Below, piece after piece: positions 1 to 64,000 of a stretch of 64,000 nucleotides of DNA; positions within the stretch are counted from its first letter, which is position 1, and every line of letters starts with the position of its first letter. The notes beneath the pieces are model-generated. The model was not told where the DNA came from. It made no database searches and worked only from the letters and a program-made list of their open reading frames with translations. A program made the position numbers and the translations under genes. The stretch comes from Desulfuromusa kysingii (GTDB lineage: Bacteria > Desulfobacterota > Desulfuromonadia > Desulfuromonadales > Geopsychrobacteraceae): assembly GCF_900107645.1 (NCBI RefSeq), contig NZ_FNQN01000008.1, positions 66,267 through 130,266 of the forward strand, given 5' to 3'.

Positions 1-32
1 GTTTCAATCCACGCTCCCGCGAAGGGAGCGAC
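1..32 (-). CRISPR. Type I-C CRISPR repeat, leader-proximal end of an array
   Basis: The first 32 bases are one full type I-C-like repeat. Read on the minus strand it begins GTCGCTCCC, has a 7-bp stem (CGCTCCC/GGGAGCG) around the loop TTCGC, and ends in the typical TGGATTGAAAC tail. The tail points out of the window, so the spacers lie to the left. This copy sits next to the leader and cas2, so it is the first repeat of the array, where new spacers would be added. No spacer is visible, so array length and targets are unknown. A stem of this kind is the normal substrate of Cas5c processing. Confidence 0.93.
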
Positions 33-206
33 TGTTACTTTTTATCCGACTTTATTCATTGAGGTTTTTTCGGTATTTTTGCGAACCTCTGAAGATCGAC
101 ACTCGGTTAACATGCCAAATTTATGGACAGGTCAATACCTGTTACAATCATAACGTGTTACATCCCCTGCGAACCTCCCTAGGTTTTAACCACCGCTTGG
201 GGTTCG
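33..206 (-). promoter_or_regulatory. CRISPR leader of the type I-C array
   Basis: This AT-rich, non-coding stretch lies between the cas2 stop codon and the first repeat. In the direction of array transcription (minus strand) it holds GCGAACC at 207-201, then AGGTTCGC at 176-169 and again at 88-81. The first two form an inverted pair at the cas2-proximal end, and the third lies about 50 bases from the first repeat. Such motifs resemble those I recall from other type I-C leaders, where leader elements guide spacer integration and drive array transcription. No convincing -35/-10 pair was assigned. The ORF that crosses this region on the plus strand overlaps cas2 and is not credible. Confidence 0.8.
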
Positions 207-497
207 CTAAAGGATCAGTGGCCCTTCTTGGTCGATGCTCTCTTTTGCACCAACGTGCTCAATTCTTTTGTGCCAATTTGCACCAAGAAAATAAAAACGC
301 AAACTATCCCGTTCTTCATCTATGGCATCCACAAGCTGCTTCTTCATATTCACCCACTGCCCTGGGTCGACAATACATTCAAAAACTGAATATTGTACCC
401 GTTGACCGTGATTGGTACAGACTTTTGCCACGCGCCGTAGTCGCCGTGGTCCGCCGGGGTCAGAGGTTGCGACATCATAGCTCACCAAAACCATCAT
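207..497 (-). CDS. cas2: CRISPR-associated endonuclease Cas2 (type I-C)
   Basis: The protein has 96 residues, the usual Cas2 length. It starts MMVLVSYDVAT, the first beta strand of the ferredoxin fold with its conserved Asp at residue 8. Cas2 dimerises and bridges two Cas1 dimers in the spacer-integration complex. There are two adjacent ATG codons (497 and 494), and GGAGG lies about 7-10 bases upstream, so either may be used. It is the last gene of the cas operon, 4 bases after cas1, and is followed directly by the leader. The match to family, length and position is clear. Confidence 0.95.
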   Translation of the reverse strand: MMVLVSYDVATSDPGGPRRLRRVAKVCTNHGQRVQYSVFECIVDPGQWVNMKKQLVDAIDEERDSLRFYFLGANWHKRIEHVGAKESIDQEGPLIL

Positions 498-501
498 GGT
501 G

Positions 502-1533
502 TTACCTCCAAATAAAGGGCGGGTAGTCGTCGGTATCTCCCCGTAAAAACCGACTTAGGAGCTGTGCTTGGGCAAATAGTAACATTCCTAAGGGCATTTT
601 TTCTTGTAAATAGGGGTGCTCAATCTCTGTCTGTTTGCGCTTTTGATATTCGACTAAAAGTGTTTTACGGGTGTCATCACTCATGGTCACCGCACCCGAC
701 TCGGTGATAGTAAAGCCCTTTCTCTTAACCTGACCTCGGTTAATTAGCGATAAAGCTAAGCGATCAGCAAGAATTGGACGAAATTCTTCCATCAAATCTA
801 ACGCTAAGCTTAACCTCCCCGGTCGGTCTCGATGTAAAAAACCCACGGCAGGATCTAATCCCACGGATTCGAGGGCTGAGCGTGCATCGTGATAAAGCAA
901 TGAATACAAAAAAGATAATAGACAGTTGACTCGATCACGGGGTGGCCGTCGATTGCGGCCTTTAAAAATAAAATCGTCCTTTGCTGAAACAATCAGATGA
1001 TCAAACACGTCAAAATAGTCATTAGCCGCTTTGCCCTCAACCCCGCGTACCACATCGAGGTCATCCTCTTTTAACAGCCGGCGAATATGGCTAGTCAGGT
1101 CGTCACACCGCCGCCGCAGCGCAATAACCTCAAGTTTATCGCCATGATCGCGCAACGCTCGACTGACAACGGTACGGCTATTGGCAATTTTGCCAGCAAT
1201 AAACATCTTTGCAATTTGTGCTGAGGTATTCAAGTCATCTGCCCGGCGGTATTGTTCCCTGCGGAGCAAAACATTTCCAGCCACGGGGCCCTGTACACGC
1301 GCTAAAAATTTACCGTACTCAGTCATAAAACTGATCGACACATCATTGTTAACACAGTGACCGAGCAAAAAAGGGCTACACAGCACATTGCCAAAGCACA
1401 CAACTGAACCGAGGGTATGCACAGGTAAACGGATCTTTACCTCGCGATCAACCTTAACCACAACCGTTTCACCCTCTTTGTGCAAATACGCTCCCTGCGT
1501 GGTCACATACAGAGTATTGAGCATTTTTCTCAT
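502..1533 (-). CDS. cas1: CRISPR-associated endonuclease/integrase Cas1 (type I-C)
   Basis: The 343-residue length is normal for type I-C Cas1. The metal-binding residues can be seen: Glu near residue 165 in EGKAANDYF, His near 233 in HRDRPGR, and Glu near 248 in DLMEEFRP. Cas1 with Cas2 integrates new spacers at the leader-repeat junction. Its ATG overlaps the cas4 stop codon (ATGA), which implies translational coupling. A second in-frame Met at residue 4 is an alternative start. The gene is intact, and together with cas4 and cas2 the adaptation module appears functional. Confidence 0.96.
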   Translation of the reverse strand: MRKMLNTLYVTTQGAYLHKEGETVVVKVDREVKIRLPVHTLGSVVCFGNVLCSPFLLGHCVNNDVSISFMTEYGKFLARVQGPVAGNVLLRREQYRRADDLNTSAQIAKMFIAGKIANSRTVVSRALRDHGDKLEVIALRRRCDDLTSHIRRLLKEDDLDVVRGVEGKAANDYFDVFDHLIVSAKDDFIFKGRNRRPPRDRVNCLLSFLYSLLYHDARSALESVGLDPAVGFLHRDRPGRLSLALDLMEEFRPILADRLALSLINRGQVKRKGFTITESGAVTMSDDTRKTLLVEYQKRKQTEIEHPYLQEKMPLGMLLFAQAQLLSRFLRGDTDDYPPFIWR

Positions 1534-2153
1534 AGTTGACCTTCCAACATGCGTTGCATATAGCGCTTAACAGAGCGTCCCTTAGAGCAGTTTTTCGGCA
1601 GGCAAATATTTATGAGTGAGCACTGATCACATTTAGACTCGTAGTTAGCGGAAGGGGTCATACCTGCAACAAGCAAAGAGTGAACGTGATAGATAACCTG
1701 CTCTGTTAGCTGACGCAGTTCCTCATCAAAAGTAACAACTGTTCTGCGGCGCCGTTTACCATAGAACAATGCCCCTTCATCTATTTGCAGGGTGAGCATC
1801 TCCTCTAAACACAGGCTTTGAGCGCACAGTTGTACCTCATCACAGCGATTTTTCTTTGGCTTGCCGCGCTTATATTCAACAGGAAAAACTGTTCCGTCGT
1901 AATGAAATTCAACGACATCGGCCTGACCACTCAACCCTAAACGATGTGAGCACAGCGGCAAGGTGCGCACAATGCGCACATCACCAGCCGTATCACTTTT
2001 ATTACTATCCACCCGTTCGTGCAAGACTTGCCCTTCAGCAGTATAACGATTTTCAGCCCACTGTTGTTCTAGATGAATCAACGCGCATTGGCGCGGACAG
2101 AACATATAGTGCTGCAAGGCTGATAGCATGACGAAATCGGATTCGGCGTACAT
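1530..2153 (-). CDS. cas4: CRISPR-associated exonuclease Cas4 (type I-C)
   Basis: The protein has about 207 residues of the RecB-like PDDEXK nuclease family. An N-terminal CPRQCALIHLEQQW segment supplies the first cluster cysteine. VEYKRGK near residue 98 is the nuclease motif, and KCDQCSLINIC near the C terminus gives the remaining Fe-S cysteines. Cas4 trims prespacers and selects those next to a PAM. The start ATG at 2153 shares a base with the TGA of the preceding BRO-like gene (TGATG). A GTG one codon upstream is possible. Tight coupling to both the gene before and cas1 after it shows that all are one transcript. Confidence 0.94.
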   Translation of the reverse strand: MYAESDFVMLSALQHYMFCPRQCALIHLEQQWAENRYTAEGQVLHERVDSNKSDTAGDVRIVRTLPLCSHRLGLSGQADVVEFHYDGTVFPVEYKRGKPKKNRCDEVQLCAQSLCLEEMLTLQIDEGALFYGKRRRRTVVTFDEELRQLTEQVIYHVHSLLVAGMTPSANYESKCDQCSLINICLPKNCSKGRSVKRYMQRMLEGQL

Positions 2154-2977
2154 CACTCTCTACCTAGACGTTTTTGTTTTTCAGTCTGCTCAAGAAAGTT
2201 ATCATTTGATACAACTTTGCGACCCGAGGTCTCTTCCAACTGCTGCCGTGCATCACCAGCAACCTTGCCACCTTTATGGGCAGCATCTCTATTTTCATCA
2301 AACCCTTGGGCATCATGCGCCTTGGTAATTTCAGTTGTAGCGGCTTCGCCAAGCATGGAAAAGATCAATTCAAGATCACCCATATGGTCGCGCAGATTTT
2401 CTCGATCTAACCCTTTAAGTTGTTTATATTCAGATGGTGTTACACCAAATGCCGCTTTAGATATCTCAGCCGTGAGGATGGCATATTCACGGCTTTCACC
2501 AACCTCGCGATTTTTCCACTCTTCGGTCAATTCTGCCCGAACAGCAATACCGCGCATCCGTTTTTCAATCCATGCTTCTGAATAGCCCTTAGCTTGATAC
2601 AGTTCGCGTGTACGCTTGGTTGCCAGTTCAGGATCTTCAATCTCTTGTACGCGCTCGTAACCTACTTTAGCCAACCAGCGCTTAAAGGGTTCGGCCTTAG
2701 GGGATGGGATGGATTGAATGATGCGAAAGATGCCTTCGGTATTAGCGCAATTAAGTTTTTGTTTGCCGCCTGAAGTTTCAATTGCAAGGGGGGTGGCAAT
2801 TTGCCCCCACCCTTTAGCTAACTCTTTGTCTCGTCTACGCATATCCTTAATATAACCTGCGGGATTAACCGAATCGGTTAATGCAGCAACGACATCTACG
2901 ATCACAAACCACCACACATTATTGTGTAAAGTACGTCGAATCTCTTTACCTTTAAAGATTGCCAGTTTGTCAGTCAT
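2153..2977 (-). CDS. BRO-N/phage antirepressor-like protein embedded in the cas operon
   Basis: This is a 274-residue protein. The N-terminal ~110 residues match the BRO-N fold (IFKGKEIRRTLHNNVWWFV, then FRIIQSIPSPKAEPFKRWLA), a DNA-binding domain common in phage antirepressors and baculovirus BRO proteins. The C-terminal half (NLRDHMGDLELIFSMLGEA, then HKGGKVAGDARQQLEE) resembles the C-terminal region of bacterial BRO/DinD-like proteins. GAGGG lies just upstream of the ATG. Standard type I-C operons have cas4 directly after cas7; here this gene sits between them, 56 bases after cas7 and joined to cas4 by TGATG. No function in CRISPR immunity is established. It may be a regulator, a phage-derived passenger or a damage-response gene. 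Confidence 0.8.
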   Translation of the reverse strand: MTDKLAIFKGKEIRRTLHNNVWWFVIVDVVAALTDSVNPAGYIKDMRRRDKELAKGWGQIATPLAIETSGGKQKLNCANTEGIFRIIQSIPSPKAEPFKRWLAKVGYERVQEIEDPELATKRTRELYQAKGYSEAWIEKRMRGIAVRAELTEEWKNREVGESREYAILTAEISKAAFGVTPSEYKQLKGLDRENLRDHMGDLELIFSMLGEAATTEITKAHDAQGFDENRDAAHKGGKVAGDARQQLEETSGRKVVSNDNFLEQTEKQKRLGRE

Positions 2978-3033
2978 CGTCCCTCTTCTTTCAATTTATA
3001 GCGGGGTACAATTTGCACCCCGCTTGACAATAC

Positions 3034-3894
3034 TTATAGTTTTTCAATTATTTCAACACCAGATGGTGCCGCTCCAACAGTTACCGCATAATCCTTAAAT
3101 GAGCGTGCTGGCCCTTCTGAACCTTCTTTCCGCTTAATAGTGACCAAATCAAATAATTGGTGTGCAGGGGCATTGCCGAGTTTATTGTCATGTTTAAAGA
3201 CAAATAGCTTGCGACTACTCATCATGCCACGCGCTGCAGAACGGTCGTGTTCAAACATATTGATCAGTGCATCCCATAATAACTCTAAGTCTTTGTCGCT
3301 AAAGCCTGTTTTAGCCGCTAAAGGTGCTGAAATAAATCCGTGTGCGACATATAAGCCGTAAGGGACGATATATTTACGTCCCATAGTACGCTCTTTTTCT
3401 AAATCCTTTTCATTGGTAACCGCCATACGCGTAATGGTTACCTCTTGGGGAACAACGGGTTCGACACTTTTGGCAAAGGCGAGCTGAATTGGACCACGCA
3501 CTTGACCACAATTGACCTCCGTGGTCATTACCGCACCAAAAGCACGGATATCGTAGAAATTAGAGCACATCCAACCGGTTACCCGCTGCGCATCTTCGAT
3601 GCTTTTGGGCAGTTTTTTAGTAACGGGTTTTAAATCAAACTCCTTATAGGCCAACTCATTGGTGCGATTGAGAACTGCTTTTTCTTGTATGTAGATATTG
3701 AAACCGTTCTCACCATCTTTTGCTAACGACACATGATTACGAATTTTGCGCTTTAAACATACATCGGTCACTAAACCATGCCCCGTTTCAGGATCAATGC
3801 GGGGCATGTTCCCCGCATCAGGGTCACCATTGGGGTTGCCATTTTCAACATCAAAAAGAAGAACGAATTCGTAACGATTGGTAATAGCTGACAT
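3034..3894 (-). CDS. cas7: Cascade backbone protein Cas7 (Csd2, type I-C)
   Basis: This 286-residue protein begins with the typical Csd2 segment YEFVLLFDVENGNPNGDPD. Cas7 copies form the helical filament along the crRNA in the type I-C effector complex. The conserved GRKYIVPYGLYVAHGFISA and FEHDRSAARGMMSSRKL segments are present. It starts 3 bases after the end of cas8c, so it is co-translated with the rest of the effector genes. The gene is complete. The 56 bases after it contain only the ribosome-binding site of the BRO-like gene. Confidence 0.95.
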   Translation of the reverse strand: MSAITNRYEFVLLFDVENGNPNGDPDAGNMPRIDPETGHGLVTDVCLKRKIRNHVSLAKDGENGFNIYIQEKAVLNRTNELAYKEFDLKPVTKKLPKSIEDAQRVTGWMCSNFYDIRAFGAVMTTEVNCGQVRGPIQLAFAKSVEPVVPQEVTITRMAVTNEKDLEKERTMGRKYIVPYGLYVAHGFISAPLAAKTGFSDKDLELLWDALINMFEHDRSAARGMMSSRKLFVFKHDNKLGNAPAHQLFDLVTIKRKEGSEGPARSFKDYAVTVGAAPSGVEIIEKL

Positions 3895-3897
3895 GGA

Positions 3898-8508
<4,611 letters not shown>

Positions 8509-8688
8509 CAAATTCCCTCCAGTTTTCTAAAAGACTACCATCACACCATGTCAAAATAAGTCACACACCACAGACAACAATCCAACATCTGCCAATAATC
8601 CGGGCAGGACAGGTATTAGGGCTGAGCTGACCTGCACCTTGAAGATCTGGGCGAACACATAGGTTCACACCTACGAAATCATCCGGAA

Positions 8689-8714
8689 CCGGGCGCGGCG
8701 AGCAGCGCCCCTAC
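8689..8714. repeat. REP palindrome overlapping the transposase stop codon
   Basis: This GC-rich imperfect palindrome reads CCGGGCGCGGCGAGCAGCGC and continues CCCTAC on the plus strand. It matches the two copies inside the neighbouring transposase gene and one at 16970. The terminal GTAG of the palindrome, read on the minus strand, supplies the TAG stop of the RAYT gene. REP elements of this kind are the presumed substrates of RAYT enzymes. Confidence 0.75.
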
Positions 8715-9298
8715 GGTGCACTGTTCCTTTGGTTGGTTGGGTTTTCGTTGTCGTCGTCCCATTGCGCCGGATTGTTGCGAATATATTGACGGATATTGTG
8801 CAATTCGTTTTCATTACGAATGATCCGTTCGTAATAATTTCGTTGCCATAACGGTTGGCCTGATCGGTCGAGACTTATATTCACGTTGATTGCTGAAATT
8901 GATTTAAATGCCCTTATTACATCACCCAACGTAGGGGCGCTGCTTGCCGCGCCCTGATCTGTGGTGCCGTTTTTACCGTAACCGGGCGCAGCAAGCGGCG
9001 CCCCTACAACAACAGGTGGTTGTAAAATAATAATTCCGTGAAAATGGTTGGGCATGATCACGTGTTCATCAATCGCCATATCCGGGTATTTCGCTGGCAA
9101 TTCCAACCAGCTATTTTCTACCATCCGCCCTGCATCATTCAAGGTGATCACACCATCTGCAATCTCACCCAACAATGATTCTCGCCCCTGCACACAAATG
9201 GTGACAAAATAGAACCCCGCTGAAGAATAATCGTAGTCGACCATTCGGATTGATCGACGCTCATGAATCTCAGGATTAAAATTCACCTTCTTCCCCAT
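8711..9298 (-). CDS. REP-associated tyrosine transposase (RAYT, Y1/HUH family)
   Basis: This 195-residue protein belongs to the IS200-like Y1 transposase superfamily, REP-associated branch. MPNHFHGIIIL holds the intact HUH pair that binds the metal ion. The segment RNYYERIIRNENELHNIRQY is typical of the C-terminal part of the family and should contain the catalytic Tyr. RAYT enzymes cut and join single-stranded REP sequences. Residues in the middle (VGAPLAAPGYG to GAASSAPTLG) are encoded by a pair of inverted REP copies lying inside the gene, and another REP provides the stop codon. The region interrupts no neighbour; it lies beyond a terminator that isolates it from trmO. Confidence 0.88.
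   Translation of the reverse strand: MGKKVNFNPEIHERRSIRMVDYDYSSAGFYFVTICVQGRESLLGEIADGVITLNDAGRMVENSWLELPAKYPDMAIDEHVIMPNHFHGIIILQPPVVVGAPLAAPGYGKNGTTDQGAASSAPTLGDVIRAFKSISAINVNISLDRSGQPLWQRNYYERIIRNENELHNIRQYIRNNPAQWDDDNENPTNQRNSAP
8931..9007. repeat. Inverted REP pair (BIME-like) inside the RAYT reading frame
   Basis: Two REP copies face each other: 8931-8955 (GTAGGGGCGCTGCTTGCCGC and on) and 8982-9007 (CCGGGCGCAGCAAGCGGCGC and on), separated by 26 bases. The pair is read through in frame and encodes the peptide from VVVGAPLAAPG to GAASSAPTLG in the transposase. The two copies could pair with each other as a long cruciform. Confidence 0.78.
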
Positions 9299-9307
9299 TC
9301 TGGACGC

Positions 9308-9337
9308 AAAAAAAGCGCACGGAATATATCCGTGCGC
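9308..9337 (-). terminator. Rho-independent terminator after trmO
   Basis: On the minus strand a 9-bp perfect stem (GCGCACGGA/TCCGTGCGC, loop of 5) is followed by seven T residues. It lies about 115 bases after the trmO stop and separates that transcription unit from the RAYT gene. Confidence 0.85.
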
Positions 9338-9451
9338 TTCGATATTTAATGTTAATAACAGGTTTACTCATGGTCCCCCCTCAGGAATGATAAATCACGG
9401 TCACATTATAACTTCATTCATCTGCATTGCAATGTCGCTGGGTAAACTGCA

Positions 9452-9946
9452 TTAATAATCATGGGGGATACCCTGTATATGCAGGGTGAGGTGGTCGTCT
9501 TCATCGAGTCCAGCGACCCAGCCGTTATTGGCATCCCTTTTATTATCCAGGTCATGAATGTAGGGCTTGATATCGAGTAGCGGAGTATTGTTAAAAACAT
9601 CAAGTCCCGTAGTATAGACTTTGTCACCTTGGATTTGTTTCACTTTGACAACACTGAGGCCAATCGGATTGGGGCGAGCTGGCGAACGGCTGGCAAACAG
9701 GCCGACCTGATGTCCGGCCGCCCACGGTGGGGTAACCTCCATTTTCGGCTCAGCTTTCAAACGATCAATGAAATAGAGAACATAAATATAGTGAAAGGAA
9801 TCGAGATCTTTGAGTCCGGCAACATATTCAGTATCGAGCTGCAGGTAAAATTCCTGTTCATCATTTGCTACAGGTTGATATGGGGCGCTGTTTACGTAAG
9901 GGGTCTTGATCAGTCCAATAGGGGTAAATTGTCGATTCTCCATCAT
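9452..9946 (-). CDS. trmO: tRNA (t6A37) N6-methyltransferase TrmO (YaeB/TsaA family)
   Basis: This 164-residue protein begins FTPIGLIKTPY, the family signature. It contains GLFASRSPARPNPIGLSVVK, the conserved SAM-binding and active-site segment of TrmO, and ends with the DIKPYIHDLD motif. TrmO methylates N6 of threonylcarbamoyladenosine at position 37 of some tRNAs. Two ATG codons (9946 and 9943) are possible and no strong ribosome-binding site is seen. The start lies 2 bases after the stop of the upstream Y1-like gene, so the two are probably cotranscribed. The E. coli enzyme is longer; short single-domain forms occur widely. Confidence 0.9.
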   Translation of the reverse strand: MMENRQFTPIGLIKTPYVNSAPYQPVANDEQEFYLQLDTEYVAGLKDLDSFHYIYVLYFIDRLKAEPKMEVTPPWAAGHQVGLFASRSPARPNPIGLSVVKVKQIQGDKVYTTGLDVFNNTPLLDIKPYIHDLDNKRDANNGWVAGLDEDDHLTLHIQGIPHDY

Positions 9947-9947
9947 A

Positions 9948-10889
9948 TTAACGTCGTATCCGCTTCATCAGTTTGTGGTAGGTTTCAGCAACTTTGGGAT
10001 CTTTTTTGGCTTTCAGCTGTAGTCTCCGCACAGCGGAACTTAATGATGAGACATCACGTCCAAGTTGCTCTCCAAGGGCAGTCATGGTGCCACATCCTGT
10101 TTCTAAATAGAGCCACGCCAGATATGCTCGTGCTTCGGAGTTGTGACGATTTTTCCCTGCGGCGGCCAATTCTTCGGCTGTAATTTTATAGTGATCAAGA
10201 ACAATCTGCATCACTTTCTGTGGATTCACTTTCGGTTGATATTTCTGGCGTGAAAGTTTCAGGACACCCCGGACAAAGTCTTCATCGCCAAGAATTCGCG
10301 GATCACTTTCACTGCCGCGATAAAAATCTATGTGCGCTTCTGCCTCCAGACCTTCATTGACATACGCATGAAATCGCATCAGAGCACGAACCCCGGTCTC
10401 TTCGATCTGCAGAAACGTTCGATCCGTTGTCAGCCAGAGGACCGTTTCCCGACCGCAATAACTGCGATGGCTACTCCAGCGGTAGCGCATCGGATCATTT
10501 TCGAGTCCTAACCGGAGCGGGGCCAGATGGAGTTCTCTGACCAGATCTAACAGGTACGTTTCGGGGTTGATGAGAATCGCCTTGTAGCGCCCTTGGAACA
10601 GGTGGCCCGACTGCTGGTGCCAATCATTGAACCAGCGGGTATAACGAAACCCCAGTTGTTGCATGATCCGCGCGAGGGGGACATCACCCACTTCGATCAC
10701 CAGTTGTAATTGATCTGGCAACAGACAATAGGCATGCACCTTGTGACCAAACTTCTCAATCCCCTCCTGGATCAAGAGCAGGAAGCGGGTCCGGTCGGTC
10801 ACATCAATAAAGACCTGTTGATGGCTGTTGCCGTGCAAGCTGACATGGTAAACAGCCCCCGGAAAGTGTAAACGTGGTTTTCGTGCCAT
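9948..10889 (-). CDS. Y1-transposase-like protein with degenerate HUH motif and DnaA-C-like HTH
   Basis: The N-terminal ~170 residues (ARKPRLHFPGAVYHVSLHGN, later GHLFQGRYKAILI, VRELHLAPLRLGL and WSSHRSYCG) are recognisably the COG1943 IS200/Y1 transposase fold. The HUH site, normally MPNHxHLL, reads LPDQLQLV, so both metal-binding His are replaced by Gln and nicking activity is doubtful. The C-terminal ~100 residues (ITAEELAAAGKNRHNSEARA, then ALGEQLGRDVSSLSSAVRRL) resemble the DnaA domain IV helix-turn-helix. The ATG at 10889 follows GGAGG at a normal distance, so an upstream 16-codon extension is rejected. The protein has 313 residues. It is likely a domesticated DNA- or RNA-binding protein rather than a transposase; its role is unknown. 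Confidence 0.82.
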   Translation of the reverse strand: MARKPRLHFPGAVYHVSLHGNSHQQVFIDVTDRTRFLLLIQEGIEKFGHKVHAYCLLPDQLQLVIEVGDVPLARIMQQLGFRYTRWFNDWHQQSGHLFQGRYKAILINPETYLLDLVRELHLAPLRLGLENDPMRYRWSSHRSYCGRETVLWLTTDRTFLQIEETGVRALMRFHAYVNEGLEAEAHIDFYRGSESDPRILGDEDFVRGVLKLSRQKYQPKVNPQKVMQIVLDHYKITAEELAAAGKNRHNSEARAYLAWLYLETGCGTMTALGEQLGRDVSSLSSAVRRLQLKAKKDPKVAETYHKLMKRIRR

Positions 10890-10990
10890 CGCTTCCTCCA
10901 GATGTAATATTGCAAGCCTGCCCCTACTTGATCTCAAAAATAACAGAACTTGTGTTAATTACAACTTAAATTGAGGAGAATGGAGACAAT

Positions 10991-11845
10991 TCAATCTTTT
11001 TCTTTACTGAAATAGAGGTTCACCAGAGCCAGACAAAATGTTCCGACAATCAGCAACAGAGAGATGGCGTTGATGACCGGTGTACTACCGTCCCTGACCT
11101 GAAGATACAGGTTGATCGGCAGAGTCGGCTTGGAACCAACCAGAAACAGAGTGGTATTGAAGTTCTCAAAGCTCATCAAAAACGCGACGGCTCCTGCACC
11201 AATGACCGCCGGACGGAGAAATTTGAGGGTGATGTGCCAGATCACTTCAAGCCGGGTCGCACCAAGGTTCATCGCCGCCTCTTCAAGGGTATGATCAAAC
11301 TTGCGTAACCGGGCGGAAACGACTAAGGCGACAAAGGTGGTAATAAACGAGAACTGTCCCATGACCACAAGCCAGAAACTGGGCCGGAAAAGAGCGACAT
11401 CAATCCCGAAGCTGTTCTCAACAAAAGTTCCTGCGGTATTGGCCGCCAGCAACAGTGAAATCCCCAGGATGACACCGGGAATGACCAATGGTGCCAGCAT
11501 CAGAAAGTAGAGCAGGTTTTTAAACGGGAAGTCTTCCTGCTCAAACAGAAAAGCAGCACAGGTACCAACGATAGTGCTAAAAATAGCAACCCAGAATGCC
11601 GTCTGAAAACTGGTCAAAATAGCCCGCAGATTCTGACTGTCATTAAAGATACCGATCCGCTCTGGACCCGAGGCCACGAACCAATCCAGACTGAAACCAT
11701 ACCAGGGCAAGGAGGGAAAATCAGAGTTGTTAAACGCCAAGACACAGGTCACAAACAGCGGGGCAAACAGAAATACAAAATAACAGATCATGAAGGTGCC
11801 ATAGGTGAAGCTATAACGTTTCGTGTTAGGAAGAGTTCTGATCAT
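10991..11845 (-). CDS. potC: Spermidine/putrescine-type ABC transporter permease PotC
   Basis: The gene encodes about 284 residues with six predicted membrane helices and the permease EAA-type loop EEAAMNLGATRLEVIWHITL. It belongs to the PotC/binding-protein-dependent permease family of the inner membrane. The ATG at 11845 overlaps the potB stop (ATGA), so an upstream extension of 35 residues that would run inside potB is rejected. It is the last gene of potDABC. Substrate specificity (spermidine, putrescine or a related compound) cannot be read from the permease. Confidence 0.9.
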   Translation of the reverse strand: MIRTLPNTKRYSFTYGTFMICYFVFLFAPLFVTCVLAFNNSDFPSLPWYGFSLDWFVASGPERIGIFNDSQNLRAILTSFQTAFWVAIFSTIVGTCAAFLFEQEDFPFKNLLYFLMLAPLVIPGVILGISLLLAANTAGTFVENSFGIDVALFRPSFWLVVMGQFSFITTFVALVVSARLRKFDHTLEEAAMNLGATRLEVIWHITLKFLRPAVIGAGAVAFLMSFENFNTTLFLVGSKPTLPINLYLQVRDGSTPVINAISLLLIVGTFCLALVNLYFSKEKD

Positions 11846-12705
11846 GACGCCACCTCCCCAAGCTTCTGGCGTGACAACTTCAAGCCAATCCAGATAATCA
11901 ATGAACTGAGAAGCAACAACAGGAAGCCAAATGCGGCTCCCTGGTTCCAATTAAAGCTGGCGATAAACTGATTATAAATCTGTTCCGTAAACCAAAGAGA
12001 ATTCTTCCCCCCCATCAGGTTCGGAGTGAGGTAGTTCCCCAACACCAGCATGAAGACCACGATAGAGCCCGAAGTTATCCCTGGCTTGCAATGAGGCAGG
12101 ATGATCTTGTACCAGATCACCAGCTTGCCGCTGCCCAGGTCGTGTGCTGCTTCAATCAAACTGTCATCAAGGCTTTCCATCGCCGAAATGATCGGTACAA
12201 CCATGAATAACATCGAAGTATAGACCAGTCCCATGATCATGGTCGCGTCGTTATAGAGCATCTCTACAGGCCGATCAACCACGCCGAATTTAAGCAGAAA
12301 GTGATTGATCACCCCCGACTCACGCAGCAGAATCATCCAACCATAAACCCGCACCAACTCACTGACCCAGAAAGGTAACAGTAACATCAACACCATTGCT
12401 CCCTGGAAGCGGGGCCTAACCACTTTGACAATATAAAAAGCGACCGGCATGGCTAAGAGAAAGGTGATAATAGTGGTAATGATCGAAAAGATCGCGGTAC
12501 GCAAAAAAGTATTCCAGTAAATCGGTTCGGTAAAAAAGTTGCGATAGTTTTGCAGCGTCCAGACATGCTCGCCATAATCATTCTCACCACCAAAACTCAT
12601 CCGCAGCAAATCTATATGTGGCAGAACAATGAGTAACAGCAACCAACACAGCACCGGGGTGAGAAACAACCACAGCGCTGCCTTTGAAGATTTTGAGATC
12701 ACCAT
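11842..12705 (-). CDS. potB: Spermidine/putrescine-type ABC transporter permease PotB
   Basis: A 287-residue inner-membrane permease with a first helix at about residues 10-30 and the coupling loop IEAAHDLGSGKLVIWYKIIL, which contacts the ATPase. It pairs with PotC to form the channel. It starts 2 bases after the potA stop and its own stop overlaps the potC start, so the three are translated together. Length and helix pattern are normal. Confidence 0.9.
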   Translation of the reverse strand: MVISKSSKAALWLFLTPVLCWLLLLIVLPHIDLLRMSFGGENDYGEHVWTLQNYRNFFTEPIYWNTFLRTAIFSIITTIITFLLAMPVAFYIVKVVRPRFQGAMVLMLLLPFWVSELVRVYGWMILLRESGVINHFLLKFGVVDRPVEMLYNDATMIMGLVYTSMLFMVVPIISAMESLDDSLIEAAHDLGSGKLVIWYKIILPHCKPGITSGSIVVFMLVLGNYLTPNLMGGKNSLWFTEQIYNQFIASFNWNQGAAFGFLLLLLSSLIIWIGLKLSRQKLGEVAS

Positions 12706-12707
12706 AA

Positions 12708-13790
12708 TTAATCTCCCGCTGCAAAGCAGACACCTGCTTCAGGGTGCCAGCCGACTTCAATTGTTTGTCCCGGTTGAATATAATCGAAGCGCCGGTTTTG
12801 TGGTAAAGCAACCAGCAATTCGTGATCCTCTGGGGTCACCGTCAACAAGCGACTGTTAGCACCGTCAAAAAGAATCGTCTTTACTGTAACGTTAAAAATA
12901 TTAAGCCCTTCTTTGTCCTCCGGTTGGATACGGAGAGTCTCTGGTCGAAGAAACAGATCGGCACGCCGGCCAACCGTGACCTCCCCCTGGACCCGGCTAC
13001 GGAAGATAAATCCTTCATCAGTACGGATGATGGCATCGGCCCCTGACATTTCTGTGATCTCACCCGACCAGAGATTATTATCACCAACAAACTGGGCAAC
13101 AAATGGAGTGAGCGGTTGGCCGTAAAGCTCCTGCGGCGTCCCCAATTGTTCAAACCGGCCCTGATTCATCACCACAACCCGGTCCGACATCACCAGCGCT
13201 TCAGACTGATCATGGGTAATATAAACAAAGGTGGTTCCCACTTTGGCCTGAAGCTTTTTCAACTCAACTTTCATCTGTTCACGTAGCTTCAGATCTAACG
13301 CTCCCAACGGCTCATCCAGCAGCAGCACCGATGGTTCCAACACCAGACTCCGGGCAATCGCCACTCGTTGTTTCTGCCCCCCCGAGAGCTGTCCAATCTG
13401 ATGCTTTGCATAGTCTGGAAGCCCAACCCGTTCCAGGATCGCTTCGATCTTCTTCTTGATGGTTGCACTGTCGACTTTGCGGCGTCTCAGCCCGAAGGCG
13501 ATATTTTCTTCAACATTCATCATTGGAAACAGGGCCAGATGCTGAAATACAAGATTGACTGGTCGCAGATTCGGCCCCACTCCGGCCATATCCTTGCCAC
13601 GGATCATAATGTTACCCGACGTCGGTTCTTCAAACCCGGCAATCATTCGCAGCAGGGTGGTTTTCCCGCACCCAGACGGACCGAGGATCGAAAAGAAAGA
13701 GCCCTGTGGCACAGCAAATGTGACGTTATCGACAGCCGTAAAATCGCCAAATTTTTTAACCAGATTGGATACAGACAAATCGTTATTCAT
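12708..13790 (-). CDS. potA: Spermidine/putrescine-type ABC transporter ATPase PotA
   Basis: The protein has 360 residues. Walker A is GPSGCGKTT (37-45), the signature is QLSGGQKQRVAIARSL, Walker B is VLLLDEP, and the switch His is in YITHDQSEAL. A C-terminal TOBE-type regulatory domain (VTVGRRADLFLRPETLRI) follows, as in PotA/MalK-like ATPases. An upstream TTG at 13814 is in frame, but the ATG at 13790 gives the normal family start. It lies downstream of potD across a hairpin terminator, which would lower its expression relative to the binding protein. Confidence 0.92.
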   Translation of the reverse strand: MNNDLSVSNLVKKFGDFTAVDNVTFAVPQGSFFSILGPSGCGKTTLLRMIAGFEEPTSGNIMIRGKDMAGVGPNLRPVNLVFQHLALFPMMNVEENIAFGLRRRKVDSATIKKKIEAILERVGLPDYAKHQIGQLSGGQKQRVAIARSLVLEPSVLLLDEPLGALDLKLREQMKVELKKLQAKVGTTFVYITHDQSEALVMSDRVVVMNQGRFEQLGTPQELYGQPLTPFVAQFVGDNNLWSGEITEMSGADAIIRTDEGFIFRSRVQGEVTVGRRADLFLRPETLRIQPEDKEGLNIFNVTVKTILFDGANSRLLTVTPEDHELLVALPQNRRFDYIQPGQTIEVGWHPEAGVCFAAGD

Positions 13791-13840
13791 GGATGGCCCC
13801 ACACATCCTCCCAAGCCAGATAAACATCAGCTTGTAAGGT

Positions 13841-13866
13841 AAAAAAGGGGTGACCGTGGCCACCCC
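13841..13866 (-). terminator. Attenuating terminator between potD and potA
   Basis: On the minus strand GGGGTG pairs with CACCCC around an 8-base loop and is followed directly by TTTTTT. It lies 25 bases after the potD stop. Partial termination here would give more binding protein than transporter, as is common for ABC importers. Confidence 0.72.
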
Positions 13867-13890
13867 AATAACAAAACAAAGATTTATAGA

Positions 13891-14949
13891 CTATTTTGCA
13901 GCTTTGACCTTATCAAGAATCTTCCCTTCCATCCGTTCCAGTTGTGCTGGAACAGGTGGGTACCACTTGATGTTGTCAATTGCGGCCTGGGGGAAAGTCC
14001 GCTCAAAGTTATTGCGAACTTCTGGGGAGATGAACTCATTAGCACCCTGAGATGCCGTCCCATATTTTTCTGTGGTGGTGAAGTAGCCGGCATTTTCTGG
14101 TTTGAGCATAAAGTTAATCCACTTATAAGCGGCATCCAGATTTTTGGCTTTTGATGGAATCGCAAAGGTGTCTATCCAACCCAGAGCACCTTCCTGCGGA
14201 GCAACAAAATCGATGGCAGCGTTGTTGTCATGCAGCTTCCAGCCACCGGCATCCCAAGCCATAGCGATAAAAACCTCCTCTGAACGCATCGATTCAAGCA
14301 ACGCATCACCATTTGCCCAATAGTTTTTCACCAGAGGCTTGGCAGCCATCAGAGTCTCTGCAATTTTATCGAGCATCGCCTTGTAAGCCGTTGCGTCTGA
14401 GTAGAGGGCAAAGGGGTCATAACCGAGGGCAAAACCCATGGCGATTAACGTTGGACGCTTCAAACGGTAGCTGACCCGACCGGTATATTTATCATCCAAA
14501 AGGGCTTTCCAACTGTTAACACCTGGTGCTTTTGCCGAGTTGACGATCATCCCGGAAGTCCCCCAGCAGAAAGGGGCAGCAAAGGAGTCGCCTCCGACCT
14601 GGGTATTCTTTTTCACTGCATTCAACATCGATGGGATAAAAAGATCAGCATCAATTTTTGAATAATCCATAGCTTGATAAATTTTGTACTTTTCTTGCAC
14701 TGACGAAATTCGATCCTGACTGGGTTGTGCTAGGTCAAAACCAGCTCCGCGAGTCGCCCTGAGCTTCGCGATCATCTCTTCATTGTTTGAGTAGGTCACT
14801 TCGACCTTGATTCCGGTCTCTTTTTCGAACTTGTCAACTAAAGCCTGGGGCGCATATCCCTTCCAGGTCAACAAACTCAGGGTCTCAGCCTGGGAAAAAC
14901 CGGCCAGGAAAAACACCGCAAACAGTGTCACTAACGCGACTTTCTTCAT
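13891..14949 (-). CDS. potD: Periplasmic polyamine-binding protein PotD
   Basis: A 352-residue periplasmic binding protein. The signal peptide covers about residues 1-21 (KKVALVTLFAVFFLAGFSQA, then ETL). TLSLLTWKGYAPQALVDKFE is the family opening, and WGTSGMIVNSAKAPGVNSW and DAAYKWINFMLKPENAGYF are typical PotD/PotF segments. It delivers polyamine to PotBC. AAGGAGA lies 7 bases before the ATG. It is the first gene of potDABC. The exact ligand is uncertain, since some relatives bind other small compounds. Confidence 0.9.
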   Translation of the reverse strand: MKKVALVTLFAVFFLAGFSQAETLSLLTWKGYAPQALVDKFEKETGIKVEVTYSNNEEMIAKLRATRGAGFDLAQPSQDRISSVQEKYKIYQAMDYSKIDADLFIPSMLNAVKKNTQVGGDSFAAPFCWGTSGMIVNSAKAPGVNSWKALLDDKYTGRVSYRLKRPTLIAMGFALGYDPFALYSDATAYKAMLDKIAETLMAAKPLVKNYWANGDALLESMRSEEVFIAMAWDAGGWKLHDNNAAIDFVAPQEGALGWIDTFAIPSKAKNLDAAYKWINFMLKPENAGYFTTTEKYGTASQGANEFISPEVRNNFERTFPQAAIDNIKWYPPVPAQLERMEGKILDKVKAAK

Positions 14950-15252
14950 CTCATCTCTCCTTCAACAGTTTAGATTCAATTAACTCCCTGTGCTCCATTT
15001 TATACGTCTTTGTACTCAAGAATAACACAATATATCTCCAATGTTAGGGCTTGATTTTTTTTTACGATTTTTGACCACTGAGAATAAAATACCGTCCCAA
15101 TACAGCATAGCTCACAAACAAGCTGGCCTTGGACGATCGATAATATCAATGCACCTCTTTTCAAAGCGCAGCAAACAAAACCCCTTGTGTTTCTCGCAAT
15201 TTTCACTATCCTTTAATAACAACACGTCATTCCTGCCCTGAAGAGGTCGTTC
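14950..15252. other. Divergent intergenic region between potD and the DUF47 gene
   Basis: These 303 bases separate divergently transcribed genes and should hold the promoters of both. The sequence is AT-rich with a run of nine T at about 15053-15061. I found no convincing -35/-10 pair, operator or RNA structure. Small ORFs here lack ribosome-binding sites. Confidence 0.5.
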
Positions 15253-15906
15253 ATGTCATTTGTCAGCATATTTAAAAATCGCACTGGGATCGAAAAGGAA
15301 ATCGACAGTTTTTTAAATCTCGCCAGTGAATCGGGTCTCATCTTTGTGCAGGGAATCGACTCCTATCTGATGAATAAAATCGATGCCTTTACTGAGCACC
15401 TTAACCATATTGTGCAAACCGAAAAGCAAGCGGACCTGTTACGTCACTCCATCGAAGATCTCCTTTACAGGAAGACTCTGATCCCTGAATCACGGGGAGA
15501 TGTCCTCGAATTGATTGAGCGGATGGATGCTTTGCTGGGACGATTTAAAGGGGTCATGTTCAGGGTAGAAATTGAACGCCCGGCAATTGCACCAAAATTT
15601 CATGAGGATTTAAAGATCCTGGTCAATTGCGTTATTCAAGCGGTTGAAGCAGCAACGTTGGCGTTACGGGCCTATTTCAAAGATATTACCCAAGCGACGG
15701 ACCATATCCATAAAGTTTCCTTCTGGGAAACTGAGGCAGACCGTGCAACAACCGCGCTGCAAAAAGCTATCTTTAACGATGACGAATTAGGACTGGATCT
15801 AAAGATGCAGCTACGCGATTTGTCAAAGAGCATTGACAAAATAGCTGATCAAGCTGAAGACCTGGGCGATAGCCTGGCCATCTACGTTATCAAACGTTCA
15901 CTGTAA
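15253..15906 (+). CDS. DUF47/PhoU-like accessory protein of a PiT phosphate transporter
   Basis: A 217-residue all-helical protein of the DUF47 (COG1392) family, related to PhoU. ETEADRATTALQKAIFNDDE and the IDKIADQAEDLGDSLAIYVI end are typical. Such proteins are nearly always encoded directly before a PiT permease and are thought to control it. Here the stop is 10 bases before the permease start, so they form an operon. GAGG lies just upstream of the ATG. It is cytoplasmic, with no membrane segment. Confidence 0.88.
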   Translation: MSFVSIFKNRTGIEKEIDSFLNLASESGLIFVQGIDSYLMNKIDAFTEHLNHIVQTEKQADLLRHSIEDLLYRKTLIPESRGDVLELIERMDALLGRFKGVMFRVEIERPAIAPKFHEDLKILVNCVIQAVEAATLALRAYFKDITQATDHIHKVSFWETEADRATTALQKAIFNDDELGLDLKMQLRDLSKSIDKIADQAEDLGDSLAIYVIKRSL

Positions 15907-15916
15907 GAAAGTCACT

Positions 15917-16963
15917 ATGTTTCTGTTTTTCCTCTCAAGCGGCATATTTCTGGGCTGGTCTTTGGGGGCTAACGATGCCTCCAATGTTTTTGGTACCGCT
16001 GTAGGTTCACGGATGCTCCAGTTTCGGACCGCGGCCATCCTCAGCTGCATCTTCATTGTTCTCGGAGCCGTCATCAGTGGCGCCGGTGCCACTCAGACAC
16101 TGGGACAACTCGGAGCAGTCAATGCCGTTGCCGGCGCTTTTGTGGTCGCCTTTGCTGCCGCTACGAGCGTCTACCTGATGACTCTGGCACGTTATCCGGT
16201 CTCTACATCGCAAGCCATTGTCGGTGCAATTGTCGGCTGGAATATTTTTTCCGGGGCACCAACAGACAGTGACGCCCTTTCCAAAATCGTGATGACCTGG
16301 GTCGCTTGCCCGATCTTGTCCGGAATCGTCGCCGTACTTTCATATAAAATCGTCACCTTTTTCATCCTCAGATGGAAGATCCACATGTTCAAGTTGGATG
16401 AATTGACCCGTTACGGTCTCTTACTGATGGGAGCATTTGGCGCTTTTGCTTTGGGAGCGAATAACATTGCGAATGTGGTTGGGGTGTTTCTTCCTGTTTC
16501 TCCGTTTACGGAGATCAGACTCTTTGGCGGACTGAGCGTTAACCCGGCGCAGCAACTGTTTTTCCTTGGCAGCGTGGCCATTGCGATTGGCGTTGTCACC
16601 TATTCAAGACGGGTTATGGATACGGTTGGCAGCGGTATTTTTAAACTTTCTCCGGTGATGGCTCTGGTCGCGGTCTGGGCTCACTCGCTGGTTCTGTTCC
16701 TGTTTGCTTCACAGCGTCTGGAACATCTGCTTCTGCACTTAGGATTGCCGACTCTGCCTCTGGTTCCTGTTTCAAGTTCACAAGCAATTGTTGGCGCGGT
16801 GGTTGGCATGGGACTATTGAAAGGCGGGCACAATATTCGTTGGCGAACCGTTGGCGGAATCGCTGGGAGCTGGGTAACAACCCCGATATTTTCCTGTCTT
16901 ATCTGTTTTATCTGTCTGTTTATTATGCAGAATGTTTTCCAACAGATTGTCTACCTGCCCTGA
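15917..16963 (+). CDS. PiT-family inorganic phosphate transporter
   Basis: A 348-residue membrane protein with about ten helices and the two inverted PiT signatures: GANDASNVFGTAVGSRM near the N terminus and GANNIANVVGVFLPVS in the middle. SSSQAIVGAVVGMGL near the C terminus mirrors STSQAIVGAIVGWNI in the first half. PiT transporters move phosphate (often as a metal-phosphate complex) with H+ or Na+. It is translated with the DUF47 gene just upstream. The gene ends just before a REP-like palindrome. Confidence 0.92.
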   Translation: MFLFFLSSGIFLGWSLGANDASNVFGTAVGSRMLQFRTAAILSCIFIVLGAVISGAGATQTLGQLGAVNAVAGAFVVAFAAATSVYLMTLARYPVSTSQAIVGAIVGWNIFSGAPTDSDALSKIVMTWVACPILSGIVAVLSYKIVTFFILRWKIHMFKLDELTRYGLLLMGAFGAFALGANNIANVVGVFLPVSPFTEIRLFGGLSVNPAQQLFFLGSVAIAIGVVTYSRRVMDTVGSGIFKLSPVMALVAVWAHSLVLFLFASQRLEHLLLHLGLPTLPLVPVSSSQAIVGAVVGMGLLKGGHNIRWRTVGGIAGSWVTTPIFSCLICFICLFIMQNVFQQIVYLP

Positions 16964-16969
16964 AAATAA

Positions 16970-16995
16970 CCGGGGCGCAGCAAGCTACGCCCCGA
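16970..16995. repeat. Distant REP palindrome between convergent genes
   Basis: CGGGGCGCAGCAAGCTACGC followed by CCC is close to the REP copies at 8689, 8931 and 8982. It folds as GGGGCG/CGCCCC with an inner AGC/GCT step. It lies in the 37-base gap between the phosphate transporter and rng, which converge, so it could also act as a transcript-end hairpin for either. No T run follows. Confidence 0.68.
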
Positions 16996-17000
16996 CAGAA

Positions 17001-18506
17001 TTAACCGACAGAGATCTCAAATTGTTCGATATGAAATCCCGGACGGGGATTAATCGAAACCGTCCGGCCAAAGCGCTGTTCCAGATCATCCAGCCCACAA
17101 CGCTCTTCATCTATAAGCAGTCCGGCGACATCTGGATGAGCCAGCAAGGTCACATGCCCAGCGGGTAGATCTGCCATTTCGCGGCGTAGTTCCCTGAGGA
17201 TTTCATAGATAATTGTCAATTTCGCCTTCACATAGCCCTTCCCTTCACAATATGCGCAAGGTTCACAGAGCGTGCGACCGATACTTTCCCGGACCCTCTT
17301 CCGGGTCATCTCAACCAGACCAAGTTCTGAGATCTTGAGGATATTGGTCTTGTTCTTGTCCTGCTTCAACGCCTCTTCCAACGTAGCATGGACCTTCTCT
17401 CGATGGGCTTCCTTCTCCATATCAATGAAGTCGATAATGATGAGCCCGCCGATATTGCGTAACCGGAGCTGAAATGCGATCTCTTTTAGAGCTTCTAAGT
17501 TAGTTTTGAGAATTGTATCTTCAAAATTATGCTTGCCGACATAGCGTCCGGTATTGACATCAATGGCCACCAGCGCCTCGGTTTGTTCGATAATGATGGA
17601 ACCACCACTCTTCAACCAGACTTTACGCCCCAACGCGCGGGAGATTTCTACTTCAAGCCCATAAGCGTCAAAGATTGGCTCCTCGCCTTTATAGAGCTCA
17701 ATACAATAGTTTAAACGGGGCATGAAGGTCCGCAGAAAGCGGACAATCTTGTCGTACTCTTCGACATTATCGACGACAATTCTCTTCACATCTTCAGTGA
17801 GGATATCTCGCAACACTTTACTGGTGACGTCCAGGTCCGAATGAATCAGGCTGGGTGCGTTAACCTCATCAAGTCCACGGCTCAGGTTTTCCCAAAGCCC
17901 GACCAGAAACTCCATGTCATGGCGCAGATCATCTTCACTTTTGCCTTCGGACACAGTGCGGACAATGAAACCGGTTCCGGGAGTCCGCATCGAATCAATG
18001 ATCTGCCGTAACCGCTCGCGTTCTTCCTCGCTCTCAATCCGTCGTGAAATCCCAATGTGGTCTACAGTTGGCATGTAGACAAGGTGCCGCCCCGGTAACG
18101 AGATATGTGAGGTTATGCGTGCCCCCTTAGTGCCGATGGGCTCCTTGGAGATCTGCACCAACAGCTCCTGACCTTCGGTGAGCAGATCTTCTATCGGAGG
18201 CAAAGATGACAGCTCAGTGTTCTCCTCCTGCTCAAGCAGATCATCCTCACCTTCAATCGTCCTTTCAACCTGCTCCATCTCATCCATGACATCGGCAACA
18301 TAGAGAAATGCAGCTTTTGCCAGACCAATATCGACAAATGCCGCCTGCATTCCAGGCAACACTCGGATAACTTTACCTTTATAGATATTCCCTACAATCC
18401 CCAACTGCCGATCCCGTTCAATATAAAGCTCGGCAATGTGCCCCCCTTCGAGTAAGGCGACTCGGGTTTCGTGGGAGGTGGCATTGATAACCAACTCCTT
18501 TGTCAT
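17001..18506 (-). CDS. rng: Ribonuclease G (RNase E/G family)
   Basis: The protein has 501 residues. An S1 RNA-binding domain spans about 37-125 (GNIYKGKVIRVLPGMQAAFV). The catalytic DNase I-like domain holds the metal-binding Asp residues in VAIDVNTGRYVGK and IIIDFIDMEKEAH. The zinc-link CxxC is CEPCAYCEGKG. RNase G processes rRNA and decays mRNA. The absence of a long C-terminal scaffold and the length point to RNase G rather than RNase E. It lies downstream of the radical SAM/DUF2344 gene, a neighbourhood I know from related bacteria. Confidence 0.93.
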   Translation of the reverse strand: MTKELVINATSHETRVALLEGGHIAELYIERDRQLGIVGNIYKGKVIRVLPGMQAAFVDIGLAKAAFLYVADVMDEMEQVERTIEGEDDLLEQEENTELSSLPPIEDLLTEGQELLVQISKEPIGTKGARITSHISLPGRHLVYMPTVDHIGISRRIESEEERERLRQIIDSMRTPGTGFIVRTVSEGKSEDDLRHDMEFLVGLWENLSRGLDEVNAPSLIHSDLDVTSKVLRDILTEDVKRIVVDNVEEYDKIVRFLRTFMPRLNYCIELYKGEEPIFDAYGLEVEISRALGRKVWLKSGGSIIIEQTEALVAIDVNTGRYVGKHNFEDTILKTNLEALKEIAFQLRLRNIGGLIIIDFIDMEKEAHREKVHATLEEALKQDKNKTNILKISELGLVEMTRKRVRESIGRTLCEPCAYCEGKGYVKAKLTIIYEILRELRREMADLPAGHVTLLAHPDVAGLLIDEERCGLDDLEQRFGRTVSINPRPGFHIEQFEISVG

Positions 18507-18731
18507 ATTTTACTCCTGTTTAGTCTATATTTATGAATCTCATAAATTAAGTATTAATGTCTTTAACATTGCTGAATTCATGCAAGGCAAAATACCGCAA
18601 AATGGGCGATCCCATACTTTTTCAATATCAACCAGCAGAGTTTCATAGCCCGTAGACGCTTGAAACAGCCTCTCATTGATCAGGATCAGGATCAGGACCA
18701 AGTCTACTCCGTTTCAGCGTCAAAAAGGATT

Positions 18732-21245
18732 TTAACTCATATCTTTCAGAACAATCCCGGTTTTTCTCACCCCGTATCGGCGGATCGTTTCCATATCTGA
18801 GTTGAGCAGGTAAGCCGCAACTCGCAGCGGGCTGCCCTTGGTTAACTCAATTTGCAGTTCAGCCCCGACCTGACACAATTCCAGGACTCCGGGGCGAATA
18901 TCCACCTCGACTTGCCGTTCTTTTTTGATCTGTGTCACCAGGATCTGATCAGCATCAAGAAAATCTACAATGCGCTGGTGCAGATCTTCCACCACCGTCT
19001 CTGGCAAAGGAACAGAATAACGACTGGAAGCCACAGCGGCAGACGGTGAAGGGGATTTCCAAGGGATAATCTCCCCTTCAATTATTTTGAACCCTTCCGG
19101 AAGTTGAACATTAAGAGCCTGAATAACCTCGTTAACGGGGACAAAAGAGAGCAACTCCAGGTCGACGAGCTCGGCTTCACTGGAAACTCCCATCGGTAAC
19201 GCCTCTAAAAAAGAGATCTTCGGCATGGGATGAAACCCTTGTGAAAAACGGATCGGCAAGTTCGCCCGCCGGACTGCGCGCTGGAACATCTTCAGATATT
19301 CAAGATGGGCAACCATTCTGGCGCGACCCAGTTTACTCAAACGCAGTCGGACTCTGGTAAATTGCTCTGGATCACCATTTTGGCACCCTTCGTCACCGCT
19401 ACGAGCAGCGGTTGAAACCGCCGGGGTCGACAATCGTTGTTGCAACCTTTCCCCGTCACAGATACCACAGCTGTGACAGATGCCACCGCGACAATCTTTG
19501 GTTTCGGCGCCAGCAAGGGCTTTTTGCCGCTCTCGCACAAAGAACTGTTTCGGCACCCCGCAATCAATATGATCCCAAGGGAGAACCTCATCTTCCTGCC
19601 GCTCCCGAAGATACCAGGAGGGTTCAATGTCACAATCGGCAAAAGCCTGCTGCCAGAGGTTGAAATCAAAACACTCCCGCCAGCCATCAAAGCGGCAACC
19701 AAGCTCCACGGCTCGCTCCAGAACCGCTGACAGACGTCGGTCTCCACGGGCAAAGACCCCCTCCATAAAAGAGGATTCCGCACCATGATATTTAAAGCGT
19801 AACTTTTTCTGCCTTAACCCGTCCCGCAACAGGCGTTGTTTCCTGAGGGTTTCGTCAATCCCGATCTGGGCTTCCCACTGGAATGGCGTATGCGGTTTGG
19901 GGACGAACGTTGAGACGGCAACATTAACATCATTGCCACCCGTCCCTTTACCACTCTTCTTCACCTGTGCGGCGAGGTCCATCAGCTCCTGCAAATCGGT
20001 GTCCGTTTCCGTTGGCAGCCCCAGCATAAAATAGAGCTTGATCAAGCGCCAGCCCAGTTGAAACGCCGTCTGCGTCGATTGCAGCAGGTCATCCGTGGTG
20101 ATCCCCTTGTTGATCAGTTTCCGCAGTCGCTCACTGCCAGCTTCGGGGGCGAGGGTGAAACCGCTTTTACGGACCTTTTTAACCTCTTCCATCAGCGCCG
20201 AGGTCAAAGAACCTACTCTCAGGCTCGGCAAGGAAACGGAAACGCGATCATTCGTATAGACATCCATCAACTGCTGCATCAAGGGCTCGATACAGCTATA
20301 ATCACCCGTCGACAGAGAGAGTAACGACACCTCCTCAAAACCGGAGTTCTGGAGTGATTCAGCGATCAGCCGCTTGATCGTTTCGGGGCTCCGTTCCCGC
20401 ACCGGACGATAGATATAGCCTGCCTGACAAAAACGACAACCACGGGTACAGCCTCGGGTAATTTCCATAGCGACACGATTATGAACCGTCTGCATAAACG
20501 GGACAATCGGTTGCGTGGGGAACGGTGCTGTTTCCAGATCTTGAATAAACCGACGCCGAACTTTATCGTATCCGGGGTGCAACGGGGTAATTTTGTCGAT
20601 GCTGCCACTGGCCTGATAGCTTACGGCAAAGAATTCAGGGACATAAAAACCGTCACTGGCGGCCAATTTTTGCAACAATTGTTGCCGACTCCATTTTTCC
20701 TGTTTCCCCTGTCGCACCAGAGTTGCGAGTTCAACCACCGCCTCTTCACCATCGCCAATCAAAGCGACATCAAAAAAATCGGCGAGGGGTTCTGGGTTAA
20801 AAGCGCATGGACCACCGACCACAATCAGTGGGGCCTGATCGTCACGCCGTTCTCGTCGCAGGGGAATTCCCGATAACTCCAGCATAGTCAGCAAATTTGT
20901 GTAACTGAGTTCATATTGCAGAGTGAAACCGATAATATCAAAACTCCCTAAGGTCTGGGAGGTTTCGAGTGAACAGAGAGGCTGGTGTTGCTCACGCAAC
21001 CACTGCTCCATATCGCCCCAGGGAGAATAAACCCGCTCCGCGGCCGCCCAGTCAAGGTTATTGAGAATATTGTAAAGAATAGGAAAGCCGATATGACTCA
21101 TGCCAACATCATAGACATCAGGAAAAGCGAGAGCCATCCGCACTTCGATGCCAGAATCCAACTTACAGATACTACCCAGTTCGCCACCAAGATAACGGGA
21201 AGGACGGCTGACCTGTATCAATGCTTCGGTTTGATCTATGTTCAC
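18732..21245 (-). CDS. Radical SAM protein (TIGR03960 type) fused to DUF2344
   Basis: This 837-residue protein has an N-terminal B12-binding-like region, then a radical SAM core with the cluster motif RGCTRGCRFCQAGYIYRP near residue 265 (Cx3Cx2C). The C-terminal ~200 residues (RLRLSKLGRARMVAHLEYLK, QGFHPMPKISFLEALP) are the DUF2344/TIGR03936 domain, usually a separate protein in Firmicutes. CHSCGICDG is a Cys cluster between the two. The reaction is unknown. The fused form beside an RNase E/G gene suggests a role in RNA metabolism, but this is inference. It starts at an ATG at 21245. The 225 bases to rng hold only a short GATCAG micro-repeat near 18680. Confidence 0.88.
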   Translation of the reverse strand: MNIDQTEALIQVSRPSRYLGGELGSICKLDSGIEVRMALAFPDVYDVGMSHIGFPILYNILNNLDWAAAERVYSPWGDMEQWLREQHQPLCSLETSQTLGSFDIIGFTLQYELSYTNLLTMLELSGIPLRRERRDDQAPLIVVGGPCAFNPEPLADFFDVALIGDGEEAVVELATLVRQGKQEKWSRQQLLQKLAASDGFYVPEFFAVSYQASGSIDKITPLHPGYDKVRRRFIQDLETAPFPTQPIVPFMQTVHNRVAMEITRGCTRGCRFCQAGYIYRPVRERSPETIKRLIAESLQNSGFEEVSLLSLSTGDYSCIEPLMQQLMDVYTNDRVSVSLPSLRVGSLTSALMEEVKKVRKSGFTLAPEAGSERLRKLINKGITTDDLLQSTQTAFQLGWRLIKLYFMLGLPTETDTDLQELMDLAAQVKKSGKGTGGNDVNVAVSTFVPKPHTPFQWEAQIGIDETLRKQRLLRDGLRQKKLRFKYHGAESSFMEGVFARGDRRLSAVLERAVELGCRFDGWRECFDFNLWQQAFADCDIEPSWYLRERQEDEVLPWDHIDCGVPKQFFVRERQKALAGAETKDCRGGICHSCGICDGERLQQRLSTPAVSTAARSGDEGCQNGDPEQFTRVRLRLSKLGRARMVAHLEYLKMFQRAVRRANLPIRFSQGFHPMPKISFLEALPMGVSSEAELVDLELLSFVPVNEVIQALNVQLPEGFKIIEGEIIPWKSPSPSAAVASSRYSVPLPETVVEDLHQRIVDFLDADQILVTQIKKERQVEVDIRPGVLELCQVGAELQIELTKGSPLRVAAYLLNSDMETIRRYGVRKTGIVLKDMS

Positions 21246-21440
21246 GCGATAAATCCCTATGAGAGTTATGCAAAAAGTTGAAAATTTAACACAGTTTCAA
21301 GTGGAAAAAAATTTAAAACTGAAGAGAAGGGAAAAACGAGGATCACAAGTCGAGCAACATTGCAGAGAAGCACATTGCATCTAGATTTTATCATTCAATC
21401 GAGGTGTTCTGTCGTCTGAGAAATAGGTTGTGATTCTCTG

Positions 21441-21734
21441 TTAACCTTTTCCTCCCCATAACCCCACATCATAAAACTGTTCACGAAGTCTTTCTTCAGG
21501 ATACTGTTCAAGAAAAGCATCCTTAGAAAAATCGAAATGATAGTTACTGAGGTATTCATTGAGAATCTTATACGCTGCATTGATACTTCTGATTTTATCA
21601 TTATCGGCAACTTCACCGCTGTCTGGATGATATTTACGGACAAGCTGCCGGTGTCGTTTGCGGATTCTTTTCAAGGTCACCTGTTCCGGCAGGTCAAATT
21701 CATCCAGAGCGGCCCGCAGGTCAGCATAAAGCAT
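21441..21734 (-). CDS. Small J-domain (DnaJ-like) protein
   Basis: A 97-residue protein with a single J domain: helix II KRIRKRHRQLVRKYHPDSG contains the essential HPD motif, and helix III is KIRSINAAYKILNEYLS. J domains stimulate the ATPase of a DnaK-type chaperone. There is no Gly/Phe region, zinc domain or membrane anchor, so it is not DnaJ itself. It probably brings DnaK to a specific client that cannot be identified here. It lies between the radical SAM gene and the giant autotransporter, all on the minus strand, but with gaps of about 150-195 bases that argue against one operon. Confidence 0.85.
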   Translation of the reverse strand: MLYADLRAALDEFDLPEQVTLKRIRKRHRQLVRKYHPDSGEVADNDKIRSINAAYKILNEYLSNYHFDFSKDAFLEQYPEERLREQFYDVGLWGGKG

Positions 21735-21883
21735 AGATGTTATCCTTTATCAAAAATACATCAAAACACGACAGGTTGGTTAACTACCATGTCTATTTTA
21801 TAAAAGGACAAAAAAGAATGCTACCTTTTCCCAAAAAAGTTCTCTCGGTTCTACTTGATTGAATAAATAGCTGCCCTTTCCCA

Positions 21884-24800
21884 TCAAAATTTAATCTGGA
21901 TCTCACCCATAATTTCGCTGGCACGCATACCAGGACGCATCTCTCTCTGGTATTTAAAAACAGCATCAATCCCGTATTTACTCATATAATTAACTCCGAA
22001 TCCCAGCTTCACCCCATCTTCTTCAACCTCTCGACCCAAAACGGTAAAGGCTCCATTGGGATAACCGACAAAACCAGCGGTTACCGTCCGGTCATCGATT
22101 GCAAAATCATGATTAAAAACCACCGAAAATTCAGGTGCAATAATTCCCGAGGTCATGGTAAACATCCCAGACAATTTGACGCCTAAATCGGCCGTCAGAC
22201 TGTTTGTTGACCGTTTTTCAACCCGTAAACTCAAAGCATCAGCACCTGTTTCCGTAAAAGCATCTTCGTTAAGATAGACGTAATTCAATGCCAGATTGGG
22301 TTGAAGCAGCCAGTTTTTAAATTTAAAATTCCGGCCAACCCCACCATAAAGGGACCAGACATCTCCTTCATGTTCACTGGTTGCAAAACGGTACTCCCCC
22401 ATAACTCGGGTCAGTCGGCTATTGTCATAATCTTGCCGGGCATAAGAGAAAATCCCATCGACATAATATGGGGCAACATCGTGGCTGACATACATTGCCG
22501 TCTGATAATTCTCTATTTCCCCGTCCTGACTATGGTCGTCAACATTGAGGTCGGTGCGAGAATAGCCAAGGCTAAAGCCTGCCAATGTTTGGGAATTGAT
22601 CATTTTATCGTAACCCATTGTCATAACATGAGTTTTTTGCTCATATCCGGCATAATTTGAGCCCGCATCCTGATGACTACGTCGGTCAGAATAGTTGAGC
22701 CAAAGTCCTGAATCTATGTGTTTATGTTCGTCACGGTATAGCAAACGATACAACTCTGCGTCAGAACCGTTGTAGGCCAGGTGAATTCTTTCTCCGGTTC
22801 GCCTAGAAGACATTGATTCCTGCACATCTGTGGCAAAATTTTTGGCGAGATGTCGAATCTGCTGGCGCTGGAGCACAATACTATTGAATTGGCGCGTCAC
22901 GTCCAACCCAACACCGGTAAAATAATCATAGGAATCGGGATTCATGTAGGAGTAGGTTTCAGCGAGTGCAGTGGCATCCGCAAGAGTGAAAATATCTGCC
23001 ACAATCGGATCCATTGCAGCGGAACCACCAGCTCGCTGGATCCGGTTAAAATACTCACCAATCGATACCAGATTACCGACAAGCTCATCTGGAGAAAAAT
23101 CAATTTCCAGAGCCACAGCCAGATCCTGTTCATTAATCAGATGAAGTTGATAATCAACCACTGCGGATGGATCGACCAAGAGTTCGGTGTCATCATCACT
23201 GGCCTCCAGCCCCCCATGAACCATGACAACATCCTCTTTACCCGGTAATAGATCCTCAGGATGCAGTGTGTTCAACACGATACGACCGGAAACCTGTGCC
23301 TGGCCTGCGGCATAGATTTGATCGGCATGATTTCCGTTGAAGTCAAGGTCGACCAGAAAAACTCCCGTTTCTGTTTGCAGAAAATCACCATTCAGCGTTG
23401 TCGTTTGCAGGTTATACAGATCGCCAGGGGACAGTTGACCGGCATTGGTGAGCAGATTGCCTCGACCTAACAGCGCGATTGAGCCGGTCAGCAAAAGACT
23501 ATCCTCATCATTGAAAAAACTGTTCTTTCCATCACCAAGATCAATGTTGCCGATCACGGTGCCGTAGTTTTCAACCTGCTCACCACCATCACCACCGAGC
23601 AACGCCTGACCGGCAATGCCATCAAGGGTCATCAAGGTAGCATGATTTATCAGGCGATTGTTTGCGCCACCATCAATTTGCACTCCGTTGCTGTCACCAG
23701 ATCCTCCGGTGACAAAATCACTATTGAGGACAACATCAATGTCACCGTTGTCAGCCCCCTCACCGCCGTCACTCTGGACAAAGACTGCCGTGGCATCAGC
23801 GCCAAAGCTGATGATGTCACCGTTCACAGTCACACCGATGTTACCGCCACTGCCGCTGCCCCCGCTGCTGCCGGAAAAACGGGTATCAACCGCTCCGCCG
23901 CCACCACCCAGACTTTGAATCCAGACGCCATAAGCACGGTCACCTAAGGTTTGAATATCACCGGTTTGAGTTAATCTGATGTTTCCACCATCACCTTGAC
24001 TGTCAGAGTTGAGGATCACATCAGCAGCAACTCCATCCAGATCGGTAAAGACCGCACCACCGCCACCACCAATGGATTGCAGAAAGATTCCATGCGACAA
24101 TTCCCCCTCGGTCGCAACCAAACCGGTGTTACGCAGAGCTATCGAACCACCATCTCCCGTAGCGCCACCGGTACCACCCAATTGCAGCGCGACATCGTCA
24201 AAACCAGTCAAGCGCAGTTCACCACCGCCGCCACCGATACTCTGGACAAAAATCCCTTGAGCACGCTCTCCTTCAGTGGATAAATCACCAGACATTTCCA
24301 AAGTGACTTCGCCGCCATGATGATCAATCCCTCCATCGGCACCAATTTGACCGCTGGCGGTTGCAGCAGCAGTCAGCTCCCCTTCCGTACTGCGGACCAA
24401 TAATTGATTCAGACTGCCGCCTCCCCCACCAATGCTCTGGACACTGACACCCTTCCCTTGTTCGCCACGGGTGATGACCTGACCAGCGCGATCAACATTG
24501 ATATCCCCACCACCAACATTGGTGCTACCGGTTGCCCCAAGGGTCAGCTCCAGTTCGATTTCATCTTCAGGTCGCAGAACAACCTCAGACACAGCCGTAC
24601 CACCGCCACCGCCGATACTTTGCACTTCCAATCCGGCAGAATAATCTCCCGTTGCGAGGATATCCCCCACATGAGAACTTTCAACCGTGCCTCCAGCATT
24701 ATCACGATTACCCTCTCCACCTAGTCCAACCGTCTGCTTTAACACATGGACAAGGTCCTCGGTTGCAGAGGTCACTTCATCAATATCGACGATCTCCTGA

Positions 24801-27800
24801 TCCAGACTGGAAGCATCCTGACTCAGATCAAGAAACATATTTATTTCACCACCGCCACTGCTGATCGCCTGGGTAAACACAGCAGAACTGTTGGCCCCAT
24901 TGGTCATGATTGTTCCGGTCGAATTCACCGTCACATCGCCACCGATACCAGCACTGCCCTCCTTGGCACCCAGAAGGGTAGACAAACCATCAATTGCCAT
25001 CCAGAAAGGGCTGGAAAACGATAGTGCCGAAGTACCACCGCCACCACCGACACTTTGAGCAAAGATGCCGTAAGTATCGGCACCATTTGTCACAATAGAA
25101 CCACTATGGTTGACGCTGACATCACCACCTAGAGCACCGTTACCAGCTGATCCTCCTATTCCGATACTCAGTAACGTCGACTGAGAAGCAAACCCGGTCG
25201 TAATACTTGGATCAATCGATGCGGCGACGGCAACACCTCCATTACCACCACCGCCACCGATACTCTGAGCTAAAATTCCATACGACTTGTCCCCAAAGGT
25301 TTCAATCGCACCGTCGTTATCGACCAGAACATTATTGCCAATATTGCCATCACCACCCGTTCCACCGATGCTGACAGCACTATTGATACCACTGTTTTCC
25401 AGCTTGCCGATCAACAGGTTTCCAGCAATACTCATGCCGCCATTACCGCCACCGCCACCAATGCTTTCGGCAACAATTCCGTGGGCCTCATCGCCATAGG
25501 TCACAACCCGACCAGCGTTCTCAACCGTCACCACCCCAGCACGGCCACCATCGCCACCATTACCGCCAATACTCAAAGCCACCGCTGAAGAAGAACTGTT
25601 GCTTTCAGTCGCTGCGGTGCCTGTAAAGACAGTGCTACCAGTCCCACCGCCACCACCAATACTTAAAGCCATGATGCCGTGAGCACCATCTCCAGAAGTT
25701 TCAATGGTGCCACTGTATGGCTGATTTCCCTGTATCAGGTTCTTGATAGTGACGTCACCTCCGCTAGCGCCGCTACCGCCGCTGCCACCGAGACCCAGCC
25801 CAAGTGTCGTTCCCCCTCCCGACTTGGAAAAAGACCCAGTGATAACTGCGCTGCCGGTTCCACCACCACCACCAATACTTTGGGCAAAAAGACCGATAGC
25901 CTCTACTCCCGTAGTAGAAATAGCGCCGTCATTGACCACCTCAACCTGCTTGCCGATTCCACCTGAGCCTCCATCACCACCGACAGAAACAAACAAACGC
26001 GCCGTATCCTCATCATTGGTGTTGAGCAACCCGTTAACAACCAAACCGCCATCGCCGCCACCACCGCCAATGCTCTGCGCCAGAACCCCATGCGAGCGCT
26101 CACCAGATGTTAACAATATGCCACTGTTATCAACACTGACTTGACCACCATCGACACCATTGCCGCCGGAACCACCAACGGTCACCTGAGCACCGGCTCC
26201 AGAGGTCACAAACCCGCCACTGTATGCGGCACCGCCAGTGCCACCACCGCCACCAACACTCTGGGCAAAAAGGGCAACAGCCTTTTCACCTGTGGTTTCT
26301 ACTACGGCGCTATTATCCAAAAACACTGTGCCACCGGTGCCGCCGGTACCCCCTTCGCCACCGACACTGACACTCGCAGCAGGAGCAGTTATCCCAGCGG
26401 TATTGGCATTGCCGCCGTTGCCGCCACCACCGCCGACACTTTGAACAAACAGCCCATGGGCCTTTTCACCGGCAGTCGTGACCACCCCCTCGGCACGAAG
26501 GGTGACATCTCCCCCTTCTCCACCTTCTCCACCAGTCAGACCAACAGAGACAGACGCACCTTGTTCCGAGGAGTTGAAGCTTGAAGAGGTCACACCGCCA
26601 CCAACGGCCGAACTGTTGCCACCACCACCGCCGATACTCTGAGCAAGAACTCCATAGCCGTTGGAACCCGTCGTGGTCAAAGCTCCCAAAGAGGACAGAT
26701 CCACATCACCACCTGCACCTCCAGTCCCACCGACACGTCCAAGCGAAACGGCTACCCCACCACCGGAACCTTTGTTAAAAATCGTATCAAGACCAGCATT
26801 CCCACCACCACCACCGATACTCTGGGCAATAATGGCAGCAGCATTTTCACCATCACTGAAAATGTCACCAGAGTGCAAGACACTGACATCTCCCCCTTCG
26901 CCACCATCACCAGTTGCACCGCCAACTGTCAGCTTGGCAATCTTATTGCTAGGGAGCCAGCCGAAACCGACATTAAGATTAGCATTACCACCACCACCGC
27001 CGATGCTTTGAGCCAGCAGTCCATGGCTCTGGGCTCCTGCGGTATTGATATCGCCAAAGTTGGCAACCGTTGTTTGCCCTCCATCACCGGATTCTCCACC
27101 GCCGCCGCCAATTCCGACCTCAAGAGCGTAGGAATCGCTTTGGGAGGTTTCATTACTGACCGCCAACATCAAGTTCATTCCAGCATCACCACCACCGCCA
27201 CCGATACTGGATGCTTCAAGACCGACAGCCCCGCTGCCGTCTGTCTGAATCATGCCTGAGAAAGAATCCACCGTGCCACGGTCTACAGTGACATCCCCAC
27301 CATTTCCTGCACTGCCTCCGGAACCACCGACCCCGACCATAATCGGAGTTCCGGAACCAAAAGCAGTCATATTCAAATTGAGATCAAGATTCGTGCCGCC
27401 CATACCTCCGCCGCCACCAACACTCTGGGCAAAAACACCCCGCGCTTCGTTGCCGAAAGTGACAATGTCACCACGACTGGTCAGGGTTACATCTCCGGCA
27501 TCGTTGCCACTCCCACCAGAGCCCCCGACACCGATCGTCGCTACAGCACCACCATGTGTAGCAACAGCACTGACATTGACACTGCCACTAAAGTTGAATC
27601 CTCCATTGCCTCCCCCGCCAGCTATACTCTGGGCCAGCAACCCGTGACTCCACTCCCCTGCAGTTGAGATCTCTCCCTCATGCTCAACTTCAACATCACC
27701 GCTGGCAGCACCATCCCCAGCAAAACCGCCGACGCCAATAGTCACAGAAGGCAAGGTATTTTTCTTGCTCAATATTACGCTGCCACTGACATTGACACCC

Positions 27801-30800
27801 CCATTACCGCCACCTCCACCAATACTCTGAGCCACAACACCCGCACTGCGGGCACCTGTCGTCTCAACGATATCGGCAAGTGCTTGCAAGAAAACATCCT
27901 CAGACCAGCCACCATCACTACCGAAGCCACCAACACCAACCGTCAATGCACCATCCGTGCTGATACCGCCACTGACATTGACTCCACCATTGCCACCACC
28001 GCCGCCAAGGCTTTGGGCCAGAATAGCGGAGCGATCATCACCAATCGCCCGAGTCACTTGATTGTCAACATCGAGTGTAACTGCAGCAGACGAACCGCCA
28101 TCACCACCAAAGCCACCAACACCAAGCGTCAATCCGGCAGATGCCCCCGTTTCTGCAGCAGACGTTGTGATACCGCCACTGATATTGACGGCACCGTTGC
28201 CGCCACCGCCACCAAGGCTTTGAGCAATAATTCCGTATGACCCATCTTCCATCGCCCAATAACTTGAACCACTATCGGCGTCTTCTTTCTCACCCTCAAA
28301 CCCTAAGCCAGTCGCCACAACATTACCACTGACCGCAGCTGTTACATCCCCAGCATCTCCGCCATTGCCACCAAAACCTCCAACTCCAGCAGTCACCCCG
28401 AACGATGACCCGGTACTCGCAAAAGAGACGCCTCCACTGACATTGACACCTCCGTTGCCACCACCACCGCCAACACTTTGCGCAACAACTCCATGAGCAT
28501 TGGCACCGTCAGTCCTGACTGAAGATAGGGAGCTCAAAACGACAGATTCTGCCGTCCCGCCACCGCCGCTAAAACCACCAACACCGACACCCACAGAAGC
28601 ACTAACACCCCCGAGAGTTCCGGAGAGATCACCCGAAATATTCACTCCACCATTGCCACCGCCGCCACCGATGCTTTGTGCTCGGATCCCCGTTGATTCA
28701 TCTCCATCTGTAGCCACAATTCCTGAAGTTGTAGCAACAACAGTCGAACCATCACCGCCATCACCACCCGATCCACCAATGCCGACACCAATAACACCTC
28801 CGGCATCTTTGGTTAAAGTCACGGCACCAGTAATATTTATACCGCCATCACCGCCACCACCGCCAACACTCTGGGCAACGATCGCTGAGGACTTCTTTTC
28901 GGAGGTGGTAATGCTACTGTCATTAACGCTCAAACTGACCTGGCGACCATCACCGCCGCCTCCACCACTGCCACCAACTCCGACGGATACAGAACCACTT
29001 CCTTCCGTCGACAGCCCCACAGCGCCACTGATATTAAAACTCCCGGTACCACCGCCGCCACCAACACTCTGGGCAACAACACCGGCAGATTCTTCTCCAG
29101 CAGTTTGAATCGTTGTGTTGACGATGGCATTGACAGATTCCCCATCACCACCGTCTCCACCGCTACCACCAACTCCGACAGAAACAGCTCCAGTAGCGCC
29201 ACCCGACAGAGAGATTGTGCCATCAATGTCAAAACCGCCATGACCACCACCGCCGCCGGCACTCTGGGCGGTGATCGCTGTTGACTTATCACCCGTAGTG
29301 GAGATTTCTCCGCTTACGCCAACGGTCACAGTACCGGCATCGCCACCGGCACCGCCAGCACCACCGACGCCGACAGCGACCCCTCCATTGGCGGCTGTTG
29401 CTCCAGCAATGGTACCGGTTACATTGAAACCACCATGACCGCCGCCACCAGCAACACTTTGAACAATGATACCTTCAGATTTATTACCGCTGGTGCTGAC
29501 ATCAGCAGTAAGAGTTGCCATCACAGCACCGCTGTTGCCTCCACCAGCCCCGGCACCGCCAACCCCCAAGGCCAGCGCACCATTGGCACCACCGGCAACA
29601 GCCAGAGTTCCACTGACATTAAAACCGCCGTCACCGCCACCACCACCAATGCTCTGAATCACTGCACCAGCTGAATTTTCACCCAAGGTATTGATGCTAC
29701 CACCAAAATTCCCGTGGACATCATCACCATCACCACCGATATCACCGCTGCCACCGACACCGATTCCAATAGCCCCGCCTGCAACTCCAGAAGCGTTTAT
29801 TGTCGATGAGACATTGAAGGCGCCGTTACCGCCACCACCGCCGACACTCTGAGCCAGCAACCCACCAGAATCATCACCTTGGGTTTCAAGATGACCCTGA
29901 GCATCCAAGTCAACAGTGCTACCGCCACCGCCACCGCCACCGGAGCCACCAATCCCGACATTTACAGCACCGCTGCCACCAATCCCGACGGAGATACTCG
30001 AACTGACATTAAAACCACCATTCCCTCCGCCGCCACCAACACTCTGGGCAACTAAGGCATCGGCTTTATCACCGGACGTCATGATATCGCCACGCACCGT
30101 TGAATGAACACTGCCGCCGTCACCACCATCCCCACCGCTGCCACCGACACCGAGGGTTATAGCCCCACTACCGCCACCAGACCCGCTGATTGCTGTAGAC
30201 ACATCAAAACCACCATTTCCTCCACCGCCACCAACACTCTGGGCAAGGAGTCCTTCGGATAAATCCCCCAAGGTCGTTACTTGACCGGTCAGGTTAGCAA
30301 TAACAGCATCAGCATCACCGCCGGAGCCACCGCTGCCTCCAACACCGATAGCAACAGCCCCACCACCCGCCGGGTTAAACTGGATACTGCCTGCCACGGA
30401 GAACCCTCCGCTACCGCCGCCACCACCAGTACTCTGGGCAACGAAGCCATCGGCATCTTCCCCTGCAGTTTCAATAACAGCAGCGGCATCAACAGTGACC
30501 TCACTTCCATCACCACCCAGACCACCGCTGCCACCGACTGCGACCGAAAGGGAACCGAAAGTGCCGACACTCCCCTGGACGGCAAAGCCCCCGTTGCCGC
30601 CACCGCCGCCAACGCTTTCGGCAAAGATGCCTCGGGAACGATCTCCCGCGGTTGAAATTGACGTGAAAACCTCTTCGCCATCAACCTCGTGGGTTTCTAC
30701 GCTAACGCTGACACTATCCCCAGCACCACCAGCACCACCAGCACCACCAATAGCAACCCCAGCCATCACCGATCCAGAGGCCGCACTCCCAGCGTTACCA

Positions 30801-33800
30801 CCGCCGCCACCGAGGCTTTGGGCAAACACCGCATCAGCATCATTACCCACAGTTCTTAGATTGTTACTATTGCTCACCTCAACCGCTCCGGCATCACCCC
30901 CGCTTCCACCGTTGCCACCAACTGTGAACAACACCCCTCCGGTCGTCCCTCCATTTCCTCCGCCACCACCGACGCTCTGGGCAAAAATTGCATTGGAAAG
31001 GGCACCACTGGTGCTGATCGCTCCGGAATTCTCTATTGTCACAGAATCACTGTCTCCGGCTCCGTCACCGCTCCCCCCGAAAGTGATCAATCCACCACTG
31101 GCAGCACCATTTCCTCCACCACCACCAACACTCTGGGCAAAAATCCCGCTAGCTTTTTTGCCAAAGGTTGTTAAGCTATCGTAATTTGTCACTTGGACAG
31201 CGCCTGCTGTCGCTCCACCGGAGCCGCTACCCCCTAAGGAAATTACTCCACCACTGCCTGCACCATCACCGCCACCGCCACCAACGCTCTGGGCAAAAAT
31301 AGCTTCAGAATAATTCCCCTGTGTCGTAATCGAACCGCTGCTGGAGCCATCTCCCTGAACGACTGTGACGGCTTCGCCATGCCCTGCACTGCTACCGCTA
31401 CCGCCAATGGAGATAGCTCCGCCACTGCCTGCACCATCACCACCGCCGCCACCAACACTCTGCGCATAAATCCCTTCAGCACTGATACCCTCTGTTACAA
31501 TGGTGCCTAAGTGGGCAACATCTACAGCACCCGCAGCACCTCCACCATCACCACTGCCACCAAGACTGATGATTCCACCCGATCCGGCACCACTGCCACC
31601 ACCGCCACCAACGCTCTGGGCAAAGATCCCCTCGGAATAGTCACCAAAAGTATAAAGCGAACTGGAGCTCGTCACCGTGACGGCATCGGCTGAACCACCG
31701 GCACCGCCAGAACCTCCCAGAGAAACGGCTCCACCACTGCCACCACCTTCTCCACCACCACCGCCGACACTTTGAGCATAAATGGCATCAGCAGATTGAC
31801 CGGCCGTTGCAATGGTGCCTCCGGTCTCGGTAACTGTGACTGCTCCACCTTCACCACCAGTGCCGCCGCTACCACCAAGAGACACGGCGCCACCACTGCC
31901 GGCGCCGCTGCCGCCCCCACCGCCAACACTCTGAGCAAAAATGCCTTTGGAGTAATCTCCGCTGGTCTGAAGATTTGCATTGTTTTGAGTAACCGTGACA
32001 GCACCGCCATTGCCTCCGGCGCCGGAGTCTCCTCCCAGAGAAACAATCCCACCGGAGCCACCACCGCCACTGGTTCCGTAGCCACCACCGCCGCCGATAC
32101 TTTGCGCCAATACAGCCGTGGAATGTTCTACCCAGGTTGTCACCGCACCGGTATTATGAACCGTTACCGTATCGCCATCACTGGCATGACCACTGGATCC
32201 ACCCAGGGAAACGGCACCACCACTGCCGGCACCACTGCCGCCACCGCCGCCGACGCTCTGGGCAAAGATGCCGCTTGAACCTTTTCCGCTACCACTGAGT
32301 ATTCCCGTCGTAATATTGCCACTATTATTGATTCTTACACTACCGCCATCACCGCCATCATTACCGTTGCCACCGAGGCTGACCAGCCCGCCACTGCCGG
32401 ATCCACTCCCACCACCACCACCGACACTCTGAACAAAAATGCCTTCTGCTTCGTCGCCATGGGTTCTTATGTCGCCGCTGTTTTCCACCGTTACCCGAGC
32501 ACCATCACCACCGCTGCCGCCATCGCCACCCAGCGAGACAACACCGCCGCTGCTGGATCCATCACCGCCACCACCGCCGACACTTTGGACAAACAGACCT
32601 TCCGAGCCAGTTCCCCAAGTTATAAGCTCTCCGCTGTTGCTGACTTCAACCTCATCGCCATCGCCGCCACCGGAACCACTGCCCCCCAAGGACACTCCGC
32701 CGCCACTACCTGCACCGCTGCCACCGCCACCACCGATACTCTGGGCCAACACAGCTTCAGAATTGTAGCCTCTGGTGGTAATGTCACCTTGGTTATCAAC
32801 CGTGACCTCTCCACCGTCACCACCACCGCTACCACTGCCACCGATGGCAACCAGTCCACCAGCACCGGCTCCATCACCACCGCCACCGCCGATGCTCTGA
32901 GCTGAAACACCCCGTGAATGATCTCCACCGATAGAAATAGTTGCTGCACTATCGACACTTACAGATCCACCGTCGCCACCGCCGGAACCACTGCCGCCAA
33001 TGGCAACAGCTCCCGCTCCAAAGCTGCCGGTACCGCCACCGCCACCAATACTTTGAGCCAGCAATCCATGAGCTTTATCGCCTGAAGTTGTAATTGCAGC
33101 TGCTGCAAAGGTGACATCGACACTGCCGCCATTGCCACCGCCAGAACCACTGGCTCCCAGCCCGAACAATCCGGCACCAAAACCACCAGAACCGCCACCA
33201 CCACCGATACTCTGAGCAACAATCGCATGGCTGGAAGTCCCCTCGGTTTCAACACGTGATGCGTCCGCCAATGTGACCGTGACCTTCCTGCCATTGCCAC
33301 CTTCCGAAGCATCACCCCCCAGGGCATAAATTCCACCGGAGTCACCACCGTCACCACCGGTACCACCAAGGCTCTGGGCAAAAATGCCATAGCTTGCTCT
33401 ACCCTGAGTGAGAATATCACCATGATGGGTCACAGTGACGCTGCCTCCATGCCCAGCCGAAAGAGCATTCCCCCCCTCACCAACAATGCCCCAACTGTCT
33501 CCACCGCTGCCCGATGCACCACCGAGACTCTGGGCAAAAATGCCGTGAGCCCCATTTCCGGATGTGCTGATGAATCCGTGGTCTCCGGTGGTCACCTGAA
33601 CCGTACCCCCTTTTGCGGTATCACCACTATCGCCACCGTAACTCCAGATATAACCGCTGCCTCCATCTCCAGCCACACCGGCACGACTCTGGGCAAAAAT
33701 CCCATGCCCTTCCCCGCCGCTGGTATTAACCTCCGTATCCATAGTGACAGTGACCTTACCCCCATCGCCAGCATCGCCACCATGTTCAGCATTGATGTTT

Positions 33801-34630
33801 CCATAGGCATCACCGCCATCTCCTCCATCTCCCCCTATACTTATGGCGGTGATTCCAGGACGATCTCCTACTGTCGTGATCAAACCGTAGCTTTGTGGGG
33901 CATCCACTGTTCTTTTCGGTCCGGTAGAGCCGTCTTCGCCGGGGTGTGGGCTATAGGCAATAGTTGTACAAATATCGGTCGATGGAATACACGTCTGGAC
34001 ACCATAACCATCACGTCCATCATCACCAGAGCTCCCTTTGCGGACCTTATAAATAATATTATCGCTGTCACCAGTTGCCGGTGGTGGTGGCTCGATATCA
34101 AATTCCGCTTCACCCGGAGAGCCGGAAGGATCAATCGGATCTCCATTTTCATCAACGGGGTTGCTAACATCATAATCAACAGCAACAGTCAGAGTCTGTT
34201 CCTCATACACTGGATTTTCGTCATCATCGGTTACTGGGTTTCCATCATCATCCAGCTCCTGCCGTTGCATTGAAATTTCTGTCACATAACCTGAAATAGC
34301 ATCAGAGGTCGTAGCTGTAACTGTCCAGTTATGATCACCATCACCAGGAAAAATATCATCAACTTCTATTGTCGTGTAAATACGTCTCTCAGTGTCAGTC
34401 GTCACGCCGTAGGTACTATAAGCGTCTTGCAGTAAACCGGTAACAATGACATCTTCACCGGTATCAGGATCGGTGACAGTATCACCCACTTGAGAATCAG
34501 GCGTAGGTGGGTCGGCCCATGCAGAGAATGAAAAGAGTGGAAGACAGGTCAGTAAAACAGCCAGAAGAATCCAGCGGAAGGAATACTTTCTGAAAACAAA
34601 ATACGAATACGTTGATTTTTCCTGCACCAT
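21884..34630 (-). CDS. Giant repeat-rich autotransporter (type Va secretion, putative adhesin)
   Basis: The gene encodes about 4,248 residues. A signal peptide covers roughly 1-42 (RWILLAVLLTCLPLFSFSAWA). A non-repetitive N-terminal region to about 250 includes TCIPSTDIC, the only cysteine pair I noticed in the mature protein. About 55 degenerate units of 55-70 residues follow, each ending near a GIFAQSVGGGGGSGG-type motif. A linker leads to a C-terminal autotransporter beta-barrel from about residue 3970 (SGLWLNYSDRRSHQDAGSNY) to the final Phe (MGEIQIKF). The ATG at 34630 follows GGGAGGG; the upstream TTG is rejected. The passenger is probably a long beta-solenoid on the cell surface for adhesion or aggregation. 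The frame is open throughout, so the gene is intact. Ligand and cleavage are unknown. Confidence 0.9.
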   Translation of the reverse strand: MVQEKSTYSYFVFRKYSFRWILLAVLLTCLPLFSFSAWADPPTPDSQVGDTVTDPDTGEDVIVTGLLQDAYSTYGVTTDTERRIYTTIEVDDIFPGDGDHNWTVTATTSDAISGYVTEISMQRQELDDDGNPVTDDDENPVYEEQTLTVAVDYDVSNPVDENGDPIDPSGSPGEAEFDIEPPPPATGDSDNIIYKVRKGSSGDDGRDGYGVQTCIPSTDICTTIAYSPHPGEDGSTGPKRTVDAPQSYGLITTVGDRPGITAISIGGDGGDGGDAYGNINAEHGGDAGDGGKVTVTMDTEVNTSGGEGHGIFAQSRAGVAGDGGSGYIWSYGGDSGDTAKGGTVQVTTGDHGFISTSGNGAHGIFAQSLGGASGSGGDSWGIVGEGGNALSAGHGGSVTVTHHGDILTQGRASYGIFAQSLGGTGGDGGDSGGIYALGGDASEGGNGRKVTVTLADASRVETEGTSSHAIVAQSIGGGGGSGGFGAGLFGLGASGSGGGNGGSVDVTFAAAAITTSGDKAHGLLAQSIGGGGGTGSFGAGAVAIGGSGSGGGDGGSVSVDSAATISIGGDHSRGVSAQSIGGGGGDGAGAGGLVAIGGSGSGGGDGGEVTVDNQGDITTRGYNSEAVLAQSIGGGGGSGAGSGGGVSLGGSGSGGGDGDEVEVSNSGELITWGTGSEGLFVQSVGGGGGDGSSSGGVVSLGGDGGSGGDGARVTVENSGDIRTHGDEAEGIFVQSVGGGGGSGSGSGGLVSLGGNGNDGGDGGSVRINNSGNITTGILSGSGKGSSGIFAQSVGGGGGSGAGSGGAVSLGGSSGHASDGDTVTVHNTGAVTTWVEHSTAVLAQSIGGGGGYGTSGGGGSGGIVSLGGDSGAGGNGGAVTVTQNNANLQTSGDYSKGIFAQSVGGGGGSGAGSGGAVSLGGSGGTGGEGGAVTVTETGGTIATAGQSADAIYAQSVGGGGGEGGGSGGAVSLGGSGGAGGSADAVTVTSSSSLYTFGDYSEGIFAQSVGGGGGSGAGSGGIISLGGSGDGGGAAGAVDVAHLGTIVTEGISAEGIYAQSVGGGGGDGAGSGGAISIGGSGSSAGHGEAVTVVQGDGSSSGSITTQGNYSEAIFAQSVGGGGGDGAGSGGVISLGGSGSGGATAGAVQVTNYDSLTTFGKKASGIFAQSVGGGGGNGAASGGLITFGGSGDGAGDSDSVTIENSGAISTSGALSNAIFAQSVGGGGGNGGTTGGVLFTVGGNGGSGGDAGAVEVSNSNNLRTVGNDADAVFAQSLGGGGGNAGSAASGSVMAGVAIGGAGGAGGAGDSVSVSVETHEVDGEEVFTSISTAGDRSRGIFAESVGGGGGNGGFAVQGSVGTFGSLSVAVGGSGGLGGDGSEVTVDAAAVIETAGEDADGFVAQSTGGGGGSGGFSVAGSIQFNPAGGGAVAIGVGGSGGSGGDADAVIANLTGQVTTLGDLSEGLLAQSVGGGGGNGGFDVSTAISGSGGGSGAITLGVGGSGGDGGDGGSVHSTVRGDIMTSGDKADALVAQSVGGGGGNGGFNVSSSISVGIGGSGAVNVGIGGSGGGGGGGSTVDLDAQGHLETQGDDSGGLLAQSVGGGGGNGAFNVSSTINASGVAGGAIGIGVGGSGDIGGDGDDVHGNFGGSINTLGENSAGAVIQSIGGGGGDGGFNVSGTLAVAGGANGALALGVGGAGAGGGNSGAVMATLTADVSTSGNKSEGIIVQSVAGGGGHGGFNVTGTIAGATAANGGVAVGVGGAGGAGGDAGTVTVGVSGEISTTGDKSTAITAQSAGGGGGHGGFDIDGTISLSGGATGAVSVGVGGSGGDGGDGESVNAIVNTTIQTAGEESAGVVAQSVGGGGGTGSFNISGAVGLSTEGSGSVSVGVGGSGGGGGDGRQVSLSVNDSSITTSEKKSSAIVAQSVGGGGGDGGINITGAVTLTKDAGGVIGVGIGGSGGDGGDGSTVVATTSGIVATDGDESTGIRAQSIGGGGGNGGVNISGDLSGTLGGVSASVGVGVGGFSGGGGTAESVVLSSLSSVRTDGANAHGVVAQSVGGGGGNGGVNVSGGVSFASTGSSFGVTAGVGGFGGNGGDAGDVTAAVSGNVVATGLGFEGEKEDADSGSSYWAMEDGSYGIIAQSLGGGGGNGAVNISGGITTSAAETGASAGLTLGVGGFGGDGGSSAAVTLDVDNQVTRAIGDDRSAILAQSLGGGGGNGGVNVSGGISTDGALTVGVGGFGSDGGWSEDVFLQALADIVETTGARSAGVVAQSIGGGGGNGGVNVSGSVILSKKNTLPSVTIGVGGFAGDGAASGDVEVEHEGEISTAGEWSHGLLAQSIAGGGGNGGFNFSGSVNVSAVATHGGAVATIGVGGSGGSGNDAGDVTLTSRGDIVTFGNEARGVFAQSVGGGGGMGGTNLDLNLNMTAFGSGTPIMVGVGGSGGSAGNGGDVTVDRGTVDSFSGMIQTDGSGAVGLEASSIGGGGGDAGMNLMLAVSNETSQSDSYALEVGIGGGGGESGDGGQTTVANFGDINTAGAQSHGLLAQSIGGGGGNANLNVGFGWLPSNKIAKLTVGGATGDGGEGGDVSVLHSGDIFSDGENAAAIIAQSIGGGGGNAGLDTIFNKGSGGGVAVSLGRVGGTGGAGGDVDLSSLGALTTTGSNGYGVLAQSIGGGGGNSSAVGGGVTSSSFNSSEQGASVSVGLTGGEGGEGGDVTLRAEGVVTTAGEKAHGLFVQSVGGGGGNGGNANTAGITAPAASVSVGGEGGTGGTGGTVFLDNSAVVETTGEKAVALFAQSVGGGGGTGGAAYSGGFVTSGAGAQVTVGGSGGNGVDGGQVSVDNSGILLTSGERSHGVLAQSIGGGGGDGGLVVNGLLNTNDEDTARLFVSVGGDGGSGGIGKQVEVVNDGAISTTGVEAIGLFAQSIGGGGGTGSAVITGSFSKSGGGTTLGLGLGGSGGSGASGGDVTIKNLIQGNQPYSGTIETSGDGAHGIMALSIGGGGGTGSTVFTGTAATESNSSSSAVALSIGGNGGDGGRAGVVTVENAGRVVTYGDEAHGIVAESIGGGGGNGGMSIAGNLLIGKLENSGINSAVSIGGTGGDGNIGNNVLVDNDGAIETFGDKSYGILAQSIGGGGGNGGVAVAASIDPSITTGFASQSTLLSIGIGGSAGNGALGGDVSVNHSGSIVTNGADTYGIFAQSVGGGGGTSALSFSSPFWMAIDGLSTLLGAKEGSAGIGGDVTVNSTGTIMTNGANSSAVFTQAISSGGGEINMFLDLSQDASSLDQEIVDIDEVTSATEDLVHVLKQTVGLGGEGNRDNAGGTVESSHVGDILATGDYSAGLEVQSIGGGGGTAVSEVVLRPEDEIELELTLGATGSTNVGGGDINVDRAGQVITRGEQGKGVSVQSIGGGGGSLNQLLVRSTEGELTAAATASGQIGADGGIDHHGGEVTLEMSGDLSTEGERAQGIFVQSIGGGGGELRLTGFDDVALQLGGTGGATGDGGSIALRNTGLVATEGELSHGIFLQSIGGGGGAVFTDLDGVAADVILNSDSQGDGGNIRLTQTGDIQTLGDRAYGVWIQSLGGGGGAVDTRFSGSSGGSGSGGNIGVTVNGDIISFGADATAVFVQSDGGEGADNGDIDVVLNSDFVTGGSGDSNGVQIDGGANNRLINHATLMTLDGIAGQALLGGDGGEQVENYGTVIGNIDLGDGKNSFFNDEDSLLLTGSIALLGRGNLLTNAGQLSPGDLYNLQTTTLNGDFLQTETGVFLVDLDFNGNHADQIYAAGQAQVSGRIVLNTLHPEDLLPGKEDVVMVHGGLEASDDDTELLVDPSAVVDYQLHLINEQDLAVALEIDFSPDELVGNLVSIGEYFNRIQRAGGSAAMDPIVADIFTLADATALAETYSYMNPDSYDYFTGVGLDVTRQFNSIVLQRQQIRHLAKNFATDVQESMSSRRTGERIHLAYNGSDAELYRLLYRDEHKHIDSGLWLNYSDRRSHQDAGSNYAGYEQKTHVMTMGYDKMINSQTLAGFSLGYSRTDLNVDDHSQDGEIENYQTAMYVSHDVAPYYVDGIFSYARQDYDNSRLTRVMGEYRFATSEHEGDVWSLYGGVGRNFKFKNWLLQPNLALNYVYLNEDAFTETGADALSLRVEKRSTNSLTADLGVKLSGMFTMTSGIIAPEFSVVFNHDFAIDDRTVTAGFVGYPNGAFTVLGREVEEDGVKLGFGVNYMSKYGIDAVFKYQREMRPGMRASEIMGEIQIKF
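23740..33870 (-). repeat. About 55 tandem degenerate repeats within the autotransporter passenger
   Basis: By eye I counted about 55 units marked by A-Q-S-[VIL]-G-G-G-G-G. Early units (about 6-18) carry SGAGSGGAVSLGGSGG after the marker. A central block (about 20-35) instead carries NGGFNVSGSI-type followed by VGVGGSGGDGGD. Later units (about 36-54) are more varied and shorter. The DNA is correspondingly repetitive and CACCACCGCC-rich on the plus strand, which makes misassembly and recombination possible. Antisense ORFs here are by-products of glycine codons. Confidence 0.88.
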
Positions 34631-34697
34631 AGAACCCTCCCAAGAAACTCGCCCCAAGCAGAACCAACTAACAATGGTTTAATTTAACTAATGAATC

Positions 34698-34726
34698 ATA
34701 ATATAAAAACTTGCATATTCGTGCAA
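34698..34726 (-). promoter_or_regulatory. Putative sigma-70 promoter of the autotransporter, with overlapping palindrome
   Basis: On the minus strand TTGCAC is followed after exactly 17 bases by TATTAT, about 70 bases before the ATG at 34630. A 6-bp inverted repeat, CTTGCA-N6-TGCAAG (34710-34727), overlaps the -35 box and spacer, a position suited to a repressor or activator. This is prediction from sequence only. Confidence 0.6.
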
Positions 34727-34837
34727 GTGCAATTTGTTCAAATAATGACATGACTCTCCACACGAGGATAATTGACAGCCCGATAGTGATCAGCATAGGA
34801 TGTGCCGTTATTTTTTTATCAACTTCTTGGAGGTCCT

Positions 34838-36193
34838 GTGGCACGCCAGAAAACCATCTACAGCTGTCAGAACTGTGGCTTTCAAAGCCCGAAATGGCTT
34901 GGCAGATGTCCCGATTGCCAGCAATGGAACACGTTGGTTGAAGAGCAGCCCACGACAACTTCTTCTCATAGTCGTGCCCTTCCGCAACCGGGAAAACCGC
35001 AGAAGTTAGCAGAAGTCAGCAGCAGCGAAGAAGATCGCTTAAGTTGTGGCATGGCAGAGCTTGATCGTACCCTGGGTGGCGGAGTTGTCCCGGGATCGCT
35101 CATTCTTGTTGGTGGAGACCCTGGAATCGGCAAATCGACCCTACTCTTACAAGCCTTTGCCCGCTTAGCTCAAAACGGCACCGCCCTTTACGTCACGGCA
35201 GAAGAGTCAACACGACAGGTGAAACTGCGTGCGGACCGTCTTGGCATCAAAACCGATCACCTTTATTTGCTGGCGGAAACATCTCTGGAGCAGATCAAGC
35301 AACGGATTAAAGAGTTGCAACCGGCATTTCTGGTGATTGATTCCATCCAGACAATTTTCACCAGTTCTCTGGATTCGGCTCCCGGCAGCGTCAGTCAGGT
35401 ACGAGAATGTACCGGACAATTGATGATTCAAGCCAAGGGAGATGGGCTGCCGACGTTTCTGGTCGGCCACGTCACCAAAGACGGCGCCATTGCCGGACCG
35501 AGAGTTCTCGAACATATGGTTGATACGGTCCTCTACTTTGAAGGCGATCCGGGGCACCCGTATCGAATTCTCCGGGCGGTCAAGAACCGCTTTGGCTCCA
35601 CCAATGAAATCGGCGTGTTTGAAATGCAGGAACAGGGACTCCGCGAGGTCAGCAATCCCTCTGAACTGTTTTTAGCGGAACGGCCCAAAGAAAGTGCAGG
35701 GAGCGCTGTAGTCGCTTCTCTGGAAGGGAGTCGACCACTGTTGGTGGAGCTTCAAGCGTTGGTCTCTAGCAGTTCTTTCGGCACCCCCCAGCGGACAGCG
35801 ATCGGCATCGACCACAAACGAATCGCGCTATTGATTGCAATTCTGGAGAAAAAAGTGGAATTATCACTGGCGGGGCAGGATATTTTTCTTAACGTCGCCG
35901 GCGGAGTCCGTCTTGACGAACCGGCTATTGACCTTGCAGCCATCGCTGCTCTGGCGTCCAGCCACCTGAATCGCGTTATCAATCCACACCTGGTGTTGTT
36001 TGGTGAGGTAGGTCTCACAGGGGAAGTCAGGGCTGTCTCTCAGCCCGAGTTACGCGTCAAAGAGGCGGCACGGCTCGGTTTTACTCAGTGTGTTTTACCG
36101 CAGGGGAATTTGAAAAACATTGATAGCCCCGATTCTATTAAACTGATCGGTGTCAGTCATGCCAGCGAAGCGCTGGAGGTTATTTTCGCATAA
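34838..36193 (+). CDS. radA: DNA repair protein RadA (Sms)
   Basis: The protein has 451 residues. A C4 zinc finger (Cys 10, 13, 24, 27) opens it, then Walker A GDPGIGKST near 93, the RadA-specific KNRFGSTNEIG motif and a C-terminal Lon-like domain (NVAGGVRLDEPAIDLAAIAA). RadA is a RecA-like branch-migration helicase in recombination and repair. The GTG at 34838 is preferred because GGAGG lies 5 bases upstream; a GTG 36 bases earlier lacks a site. A TTGACA at 34772 may be part of its promoter. Confidence 0.95.
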   Translation: MARQKTIYSCQNCGFQSPKWLGRCPDCQQWNTLVEEQPTTTSSHSRALPQPGKPQKLAEVSSSEEDRLSCGMAELDRTLGGGVVPGSLILVGGDPGIGKSTLLLQAFARLAQNGTALYVTAEESTRQVKLRADRLGIKTDHLYLLAETSLEQIKQRIKELQPAFLVIDSIQTIFTSSLDSAPGSVSQVRECTGQLMIQAKGDGLPTFLVGHVTKDGAIAGPRVLEHMVDTVLYFEGDPGHPYRILRAVKNRFGSTNEIGVFEMQEQGLREVSNPSELFLAERPKESAGSAVVASLEGSRPLLVELQALVSSSSFGTPQRTAIGIDHKRIALLIAILEKKVELSLAGQDIFLNVAGGVRLDEPAIDLAAIAALASSHLNRVINPHLVLFGEVGLTGEVRAVSQPELRVKEAARLGFTQCVLPQGNLKNIDSPDSIKLIGVSHASEALEVIFA

Positions 36194-36247
36194 CGAGAAG
36201 ATACGGTCTGATGCTGAACCAAATAACATCAACATGGAGAACCACAA

Positions 36248-36757
36248 ATGTCTAAGGAACTGACTCATTTTGATATGGAAGGTCAAGCCATCATGGTTGA
36301 TGTCAGCAACAAAAAGCTGACTGTTCGTGAAGCTGTCGCCAGAGGTGCAATCCAGATGCAGCCCGAGACCCTGCAACAGATTTTGGCACAACGGATAAAA
36401 AAGGGGGATGTTTTTGCAGTTGCCAGACTGGCAGGAATTATGGCAGCAAAACAGACCTCGGCCCTGATCCCTCTTTGCCATCCATTACCGCTCAGCGCCG
36501 TGGAGATTCACTTTGAAAGTGACCCGGAACAAGGCAGAGTGACTATCACCGCAACAACCAAAGTCACCGGACAAACAGGAATTGAGATGGAAGCGTTGAC
36601 TGCCGTTTCCGTTGCCGCGCTGACAATCTACGATATGTGTAAAGCAGTTGACAAAGAGATGGTGATTGACGGAATCTGTTTGTTAAAAAAAACCGGTGGC
36701 AAAAGTGGCACCTTCACCCGGAGTGCAGCTGTCCCGGAAATTGGTAACAACATTTAA
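36248..36757 (+). CDS. moaC: Cyclic pyranopterin monophosphate synthase MoaC
   Basis: A 169-residue protein with the MoaC signatures [14 protein letters not shown] and [20 protein letters not shown], then CKAVDK with the catalytic Lys. It converts the MoaA product to cyclic pyranopterin monophosphate in molybdenum cofactor synthesis. A GGAGA site precedes the ATG. It follows radA by 54 bases on the same strand, too short for a molybdenum cofactor riboswitch. No other moa gene is in the window. Confidence 0.95.
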
Positions 36758-36797
36758 CCTATTAGATGATTCATTCATGCTTTTGGGAGAGGTCACA

Positions 36798-37319
36798 ATG
36801 GAAGCGCCCACTTACACAATCCGGAAAAGTTTTCTGCTTCCATTAGGGCTGGTGGTATTGCTGAGCTTCATTTTGTTGTTCAGCGCTTTGTTTTTACACC
36901 TACCCACCGCAAAAATAATCATCCTCGGCCTCTTTTTATTGCCTGCTTGTATTATCTTTGTTGAAAGTGTTTTTCGCAGAGTCTCGCTTAGAAACGATGC
37001 GATCGAGGTGAACAAATTATTGCGGCGCAAACGTTTAAGCTATGCTGAACTCACCGCTATTGATACAATCCAGATCCGTAAACGGGCTTTTATCAGCCTC
37101 AGCAGTGAAGACGATTTTCTCATTTTATCAAATAGCTATAATCATTTTGGCCTATTGTTGAAACAACTACTGGAAAAGGTCCCTCAGAATATTGTGAGTG
37201 AGGAAATCAGGGCTCTGGCTGAAGCACCACCGCAAAAATGTAGCGACGTTTTTTCAGCTTGGCTTGCAGTTGCAGTTCTGACCTTAATTATCTATGTTCA
37301 GCTTAGAGGTTTATTCTGA
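36798..37319 (+). CDS. Conserved-type membrane protein, unknown function (PH-like)
   Basis: The protein has 173 residues. Two helices lie at about 11-33 and 37-58, a cytosolic domain spans about 60-145, and a third helix is close to the C terminus (WLAVAVLTLIIYVQLRGL). The soluble part, RRVSLRNDAIEVNKLLRRKR followed by LSYAELTAIDTI, recalls the beta-strand pattern of bacterial PH-domain membrane proteins, but this is weak. The ATG at 36798 follows GGGAGAGG; an upstream start would overlap moaC and is rejected. The gap to moaC is 40 bases, so cotranscription is likely. No function is assigned. Confidence 0.65.
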   Translation: MEAPTYTIRKSFLLPLGLVVLLSFILLFSALFLHLPTAKIIILGLFLLPACIIFVESVFRRVSLRNDAIEVNKLLRRKRLSYAELTAIDTIQIRKRAFISLSSEDDFLILSNSYNHFGLLLKQLLEKVPQNIVSEEIRALAEAPPQKCSDVFSAWLAVAVLTLIIYVQLRGLF

Positions 37320-37360
37320 GCATTGCTGATATTTGAACAAGGAGAGTGGGAGGATTAATC

Positions 37361-37717
37361 ATGGATAACAAATCTTTAGAAGAGTTCAGAACCCTGCTAA
37401 ATCAGCAGTTAGAATCATTGTTAAGTGATGTGGGGAAAACGGTCTCCGAGATGACCGAAGAAAATCCTAACTTTCCAGATCCGACCGATCGAGCGTCGCT
37501 GGAGTCCGATCGAAATTTTGAATTGAGAATTCGCGATCGCGAGCGGATGTTGATTAATAAAATTCGTCAGGCAATAGAACGGATCAACGACGGTACCTTC
37601 GGCCTGTGTGAAAATTGTGAGGAACCGATCAGCGCCGAACGACTACGCGCCAGACCGGTCACAACCCTCTGCATTGACTGCAAAACCGAACAGGAACGGC
37701 AAGAAAAGATCGGCTAA
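37361..37717 (+). CDS. DksA/TraR-family zinc-finger protein
   Basis: A 118-residue protein with an N-terminal coiled-coil of about 65 residues and the C4 zinc finger CENCEEPIS...CIDCK. The segment IRQAIERINDGTFGLCENCE is the family signature. DksA-type proteins enter the RNA polymerase secondary channel and modulate initiation with ppGpp. The acidic coiled-coil tip residues could not be assigned with certainty, so it may be DksA itself or a paralogue. The ATG at 37361 follows GGGAGGA at the right distance. Confidence 0.88.
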   Translation: MDNKSLEEFRTLLNQQLESLLSDVGKTVSEMTEENPNFPDPTDRASLESDRNFELRIRDRERMLINKIRQAIERINDGTFGLCENCEEPISAERLRARPVTTLCIDCKTEQERQEKIG

Positions 37718-37749
37718 AAACCACATTAGACACCAGAGACAAAGATAGA

Positions 37750-37959
37750 TTATATTTTTCTTGGCCAGGGAGCGCGTCGCTCTTGACCGTTATAGGCTTC
37801 GCGCTTGCGGTAATCTCTCAGGCTGGCATTCTGCCTCACAATATCAACCCAGCCATCAGAACGCTTAAAGCGAATGATCTTTTCTGTCGCAATGAGGACA
37901 TCAAGGACATCGTTACTGACGCTGCTTTCCGTACCATCTAAATAGACTACATCAATCAT
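37750..37959 (-). CDS. Small conserved-type protein (GSU3473-like)
   Basis: A 69-residue protein, MIDVVYLDGTESSVSNDVLD followed by a basic segment and a YNGQERR end. The pattern (short N-terminal strand, TEKIIRFKRSDGWVDI, Tyr-x-Gly-x-Glu-Arg-Arg tail) resembles a family of small proteins in Geobacter relatives that I know as GSU3473-like. Its function is unknown. GAGG lies just before the ATG. It is convergent with the dksA-like gene and divergent from tatA. Confidence 0.6.
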   Translation of the reverse strand: MIDVVYLDGTESSVSNDVLDVLIATEKIIRFKRSDGWVDIVRQNASLRDYRKREAYNGQERRAPWPRKI

Positions 37960-38119
37960 GGGGCCTCCTCTAGGAACTTTTCCACTTATATTTTTTCCAG
38001 AGTCCCACTGTCAAGGTAAAAGCGGCACAACTGTGATTGTTTTTTGGCGATAACCAGTGTATGTTTATCAGTCTCTAACTGTTTTACAGTACGTCCTTTT
38101 TTGATACAGGAGAATAGTG

Positions 38120-38320
38120 ATGTTTGGACTTGGAACACAGGAATTATTGATTATTCTGGTATTGGTCATGATCGTCTTTGGTGCAGGGAAAATCCCTCAG
38201 GTTGGTGGTGCCCTGGGTAAAGGGTTACGCAACTTCAAAAAGGGGATCAAAGATGTTGACGATGATATTGAAGAGGGGCAAGTTGAAGAGCTAGAAGAGA
38301 AAAAAAAGACCGACGATTAA
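38120..38320 (+). CDS. tatA: Sec-independent protein translocase subunit TatA/E
   Basis: A 66-residue protein with one N-terminal membrane helix ([20 protein letters not shown]) followed by an amphipathic helix ([13 protein letters not shown]) and an acidic tail. The FG hinge and Pro are typical of TatA. It forms the pore part of the twin-arginine pathway for folded proteins. AGGAG lies 7 bases before the ATG. No tatB or tatC is adjacent; they must lie elsewhere. Confidence 0.92.
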
Positions 38321-38345
38321 ATTTAGCTATTCAAGACCAATAAAG

Positions 38346-38369
38346 GGGGAGATTTCAACAGATCTCCCC
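38346..38369 (+). terminator. Hairpin after tatA
   Basis: A perfect 8-bp stem GGGGAGAT/ATCTCCCC with an 8-base loop lies 25 bases after the tatA stop. No T run follows, so it may be a transcript-end stabiliser rather than a classic intrinsic terminator. Confidence 0.55.
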
Positions 38370-38492
38370 ACTCTTCGTCAAACAGTTAAAAAGCACTTTT
38401 AAGGTTATCTTGCTGGTTAATTTACTTTCCTGAACGCCCCCTTTTTCTAGGGACCAAATACCCAACAAACACGCAAAACAAGAGGAACACAG

Positions 38493-39470
38493 ATGAGTAA
38501 AGCACTTGGTTTAATTTCCGGGGGACTCGATAGCAGTTTAGCTGCCATGACGCTCATGCGGCAAGGGATCGAGGTCACCGGCATCTCTTTTGTCACCCCC
38601 TTCTTCAATGCCGACAAGGCCAGAGCTTCCGCTGAAGCCATCGGTTACAACCTGATCCTTGAAGACATCAGCGATATCCATCTAAAGATGGTAAAAAAAC
38701 CTAAATACGGTTATGGCCGGAATATGAATCCCTGCATCGATTGCCATGCACTGATGTTTCAACTGGCGGGAGAACGGATGCTCGCGGGTGGCTTTGACTT
38801 CCTTTTTTCCGGTGAAGTCCTCGGTCAACGGCCAATGAGTCAGAACGCCAATGCATTAAAATCTGTGGCGAAACACTCTGGTTTTGCTGAGCAGGTTCTC
38901 CGCCCTTTGAGCGCAAAACTGCTACCGATCACCGCTATGGAAGAGTCAGGGCTGGTTGACCGCACGCAACTCCTTGATATTCAAGGCCGTTCACGCAAAC
39001 CACAACAGGCGCTGGCCAAGGAATGGGGATTATTGGATTACCCTGGTTCGGGGGGAGGCTGCCTGCTCACGGAGGCAGGGTTCTCCAACCAGCTACGCGA
39101 CCTCTTCGAACACGATCAAGAGGCAACCGTTGCCGATGTTGAGCTTCTCAAAGTGGGGCGCCAGTTTCGCCTCTCAACCACGGCAAAGCTCATCCTTGGA
39201 CGCCACCAGGCAGACAACGCCGCGTTGCAAAAACAAGCCAGGCCAGAACAGATAAAGCTCCGCTGCCAAAACTTCAGCGGTCCTCTAGGGCTCTATTGTG
39301 GCAACTTTAATCAAGTGGAGCTAGAAACGGCCGCCGCAATTGTCGCGTCCTACGGGAAAGGAAAAGAAGCAACCGAAGTCGACGTTCTCTGCATCACCTC
39401 TAGCGATGAATTCGTCTGCAAAGTCAAACCTATGTCGCGTGATTTATCGCGCGACATGCTGATCCGCTAA
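38493..39470 (+). CDS. PP-loop ATPase, MnmA/ThiI-like tRNA-thiolation-type protein
   Basis: A 325-residue protein with the PP-loop SGGLDSSLAA at residues 9-18, a Cys pair in NPCIDCHALMF near 80, and GSGGGCLLTEAGF near 185, a pattern of sulfur-transfer enzymes for tRNA. The C-terminal ~90 residues (FSGPLGLYCGNFNQVELETA) resemble an NFACT-R-type RNA-binding module. It is often annotated as a thiouridylase, but it is neither standard MnmA nor ThiI (no THUMP domain). Target tRNA base and sulfur donor are unknown. It converges with groEL at a shared terminator. Confidence 0.72.
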   Translation: MSKALGLISGGLDSSLAAMTLMRQGIEVTGISFVTPFFNADKARASAEAIGYNLILEDISDIHLKMVKKPKYGYGRNMNPCIDCHALMFQLAGERMLAGGFDFLFSGEVLGQRPMSQNANALKSVAKHSGFAEQVLRPLSAKLLPITAMEESGLVDRTQLLDIQGRSRKPQQALAKEWGLLDYPGSGGGCLLTEAGFSNQLRDLFEHDQEATVADVELLKVGRQFRLSTTAKLILGRHQADNAALQKQARPEQIKLRCQNFSGPLGLYCGNFNQVELETAAAIVASYGKGKEATEVDVLCITSSDEFVCKVKPMSRDLSRDMLIR

Positions 39471-39575
39471 GGGGCACTTATTCACCACCGAAAAGCTCAG
39501 TCACAGAGAACGTCAACATCTAACTGGAGAAAGATTCGTTTTTCTCGATGCCGTTTGGTGAGAAGCTTAAAGCAT

Positions 39576-39614
39576 AAAAAAAGCCCCCGCGGGAAATTCC
39601 CGCGGGGGCTTTTT
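39576..39614. terminator. Bidirectional terminator between the PP-loop gene and groEL
   Basis: A perfect 12-bp stem (GCCCCCGCGGGA with its complement) around AAT, flanked by seven A on the left and five T on the right. It can end transcription from both directions and lies between convergent genes. Confidence 0.95.
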
Positions 39615-39638
39615 CATTGTACCAGGAGCAGGAGGAAA

Positions 39639-41324
<1,686 letters not shown>

Positions 41325-41431
41325 TTAGTTATGTGACTTGTAAAAATATAATTCCAGCCGCTGCGATTTTGTGCTGCAGTACGACGTGCATGACCCGGCA
41401 ACGCCACCGAAGCGCAAAAGCGGAACTTGCT

Positions 41432-41722
41432 TTACTCAACAACGCCGAGGATGTCGTCCTCACGCATGATCAGATATTCAACCCCATCAATTTTGATTTC
41501 GCTACCAGCATATTTACCGAACAACACCCGATCGCCCTCTTTAACATCCAGAGGCAGAACTTTACCTTCGGGAGTAACTTTACCTTTACCAGCGGCAATA
41601 ATTTTACCCTCTTGAGGTTTCTCCTTAGAAACAGTATCTGGAATGATGATACCGCCAGCCGTTGTTGTCTCTTCTTCAACGCGTTCTACGATAATACGAT
41701 CTTGCAATGGTCTGATGTTCAT
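41432..41722 (-). CDS. groS: Co-chaperonin GroES (Hsp10)
   Basis: A 96-residue protein, [18 protein letters not shown] at the start, with the mobile-loop region [18 protein letters not shown] and the [15 protein letters not shown] core. It caps the GroEL ring. It has a good AGGAGA ribosome-binding site and is the first gene after the CIRCE-controlled promoter. Confidence 0.98.
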
Positions 41723-41844
41723 TCTTAAGCTCTCCTTTTAACGTTCAATTCTGGGCCAATGGCCGTTACATGCTTTCTCCACCAGGGAAAAGACCGACAG
41801 CAACAATTTTGAATCTGCAGATACGGTCTCAACCTTTCCAACTG

Positions 41845-41871
41845 TTAGCACTCAGTTGTATCGAGTGCTAA
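41845..41871 (-). promoter_or_regulatory. CIRCE operator (HrcA site)
   Basis: TTAGCACTC, nine bases, GAGTGCTAA: a perfect match to the CIRCE inverted repeat, located between the groESL promoter and groES. HrcA binds it and represses until heat shock. The hrcA gene is not in the window. Confidence 0.97.
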
Positions 41872-41881
41872 CAACGTGACA

Positions 41882-41909
41882 ATAATAGTCGTCACATGAA
41901 TATTGTCAA
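41882..41909 (-). promoter_or_regulatory. Sigma-70 promoter of groES-groEL
   Basis: On the minus strand TTGACA and TATTAT are 16 bases apart. The CIRCE element begins 10 bases downstream of the -10 box, so it would overlap the transcription start. This arrangement is standard for HrcA-controlled chaperone operons. Confidence 0.85.
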
Positions 41910-42135
41910 GTGATTTTTCTGCCGGATCAATCGGCAATTAATTTATAACCATCGACGCCTGAAATAATCGTCCTGATCTCCTTAAGTGAAACTAAATTGA
42001 TTCCCCCAACAGGGCACCATCAGTTCATGCCTAAAAAAAGTAGAACAGCCTCAAAAGGGGGTTTTCTCTCCTCGATCTTACTTCAAAATAACGTTCTAAA
42101 TATTATATTTTTTTATTGTTAATAAATAATTGCAA

Positions 42136-42164
42136 TTGACAATTCTACTTCTGTCAGCTATACG
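42136..42164 (+). promoter_or_regulatory. Putative sigma-70 promoter of the XRE-cupin regulator
   Basis: TTGACA, a 17-base spacer and TATACG lie about 50 bases before the ATG of the regulator gene. The box sequences and spacing fit sigma-70. The rest of the 343-base gap between groES and this gene shows nothing else recognisable. Confidence 0.7.
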
Positions 42165-42214
42165 GTTTAAAACAAACACTTTTTTAAACACTCCAATGAG
42201 ACGCAGAAATCACT

Positions 42215-42775
42215 ATGGAATTTAACATCGGTCAAAAAATTAAAACCCTGCGAAAAGAGCGCAAATTAACCTTGCAGGACGTTGCCACCGAAACAGGTTT
42301 TTCCCCTGCTCTGATTTCACAGATCGAAAACAATAACGTCTCGCCCCCTATCGCAACCCTGTCCAAGATTGCCCGTTTCTTCGATGTTAAAATGAGCTTC
42401 TTCTTCGAAGAGGGAGAAGGAACTTCGCATTATGAGATTGTTCGCCATAACGAGCGCCGGATTGTCAGCCGAGTGATTTCCAAAGATGGCAGCAAACATG
42501 GCTACACTTACGAAACCCTCTCTTATCGAAAAAAGAATAAGAAGATGGAACCATTCCTGCTCACTGTGACCGAACGAGCCACGGAGGAAACCCTCTACAA
42601 CCACGAGGGGGAAGAATTTCTGTTGATCCTCAAGGGCAGTGCCGAAATCATTCTTAACGATGAACGCTACGCCTTGGAAGAGGGAGATGCGGTATATTTT
42701 GATTCAACGGTTAAACACCGTCTGCTGTCCAAAGAAGGGGAAATGGTGCAGGTTTTGGCAGTCGTCACCCGCTGA
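42215..42775 (+). CDS. XRE-family transcriptional regulator with C-terminal cupin domain
   Basis: A 186-residue protein. Residues ~7-62 form an XRE helix-turn-helix (KIKTLRKERKLTLQDVATET, LISQIENNNVSPPIATLSKI). Residues ~105-185 form a cupin (HEGEEFLLILKGSAEIILND, EEGDAVYFDSTVKHRLLS), a sensor-type domain. Proteins of this type often control nearby catabolic genes; the methylmalonyl-CoA genes start 150 bases downstream on the same strand, so it may regulate them. Effector and operator are unknown. Confidence 0.88.
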   Translation: MEFNIGQKIKTLRKERKLTLQDVATETGFSPALISQIENNNVSPPIATLSKIARFFDVKMSFFFEEGEGTSHYEIVRHNERRIVSRVISKDGSKHGYTYETLSYRKKNKKMEPFLLTVTERATEETLYNHEGEEFLLILKGSAEIILNDERYALEEGDAVYFDSTVKHRLLSKEGEMVQVLAVVTR

Positions 42776-42884
42776 TTTTTTTAACGCAGAGGCGCTGAGA
42801 AAGACAAAACCAGAACCTTTTTGAGGAATTAAAACCTAAATAAGGTCTTAAGCCTCCCTCCATCTCTCCGCCTCTGCATTAAAA
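42776..42884. repeat. TIR repeat, copy 1 (between regulator and scpA)
   Basis: It starts directly after the regulator stop codon. The left end is TTTTTTAACGCAGAGGCGCT and the right end is CTCCGCCTCTGCATTAAAA, which are inverted copies. The inner part is short and lacks the CCACCAAGG core. It shares its ends with seven other loci between here and 58.2 kb. Confidence 0.8.
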
Positions 42885-42922
42885 TTTTGCACTTAGTTCC
42901 AATAAAGGGAAGGAATAAACCT

Positions 42923-45061
42923 ATGAGTTCTTTCGAAAAGAAAACCATCGCCGACTGGGAAGCACAGGCAAAAAAAGAAAAAAAGACTGACGACCTCTCC
43001 AATTTCAAATGGGATACTCCTGAAGGAATTTGCGTAAAACCACTCTATACAGCAGCAGACACGGACGGGCTGGAAACAGTTAACACGCTGCCGGGCCTGG
43101 CACCTTTTACCCGTGGCCCAATGGCAACCATGTACGCTGGCCGCCCATGGACAGTCCGTCAATATGCCGGCTTCTCCACCGCAGAAGAGTCCAACGCGTT
43201 TTACAAGCGCAACCTGGCTGCGGGGCAACAAGGGCTTTCTGTGGCTTTCGACCTGGCAACTCACCGTGGTTATGATTCTGATCATCCACGAGTTGTCGGG
43301 GATGTGGGTAAGGCCGGGGTGGCGATTGATTCAGTTGAAGACATGAAGATCCTTTTCGACAGCATCCCACTGGATAAAGTTTCCGTCTCCATGACCATGA
43401 ATGGCGCCGTATTACCAATACTAGCCAACTATATTGTCGCTGCTGAAGAACAGGGCGTCAGTCAGGAAAAATTAGCTGGAACCATCCAGAACGATATTCT
43501 CAAAGAGTTCATGGTCCGCAATACCTATATCTATCCTCCAGCACCATCCATGCGGATCATCGGCGACATCATCGAGTTTACCAGCCAGAAAATGCCCAAG
43601 TTCAACTCGATCTCTATCTCCGGTTATCACATTCAGGAGGCGGGAGCAAACAATGCGCTAGAACTTGCATTCACCTTAGCTGATGGACTGGAGTATGTTC
43701 GTGCCGCAATTGATAAAGGTCTTGATGTGGATAGCTTCGCTCCACGACTCTCCTTCTTCTTCGCTATCGGGATGAACTTTTTCATGGAAGCGTCAAAATT
43801 ACGCGCCGCACGCTTTTTGTGGTCGAAAATGATGAGCCAGTTCAACCCCAAAAATCCTAAATCTTCGATGCTCCGCACCCACTGCCAAACCTCCGGCTGG
43901 TCATTGACAGAACAGGATCCCTACAATAATGTCATCCGTACGACCATGGAAGCCATGGCAGCAGTCCTCGGAGGCACTCAATCATTGCACACCAATGCCC
44001 TGGATGAAGCGATTGCTCTGCCGACGGATCACAGCGCCCGGATCGCACGGAATACCCAACTGGTGATTCAGGAAGAATCCGGCATCTGTAATGTTGTTGA
44101 TCCTTTGGGCGGTTCATATTATGTCGAATCATTGACCAACGCTCTCATCGAAGAAGCACAAAAAATCTTAGATGAAGTTGAAGCTCTCGGAGGGATGACC
44201 AAAGCGATTGAAACAGGGATGCCGAAACTGCGCATTGAAGAATCTGCAGCAAAAAAACAGGCCGCCATTGATAGTGGTCGCGATGTCATTGTCGGCGTCA
44301 ATAAATATAAACTCGCAGAAGAGAGTGACATCGACGTCCTTGATGTTGATAATGACGCAGTTCGTGAATCGCAGATTGCCCGCCTCAAAAAAATGCGTTC
44401 CGAGCGGGATGAAGCAGCTTGTCAGCAAGCCCTTGATGCTTTAACTGCTGCAGCAGAAAGTGGCAGTGGCAACCTCCTCGACCTGAGTGTTAAAGCTGCC
44501 CGCTTACGCGCTTCTGTCGGAGAAATTTCTGACGCCATGGAGAAGGCCTTTGGCCGCCATCGGGCCGAAATCAAACTTGTCTCAGGAGCTTATGGATCAA
44601 TCGTGAATAATGACAGTGACTTCGCCGAGTTAAAACAACGAGTTGACGACTTTGCCGCCAAAGAGGGGCGCCGTCCCCGCATTATGGTTGCCAAAATGGG
44701 CCAGGATGGTCATGACCGCGGGGCTAAAGTTGTCGCCACCGCTTACGCTGATATCGGTTTTGATGTTGATGTCGGACCGCTATTCCAAACCCCCGCAGAA
44801 GCCGCTAAAATGGCAGTCGAAAATGATGTTCATGTGGTCGGCGTTTCCAGCCTCGCCGCCGGACATAAAACCCTGGTCCCGCAATTGGTTGCCGAGTTAC
44901 ACAAACTGGGGGCAGATGATATTATCGTTGTCTGCGGTGGCGTTATCCCACGACAAGATTACGACGCCCTCTTCGCTGCCGGAGCAAAAAGGATTTTCGG
45001 CCCGGGAACTTCAATCATTGCCTCCGGGAACCAAACCCTGGATGCAATTGAAGGAAAATAG
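42923..45061 (+). CDS. scpA: Methylmalonyl-CoA mutase (single-chain)
   Basis: A 712-residue enzyme with both the TIM-barrel substrate domain ([40 protein letters not shown]) and the C-terminal B12 domain ([19 protein letters not shown] near 600, the DxHxxG cobalamin ligand). It interconverts methylmalonyl-CoA and succinyl-CoA. The length fits the homodimeric type. The ATG at 42923 follows AAGGGAAGGA; an upstream start is rejected. With meaB and mce it forms the propionate or methylmalonyl-CoA pathway. Confidence 0.96.
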
Positions 45062-45064
45062 AAC

Positions 45065-45187
45065 TTTTTTAACGGAGAGACGCTGAGCTGGAGAGACGGA
45101 GAGAAAGTTCAAGATCTTTTTTGGGTTTTAAAACCGAGAAGAAGCTTTTGATTGCTCTGCTCTCCACCTCTCCGCCTCTCCGTTAAA
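45065..45187. repeat. TIR repeat, copy 2 (between scpA and meaB)
   Basis: Left end TTTTTTAACGGAGAGACGCT, right end CTCCGCCTCTCCGTTAAA. Total length is about 120 bases, with a TTTTAAAACC core and no gene. It lies inside the methylmalonyl-CoA operon. Confidence 0.85.
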
Positions 45188-45214
45188 TTGCTTTTTGTCA
45201 TTAAGGTTTAGATT

Positions 45215-46192
45215 TTGTCTGATATTCAAAAACTTGCCGACGGTGTACGCACTGGCAACATTCGTTCTCTTGCCAAAGCAATCACCTTGATTGAGAGTCG
45301 TAATCCTGACCACTCTGGTGATGCCGCATCCTTGCTTGACCAGCTCTTGCCTGACTCCGGTGATTCGATCCGGATTGGCATTTCAGGAGTTCCCGGCGTT
45401 GGCAAGAGCACTTTCATTGAAGCGTTAGGGATGAATTTGTTACAGCAAGGATATAAAGTTGCTATTCTCGCTGTTGATCCATCCTCTCAGCTCTCTGGCG
45501 GTTCCATCCTCGGAGACAAAACCCGGATGGAAAACCTTGCCCGCGAAGCGAACGCCTTTATCCGTCCATCCCCGGCTGGCAGCAATCTTGGCGGGGTTGC
45601 CCGTAAAACCCGCGAAACCATGCTCCTCTGCGAAGCCGCAGGATACAACATCATCATCGTCGAAACCGTTGGCGTCGGTCAGTCCGAGATTGCTGTGGCT
45701 GCCATGGTCGATTTCTTTCTCTTACTCCAGTTGGCCAATGCTGGAGACGAACTTCAGGGGATCAAAAAAGGGGTCATGGAGATCGCTGACGCCATTCTGA
45801 TCAACAAAGCCGAAGGGGAAAATCGTCCCCGCGCTGAATTGGCAAGACAACAATACGAAAATGCCTTGCATCTCCTCCGTCCCAAAAATGACCATTGGCA
45901 AGTCCCAGCGTTGCTCTGTAGTGCCCTTCATCATCAAGGGATAGATGAAGTCTGGAATCTGATTCTTGACTTCGTTGCCACCATGAAAAAAGAACATCAA
46001 TTTACCAGCAAACGGCAACTCCAAGCGACCGACTGGATGTGGACCATGGTGATGGACAACTTAAAAGACCTGTTCCTGCAGGATAAAAATGTCGCTGCCA
46101 TGATCGATCAAGTCCAAACCGGCGTCAGCAATGGGACAACACCACCAAGCGTGGCAGCAAAAAGGTTGCTAGAAGCATTTAAAAGGAATTGA
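45215..46192 (+). CDS. meaB: Methylmalonyl-CoA mutase-associated GTPase MeaB
   Basis: A 325-residue G3E-family GTPase with Walker A GVPGVGKST near residue 60 and AVDPSSQLSGGSILGDKTRM, the family signature. NKAEGENR is the base-recognition loop. It protects and reloads the cobalamin of methylmalonyl-CoA mutase. The start is TTG at 45215 with AAGG upstream, which is weaker than usual. It follows scpA after repeat copy 2 and precedes the nuclease-carrying element. Confidence 0.94.
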   Translation: MSDIQKLADGVRTGNIRSLAKAITLIESRNPDHSGDAASLLDQLLPDSGDSIRIGISGVPGVGKSTFIEALGMNLLQQGYKVAILAVDPSSQLSGGSILGDKTRMENLAREANAFIRPSPAGSNLGGVARKTRETMLLCEAAGYNIIIVETVGVGQSEIAVAAMVDFFLLLQLANAGDELQGIKKGVMEIADAILINKAEGENRPRAELARQQYENALHLLRPKNDHWQVPALLCSALHHQGIDEVWNLILDFVATMKKEHQFTSKRQLQATDWMWTMVMDNLKDLFLQDKNVAAMIDQVQTGVSNGTTPPSVAAKRLLEAFKRN

Positions 46193-46672
46193 TTTTTAAC
46201 GGAGAGGGGGAAAGATGGAGAGGCTCGCAGAGAAAAGCAACAGGCTTAATCTATTAAGCGGACAAATTCTTGATGCCGCCATTGAAGTTCATCAAGTTTT
46301 AGGTGGTCCAGGTCTTCTCGAGGCTGTTTACGAAGAAGCCTTGGCCTATGAACTTAGACTACGAGATATTGGCGTTGAAAGACAAATACCCGTCCCTATA
46401 ATATATAAAGAGCACAGGCTAAAGAATCCTCTGTTCCTTGATCTTTTTATAAGCAAACAAATTATCGTTGAAGTCAAAAGCGTTGAAAAATTCAACCCAG
46501 TATTCAACGCTCAGCTATTAACATATCTACGCTTGATGAACATTCCACTTGGTCTGATTATAAATTTTGGTGAAAAATATATTAAAAATGGTTTCCATAG
46601 AGTCGTAAATAACTTTCCAGGAGAATAAAGATTTTCTCTCCGGCTCTCCCCCTCAGCGCCTCTCCGTTAAAA
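46193..46672 (+). mobile_element. TIR element carrying a GxxExxY nuclease gene (copy 3)
   Basis: This 480-base unit begins right after the meaB stop. Its left end is TTTTTAACGGAGAGGGGGAA and its right end is CAGCGCCTCTCCGTTAAAA. The right end, reverse-complemented, aligns with the left over about 40 bases apart from an 8-base gap (GCGCTGAG-like segment missing on the left). The interior is one ORF with almost no spare sequence: 22 bases before its ATG and about 44 after its stop. The same ends occur at seven other loci in this window without an ORF. No target-site duplication was established. Confidence 0.68.
46215..46628 (+). CDS. GxxExxY protein (PDDEXK nuclease superfamily), nested in a TIR element
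   Basis: A 137-residue protein with the name-giving motif GLLEAVYEEALAYEL (G-x-x-E-x-x-Y) near residue 33 and the nuclease-like core LDLFISKQIIVEVKSVE followed by NAQLLTYLRLMNIPLGLIIN. The Asp and the E-x-K match PDDEXK spacing. Members are small proteins found in many copies in some genomes; their function is not known to me. The gene fills the inside of a terminal-inverted-repeat element, and its GGAGAGGGGG ribosome-binding site and ATG lie inside the left repeat. It interrupts the meaB-mce gap. Confidence 0.85.
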   Translation: MERLAEKSNRLNLLSGQILDAAIEVHQVLGGPGLLEAVYEEALAYELRLRDIGVERQIPVPIIYKEHRLKNPLFLDLFISKQIIVEVKSVEKFNPVFNAQLLTYLRLMNIPLGLIINFGEKYIKNGFHRVVNNFPGE

Positions 46673-46682
46673 GGAGTCAAAT

Positions 46683-47090
46683 ATGCTAAAAAAAATCAAC
46701 CACATCGGTATCGCCGTTAAAAGCCTGGAAGACTCTATCCCCTTTTACCGTGATCAACTCGGGATGAACTTCGAAGGGACAGAAGAAGTCGCAGAGCAGA
46801 AAGTCAAAGTCGCTTTTTTACAGATCGGTGAAAGTCGGATTGAGCTATTAGAACCAACCAGTGATGATTCACCCATTGCCAAGTTTCTGGCAAAAAAGGG
46901 GGAAGGTGTCCATCACATGGCTTATGAAGTCGATGATGTGGCTGCAGCTCTGGAACAGATGAAACAAGAAGGGGTTCGCCTGATTGACGAGACTCCCCGT
47001 CACGGTGCCCACAACAGTTTAATTGCTTTTTTACACCCGAAAGCAACCGGCGGGGTGCTGACAGAAATTTGTCAAGCAGGGAAACATTAA
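46683..47090 (+). CDS. mce: Methylmalonyl-CoA epimerase
   Basis: A 135-residue vicinal oxygen chelate (glyoxalase-fold) enzyme: KINHIGIAVKSLEDSIPFYR at the start with metal-binding His, GEGVHHMAYEVDDV and the C-terminal GVLTEICQ. It interconverts the (R) and (S) forms of methylmalonyl-CoA. It follows the nuclease element by about 10 bases and is the last gene of the methylmalonyl-CoA set. Confidence 0.95.
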   Translation: MLKKINHIGIAVKSLEDSIPFYRDQLGMNFEGTEEVAEQKVKVAFLQIGESRIELLEPTSDDSPIAKFLAKKGEGVHHMAYEVDDVAAALEQMKQEGVRLIDETPRHGAHNSLIAFLHPKATGGVLTEICQAGKH

Positions 47091-47727
47091 GCCAAAAGCC
47101 CGTATTAATGATCAATATCACCCATTCGTAATTCTGATGAGCAGGAGTGACCAACAACACAGAACAAGCTACCAATGTGCCATACCGATTCAAATAAACC
47201 TGTCAGAACAATCATCTATAAATTATTAATAATTTTTAAATTGACTAACTTTGACAAAAAAATATACTTATTTCGCAAAAAACGAAGCCAAGGATATACC
47301 CCAAAAAAACAGTTAAAATTAATATTGCAAGCAACGGCGAAAACTAACAAAAAAATAACACAAAAAAACCATGGATCAGTTTAAGGTTGCCCACGAAATC
47401 TTAACTACCGCATGAGAGTCACATTGGTTTTAAATTATAGTGATAGTTTGGTTAAGTTGTGGTAAAAGCAACACGCTGATGTGGCAACGAAACAACAATG
47501 AGCGCTGCTAAAAAAACAGTGAGTACATGGAAACAGATAATATTCAATAGTTTCAAGCAGTTAACAGCGAGGCGAGGGACCAACCCATTTGGCACAGTTT
47601 CTGCTTCACGTTAATGATTGCAGTAACAAAGATAATACTTAAATGAAAAGATAACCGGTAAAGACCCAATAAGTTTTCTAACGCCGAATTGTCGGCAATC
47701 TTCACCTACCTAAGGAGGTAACAAGAA
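47091..47727. other. Long AT-rich intergenic region upstream of the porin
   Basis: These 637 bases hold no credible gene. The stretch is A-rich (runs of A at about 47253-47260 and 47345-47370). A small hairpin GCCGA-ATTG-TCGGC lies at 47683-47696 just before the strong AAGGAGGT of the porin. No riboswitch motif or repeat element was recognised. The porin promoter must lie here but was not identified. Confidence 0.5.
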
Positions 47728-48942
47728 ATGAGCAGATTTCTAAAAGTTATGATCGTCCTGCTGGCGATCGCAGCAATGGTAACACCCGCTATGGCAGAAG
47801 ACCGTCTTAGCCTGAACGGCGAACTGCGTGTTCGTGGATGGTACAAGGACAACTATACAAATTTTAACGATGAAATGGGGTCAAATCAATATATCGATCA
47901 ACGTTTCCGTCTTGGTGGCACCATTGCAGTTTCCGAAGGTGTGGCTATCAAATTTCAATACGACCTATTTGACAGCCAGTGGAATGGCAACAGTCATGGC
48001 ACCCAAGGCCTCAATGATGGTGACAACAAAGCGTATCTGGTAATCAACAAAGGCATGTTCACCCTTAAAGCTGGTGACCAGTACTATGGTATCGCTAATG
48101 CTATTGCTATTGATACCACCGGTACCGGTTTTGTTGTAGAAATGGCTGGCCCTGTCGGTGTTGAATTTGCAGCCTTCAAACGAGTAGAAGGTGACACAAG
48201 CGAAGATGATGATGCAGATCTGTACACCTTAGCAGTAAAACACGCAACTGACCTGTACTCAGGAACTGGTTTTGTAGGTTACTACCGTAATGGTGCTGCT
48301 TTAACTGGTGATGATCCTGAAACAGCCTACGTTTTAGGTGTGGCTGCTGACTTTAACCTTGATGCTGCTAAAGTTATGTTTGAAGCAAACTACTTTGACG
48401 GTGATAATGGCATGTCAGGTGCTAACGAAGTCGACTACAAAGGTCTGCAATTCTTCGTTGACGGTTCCGTTGCTGTTAGCGAAGCGGTTACTGTTGGTGG
48501 TATCTTCACCTATGCTAAAGGCTATGATGGTGCCGATGAAGCACAAATTACTGAGTTCACCGATGACGGGAGCTTCATGCCAGAAACCTATGGCACCACG
48601 GCAACCTTGTTTGACATCTATCCTGGTTCAACATTTGACCCAACAGGTGATAGACTTGGTACTATCGGCGTCCAAGGATACTCAGCCATTAAACTGTCTG
48701 ATGACCTCAGCATGAAAGCGACTATCTTCTATGCCCAACCAGAAGAAGATTACGCTTCAGGTGACACCACAACATCCAATTACGACTCGTTCCTCGGTGG
48801 TGTTGTCTCCTCAACTTATGCAATTGCAAAAGGTGCCGCCATTGACACCAGCGTTGCCTATACAACTGTCGATGCAGGGAACTCCTACACTGAAGATGAT
48901 CCATCTTTGACAGCTGGTTTCCGCCTGCGCGTACGCTTCTAG
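47728..48942 (+). CDS. Outer-membrane porin-like beta-barrel protein
   Basis: A 404-residue protein with signal peptide 1-23 (VLLAIAAMVTPAMA, then ED), alternating-residue beta strands (KAYLVINKGMFTLKAGDQYY, TAYVLGVAADFNLDAAKVMF) and the C-terminal RVRF, an outer-membrane insertion signal with final Phe. It resembles general diffusion porins of Desulfuromonadales. The strong ribosome-binding site AAGGAGGT and the strong terminator suggest high expression. The substrate is unknown. Confidence 0.86.
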   Translation: MSRFLKVMIVLLAIAAMVTPAMAEDRLSLNGELRVRGWYKDNYTNFNDEMGSNQYIDQRFRLGGTIAVSEGVAIKFQYDLFDSQWNGNSHGTQGLNDGDNKAYLVINKGMFTLKAGDQYYGIANAIAIDTTGTGFVVEMAGPVGVEFAAFKRVEGDTSEDDDADLYTLAVKHATDLYSGTGFVGYYRNGAALTGDDPETAYVLGVAADFNLDAAKVMFEANYFDGDNGMSGANEVDYKGLQFFVDGSVAVSEAVTVGGIFTYAKGYDGADEAQITEFTDDGSFMPETYGTTATLFDIYPGSTFDPTGDRLGTIGVQGYSAIKLSDDLSMKATIFYAQPEEDYASGDTTTSNYDSFLGGVVSSTYAIAKGAAIDTSVAYTTVDAGNSYTEDDPSLTAGFRLRVRF

Positions 48943-48966
48943 GATTTTCTTCTTAGAAACCTTAAA

Positions 48967-48998
48967 AGCCCGTTGCTAACGCAGCGGGCTTTTTTTTT
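48967..48998 (+). terminator. Rho-independent terminator after the porin
   Basis: AGCCCGTTGC pairs with GCAGCGGGCT (one G-U step) around TAAC, followed by at least eight T. It is 24 bases after the porin stop. Confidence 0.95.
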
Positions 48999-49151
48999 CG
49001 GAGCTGACAACGTGGTAAAACTGACACAAAAGATGCCGCCCCGACGACTTCTTAAATTCAACTTTCCATTTACCTATAAACCAGTTAAAATCACCGTTTG
49101 ATTCAGATAAAGTAAGAACATTTGATCCCTAAATATAAGGCAGGCACAAAT

Positions 49152-50861
49152 ATGAAACTAGTTGCTAGATTGAGTCTCATTCTTATCCTCTGCTTTCCGC
49201 TAACATCACTAGCTCAAATTCCAGAGCAAATTAAGAATGATTTTGCACCAGTGAGTGGAACGATCATCATGCCGATTGGAGAAGAATATCTAGTTGACCT
49301 TGATGCCTCAAGCAACTTACAAGTCGGCGACATTCTAACCCTGATTCAAAGTGGTGAGAAAGTTATCCATCCGGTAACAAAAGAAACCCTGGGAACCCTC
49401 GAACTTGCCAAGGGCTTCTTACAGGTGACTCAAATCAAATCAGGATATTCATATGTCAAGCTCCTATCTGCGGAGATGACCCCACAGAAAGGGGATCAAC
49501 TTAAACGGTTTACGCAAACACCGACCCGATTTGAATTTTCACAGCCTGCTGACCGAATCGCTGCAGAGTTAAAGATGGCACTTCCCCAACTGAACTGGTT
49601 GAGCGATCACGACACAACAGAGCCAGAACTAATATTTCACCTTGCAGACGATAAGCTACAAGTGACCAACAGTGCTGATGTTGTGTTACGACAATACCCA
49701 TATCGCGACGGCAAACTCACGTCTTCTCTCGCAGTCGCACCCCCAAAAAACAACTTGACCTTGCAAAATGAGGAAAAATCACTGCTCAACAAAACCGTGG
49801 GAAGCCTTACCAGTGCTATTGGCATCAAAACAAAGGATAAACGGCTCGAAAATCCGGGCATCGTTCAAAGCCAGAACAGCACTGATGGCTCTTGGGTCGG
49901 CGCTGATATTGATGGCAACCCGGTCGGAATAACAGTCGCGGATTTTGATGGTGATGGACTATTGGAGATTGCTGTCGCCACAGAAAAGCAGCTGCGCATC
50001 CTGCGGAAAACAGACAGCAACCTGACCCAAGTCGCAACCGTCAACTTCTCTGTTGGTGTCCGTCTGTTAAGCCTGGATTCCCTTGACCTTGATAGTGACG
50101 GCATCCCAGAACTCTACCTGACCGCCCATTCAGACACAAAACTCAGTTCACAAGTCGTTAAATATATAAATGGTGATTATCAAACCACCATCAATCAAGT
50201 TCCCTGGTTTTTCCGTGTTGTTAACCTTGCAGGCATGGGTAAGCTTCTCCTTGGGCAAACCTTGGGCGACCTCGACACCCCTTTTTCAGAGCAACCATTC
50301 CGCGTTGAATACTCAGAAGGAAAACTCGTCAAAGGTGACAATATAAACCTGCCAAACACATACGATCCCTTCAGCTTAACCACAATCAGTGGAATCAATG
50401 ACGAACTATTCTATGCGGAAATTACGTCTCAAGATACTTTGCACATCACCAGCTTAGGCGGTGAAACTGCATGGAAATCTGATGATCATTACGGTGGTAC
50501 GGAAACTTTTTTCTATAACGTTGAAGAAACTGAAAGTGTGCAATCAACACCAATCAATATTCAAAAAAGACTTATTTCTCTAACGACAGGGGAATTACTT
50601 GTTGTAAAAAATGAAGGATTCCGTTTGTTTGAACGATATCACGATTATGATCAAAGCCGTGTCATTGCTTTCACATGGGACAATACATCTCTGAATGAAA
50701 AATGGCGAACTCCTGACGTAAAAGGTTATATTGCTGATTTCAGCGTCGCTGATGCTGACAATGATGGTCAAGATGAATTGGTCACAGTGATAAACTACAA
50801 GAAGGATTTTTTCATACAAAATGGGCGATCATCCGTCGTCATTTACGAACTGAATCAATAA
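49152..50861 (+). CDS. Secreted FG-GAP/VCBS-repeat protein
   Basis: A 569-residue protein with an N-terminal signal peptide (RLSLILILCFPLTSLA). Repeats of the FG-GAP/calcium-loop type are visible: VADFDGDGLLEIAVAT, LDLDSDGIPELYLT and VADADNDGQDELVTV, each with D-x-D-x-D-G. These form beta-propeller blades that bind calcium. The N-terminal region (GEEYLVDLDASSNLQVGDIL) may be a separate domain. The ATG at 49152 is preferred over an upstream TTG. It is probably periplasmic or surface-exposed; its role is unknown. Confidence 0.75.
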   Translation: MKLVARLSLILILCFPLTSLAQIPEQIKNDFAPVSGTIIMPIGEEYLVDLDASSNLQVGDILTLIQSGEKVIHPVTKETLGTLELAKGFLQVTQIKSGYSYVKLLSAEMTPQKGDQLKRFTQTPTRFEFSQPADRIAAELKMALPQLNWLSDHDTTEPELIFHLADDKLQVTNSADVVLRQYPYRDGKLTSSLAVAPPKNNLTLQNEEKSLLNKTVGSLTSAIGIKTKDKRLENPGIVQSQNSTDGSWVGADIDGNPVGITVADFDGDGLLEIAVATEKQLRILRKTDSNLTQVATVNFSVGVRLLSLDSLDLDSDGIPELYLTAHSDTKLSSQVVKYINGDYQTTINQVPWFFRVVNLAGMGKLLLGQTLGDLDTPFSEQPFRVEYSEGKLVKGDNINLPNTYDPFSLTTISGINDELFYAEITSQDTLHITSLGGETAWKSDDHYGGTETFFYNVEETESVQSTPINIQKRLISLTTGELLVVKNEGFRLFERYHDYDQSRVIAFTWDNTSLNEKWRTPDVKGYIADFSVADADNDGQDELVTVINYKKDFFIQNGRSSVVIYELNQ

Positions 50862-50865
50862 TCCA

Positions 50866-50985
50866 TTAAAACCTCCAGCGCTGAGGTGGAGAGAAGCAGA
50901 GAAAGACTAAATCGTCTTTACGATTACAAATGCTAACAAGGCTTTCTCTGCGACCTCTCCGTTCTTTGCGTCTCTCCGTTAAAGA
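50866..50985. repeat. TIR repeat, copy 4 (before the ABC-F gene)
   Basis: Left end ATTAAAACCTCCAGCGCTGA is degenerate; the right end GTCTCTCCGTTAAAG is intact. About 120 bases, without a gene and without the CCACCAAGG core. Confidence 0.75.
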
Positions 50986-51001
50986 ACTGCGGCCATAAAT
51001 T

Positions 51002-52780
51002 ATGAACATCATCTCGCTCAACCAAGTCAGCCACGCTTTTGGTGGTCCTAAACTTCTCGACGCTGTCAGCCTGCATATTGAAGCGGGGGATAGAATCTGT
51101 CTGTTGGGTCGAAATGGTGCGGGTAAATCGACCCTGTTACATCTGATTAATGGTGATTATCCTGCCGATTCGGGTGAAATTATCCGCAACCAAAAGATTC
51201 AATCTGCTTATGTTCCACAGGAATTTCCAGATCACCTAACTGGCGAATTACAACATCATCTGCAACACGTGTTGTCACAACAGGGAATGGAACCTCATCA
51301 GGCAGACGTCCAGATTGAACAGACCTTAACACAATTAGAGATGCATCCGCAGACCAAGCTGGAAACCATGTCGGGCGGGCAGAAACGACGAGCGCTTCTG
51401 GCAACAGCGCTGGTCCAGAATCCTGACTTGATCCTCCTTGATGAACCCACCAACCATCTCGACATCAATGCGATCAGCTGGTTGGAAAACTTTCTGTTAC
51501 GGTTACGCAAAACGCTGATTTTTATCAGTCATGACCGCACTTTTGCGCGAAACCTCGCCAATCGCATTATTGAATTGGATCGCGGGCAATTGCAGGATTA
51601 TCGCTGTGACTATGCAACATTTCTGCAACGTCGCCAAGAGGTCCTCAATAGCGAAGAGCAGGCCTGGGCCCGTTTTGATCAAAAGCTGGCGGAAGAAGAA
51701 ATCTGGATTCGCAAAGGGATCAAGGCTCGGCGCTCCCGCAATATGGGTCGGGTACGCGATTTGCTCAAGCTACGAGAAGAACGCCGCCAACGACGGGACC
51801 GAACCGGTCAAGTGAAGTTACAGTTAGAGACGGGACAACGCAGCGGGCAAATGGTTTTAGAGACCGAGAATCTTAGCTTTAAATATGGTGACGAAACCAT
51901 CATTGCACACCTGAACTTACGCATTATGCGCGGCGACCGGATCGGCCTGATTGGTCCCAACGGTAGTGGCAAAACGACTTTATTGAAACTATTGACCGAA
52001 GTGTTGCAACCAAGTCAGGGGCAATTGCGTCTTGGAACCAATCTACAGATCGCCTATTTTGACCAACTGCGGCAACAATTGGATGAAGACCGGACTGTGA
52101 AGCAGAATATCGCTGATGATCACGATCAGGTCATCATCAACGGTAACCCTCGCCATATCTACGGTTACCTGCAAGACTTTCTTTTCACTCCCGAGCGTGC
52201 GCGGACTCCCGTCAGAGTCCTATCAGGTGGCGAAAAGAATCGCCTCCTTCTCGCCAAACTGTTCACCCAGCCAGCCAATCTGCTGATTCTGGATGAACCG
52301 ACTAATGACCTTGATATGGAAACCCTGGATTTGTTGGAAGAGCTGCTCCTTGATTACAAAGGGACGGTGCTACTGGTTAGTCATGATCGGAGCTTTCTCA
52401 ATAATGTGGTGACCAGTTCACTGGTTTTCAGCGGCAACGGTGTGATCGATGAGGTTATCGGGGGCTATGATGATTGGTTAGCAACCCAGCCAAAAACAGA
52501 AACGGCACCTAAAAAAGAGAAGGCAAAACCTGCACAACGCAAACAACGTGCACGAAAATTAAGCTTTAAAGAGAAGAAAGAACTGACAGAACTTCCTGAA
52601 CAGATTGACGCACTGGAGACAGAACAAGCTGATATCCATGAAAAACTGGCCGATCCAGAAATTTACAAAGATGGAGATGGCTCTCAGATCAGCAACCTGC
52701 AACAACGCTTACAAAACCTTGAGATCGAACTGGAAAAAGCTTACCAGCGCTGGGAAGAACTGGATAAAATCCCTGAATAA
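51002..52780 (+). CDS. uup: ABC-F family ATPase, Uup-like
   Basis: A 592-residue soluble protein with two ABC domains: GRNGAGKST with LLDEPTNHLD, and GPNGSGKTT with LILDEPTNDLD. Both signatures are present (MSGGQ, LSGGE). A charged linker joins them, and a C-terminal coiled-coil of about 80 residues (LTELPEQIDALETEQADIHE) is typical of Uup. Such proteins act on the ribosome or on branched DNA. It is not a transporter. It ends directly before a long tandem repeat array. Confidence 0.88.
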   Translation: MNIISLNQVSHAFGGPKLLDAVSLHIEAGDRICLLGRNGAGKSTLLHLINGDYPADSGEIIRNQKIQSAYVPQEFPDHLTGELQHHLQHVLSQQGMEPHQADVQIEQTLTQLEMHPQTKLETMSGGQKRRALLATALVQNPDLILLDEPTNHLDINAISWLENFLLRLRKTLIFISHDRTFARNLANRIIELDRGQLQDYRCDYATFLQRRQEVLNSEEQAWARFDQKLAEEEIWIRKGIKARRSRNMGRVRDLLKLREERRQRRDRTGQVKLQLETGQRSGQMVLETENLSFKYGDETIIAHLNLRIMRGDRIGLIGPNGSGKTTLLKLLTEVLQPSQGQLRLGTNLQIAYFDQLRQQLDEDRTVKQNIADDHDQVIINGNPRHIYGYLQDFLFTPERARTPVRVLSGGEKNRLLLAKLFTQPANLLILDEPTNDLDMETLDLLEELLLDYKGTVLLVSHDRSFLNNVVTSSLVFSGNGVIDEVIGGYDDWLATQPKTETAPKKEKAKPAQRKQRARKLSFKEKKELTELPEQIDALETEQADIHEKLADPEIYKDGDGSQISNLQQRLQNLEIELEKAYQRWEELDKIPE

Positions 52781-52781
52781 C

Positions 52782-53819
52782 TTTTTTAACGGAGAGGCGC
52801 TGAGACAGAGAGACGGAGAGAAAGTCAAAACCAGACGTTAGCCACCAAGGCACCAAGTCCGCCAAGACAACCAAAATCAAAAGCGTTTTTTAAGGTTTAA
52901 AACCAAAATCAAGTTATGCTTTTTCTTGGTGTTCTTGACACCTTGGTAGCTATCTTAAAGATTGTGGTTCCCCTCTCCGTCTCTCCAACTCTGCGCCTCT
53001 GCGTTAAAAAACTATTCAAGTAAAACTTCAACCTAAACCCTATCCACCAAGGTTCCAATCCCGTCAAGACAACCAAAACCAAAAGCGTTTTTTAAGGTTT
53101 AAAACCAAAAACAAGTTATGCTTTTTCTTGGTGCTCTTGGTGCTCTTGGCGTCTTGGTGGCTATATTAAAGATTGTGTTTTCCCTCCACCTCTCCAACTC
53201 TGCGCCTCTCCGTTAAAAAACGGCTCAAGTAAAACCTCAGCCTAAACCCTATCCACCAAGGTTCCAATCCCGTCAAGACGACTAAAGCCAAAGATGTTTT
53301 TAAGGTTTAAAACCAAAACAAATCCTGCTTTTTCCTTGGTGTTCTTGACACCTTGGTAGCTATCTTAAAGATTGTGGTTCCCCTCTCCGTCTCTCCAACT
53401 CTGCGCCTCTCCGTTAAAAAACGACTCAAGTAAAACTCCAGCCTAAACCCTATCCACCAAGGCACCAAGTCCGCCAAGACAACTAAAGCCAAAGATGTTT
53501 TTAAGGTTTAAAACCAAAAACAAATCCTGCTTTTTTCTTGGTGCTCTTGGCGCCTTGGTGGCTATATTAAAGATTGTGTTTCCCCTCTCCACCTCTCCAA
53601 CTCTGCGCCTCTCCGTTAAAAAACAACTCAAGTAAAACTTCAGCCTAAACCCTATCCACCAAGGCTCCAATCCTGCCAAGACAACTAAAGCCAAAGATGT
53701 TTTTAAGGTTTAAAACCAAAACAAATCCTGCTTTTCCTTGGTGATCTTGGCGCTTTGGTGGCTATATTAAAGATTGTGTTTCCCCTCTCCGTCTCTCCAA
53801 CTTTGCGTCTCTGCGTTAA
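52782..53819. repeat. TIR repeat, copy 5: five-unit tandem array
   Basis: It opens with TTTTTTAACGGAGAGGCGCT and has five right ends of the type GCGCCTCTCCGTTAAAAAA, with GTTAA at 53003, 53212, 53413, 53615 and 53815 (periods 209, 201, 202, 200). Each unit holds an inner palindrome: CCACCAAGGCACCAAG-like on the left and CTTGGTG...CCTTGGTGG on the right around AAGGTTTAAAACC. Only the first unit has the AACGGAGAG left end; the rest begin ACTCAAGTAAAAC. Short ORFs such as MALVVLADLVPWW are side products. No gene is present in these 1,040 bases. Confidence 0.92.
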
Positions 53820-53823
53820 GTCG

Positions 53824-54657
53824 TTACTTTTTATCCAGATGCAGATCCGCACCACAGAATTTACAATGCTTCGCATTAACATCATGCCCTTCTGCGCTAC
53901 ATTCTGGACAAACTTGTGTGGAGATATGTCTCTTGAACGTTAGTTCTGCCGTCACAATCCCGGTCGGAATAGCAATGATACCGTAACCAAGAATCATCAC
54001 CAGTGAAGCGATCGCCTGTCCCAAACTTGTCTGTGGCGAGATGTCCCCGTAACCAACGGTCGTCATGGTGACAACAGCCCAGTAAATCGAACGAGGGATG
54101 CTGGTAAAGCCGTTTTCTGCCCCTTCGACCAGATACATCAACGAACCAAAAATGATCATCATGAGAAAAACAGAGAGGAGAAATACGGAGATTTTCCGCC
54201 TGCTGGCCCATAGGGCACGCTGTAGAAAATTCGATTCACCTACATACTGAACCAGTTTCAAAACCCGAAACACTCGCAACAAACGCAGGATACGGATAAC
54301 TAAAAAATATTTACCGCTGGGGAGCAAGAGACTGACATACGAGGGGAGAATTGAGAGCAGATCAACAATGCCGTAAAAACTGGTAGCATATTTGGAAGGA
54401 CGGCCAATACAACTGAGACGGAGCAGATACTCAGCGGTGAAAATAATGGTAAAAAACCATTCAAGAAAAAGAAACAGTTGCCCGTATTTTAGATTCAGAT
54501 CAGCGACACTGTCCAGCATCACCACAATGACGCTAATGATAATACTGAAGATCAGCAGGAGATCAAATAGCTTACCCGTTGGCGTGTCCGCCTCAAAAAT
54601 TATCGTGTGCAGCCGATGGCGCAAATTTTGATCTGAATCGAGTTTACGTTCGGGCAT
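53824..54657 (-). CDS. Voltage-gated-type potassium channel with C-terminal zinc ribbon
   Basis: A 277-residue channel with six membrane helices. S4 is RILRLLRVFRVLKLVQYV near 122-140 with regularly spaced Arg. The selectivity filter is TMTTVGYGD near 200. The last ~35 residues (CPECSAEGHDVNAKHCKFCG) form a C4 zinc ribbon, not the usual RCK or cyclic-nucleotide domain. It is an inner-membrane potassium channel of the Kch/KvAP type. It is flanked on both sides by direct copies of the same tandem repeat array, and its stop lies 4 bases from the left one. Confidence 0.9.
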   Translation of the reverse strand: MPERKLDSDQNLRHRLHTIIFEADTPTGKLFDLLLIFSIIISVIVVMLDSVADLNLKYGQLFLFLEWFFTIIFTAEYLLRLSCIGRPSKYATSFYGIVDLLSILPSYVSLLLPSGKYFLVIRILRLLRVFRVLKLVQYVGESNFLQRALWASRRKISVFLLSVFLMMIIFGSLMYLVEGAENGFTSIPRSIYWAVVTMTTVGYGDISPQTSLGQAIASLVMILGYGIIAIPTGIVTAELTFKRHISTQVCPECSAEGHDVNAKHCKFCGADLHLDKK

Positions 54658-54674
54658 TTTACCTCCAGAGAAAA

Positions 54675-55069
54675 CCTTTTAACGGAGAGACGCTGAGGGG
54701 GAGAGCTGGAGAGAAAGTCAAAACCAAACATTAGCCACCAAGACACCAAGTTCGCCAAGACAACCAAAATCAAAATCGTTTTTAAGGTTTTAAAACCAAA
54801 AACAAGTTTTGCTTTTCCTTGGTTCTCTTCGTGGCTCTCTTTAAGATTATGTTTTCCCTCTGCGCCTCTGCGTTAAAAAACAACTCAAGTAAAACTTCAG
54901 CCACTAAGGCACCAAGCCTGCCAAGACACCCAAAGCCAAAGATGGTTTAAGATTTAAAATCAGAAAAGAGGTTTTGCTTTTCCTTGGTGATCTTGGTGTC
55001 TTGGTGGCTCTCTTAAAGATTGTGCTTTCTCTCTCCGTCTCTCCAACTCAGCGTCTCTCCGTTAAAAAT
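54675..55069. repeat. TIR repeat, copy 6: two-unit tandem array
   Basis: It begins CTTTTAACGGAGAGACGCTG and has right ends at 54871 and 55061 (period about 190). The second unit starts AACTCAAGTAAAACTTCAGC, identical to the junctions of copy 5. It carries the CCACCAAG/CTTGGTGG inner palindrome. It has the same orientation as copy 5, with the potassium channel gene between them. The right end abuts the glcF stop. No gene was found. Confidence 0.9.
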
Positions 55070-55070
55070 A

Positions 55071-56330
55071 CTATTCTGGCAAAACTTCCGCGACAAGATC
55101 GAGAATATGGACCACACGTTGTTTTTCATCAGCATGATTAATACTATCTTGCAGCTGCATAATACAACCAGGGCAGTCGGTGGCGACCAGTTCCGCACCG
55201 CTCTCTTTGATAAATCCTGCTTTTTTTGCGCCGATTTTTTTACTGGTGTCATAGTGGTAGACAGAGTACGTTCCGCCCAATCCACAGCACGTCCCAGCAT
55301 CTTCCATTTCGACAAAATCAACTTGCGGTAACGCCTTCAGGATCGCCCGTGGTTCGGCGGTAATGCCATGGTTGCGCAGATGACAAGGATCGTGATAAGT
55401 CACCTTCACCTGATCTTGTCGTTTCGGCAGTTGAGCCAACTTGTCAGCAAATCCCTGCTCGATCAAGAACACAAAAATATCTTTGACCTTGTCTCTGAAC
55501 TCGTTGAACTCCTCCCCCATTCCCGGATAGATCTGGGTTAATCCCGAATGGCAAGAGGCACAGGCAGTGACAATATAATCGTATTTATTTTGCTGGAATA
55601 CTGCCAAATTTTCTTCTGCAAGGGATTCAACCGTGTTGGCCGCTCCGGCTGAGACCGCTGGCAGACCACAACAAACTTGCGCTTTGGGGATGATCACTGT
55701 CACCCCGATAAACTTGAGGGCTTTGAGTAAGGCTTCGCCCGAATCAGGGTACATATAGTTGATACCGCAACCGGTAAAGAAAAGAACTGTCGGTTTGTCA
55801 GGATCACCAGGGATAACTTCAGGATGGCGTTCCCGAAACGGCTTTGACGTTAATGGCGGCAACGTTCGGTCTGAACTGATAAATGGGGCGGGAAACCGTA
55901 GCCTTAAACCACTCTGTTCAGGGATTTTTTTGAATAATAATTTGGAGAAAGCACCGCCACCTTTTGCCAGCAGATTCATCACCCCCTGATGCTTGAGGAC
56001 GGTACCAACCCCTTTACCAAAGGTCGATAACCCTTTACGATTGGCAATTTCCCGCCGGGTCGCGGCAACGATATCCTCGGTATGGACTTTATTGGGACAC
56101 TGAGAATAACAACTACCACACAGGAGGCACTGGGACATATCAAGGAGAAATTTTTCCTCCAATTCAACATCCCCCTTCAACAAGGAATCCGCCAGAGCAA
56201 TCTTGCCACGGGCAACACGCCCTTCATGCTTCTCAGCACCGAAAGCAGGACAATGGGCACGACAGCCACCACATTTAACACACTGGTCAATTTCGTCACG
56301 ATAATCTTCTAATTTTTTTAGCTTAGCCAT
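55071..56330 (-). CDS. glcF: Glycolate/lactate oxidase iron-sulfur subunit GlcF
   Basis: A 419-residue protein with two 4Fe-4S ferredoxin motifs (CVKCGGCRAHCP at 16-27, CLLCGSCYSQCP near 70) and two CCG domains (VCCGLPAVSAG and GTCCGLGGTYS). It passes electrons from the FAD subunit to the quinone pool. The ATG at 56330 is preferred; the longer reading frame runs into repeat copy 7. It lies downstream of glcD but is separated from it by that repeat. Confidence 0.9.
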   Translation of the reverse strand: MAKLKKLEDYRDEIDQCVKCGGCRAHCPAFGAEKHEGRVARGKIALADSLLKGDVELEEKFLLDMSQCLLCGSCYSQCPNKVHTEDIVAATRREIANRKGLSTFGKGVGTVLKHQGVMNLLAKGGGAFSKLLFKKIPEQSGLRLRFPAPFISSDRTLPPLTSKPFRERHPEVIPGDPDKPTVLFFTGCGINYMYPDSGEALLKALKFIGVTVIIPKAQVCCGLPAVSAGAANTVESLAEENLAVFQQNKYDYIVTACASCHSGLTQIYPGMGEEFNEFRDKVKDIFVFLIEQGFADKLAQLPKRQDQVKVTYHDPCHLRNHGITAEPRAILKALPQVDFVEMEDAGTCCGLGGTYSVYHYDTSKKIGAKKAGFIKESGAELVATDCPGCIMQLQDSINHADEKQRVVHILDLVAEVLPE

Positions 56331-56350
56331 ATTTGAAACCTTTACTGACA

Positions 56351-56578
56351 ATTTTAACGGAGAGCCGCTGAGGAGGAGAGGAGGATCAAAACCTTTGATT
56401 TGCCACCAAGGCACCAAGACCACCAAGGAAAAACACAAAACCTTTTTTACTTTTGGTTTTAAAACCTTAAAAACGCTTTTGACTTTGGTTGTCTCGGTGT
56501 TCTTGGCGCCTTGGTGGCTATCATCTGGTTTTGACTTTCTCTCCCTCTCTCCCCCTCAGCGTCTCTCCGTTAAAAAAA
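56351..56578. repeat. TIR repeat, copy 7 (between glcF and glcD)
   Basis: A single complete unit: left TTTTAACGGAGAGCCGCTGA, inner TGCCACCAAGGCACCAAG, then CTTGGCGCCTTGGTGGC, right CAGCGTCTCTCCGTTAAAAA. The core AAAACCTTAAAAACGCTTTT is inverted relative to copy 5, so the unit can sit in either orientation. It ends 1 base before the glcD stop. Confidence 0.92.
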
Positions 56579-56579
56579 A

Positions 56580-57965
56580 TCACACATCACTAGGAAAAAT
56601 TTTCCCAGGATTAAGAATATTATTTGGATCGAGGGCCCGTTTAATCGTCTTCATGTAATCAATCGTATTCGCTTTGAGTTCCATATCCAAAAACGGTGCT
56701 TTCATAATTCCGACACCGTGCTCACCACTCATGGTTCCTCCGAGTTCCAGCGCACCCTGGAAAACTTCAAACACGGCTTTTTCAGCTTTCTCATGGTCGC
56801 CAGGAGTTTTCTCATCAACCATAATATTGACATGGATATTGCCATCACCAGCATGCCCATAATTAACAATCGGGATCTGATAATGGTCGGAGATACTTTC
56901 AATCTTGCGAATCATATCCGGCACCTTAGAGCGCGGCACACAGATATCTTCGTTAAACTTATCGGGGTTGACCTGGCGCAACGATGCGGAAATAGAGCGG
57001 CGCATTTGCCAGAGAGCTTCACTCTGTTCCGGCGTATCGGCAACACGCGTTTCAACCACTCCGAGAGGCTGAACAATGGAAGAGACTTTCGCGACCTGCT
57101 TATCTAAAAATTCCCGGTCGCCATCCACCTCAATCAGTAACACGGCCCGTGCCGCAGCGGGAACATCCAGATCGGTCGCCTGACGAATACAATCGAGAGT
57201 CCGCGCATCCAGAAATTCCAAGGTCGTCGGGATAATCTTCCCACGGATAATTGCGGAGACCGCTTGTGCGGCACCATCGATGGAGTCAAACAACACCAGC
57301 ATGGTTTTCTTCGCCTCCGGTTTCGGTAAAAGCTTGACAACTATCTCGGTAATAATCGCCAGAGTCCCTTCACTTCCGCAGATCAATTTTGTCAGATCGT
57401 AACCGACCACACCTTTCATAGTTGGACCGCCAGTCTTGATCACATCACCAGTCGGAGTAACAATTTCCAGACCGATAATATAATCTTTGGTCACCCCGTA
57501 CTTAACGCAGCGAGGTCCGCCAGCACATTCAGCCACATTTCCGCCCATGGTGGAGACCTTCAATGACGCTGGATCAGGGGGATAAAAAAGCCCGACCTTC
57601 TCGACAGTTTTTTGAAATTCAGCGGTCACAACTCCCGGCTCGATAGTCGCGACAAGGTTCTCTTCATCGATATCCAAGATCTTATCCAGCCGTGTCAGCC
57701 CCAGAACAATCCCCCCCGCGGTAGGGACACTGCCACCGGTGAACCCCGTTCCAGCACCACGCGGAAAAACTGGAATTTTATTTTCACTCGCCAGTTTCAT
57801 GATTTGGCTGATCTCTTCGGCGCTGCCGGGATGGACAACGACATCAGGAAGATACTGTTTCTGAGTCGCATCGTATGAATAACAGATCAAGTCGGCCTTA
57901 TCTGTTAAAACCTGGTCCTTACCGCTGATCTGCTGGAGCTTTGTGATGATACTTTGATCAAACAT
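56580..57965 (-). CDS. glcD: FAD-linked glycolate/D-lactate oxidase subunit GlcD
   Basis: A 461-residue FAD-binding PCMH-type oxidase: VFPRGAGTGFTGGSVPTAGG binds the FAD pyrophosphate, GGNVAECAGGPRCVKYGVTK follows, and the C-terminal GEHGVGIMKAPFL with NPGKIFP is typical of GlcD/D-lactate dehydrogenases. It oxidises a 2-hydroxy acid and passes electrons to GlcF. No GlcE is present. Substrate (glycolate or D-lactate) is uncertain. Confidence 0.9.
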   Translation of the reverse strand: MFDQSIITKLQQISGKDQVLTDKADLICYSYDATQKQYLPDVVVHPGSAEEISQIMKLASENKIPVFPRGAGTGFTGGSVPTAGGIVLGLTRLDKILDIDEENLVATIEPGVVTAEFQKTVEKVGLFYPPDPASLKVSTMGGNVAECAGGPRCVKYGVTKDYIIGLEIVTPTGDVIKTGGPTMKGVVGYDLTKLICGSEGTLAIITEIVVKLLPKPEAKKTMLVLFDSIDGAAQAVSAIIRGKIIPTTLEFLDARTLDCIRQATDLDVPAAARAVLLIEVDGDREFLDKQVAKVSSIVQPLGVVETRVADTPEQSEALWQMRRSISASLRQVNPDKFNEDICVPRSKVPDMIRKIESISDHYQIPIVNYGHAGDGNIHVNIMVDEKTPGDHEKAEKAVFEVFQGALELGGTMSGEHGVGIMKAPFLDMELKANTIDYMKTIKRALDPNNILNPGKIFPSDV

Positions 57966-58002
57966 GAGTCATTTCCTTTTTTTAAAAAAATACCAAAAAC
58001 AT

Positions 58003-58213
58003 CTTTAATGGAGAGGCGCCGAGAAGGAGAGTTGCAGCGAAAAGACAAACTTAGAAATGAGACAGCAAGGCTCCAAGAACTCCAGGAAAACCAAAAAAAT
58101 TGGGTTTAACCCCTTATAAATGCTTTTGACTTTGATCGTCTTGGTGAATGGTGGCTATGCTTAAGATTGTGTTTTTCCTCTCTATCTCTCCACCTTTGCG
58201 CCTCTCCGTTAAC
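58003..58213. repeat. TIR repeat, copy 8 (between glcD and the HDOD-GGDEF gene)
   Basis: Left CTTTAATGGAGAGGCGCCGA, right TGCGCCTCTCCGTTAACAG, with a degenerate CAAGGCTCCAAG/CTTGGTGAATGGTGG core. One unit of about 210 bases; the most diverged full-length copy. No gene was found. Confidence 0.82.
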
Positions 58214-58279
58214 AGTTTTTTTCACTGAAGGGCTGATGGCTAATTCAGACCATATTATCAAATATAATACCAAATAAGT

Positions 58280-59836
58280 CTACTTTGATTTCCCGAACCA
58301 ACCGGTCTTTTCCACAAAGGCTTCAACCCGGTTGCGTCCTTTTTTCTTCGCTGAGTACATTGCTTTATCAGCCTGCTCAATCAGTTCAGTCTTCTTCATT
58401 AGCTTCCCGGTTCCAGAAAAAACTGAGACCCCAAAGCTGCAGGTGACCCGGTAATCATCCCCCTCGTAACGAAAGGGGTGTTGTTCTACGGCACAGCGGA
58501 TCTTTTCAGCAACCAGCAGAGCATCTTCCTGACTCGTTTCTGGGAGGATAAAGACAAACTCTTCTCCACCATAGCGGGCAATTAAGTCGTATTCTCTGAT
58601 GACTCCGCTGCAGAGACTCGCAACTTCCCGGAGCACATAGTCGCCGGCTTGATGACCATGAAAATCATTGAACTTTTTAAAATTATCAATATCCGCCATG
58701 ATCAGACTCATCTCGTTCTCCTGCCGGATTGTCCTGCTGATCTCCCTATCAAGTGACTCTTGAAAAAAACGGTGATTATAAATCATCGTCAGCCCATCCA
58801 GGTTGGCAATCCCTTCAAGGTAAGTATTCTTCTCTTCCAATTCAGTTGTCAACTTTTCCAGCTGGACCTTCGATTGCACTAATTCCCGGTTCATCTGTTC
58901 GTAGCTCATGTTGAGCAAACTTAGCTCAATATTGGCCTGTTGGAGAATCTCAGGGATAGAAGCTGTCCCCTCAATATTCAAGCCGAAGTATTGAGCGGCC
59001 TTGGCAACGTCGCCGTTGGCTTGTTCAAGAATTTCATCGATGCTGGCGGTATCCAGCTTAAACATCTTCTGAGCGCGTTCCCGAAACGGGGCGTGATAAT
59101 CAATGGGGTGACCGGAGTACATAATATTGGCCAGTAAAGCTGCCAGATGCACCACCTTGATTACTGTTTTTAACTGAGCATTATCACCTGTATAACTGTC
59201 AGGGTCATGGTGGTAGATAATGGGAACCGCTAAACTCTCCGGAAAATTCCACCGCTTCGCCGCCTCTCCACCAATATAGGCGTGGTTAGCACCGAGCCGT
59301 TCATCTTCCAGTTCCAGCAGACGCTTTTCACTGCCGGCGGCCTCTTCCAATAATTGATCATAGGTATCACCATAAGCACAGGCAAGGATCAGTTTGCCCA
59401 GGTTTTGCAACAAACTGACAGTAAAGGCCTCTTCCGGATCCTGATCGGAGACCTTGGCCATAATCAGCTTGGAAGCAACGGCCGCAGCAAGAGATTCTTC
59501 CCAGAAACGGCCATAATTAAACCCTACGCCATGCTTGGGACGCTCCATATTCAAAAATGAGAACGATAACACCAAACTGCGTACGGCATTGGTGCCAAGA
59601 ATGGCTACGGCTTGCTGGATGGTCCCGACTTCGTTTGGAAAGTTATAAAATGATGAGTTCACCACCTTCAAAATCTTCGTCGACAGCGAAACATCCTGGG
59701 CAATCAACTTGGAGATGTCATAGATGGTTGTCTCTTCCTTGCCGGTGATATTAATCAGTGTCGACGCAACAGTTGAGAGGGTCGGCAAAGAACCGGCTTC
59801 GATGACATGTTGAATGACATCTTCTTTTGTTGGCAT
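58280..59836 (-). CDS. HDOD domain protein with C-terminal diguanylate cyclase (GGDEF)
   Basis: A 518-residue cytosolic protein. An HDOD domain spans about 15-215 (GSLPTLSTVASTLINITGKE). A coiled-coil follows (about 305-345). The GGDEF domain has an intact RYGGEEF active site near 420 and the inhibitory RxxD site (REYD) five residues before it, so it should make cyclic di-GMP with feedback control. HDOD is a probable input or scaffold domain. There are no membrane segments. Confidence 0.92.
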   Translation of the reverse strand: MPTKEDVIQHVIEAGSLPTLSTVASTLINITGKEETTIYDISKLIAQDVSLSTKILKVVNSSFYNFPNEVGTIQQAVAILGTNAVRSLVLSFSFLNMERPKHGVGFNYGRFWEESLAAAVASKLIMAKVSDQDPEEAFTVSLLQNLGKLILACAYGDTYDQLLEEAAGSEKRLLELEDERLGANHAYIGGEAAKRWNFPESLAVPIIYHHDPDSYTGDNAQLKTVIKVVHLAALLANIMYSGHPIDYHAPFRERAQKMFKLDTASIDEILEQANGDVAKAAQYFGLNIEGTASIPEILQQANIELSLLNMSYEQMNRELVQSKVQLEKLTTELEEKNTYLEGIANLDGLTMIYNHRFFQESLDREISRTIRQENEMSLIMADIDNFKKFNDFHGHQAGDYVLREVASLCSGVIREYDLIARYGGEEFVFILPETSQEDALLVAEKIRCAVEQHPFRYEGDDYRVTCSFGVSVFSGTGKLMKKTELIEQADKAMYSAKKKGRNRVEAFVEKTGWFGKSK

Positions 59837-60214
59837 ATCAAGTTCCTTTGTTTACATTTCTTAACGACAATCCCAAGGGTCCGATGGAATTTACCAAGGA
59901 TGCGTAAAACAGCTGATTTCTGACGAACAATTCAGGAAAAGGTTCTGTGTGAATATCTCTGACTGCGGGGAGGTCACGGCAAAAGGTGTATAGGCCAGAC
60001 GTTAATTCGCTTGTTTTCATCACCTACAGTTCTCCGCGTAAAAGGGGCCATAAATATTCCCCCCTTACAGCCTGCATTCTAACGCGTTATCTAGTTGCCA
60101 ACAATAGTTAAAAAAGTTCACCAAAAAAAGCGTAACAAAGAGATATTCTTGCAGCATCGACGCTGCTGTGATAAAAAAAATACCTACCTAATTTCTATTG
60201 TCGGAGCAAACATT
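59837..60214. other. Divergent intergenic region upstream of ilvE
   Basis: These 378 bases separate the HDOD-GGDEF gene and ilvE and should contain both promoters. A small GCAGC/GCTGC hairpin at 60151-60166 lies in the presumed ilvE leader. No T-box, leader peptide rich in branched-chain codons, or repeat element was recognised. Confidence 0.5.
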
Positions 60215-61279
60215 ATGGACATCCAAATCATACCTCTCACTGCACCCAAAGAAAAATACAAAGATGAAGACAAACTAGCTTTTGGAAGACAATATAGCGA
60301 TCGCATGCTGATCATGGAATATGATAGCGGCAAAGGTTGGCATTCTGCACGAATACAACCTTACGGGCCTCTCTCTCTTGACCCTGCGGCTATGGTATTT
60401 CACTATTCTCAAGAAATTTTTGAAGGGATGAAGGTTTTCCGTCGCGCTGATGGCACCCTCTCCATGTTCCGCCCAGCGGATAATATCACCCGCTTTAACC
60501 GCAGTGCCGAGCGGATGTGTATGCCAAAAGTCGATGAAAAATTCTTTTTGGATGCAATTCTGAAACTGATCCGGATGGAAGCAGACTGGGTTCCTCACAG
60601 CGAAGGGACCAGCCTCTATATTCGTCCCACGATGATTGCGACAGAACCAATGCTTGGGGTCCGCCCAGCCAACCAATACCTTTGCTATGTTATTCTCAGC
60701 CCCGTCGGTCCTTATTACAAAGGGGGAATCGCACCGGTCAAAATCTGGATCTCCGATTTTTATGTCCGTGCCACTGAAGGGGGAACCGGTGAAGCCAAAA
60801 CCGGTGGTAACTATGCTGCTAGTCTTTACGCCGCCAAGGAGGCCGCAGAAAAGGGCTACGATCAGGTGCTCTGGCTGGATGCCAAGGAAAAACGCTTTGT
60901 CGAAGAGGTTGGCAGCATGAACATGCTCTTCCTCTATGATGGAAAAATCGTCACCTCACCATTACATGGTACCGTATTGGACGGCATCACCCGACGCTCA
61001 GCATTAACCTTGCTCAAAGAGATGGGTTACGAAGTTGAGGAACGGGCTTTAAGTGTCGATGAAATTATTGAAGGGGCCAATAACGGTCGTCTGCAAGAAG
61101 CCTTTGGGACGGGAACCGCAGTGGTTATCTCCCCAGTTGGTTCCTTCTGCTATAAAGACACCTGTGTTCAATTAGGAGATGGCCAACCTGGAAAACTTAC
61201 CATGGAACTCTATCATAAATTAACAGCAATTCAATATGGCAAGGAACCAGACAACCATAACTGGGTCACTCTTCTTTAG
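60215..61279 (+). CDS. ilvE: Branched-chain amino acid aminotransferase
   Basis: A 354-residue class IV PLP aminotransferase of the long (eukaryotic-like) BCAT type: FHYSQEIFEGMKVFRRADGT, GTSLYIRPTMIATEP and GGTGEAKTGGNYAASLYAA with the PLP Lys near residue 195. VEEVGSMNMLFLYDGK and GTGTAVVISPVG follow. It makes leucine, isoleucine and valine from their keto acids. The ATG at 60215 is preferred; the upstream extension of 40 residues lacks family similarity. Confidence 0.94.
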   Translation: MDIQIIPLTAPKEKYKDEDKLAFGRQYSDRMLIMEYDSGKGWHSARIQPYGPLSLDPAAMVFHYSQEIFEGMKVFRRADGTLSMFRPADNITRFNRSAERMCMPKVDEKFFLDAILKLIRMEADWVPHSEGTSLYIRPTMIATEPMLGVRPANQYLCYVILSPVGPYYKGGIAPVKIWISDFYVRATEGGTGEAKTGGNYAASLYAAKEAAEKGYDQVLWLDAKEKRFVEEVGSMNMLFLYDGKIVTSPLHGTVLDGITRRSALTLLKEMGYEVEERALSVDEIIEGANNGRLQEAFGTGTAVVISPVGSFCYKDTCVQLGDGQPGKLTMELYHKLTAIQYGKEPDNHNWVTLL

Positions 61280-61287
61280 TATTGTTT

Positions 61288-61331
61288 CCCGACCTTAGAC
61301 CTGTCTGTTAATGAGCATGTCTAAGGCCGGG
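61288..61331 (+). terminator. Hairpin after ilvE
   Basis: CCCGACCTTAGAC pairs with GTCTAAGGCCGGG (one A-C mismatch) around an 18-base loop. It lies between convergent ilvE and the glycosyltransferase gene. There is no T run, so termination is uncertain. Confidence 0.5.
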
Positions 61332-61367
61332 ACATTGGCATCAAATCATCCTGCCAGATCGTGATAT

Positions 61368-62669
61368 TCATATTCCACCCTGCAACCTCTCCAACACCAT
61401 CAACTGACCATCTTCATCTTCAAGTCCAGGGTATCCACCCCAAATCATCAGTTGCTCAATCTCCTCTGCAATTGAGGCCACCGAATCGCTCTCGATGCGG
61501 GTTAAAAGCTGTCGGGTTCGCAAAGCGTCAAACCAGTCATGAAAGGCTTTCAATCTCTGCTTTGATGAGGGATGATTTTTTTGCAACTTCATCCACACCT
61601 GAGCAAAATTCAACTCTGCCAAAAATTGGTGTAACGCAGGCGATAGCAACAAAGCATTCGCCATGATTTGCTCTGCGCTTTCATTGAGATGACCTGTAAT
61701 CAGCGCCAACCATTCCTTGAGGACCCGAAACCCCCGAACCGGGACAAAATGGAAAAGATCCCCTCCCCCTTCAACCTGTTCCTGAACCACTTTTCCGGTT
61801 CCGAAAGGGACCCGCTCTGAAAAACGGGGGGAGGGATGAACGACGGTTCCATGCACCATCTGAACCTGGGAGGTCTTAGCCAACTGTTGGAGAAAATAGA
61901 AATCTTCGCCACCGCAGCGGCGATTCATCCCTCCCGCCTTCACATACGCAGTCGCCGAACAGGCAAAGGCACTGCCGATGCTGTGGTATGCGTAAGGGGA
62001 ACCGGCCAACTGTAAACCGAACAGATAACTCCGCAGATAGAGTTCGTAGTGACGGATGGCTTGTTCTTGAACTGGGGCTGATCCGCTGCTATGACGAAAA
62101 GGGATCACTCCCCCCCCGGCCTTAGACGTGACAAAATGGGCAAAAATCGTCGCTAGATAATTTTTCTCAACCACAGTATCAGCATCCAACGATATCAGTA
62201 ACGGCTCAGTTCTCCAGTCAAATCGCTGCAAGCTGGCATCAAAACCAATTTTTCGCGCTAAGCCAACACCATCCTTGTCGGAGATTTCCAGCCCTGTCGA
62301 GCTGGCATCAATCCAGCCAAGATTGAGTTGTGGGTAAGGATCTGATTGTAGCCAATCGAGAGTCATCTGATTTTCAGCCAACAACCCCGCAGCAACATCG
62401 ACACGATTGTTGACAACCACAACCACCAGGGTGGGTGCAAGAGAGTCGACAGGGTTCAGACAAAGGCTCTCAAGCGTTGCCGGGAGACTATCTCGCTCCC
62501 CTAACGCCGGGATAACAACCGCAGCCGCAAAGTCGGTCCGGTTCGTTCCAGCGATCTTCCATGGAGAAATCGAAGCACGAGTCCTCAGGTATTTTAGCAG
62601 CTGTCTCTTCAAAAAAATCCTATTGCAGTAGCAAAGATATTGACCTGAAAGTTCGTGGTATGAAACCAC
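61368..62669 (-). CDS. Family 2 glycosyltransferase
   Basis: A protein of up to 433 residues with a GT-A fold: AAAVVIPALGERDSLPATLE at the nucleotide-sugar site, LLISLDADTVVEKNYLATIF with the DAD metal motif, and GGEDFYFLQQLAK with the ED acid. No membrane helix is obvious. The start is a GTG 18 bases after the miaA stop, with weak ribosome-binding support, so the N-terminal ~45 residues are uncertain. Donor and acceptor are unknown. It is probably cotranscribed with miaA. Confidence 0.78.
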   Translation of the reverse strand: MVSYHELSGQYLCYCNRIFLKRQLLKYLRTRASISPWKIAGTNRTDFAAAVVIPALGERDSLPATLESLCLNPVDSLAPTLVVVVVNNRVDVAAGLLAENQMTLDWLQSDPYPQLNLGWIDASSTGLEISDKDGVGLARKIGFDASLQRFDWRTEPLLISLDADTVVEKNYLATIFAHFVTSKAGGGVIPFRHSSGSAPVQEQAIRHYELYLRSYLFGLQLAGSPYAYHSIGSAFACSATAYVKAGGMNRRCGGEDFYFLQQLAKTSQVQMVHGTVVHPSPRFSERVPFGTGKVVQEQVEGGGDLFHFVPVRGFRVLKEWLALITGHLNESAEQIMANALLLSPALHQFLAELNFAQVWMKLQKNHPSSKQRLKAFHDWFDALRTRQLLTRIESDSVASIAEEIEQLMIWGGYPGLEDEDGQLMVLERLQGGI

Positions 62670-62687
62670 AACTCCGCGACGGATGCT

Positions 62688-63605
62688 TCACATCAACGAC
62701 TGACCTATTTTCTCACACAACTCCGTAAAAACATCCCCCTCCCCATCCAGCCAACAAATATTAACTCCATTCTTCTCCATACGCCGAAAGAAAGTATCTT
62801 GCCGCTTGGCAAACTGCCCGATGGCGCTGCGCAACTTTTGCCCCATGTCGTTACGATTGATTTTCCCTTGCAGGTATTGAGCAATCAGGCGGTATTCCAG
62901 ACCATAGAACTCCAGTTTTTCCCAAGGCACACCAGAATCATGCAGTTGCTGAACTTCATCGATCATTCCAGCATCAAAGCGCTCAGTTAAGCGGATCGCA
63001 ATCCGCTTACGGAGAATGTCGCGCGGCCACTTAATGCCAAATATCAGGGGAGAGATTTCAGGTGGAGCAGGCAGCTCTTTGGTGACAGATCGCTCACCGA
63101 GAGCTATCTCTATGGCCCGGATAAGTCGTTCTCGTTCCACCAGATTGGTCCGATTATGTTGTTCCGGTTTGAGTTTTAATAATTTTTCCCGCAGCACATC
63201 ATCACTGAAAGGTGCCAACTCTTCCCGCAATTGTGGATTCGGGGGCACAGCAACCATACGGTAACCTCTCAGAACTGCGTCCAGATACATCCCGGTTCCA
63301 CCACAGACAATCGGCAATCTTTGCCGTTGCCAAAGGGCTTCAATACAAGCAAAGCAATCCCGTTGAAACTGGAATACATTATATTCACTCCCTGGCTCAG
63401 CAATATCAATCAGGTGATACGGAATCGCTCCATATTCCTGCAGATCTTTCCCTGTCCCCAGATCCATCCCGCGATAGACCTGACGCGAGTCCGCAGAAAT
63501 AATCTCCCCGCCAAACCGGGTTGCCGCTTTAACTGCCAGACCTGTTTTCCCTCCAGCAGTTGCACCCAGGATAACTATGAGGTTGTATTCAACTTCCATG
63601 TTCAT
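62688..63605 (-). CDS. miaA: tRNA dimethylallyltransferase MiaA
   Basis: A 305-residue enzyme with the P-loop GATAGGKTGLAVKAA, ISADSRQVYRGMDLGTGK and GGTGMYLDAVLRG. It adds the dimethylallyl group to A37 of tRNAs reading UNN codons. Two starts are possible: ATG at 63605 (GAGAGG only 3 bases upstream) or ATG at 63599 (better spacing). The window therefore holds two different tRNA A37 modification genes, miaA and trmO. Confidence 0.94.
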   Translation of the reverse strand: MNMEVEYNLIVILGATAGGKTGLAVKAATRFGGEIISADSRQVYRGMDLGTGKDLQEYGAIPYHLIDIAEPGSEYNVFQFQRDCFACIEALWQRQRLPIVCGGTGMYLDAVLRGYRMVAVPPNPQLREELAPFSDDVLREKLLKLKPEQHNRTNLVERERLIRAIEIALGERSVTKELPAPPEISPLIFGIKWPRDILRKRIAIRLTERFDAGMIDEVQQLHDSGVPWEKLEFYGLEYRLIAQYLQGKINRNDMGQKLRSAIGQFAKRQDTFFRRMEKNGVNICWLDGEGDVFTELCEKIGQSLM

Positions 63606-63707
63606 AATCCTCTCAGCAAGAGAGTAAGACTACAGGAAAAATTCTTCATTGACTATGCATAACCTGCTATAGTCCTGCTGATTTTAACCTCATTGTTACG
63701 AGTCATC

Positions 63708-64000
63708 ATGGACAAAAATACAGCAACGATCATCCCTCGCAGTCAACATTGTATCTCCAGAAAACAGATTGACACAGACAGCCTCAAGGTTCTTAACCGC
63801 CTGCATCGACATGGATACAAGGCGTATCTGGTTGGTGGCAGCGTCCGTGACTTACTGCTTGGCCGCCAACCCAAAGATTTTGACATAGGTACCGATGCCA
63901 CCCCCAGTCAGGTGCGCAAACTGTTCCGCAATTGCTTTCTGGTAGGGCGGCGCTTCCGTCTGGCACACATCCGTTTCGCCGGCAACAAGCTGATTGAAGT
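63708..64000 (+). CDS. pcnB: Poly(A) polymerase/CCA-type nucleotidyltransferase, 5-prime part
   Basis: An open frame from the ATG at 63708 runs to the window end (97 codons visible). [20 protein letters not shown] followed by DIGTDATP is the nucleotidyltransferase signature with the catalytic DFD, and [12 protein letters not shown] is the following segment, of PcnB type. It adds A tails to RNA 3-prime ends (or CCA to tRNA; the two are hard to separate here). It is divergent from miaA with about 100 bases between. Confidence 0.88.

Follow-up and report, generated by a model that had tools for sequence, protein, structure and literature searches.

A GxxExxY gene and its inverted hexamer-array ends form one unit across prokaryotic phyla

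Here we report that a small GxxExxY gene and the inverted ends that enclose it form one unit, and that they do so across at least a dozen phyla. The copy described in most detail lies in a stretch of 64,000 nucleotides of the Desulfuromusa kysingii genome (contig NZ_FNQN01000008.1), the whole of which we call the window. We hold with moderate confidence that this unit is a minimal selfish element whose predicted RecB/Cas4-type nuclease most likely recognises its own ends.

The gene-bearing element of the window is 480 bp long, has inverted ends and contains one ORF only (Table 1). It begins immediately 3' of the stop codon (46190-46192) of a gene that we take, from its sequence and context, to be meaB, and its right edge lies 10 bp upstream of the start codon of what is presumably, on the same grounds, the methylmalonyl-CoA epimerase gene (mce). 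An earlier, sequence-only reading of this DNA had proposed a 480-base unit with inverted ends, a single ORF of the GxxExxY/PDDEXK type, and a ribosome-binding site and ATG inside the left repeat, and each of these points was borne out. The motif TTTTAACGGAGAG is present at 46194-46206 on the forward strand with its exact reverse complement at 46660-46672; the ORF starts within the left repeat, its ATG being preceded by the purine-rich stretch GGAGAGGGGGAAAG; and its product scores 128 bits against PF13366 (cut-off 22) and 133.5 bits against TIGR04256 (cut-off 35), PDDEXK_3/GxxExxY being the only family found with the Pfam and NCBIfam profiles. Allowing up to two mismatches, the TTTTAACGGAGAG motif occurs 21 times in the window; dinucleotide shuffles average 1.52 occurrences and never exceed 6.

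Table 1. Positions of the gene-bearing element, its neighbours, the gene-less elements and a related locus (window coordinates unless a locus is named)
Feature	Position	Strand	Remarks
Gene-less element upstream of mutB	42779..42884		Same ends
Gene-less element between mutB and meaB	45067..45188		Same junction in G008 without element
meaB (methylmalonyl-CoA mutase-associated GTPase; presumed)	45215..46192	+	Host gene upstream of element
Complete gene-bearing element	46193..46672	+	GxxExxY ORF enclosed by left and right inverted arrays
Left terminal array TTTTAACGGAGAGGGGGAAAGATGGAGAGGCTCGCAGAGAAAA	46193..46236	+	Holds RBS-like stretch and ATG at 46215
GxxExxY ORF, 137 aa	46215..46628	+	PF13366/TIGR04256 member
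Right terminal array, inverted copy	46630..46672	-	Inward reading TTTTAACGGAGAGGCGCTGAGGGGGAGAGCCGGAGAGAAAATC, octamer spacing
mce (methylmalonyl-CoA epimerase; presumed)	46683..47090	+	Host gene downstream of element
Gene-less element	50860..50984		Left end decayed
Tandem array of gene-less units	52784..53821		Five right ends against one left end, each unit about 200 bp long
Tandem pair of gene-less elements	54677..55067		Orthologous site empty in G003 and G008
Gene-less element	56352..56575		Common to window and G003, missing in G008
Gene-less element	58003..58214		Orthologous G008 junction without such ends
S23/23S-rRNA-IVP four-helix gene in inverted AGAATAT-type heptamer arrays	L129:863-1500 / L175 (G048:C1:30249-30554)

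The linkage of gene and repeat was examined in 80 relatives taken from GTDB genomes, in members of the family from 60 related genomes, and in a later set drawn from the wider phylum and from IMG/VR. The 220-bp sequences on either side of the gene were compared for an inverted repeat, counted when its score was at least 13; one was present at 99 of 123 GxxExxY loci and at 5 of 238 control positions of the same loci (Fisher P = 2e-58). At a score of at least 15, the flanks of 11 of 15 GxxExxY genes qualified against 4.9% of 309 ordinary genes of the same regions, and nearly all of these high-scoring control genes were themselves enclosed by two of these very repeats. The sequence-only reading named GxxExxY genes of relatives without the terminal repeats as a result that would refute it, and this was partly the case, 19 of the 123 loci having no detectable inverted repeat. 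The loci tested belong to Desulfuromonadales, Myxococcota, Acidobacteriota, Bacteroidota, Planctomycetota, Verrucomicrobiota, Chloroflexota, Cyanobacteriota, Pseudomonadota, Armatimonadota, WOR-3, Auribacterota and Methanocorpusculum. Plasmid records yielded GxxExxY elements in 8 of 72,556 cases, and one query of phage records found none, too small a yield for comparing almost identical sites with and without the element. IMG/VR contributed five loci, three of which (L288-L290) have AT-rich repeats of another kind; on the viral contigs L289 and L290 the gene lies between long AT-rich inverted repeats (AAATTTTACTTAAAATTCTTACTT) unlike the unit arrays of chromosomes. In L267 (G059:C1:91-98 kb) we also noted four elements crowded into 7 kb, two with a GxxExxY gene and two with an IVP gene; G045 and G056 have mixed clusters of the same sort.

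The protein is modelled as a minimal PD-(D/E)XK nuclease of the RecB/Cas4 type. The 137-residue sequence contains E36, D76, E86-x-K88 and Q100xxxY104, and the succession E, D, ExK and QxxxY is the pattern of RecB-type nucleases. In an alignment of 41 sequences G31, G33, L35, E36, Y39, E46, Y64, D76, K88, Y104, N117 and F118 were invariant, G33, E36 and Y39 being the residues of the GxxExxY motif, and E86 and Q100 nearly so. A search of PDB sequences gave no convincing relative; the AlphaFold2 model (pLDDT 94.9) has its best PDB match in SSO0001 (E = 8e-4, probability 1.00), which we take to be a Cas4 protein, followed by AdnA and lambda exonuclease. Because the conserved columns of the alignment are devoid of cysteine, the protein lacks a Fe-S cluster of the Cas4 type.

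The ends of the elements are tandem arrays of a 6-bp unit, RCNRA-G or RCNRA-T/A, repeated once per 8-10 bp, a period of about one helical turn. Examples are GCAAAG in Sorangium, ACAGAG in Bacteroidetes, GCCAAG in Anaerolineae, GCGGAT in Auribacterota and a CGAAT type in Flavobacteriaceae. More broadly, the unit reads [ACG]CNRA with G, T or A as its sixth base; the pattern was derived from the first data set, and the search left the last base free. Within an element the two arms agree at C in 98.6%, at R in 95.7%, at A in 100% and at the last base in 98.6% of comparisons, as against 75% at the variable N and 66% in the spacers. Since the fixed positions match at 96-100% and the spacers at 66%, the constraint acts on the unit sequence and not on complementarity as such, and from this pattern we infer recognition rather than pairing of the arms. 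The two arms also differ together between elements: the meaB-mce site of the L029 element has GCAAAG-type units at both ends, and that of the window has the CGGAGAG type at both.

Gene-bearing elements, with a median length of about 490 bp, are placed within operons, a median of 10 nt separating the upstream stop codon from the element. The upstream neighbour is co-directional in 67 of 73 cases compared with 72% for genes of the sampled regions, and both neighbours are so in 52 of 60 compared with 56%. These baseline values were obtained from Desulfuromonadales alone, and the members of the set from Flavobacteriaceae are not independent. Being co-directional and just 3' of stop codons, the GxxExxY ORF is probably read from the host operon in most cases. 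At the meaB-mce junction several relatives have a GxxExxY element, which is decayed in G003 and G030, and the junction is empty of a gene-bearing element in G008 (a member of the same genus), G026, G019, G016 and G023. G003 and G008, whose flanks match, likewise lack the tandem pair at 54677-55067, and at the corresponding empty site (54657-55071), the single clean one examined, no target duplication was recognisable. Decayed GxxExxY fragments are common among the relatives, and G131 contains two gene-bearing copies that are 94% identical over 554 bp and lie 1.2 kb apart. Taken together, the empty sites, the decayed copies and this duplicate show turnover of the element.

Two other small gene families were found between repeats of their own. 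At the same meaB-mce junction G048 carries an S23/IVP gene (PF05635, E = 3.7e-37) flanked by AGAATAT-type heptamer arrays, and among the IVP (PF05635) genes of relatives (L166-L195) inverted heptamer arrays in the flanks scored above the 99th percentile of controls in 20 of 25 cases, the strongest lag being 7 in 16 of 18 periodic flanks. The heptamer repeats at IVP genes often extend into the start of the ORF. DUF559 (PF04480) genes (L226-L255) have G-rich palindromes on both sides in 17 of 19 cases, a count to which ordinary terminator hairpins may contribute; these palindromes are of the CCCTCTCCC..GGGAGAGGG..GGGGTGAGGG type. Repeat architecture differs accordingly by family, with period 7 for IVP, 8-10 for GxxExxY and G-rich palindromes for DUF559. 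For the intervening sequence of the Coxiella 23S rRNA, inverted repeats at the termini, tandem GACAGAT heptamers ahead of an S23p ORF and excision by RNase III have been reported, and the origin of rRNA intervening sequences has been called unclear (PMC4990558). They may share a wider class with the elements described here, because G048 holds an S23-type gene and heptamer arrays at meaB-mce.

Placement within operons could be explained at the level of RNA. The arrays would pair in the operon transcript and RNase III would excise the unit, making an insertion between co-transcribed genes harmless, the ORF would be a passenger or helper, and movement would take an RNA route. The co-directional positions just after stop codons fit this proposal, as do the strong folding of a gene-less element (z = -6.8; the gene-bearing one folds more weakly, z = -2.7), the S23/IVP gene between heptamer-array ends in G048 and the excision of the Coxiella intervening sequence with its inverted repeats and heptamers (PMC4990558). 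We nevertheless consider it unlikely. Pairing would protect the spacers as well as the unit cores, and the arms conserve the cores only; co-direction can stem from selection for expression; and the element has no reverse transcriptase, nor are rRNA intervening sequences known to move by RNA.

The sequence-only reading had counted seven further loci within 16 kb with the same ends and no gene, and all seven could be located (Table 1). These gene-less units have the properties of MITEs, being short and repeated, with inverted ends and no ORF, and missing at orthologous empty sites. The shared end motif is concentrated locally: with at most one mismatch, 18 of the 20 matches of TTAACGSAGAGNCGCNGAG in the whole genome fall in one region (C13:109-124.5 kb), where an even spread would place about 0.08. 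At the site of the array at 52784-53821, five-fold in the window, G003 has a single element and G008 none. Both this array and that at 54677-55067 have one left end and several right ends, and part of their unit, which is about 200 bp long, is similar to the sequence flanking the 55067 site on the right (ACTATTC..GTAAAAC). The same reading regarded the gene-bearing unit as the parent of these elements, a claim that was not supported in that form: the ends are the only sequence in common, the interiors bear no relation to the gene and in many cases contain nested CACCAAG-type ends, and an origin by deletion from such a parent was consequently rejected. The nested second pair of inverted ends is seen within CGGAGAG-type elements at 52835-52960, 54728-54830 and 56396-56520, and likewise in G011 between mutB and meaB. 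The mutB/meaB intergenic sites of L261 (G008) and L262 (G011) show another repeat family, TAGGGGC..GCCCCTA, and no CGGAGAG elements.

Repeat number was also considered as a possible correlate of gene presence within the genus, and no such relation was seen. Genomes with a GxxExxY match have 15, 29, 9, 7, 1, 36, 16 and 13 copies of the repeat, and those without one have 16, 14, 18, 12 and 9, several of these assemblies being incomplete. The sequence-only reading would have been contradicted by repeats equally abundant where the gene is missing; within the genus the counts are indeed alike.

The relation between protein and repeat was clearest for the last base of the unit. When the label "unit ends in G" as opposed to "T, A or C" was placed on a tree of 64 proteins it required 4 changes, compared with a mean of 21.6 after shuffling, none of 500 shuffles being as low. 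The last base is not an effect of the host, since both protein branches, each with the matching unit type, are represented in Bacteroidota as well as in Desulfuromonadales. In a later set, collected after the rule had been fixed, the nearest labelled proteins gave the correct unit type at 16 of 17 scorable loci. Moreover, the three GxxExxY genes of G000 have three different end families, one of which (4 copies) is found only within 1 kb of its gene. These results show that protein and ends evolve as one unit, a relation that could reflect co-inheritance within the element rather than binding. A general correlation between protein similarity and repeat similarity was set aside in favour of this discrete test, being real but due to close pairs; across phyla the correlation is weak, although above within-phylum permutation (9 of 1999 as high, with the mis-oriented protein L144 included).

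The correspondence of protein branch and unit bears on a second alternative, that some other host factor moves the arrays as a general intergenic repeat and the GxxExxY genes are mere passengers. Such hitch-hiking would account for repeats that persist in genomes without a GxxExxY match, for the unrelated interiors of the gene-less elements and for the other small ORF families (IVP, DUF559) between other repeat types. It is at odds with the finding that unit sequence can be predicted from the protein branch, both between phyla and inside a single order, with the three end families of the three genes in G000, and with the separate repeat architecture of each of the three families, and we judge it quite improbable. 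Very improbable in our view is a gene of benefit or addiction to the host (a nuclease toxin or defence gene) with arrays as regulatory sites or terminators, for which a placement favouring expression and the proximity of some members to toxin-antitoxin-like genes (in G131, their identities judged from sequence) might speak, since no conserved partner gene was seen beside GxxExxY at the loci inspected, decayed copies are many, and the elements are rare on plasmids and unfound on phage records.

We return to the minimal selfish element as the favoured explanation and infer that the GxxExxY protein may bind, cut and mobilise its ends. Expression of the gene would come from the host operon, and its product would bind the unit arrays (5'-RCNRA-G or -T/A) and cut or process DNA at or near the ends, after which host repair or replication would complete copying or movement, mostly over short distances; the gene-less elements would keep their ends either through being moved in trans or as relics. 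Three points weigh most against this explanation: repeat number does not correlate with gene presence within the genus, no target duplication was seen at the one clean empty site, and repeats were not detected at 19 loci. A broader proposal, which we advance only tentatively, is that these are pan-prokaryotic transposable elements with a stand-alone RecB/Cas4-type nuclease and no transposase, which reads hexamer arrays in a protein-to-repeat correspondence, S23/IVP elements including the 23S intervening sequence being a heptamer sister type and DUF559 a third. Sequenced genomes commonly encode GxxExxY proteins. Should the linkage hold, these would be the cognate proteins of a large class of bacterial intergenic repeats, knowing the protein would allow its repeat type to be predicted, and ideas on how rRNA intervening sequences arose could be tested through their non-ribosomal relatives. 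A small nuclease recognising arrays of a 6-bp unit would, if real, be of interest for work on DNA recognition.

In the literature searched, outside which most subscription journals lie, we found no assigned function for GxxExxY proteins and no description of their pairing with such repeats, in agreement with the sequence-only reading, which knew of none. The Cas4/RecB-family nucleases SSO0001, AdnA and lambda exonuclease have the same predicted fold and the motifs E, D, ExK and QxxxY, whereas the GxxExxY protein is smaller (137 aa) and its gene stands by itself between inverted repeats, with neither a helicase nor a Cas partner seen. A homing endonuclease cleaves the empty allele, into which its element is then copied; empty alleles of the window element do exist, for example at meaB-mce. 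Insertion sequences and their MITEs resemble the present elements in the combination of a gene-bearing element with short gene-less ones that share its inverted ends and in their presence/absence polymorphism; the GxxExxY element differs in having no DDE, HuH, serine or tyrosine transposase and in ends made of unit arrays, and ordinary insertion sequences are also unlike it in that it is rare on plasmids and unfound on phage records. The 23S rRNA intervening sequence with an S23p ORF (PMC4990558) is similar in its size of about 0.4-0.5 kb, its one small ORF, its terminal inverted repeats, the short tandem units beside the ORF and the insertion in a transcribed unit, whereas the window element lies between the protein genes meaB and mce, its ORF specifies a nuclease in place of the four-helix S23 protein, and its arrays have a period of 8-10 bp, not 7 bp. 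The window element lacks a defining feature of each of three known kinds, namely insertion sequences (it has no transposase), REP/RAYT systems (no Y1 protein) and rRNA intervening sequences (not in rRNA, and with another ORF). In REP/RAYT systems (REPINs) the genes encode Y1 HuH tyrosine transposases and the REPs are palindromic hairpins (PMC2817692, PMC3116915), in place of which the GxxExxY element has a PD-(D/E)XK RecB/Cas4-like protein and tandem arrays of a 6-bp unit. In its organisation the window element is nevertheless like REP/RAYT, with a single-copy gene flanked by a short repeat family in inverted orientation, doublets without a gene scattered in intergenic space and an apparent correspondence of one protein to one repeat.
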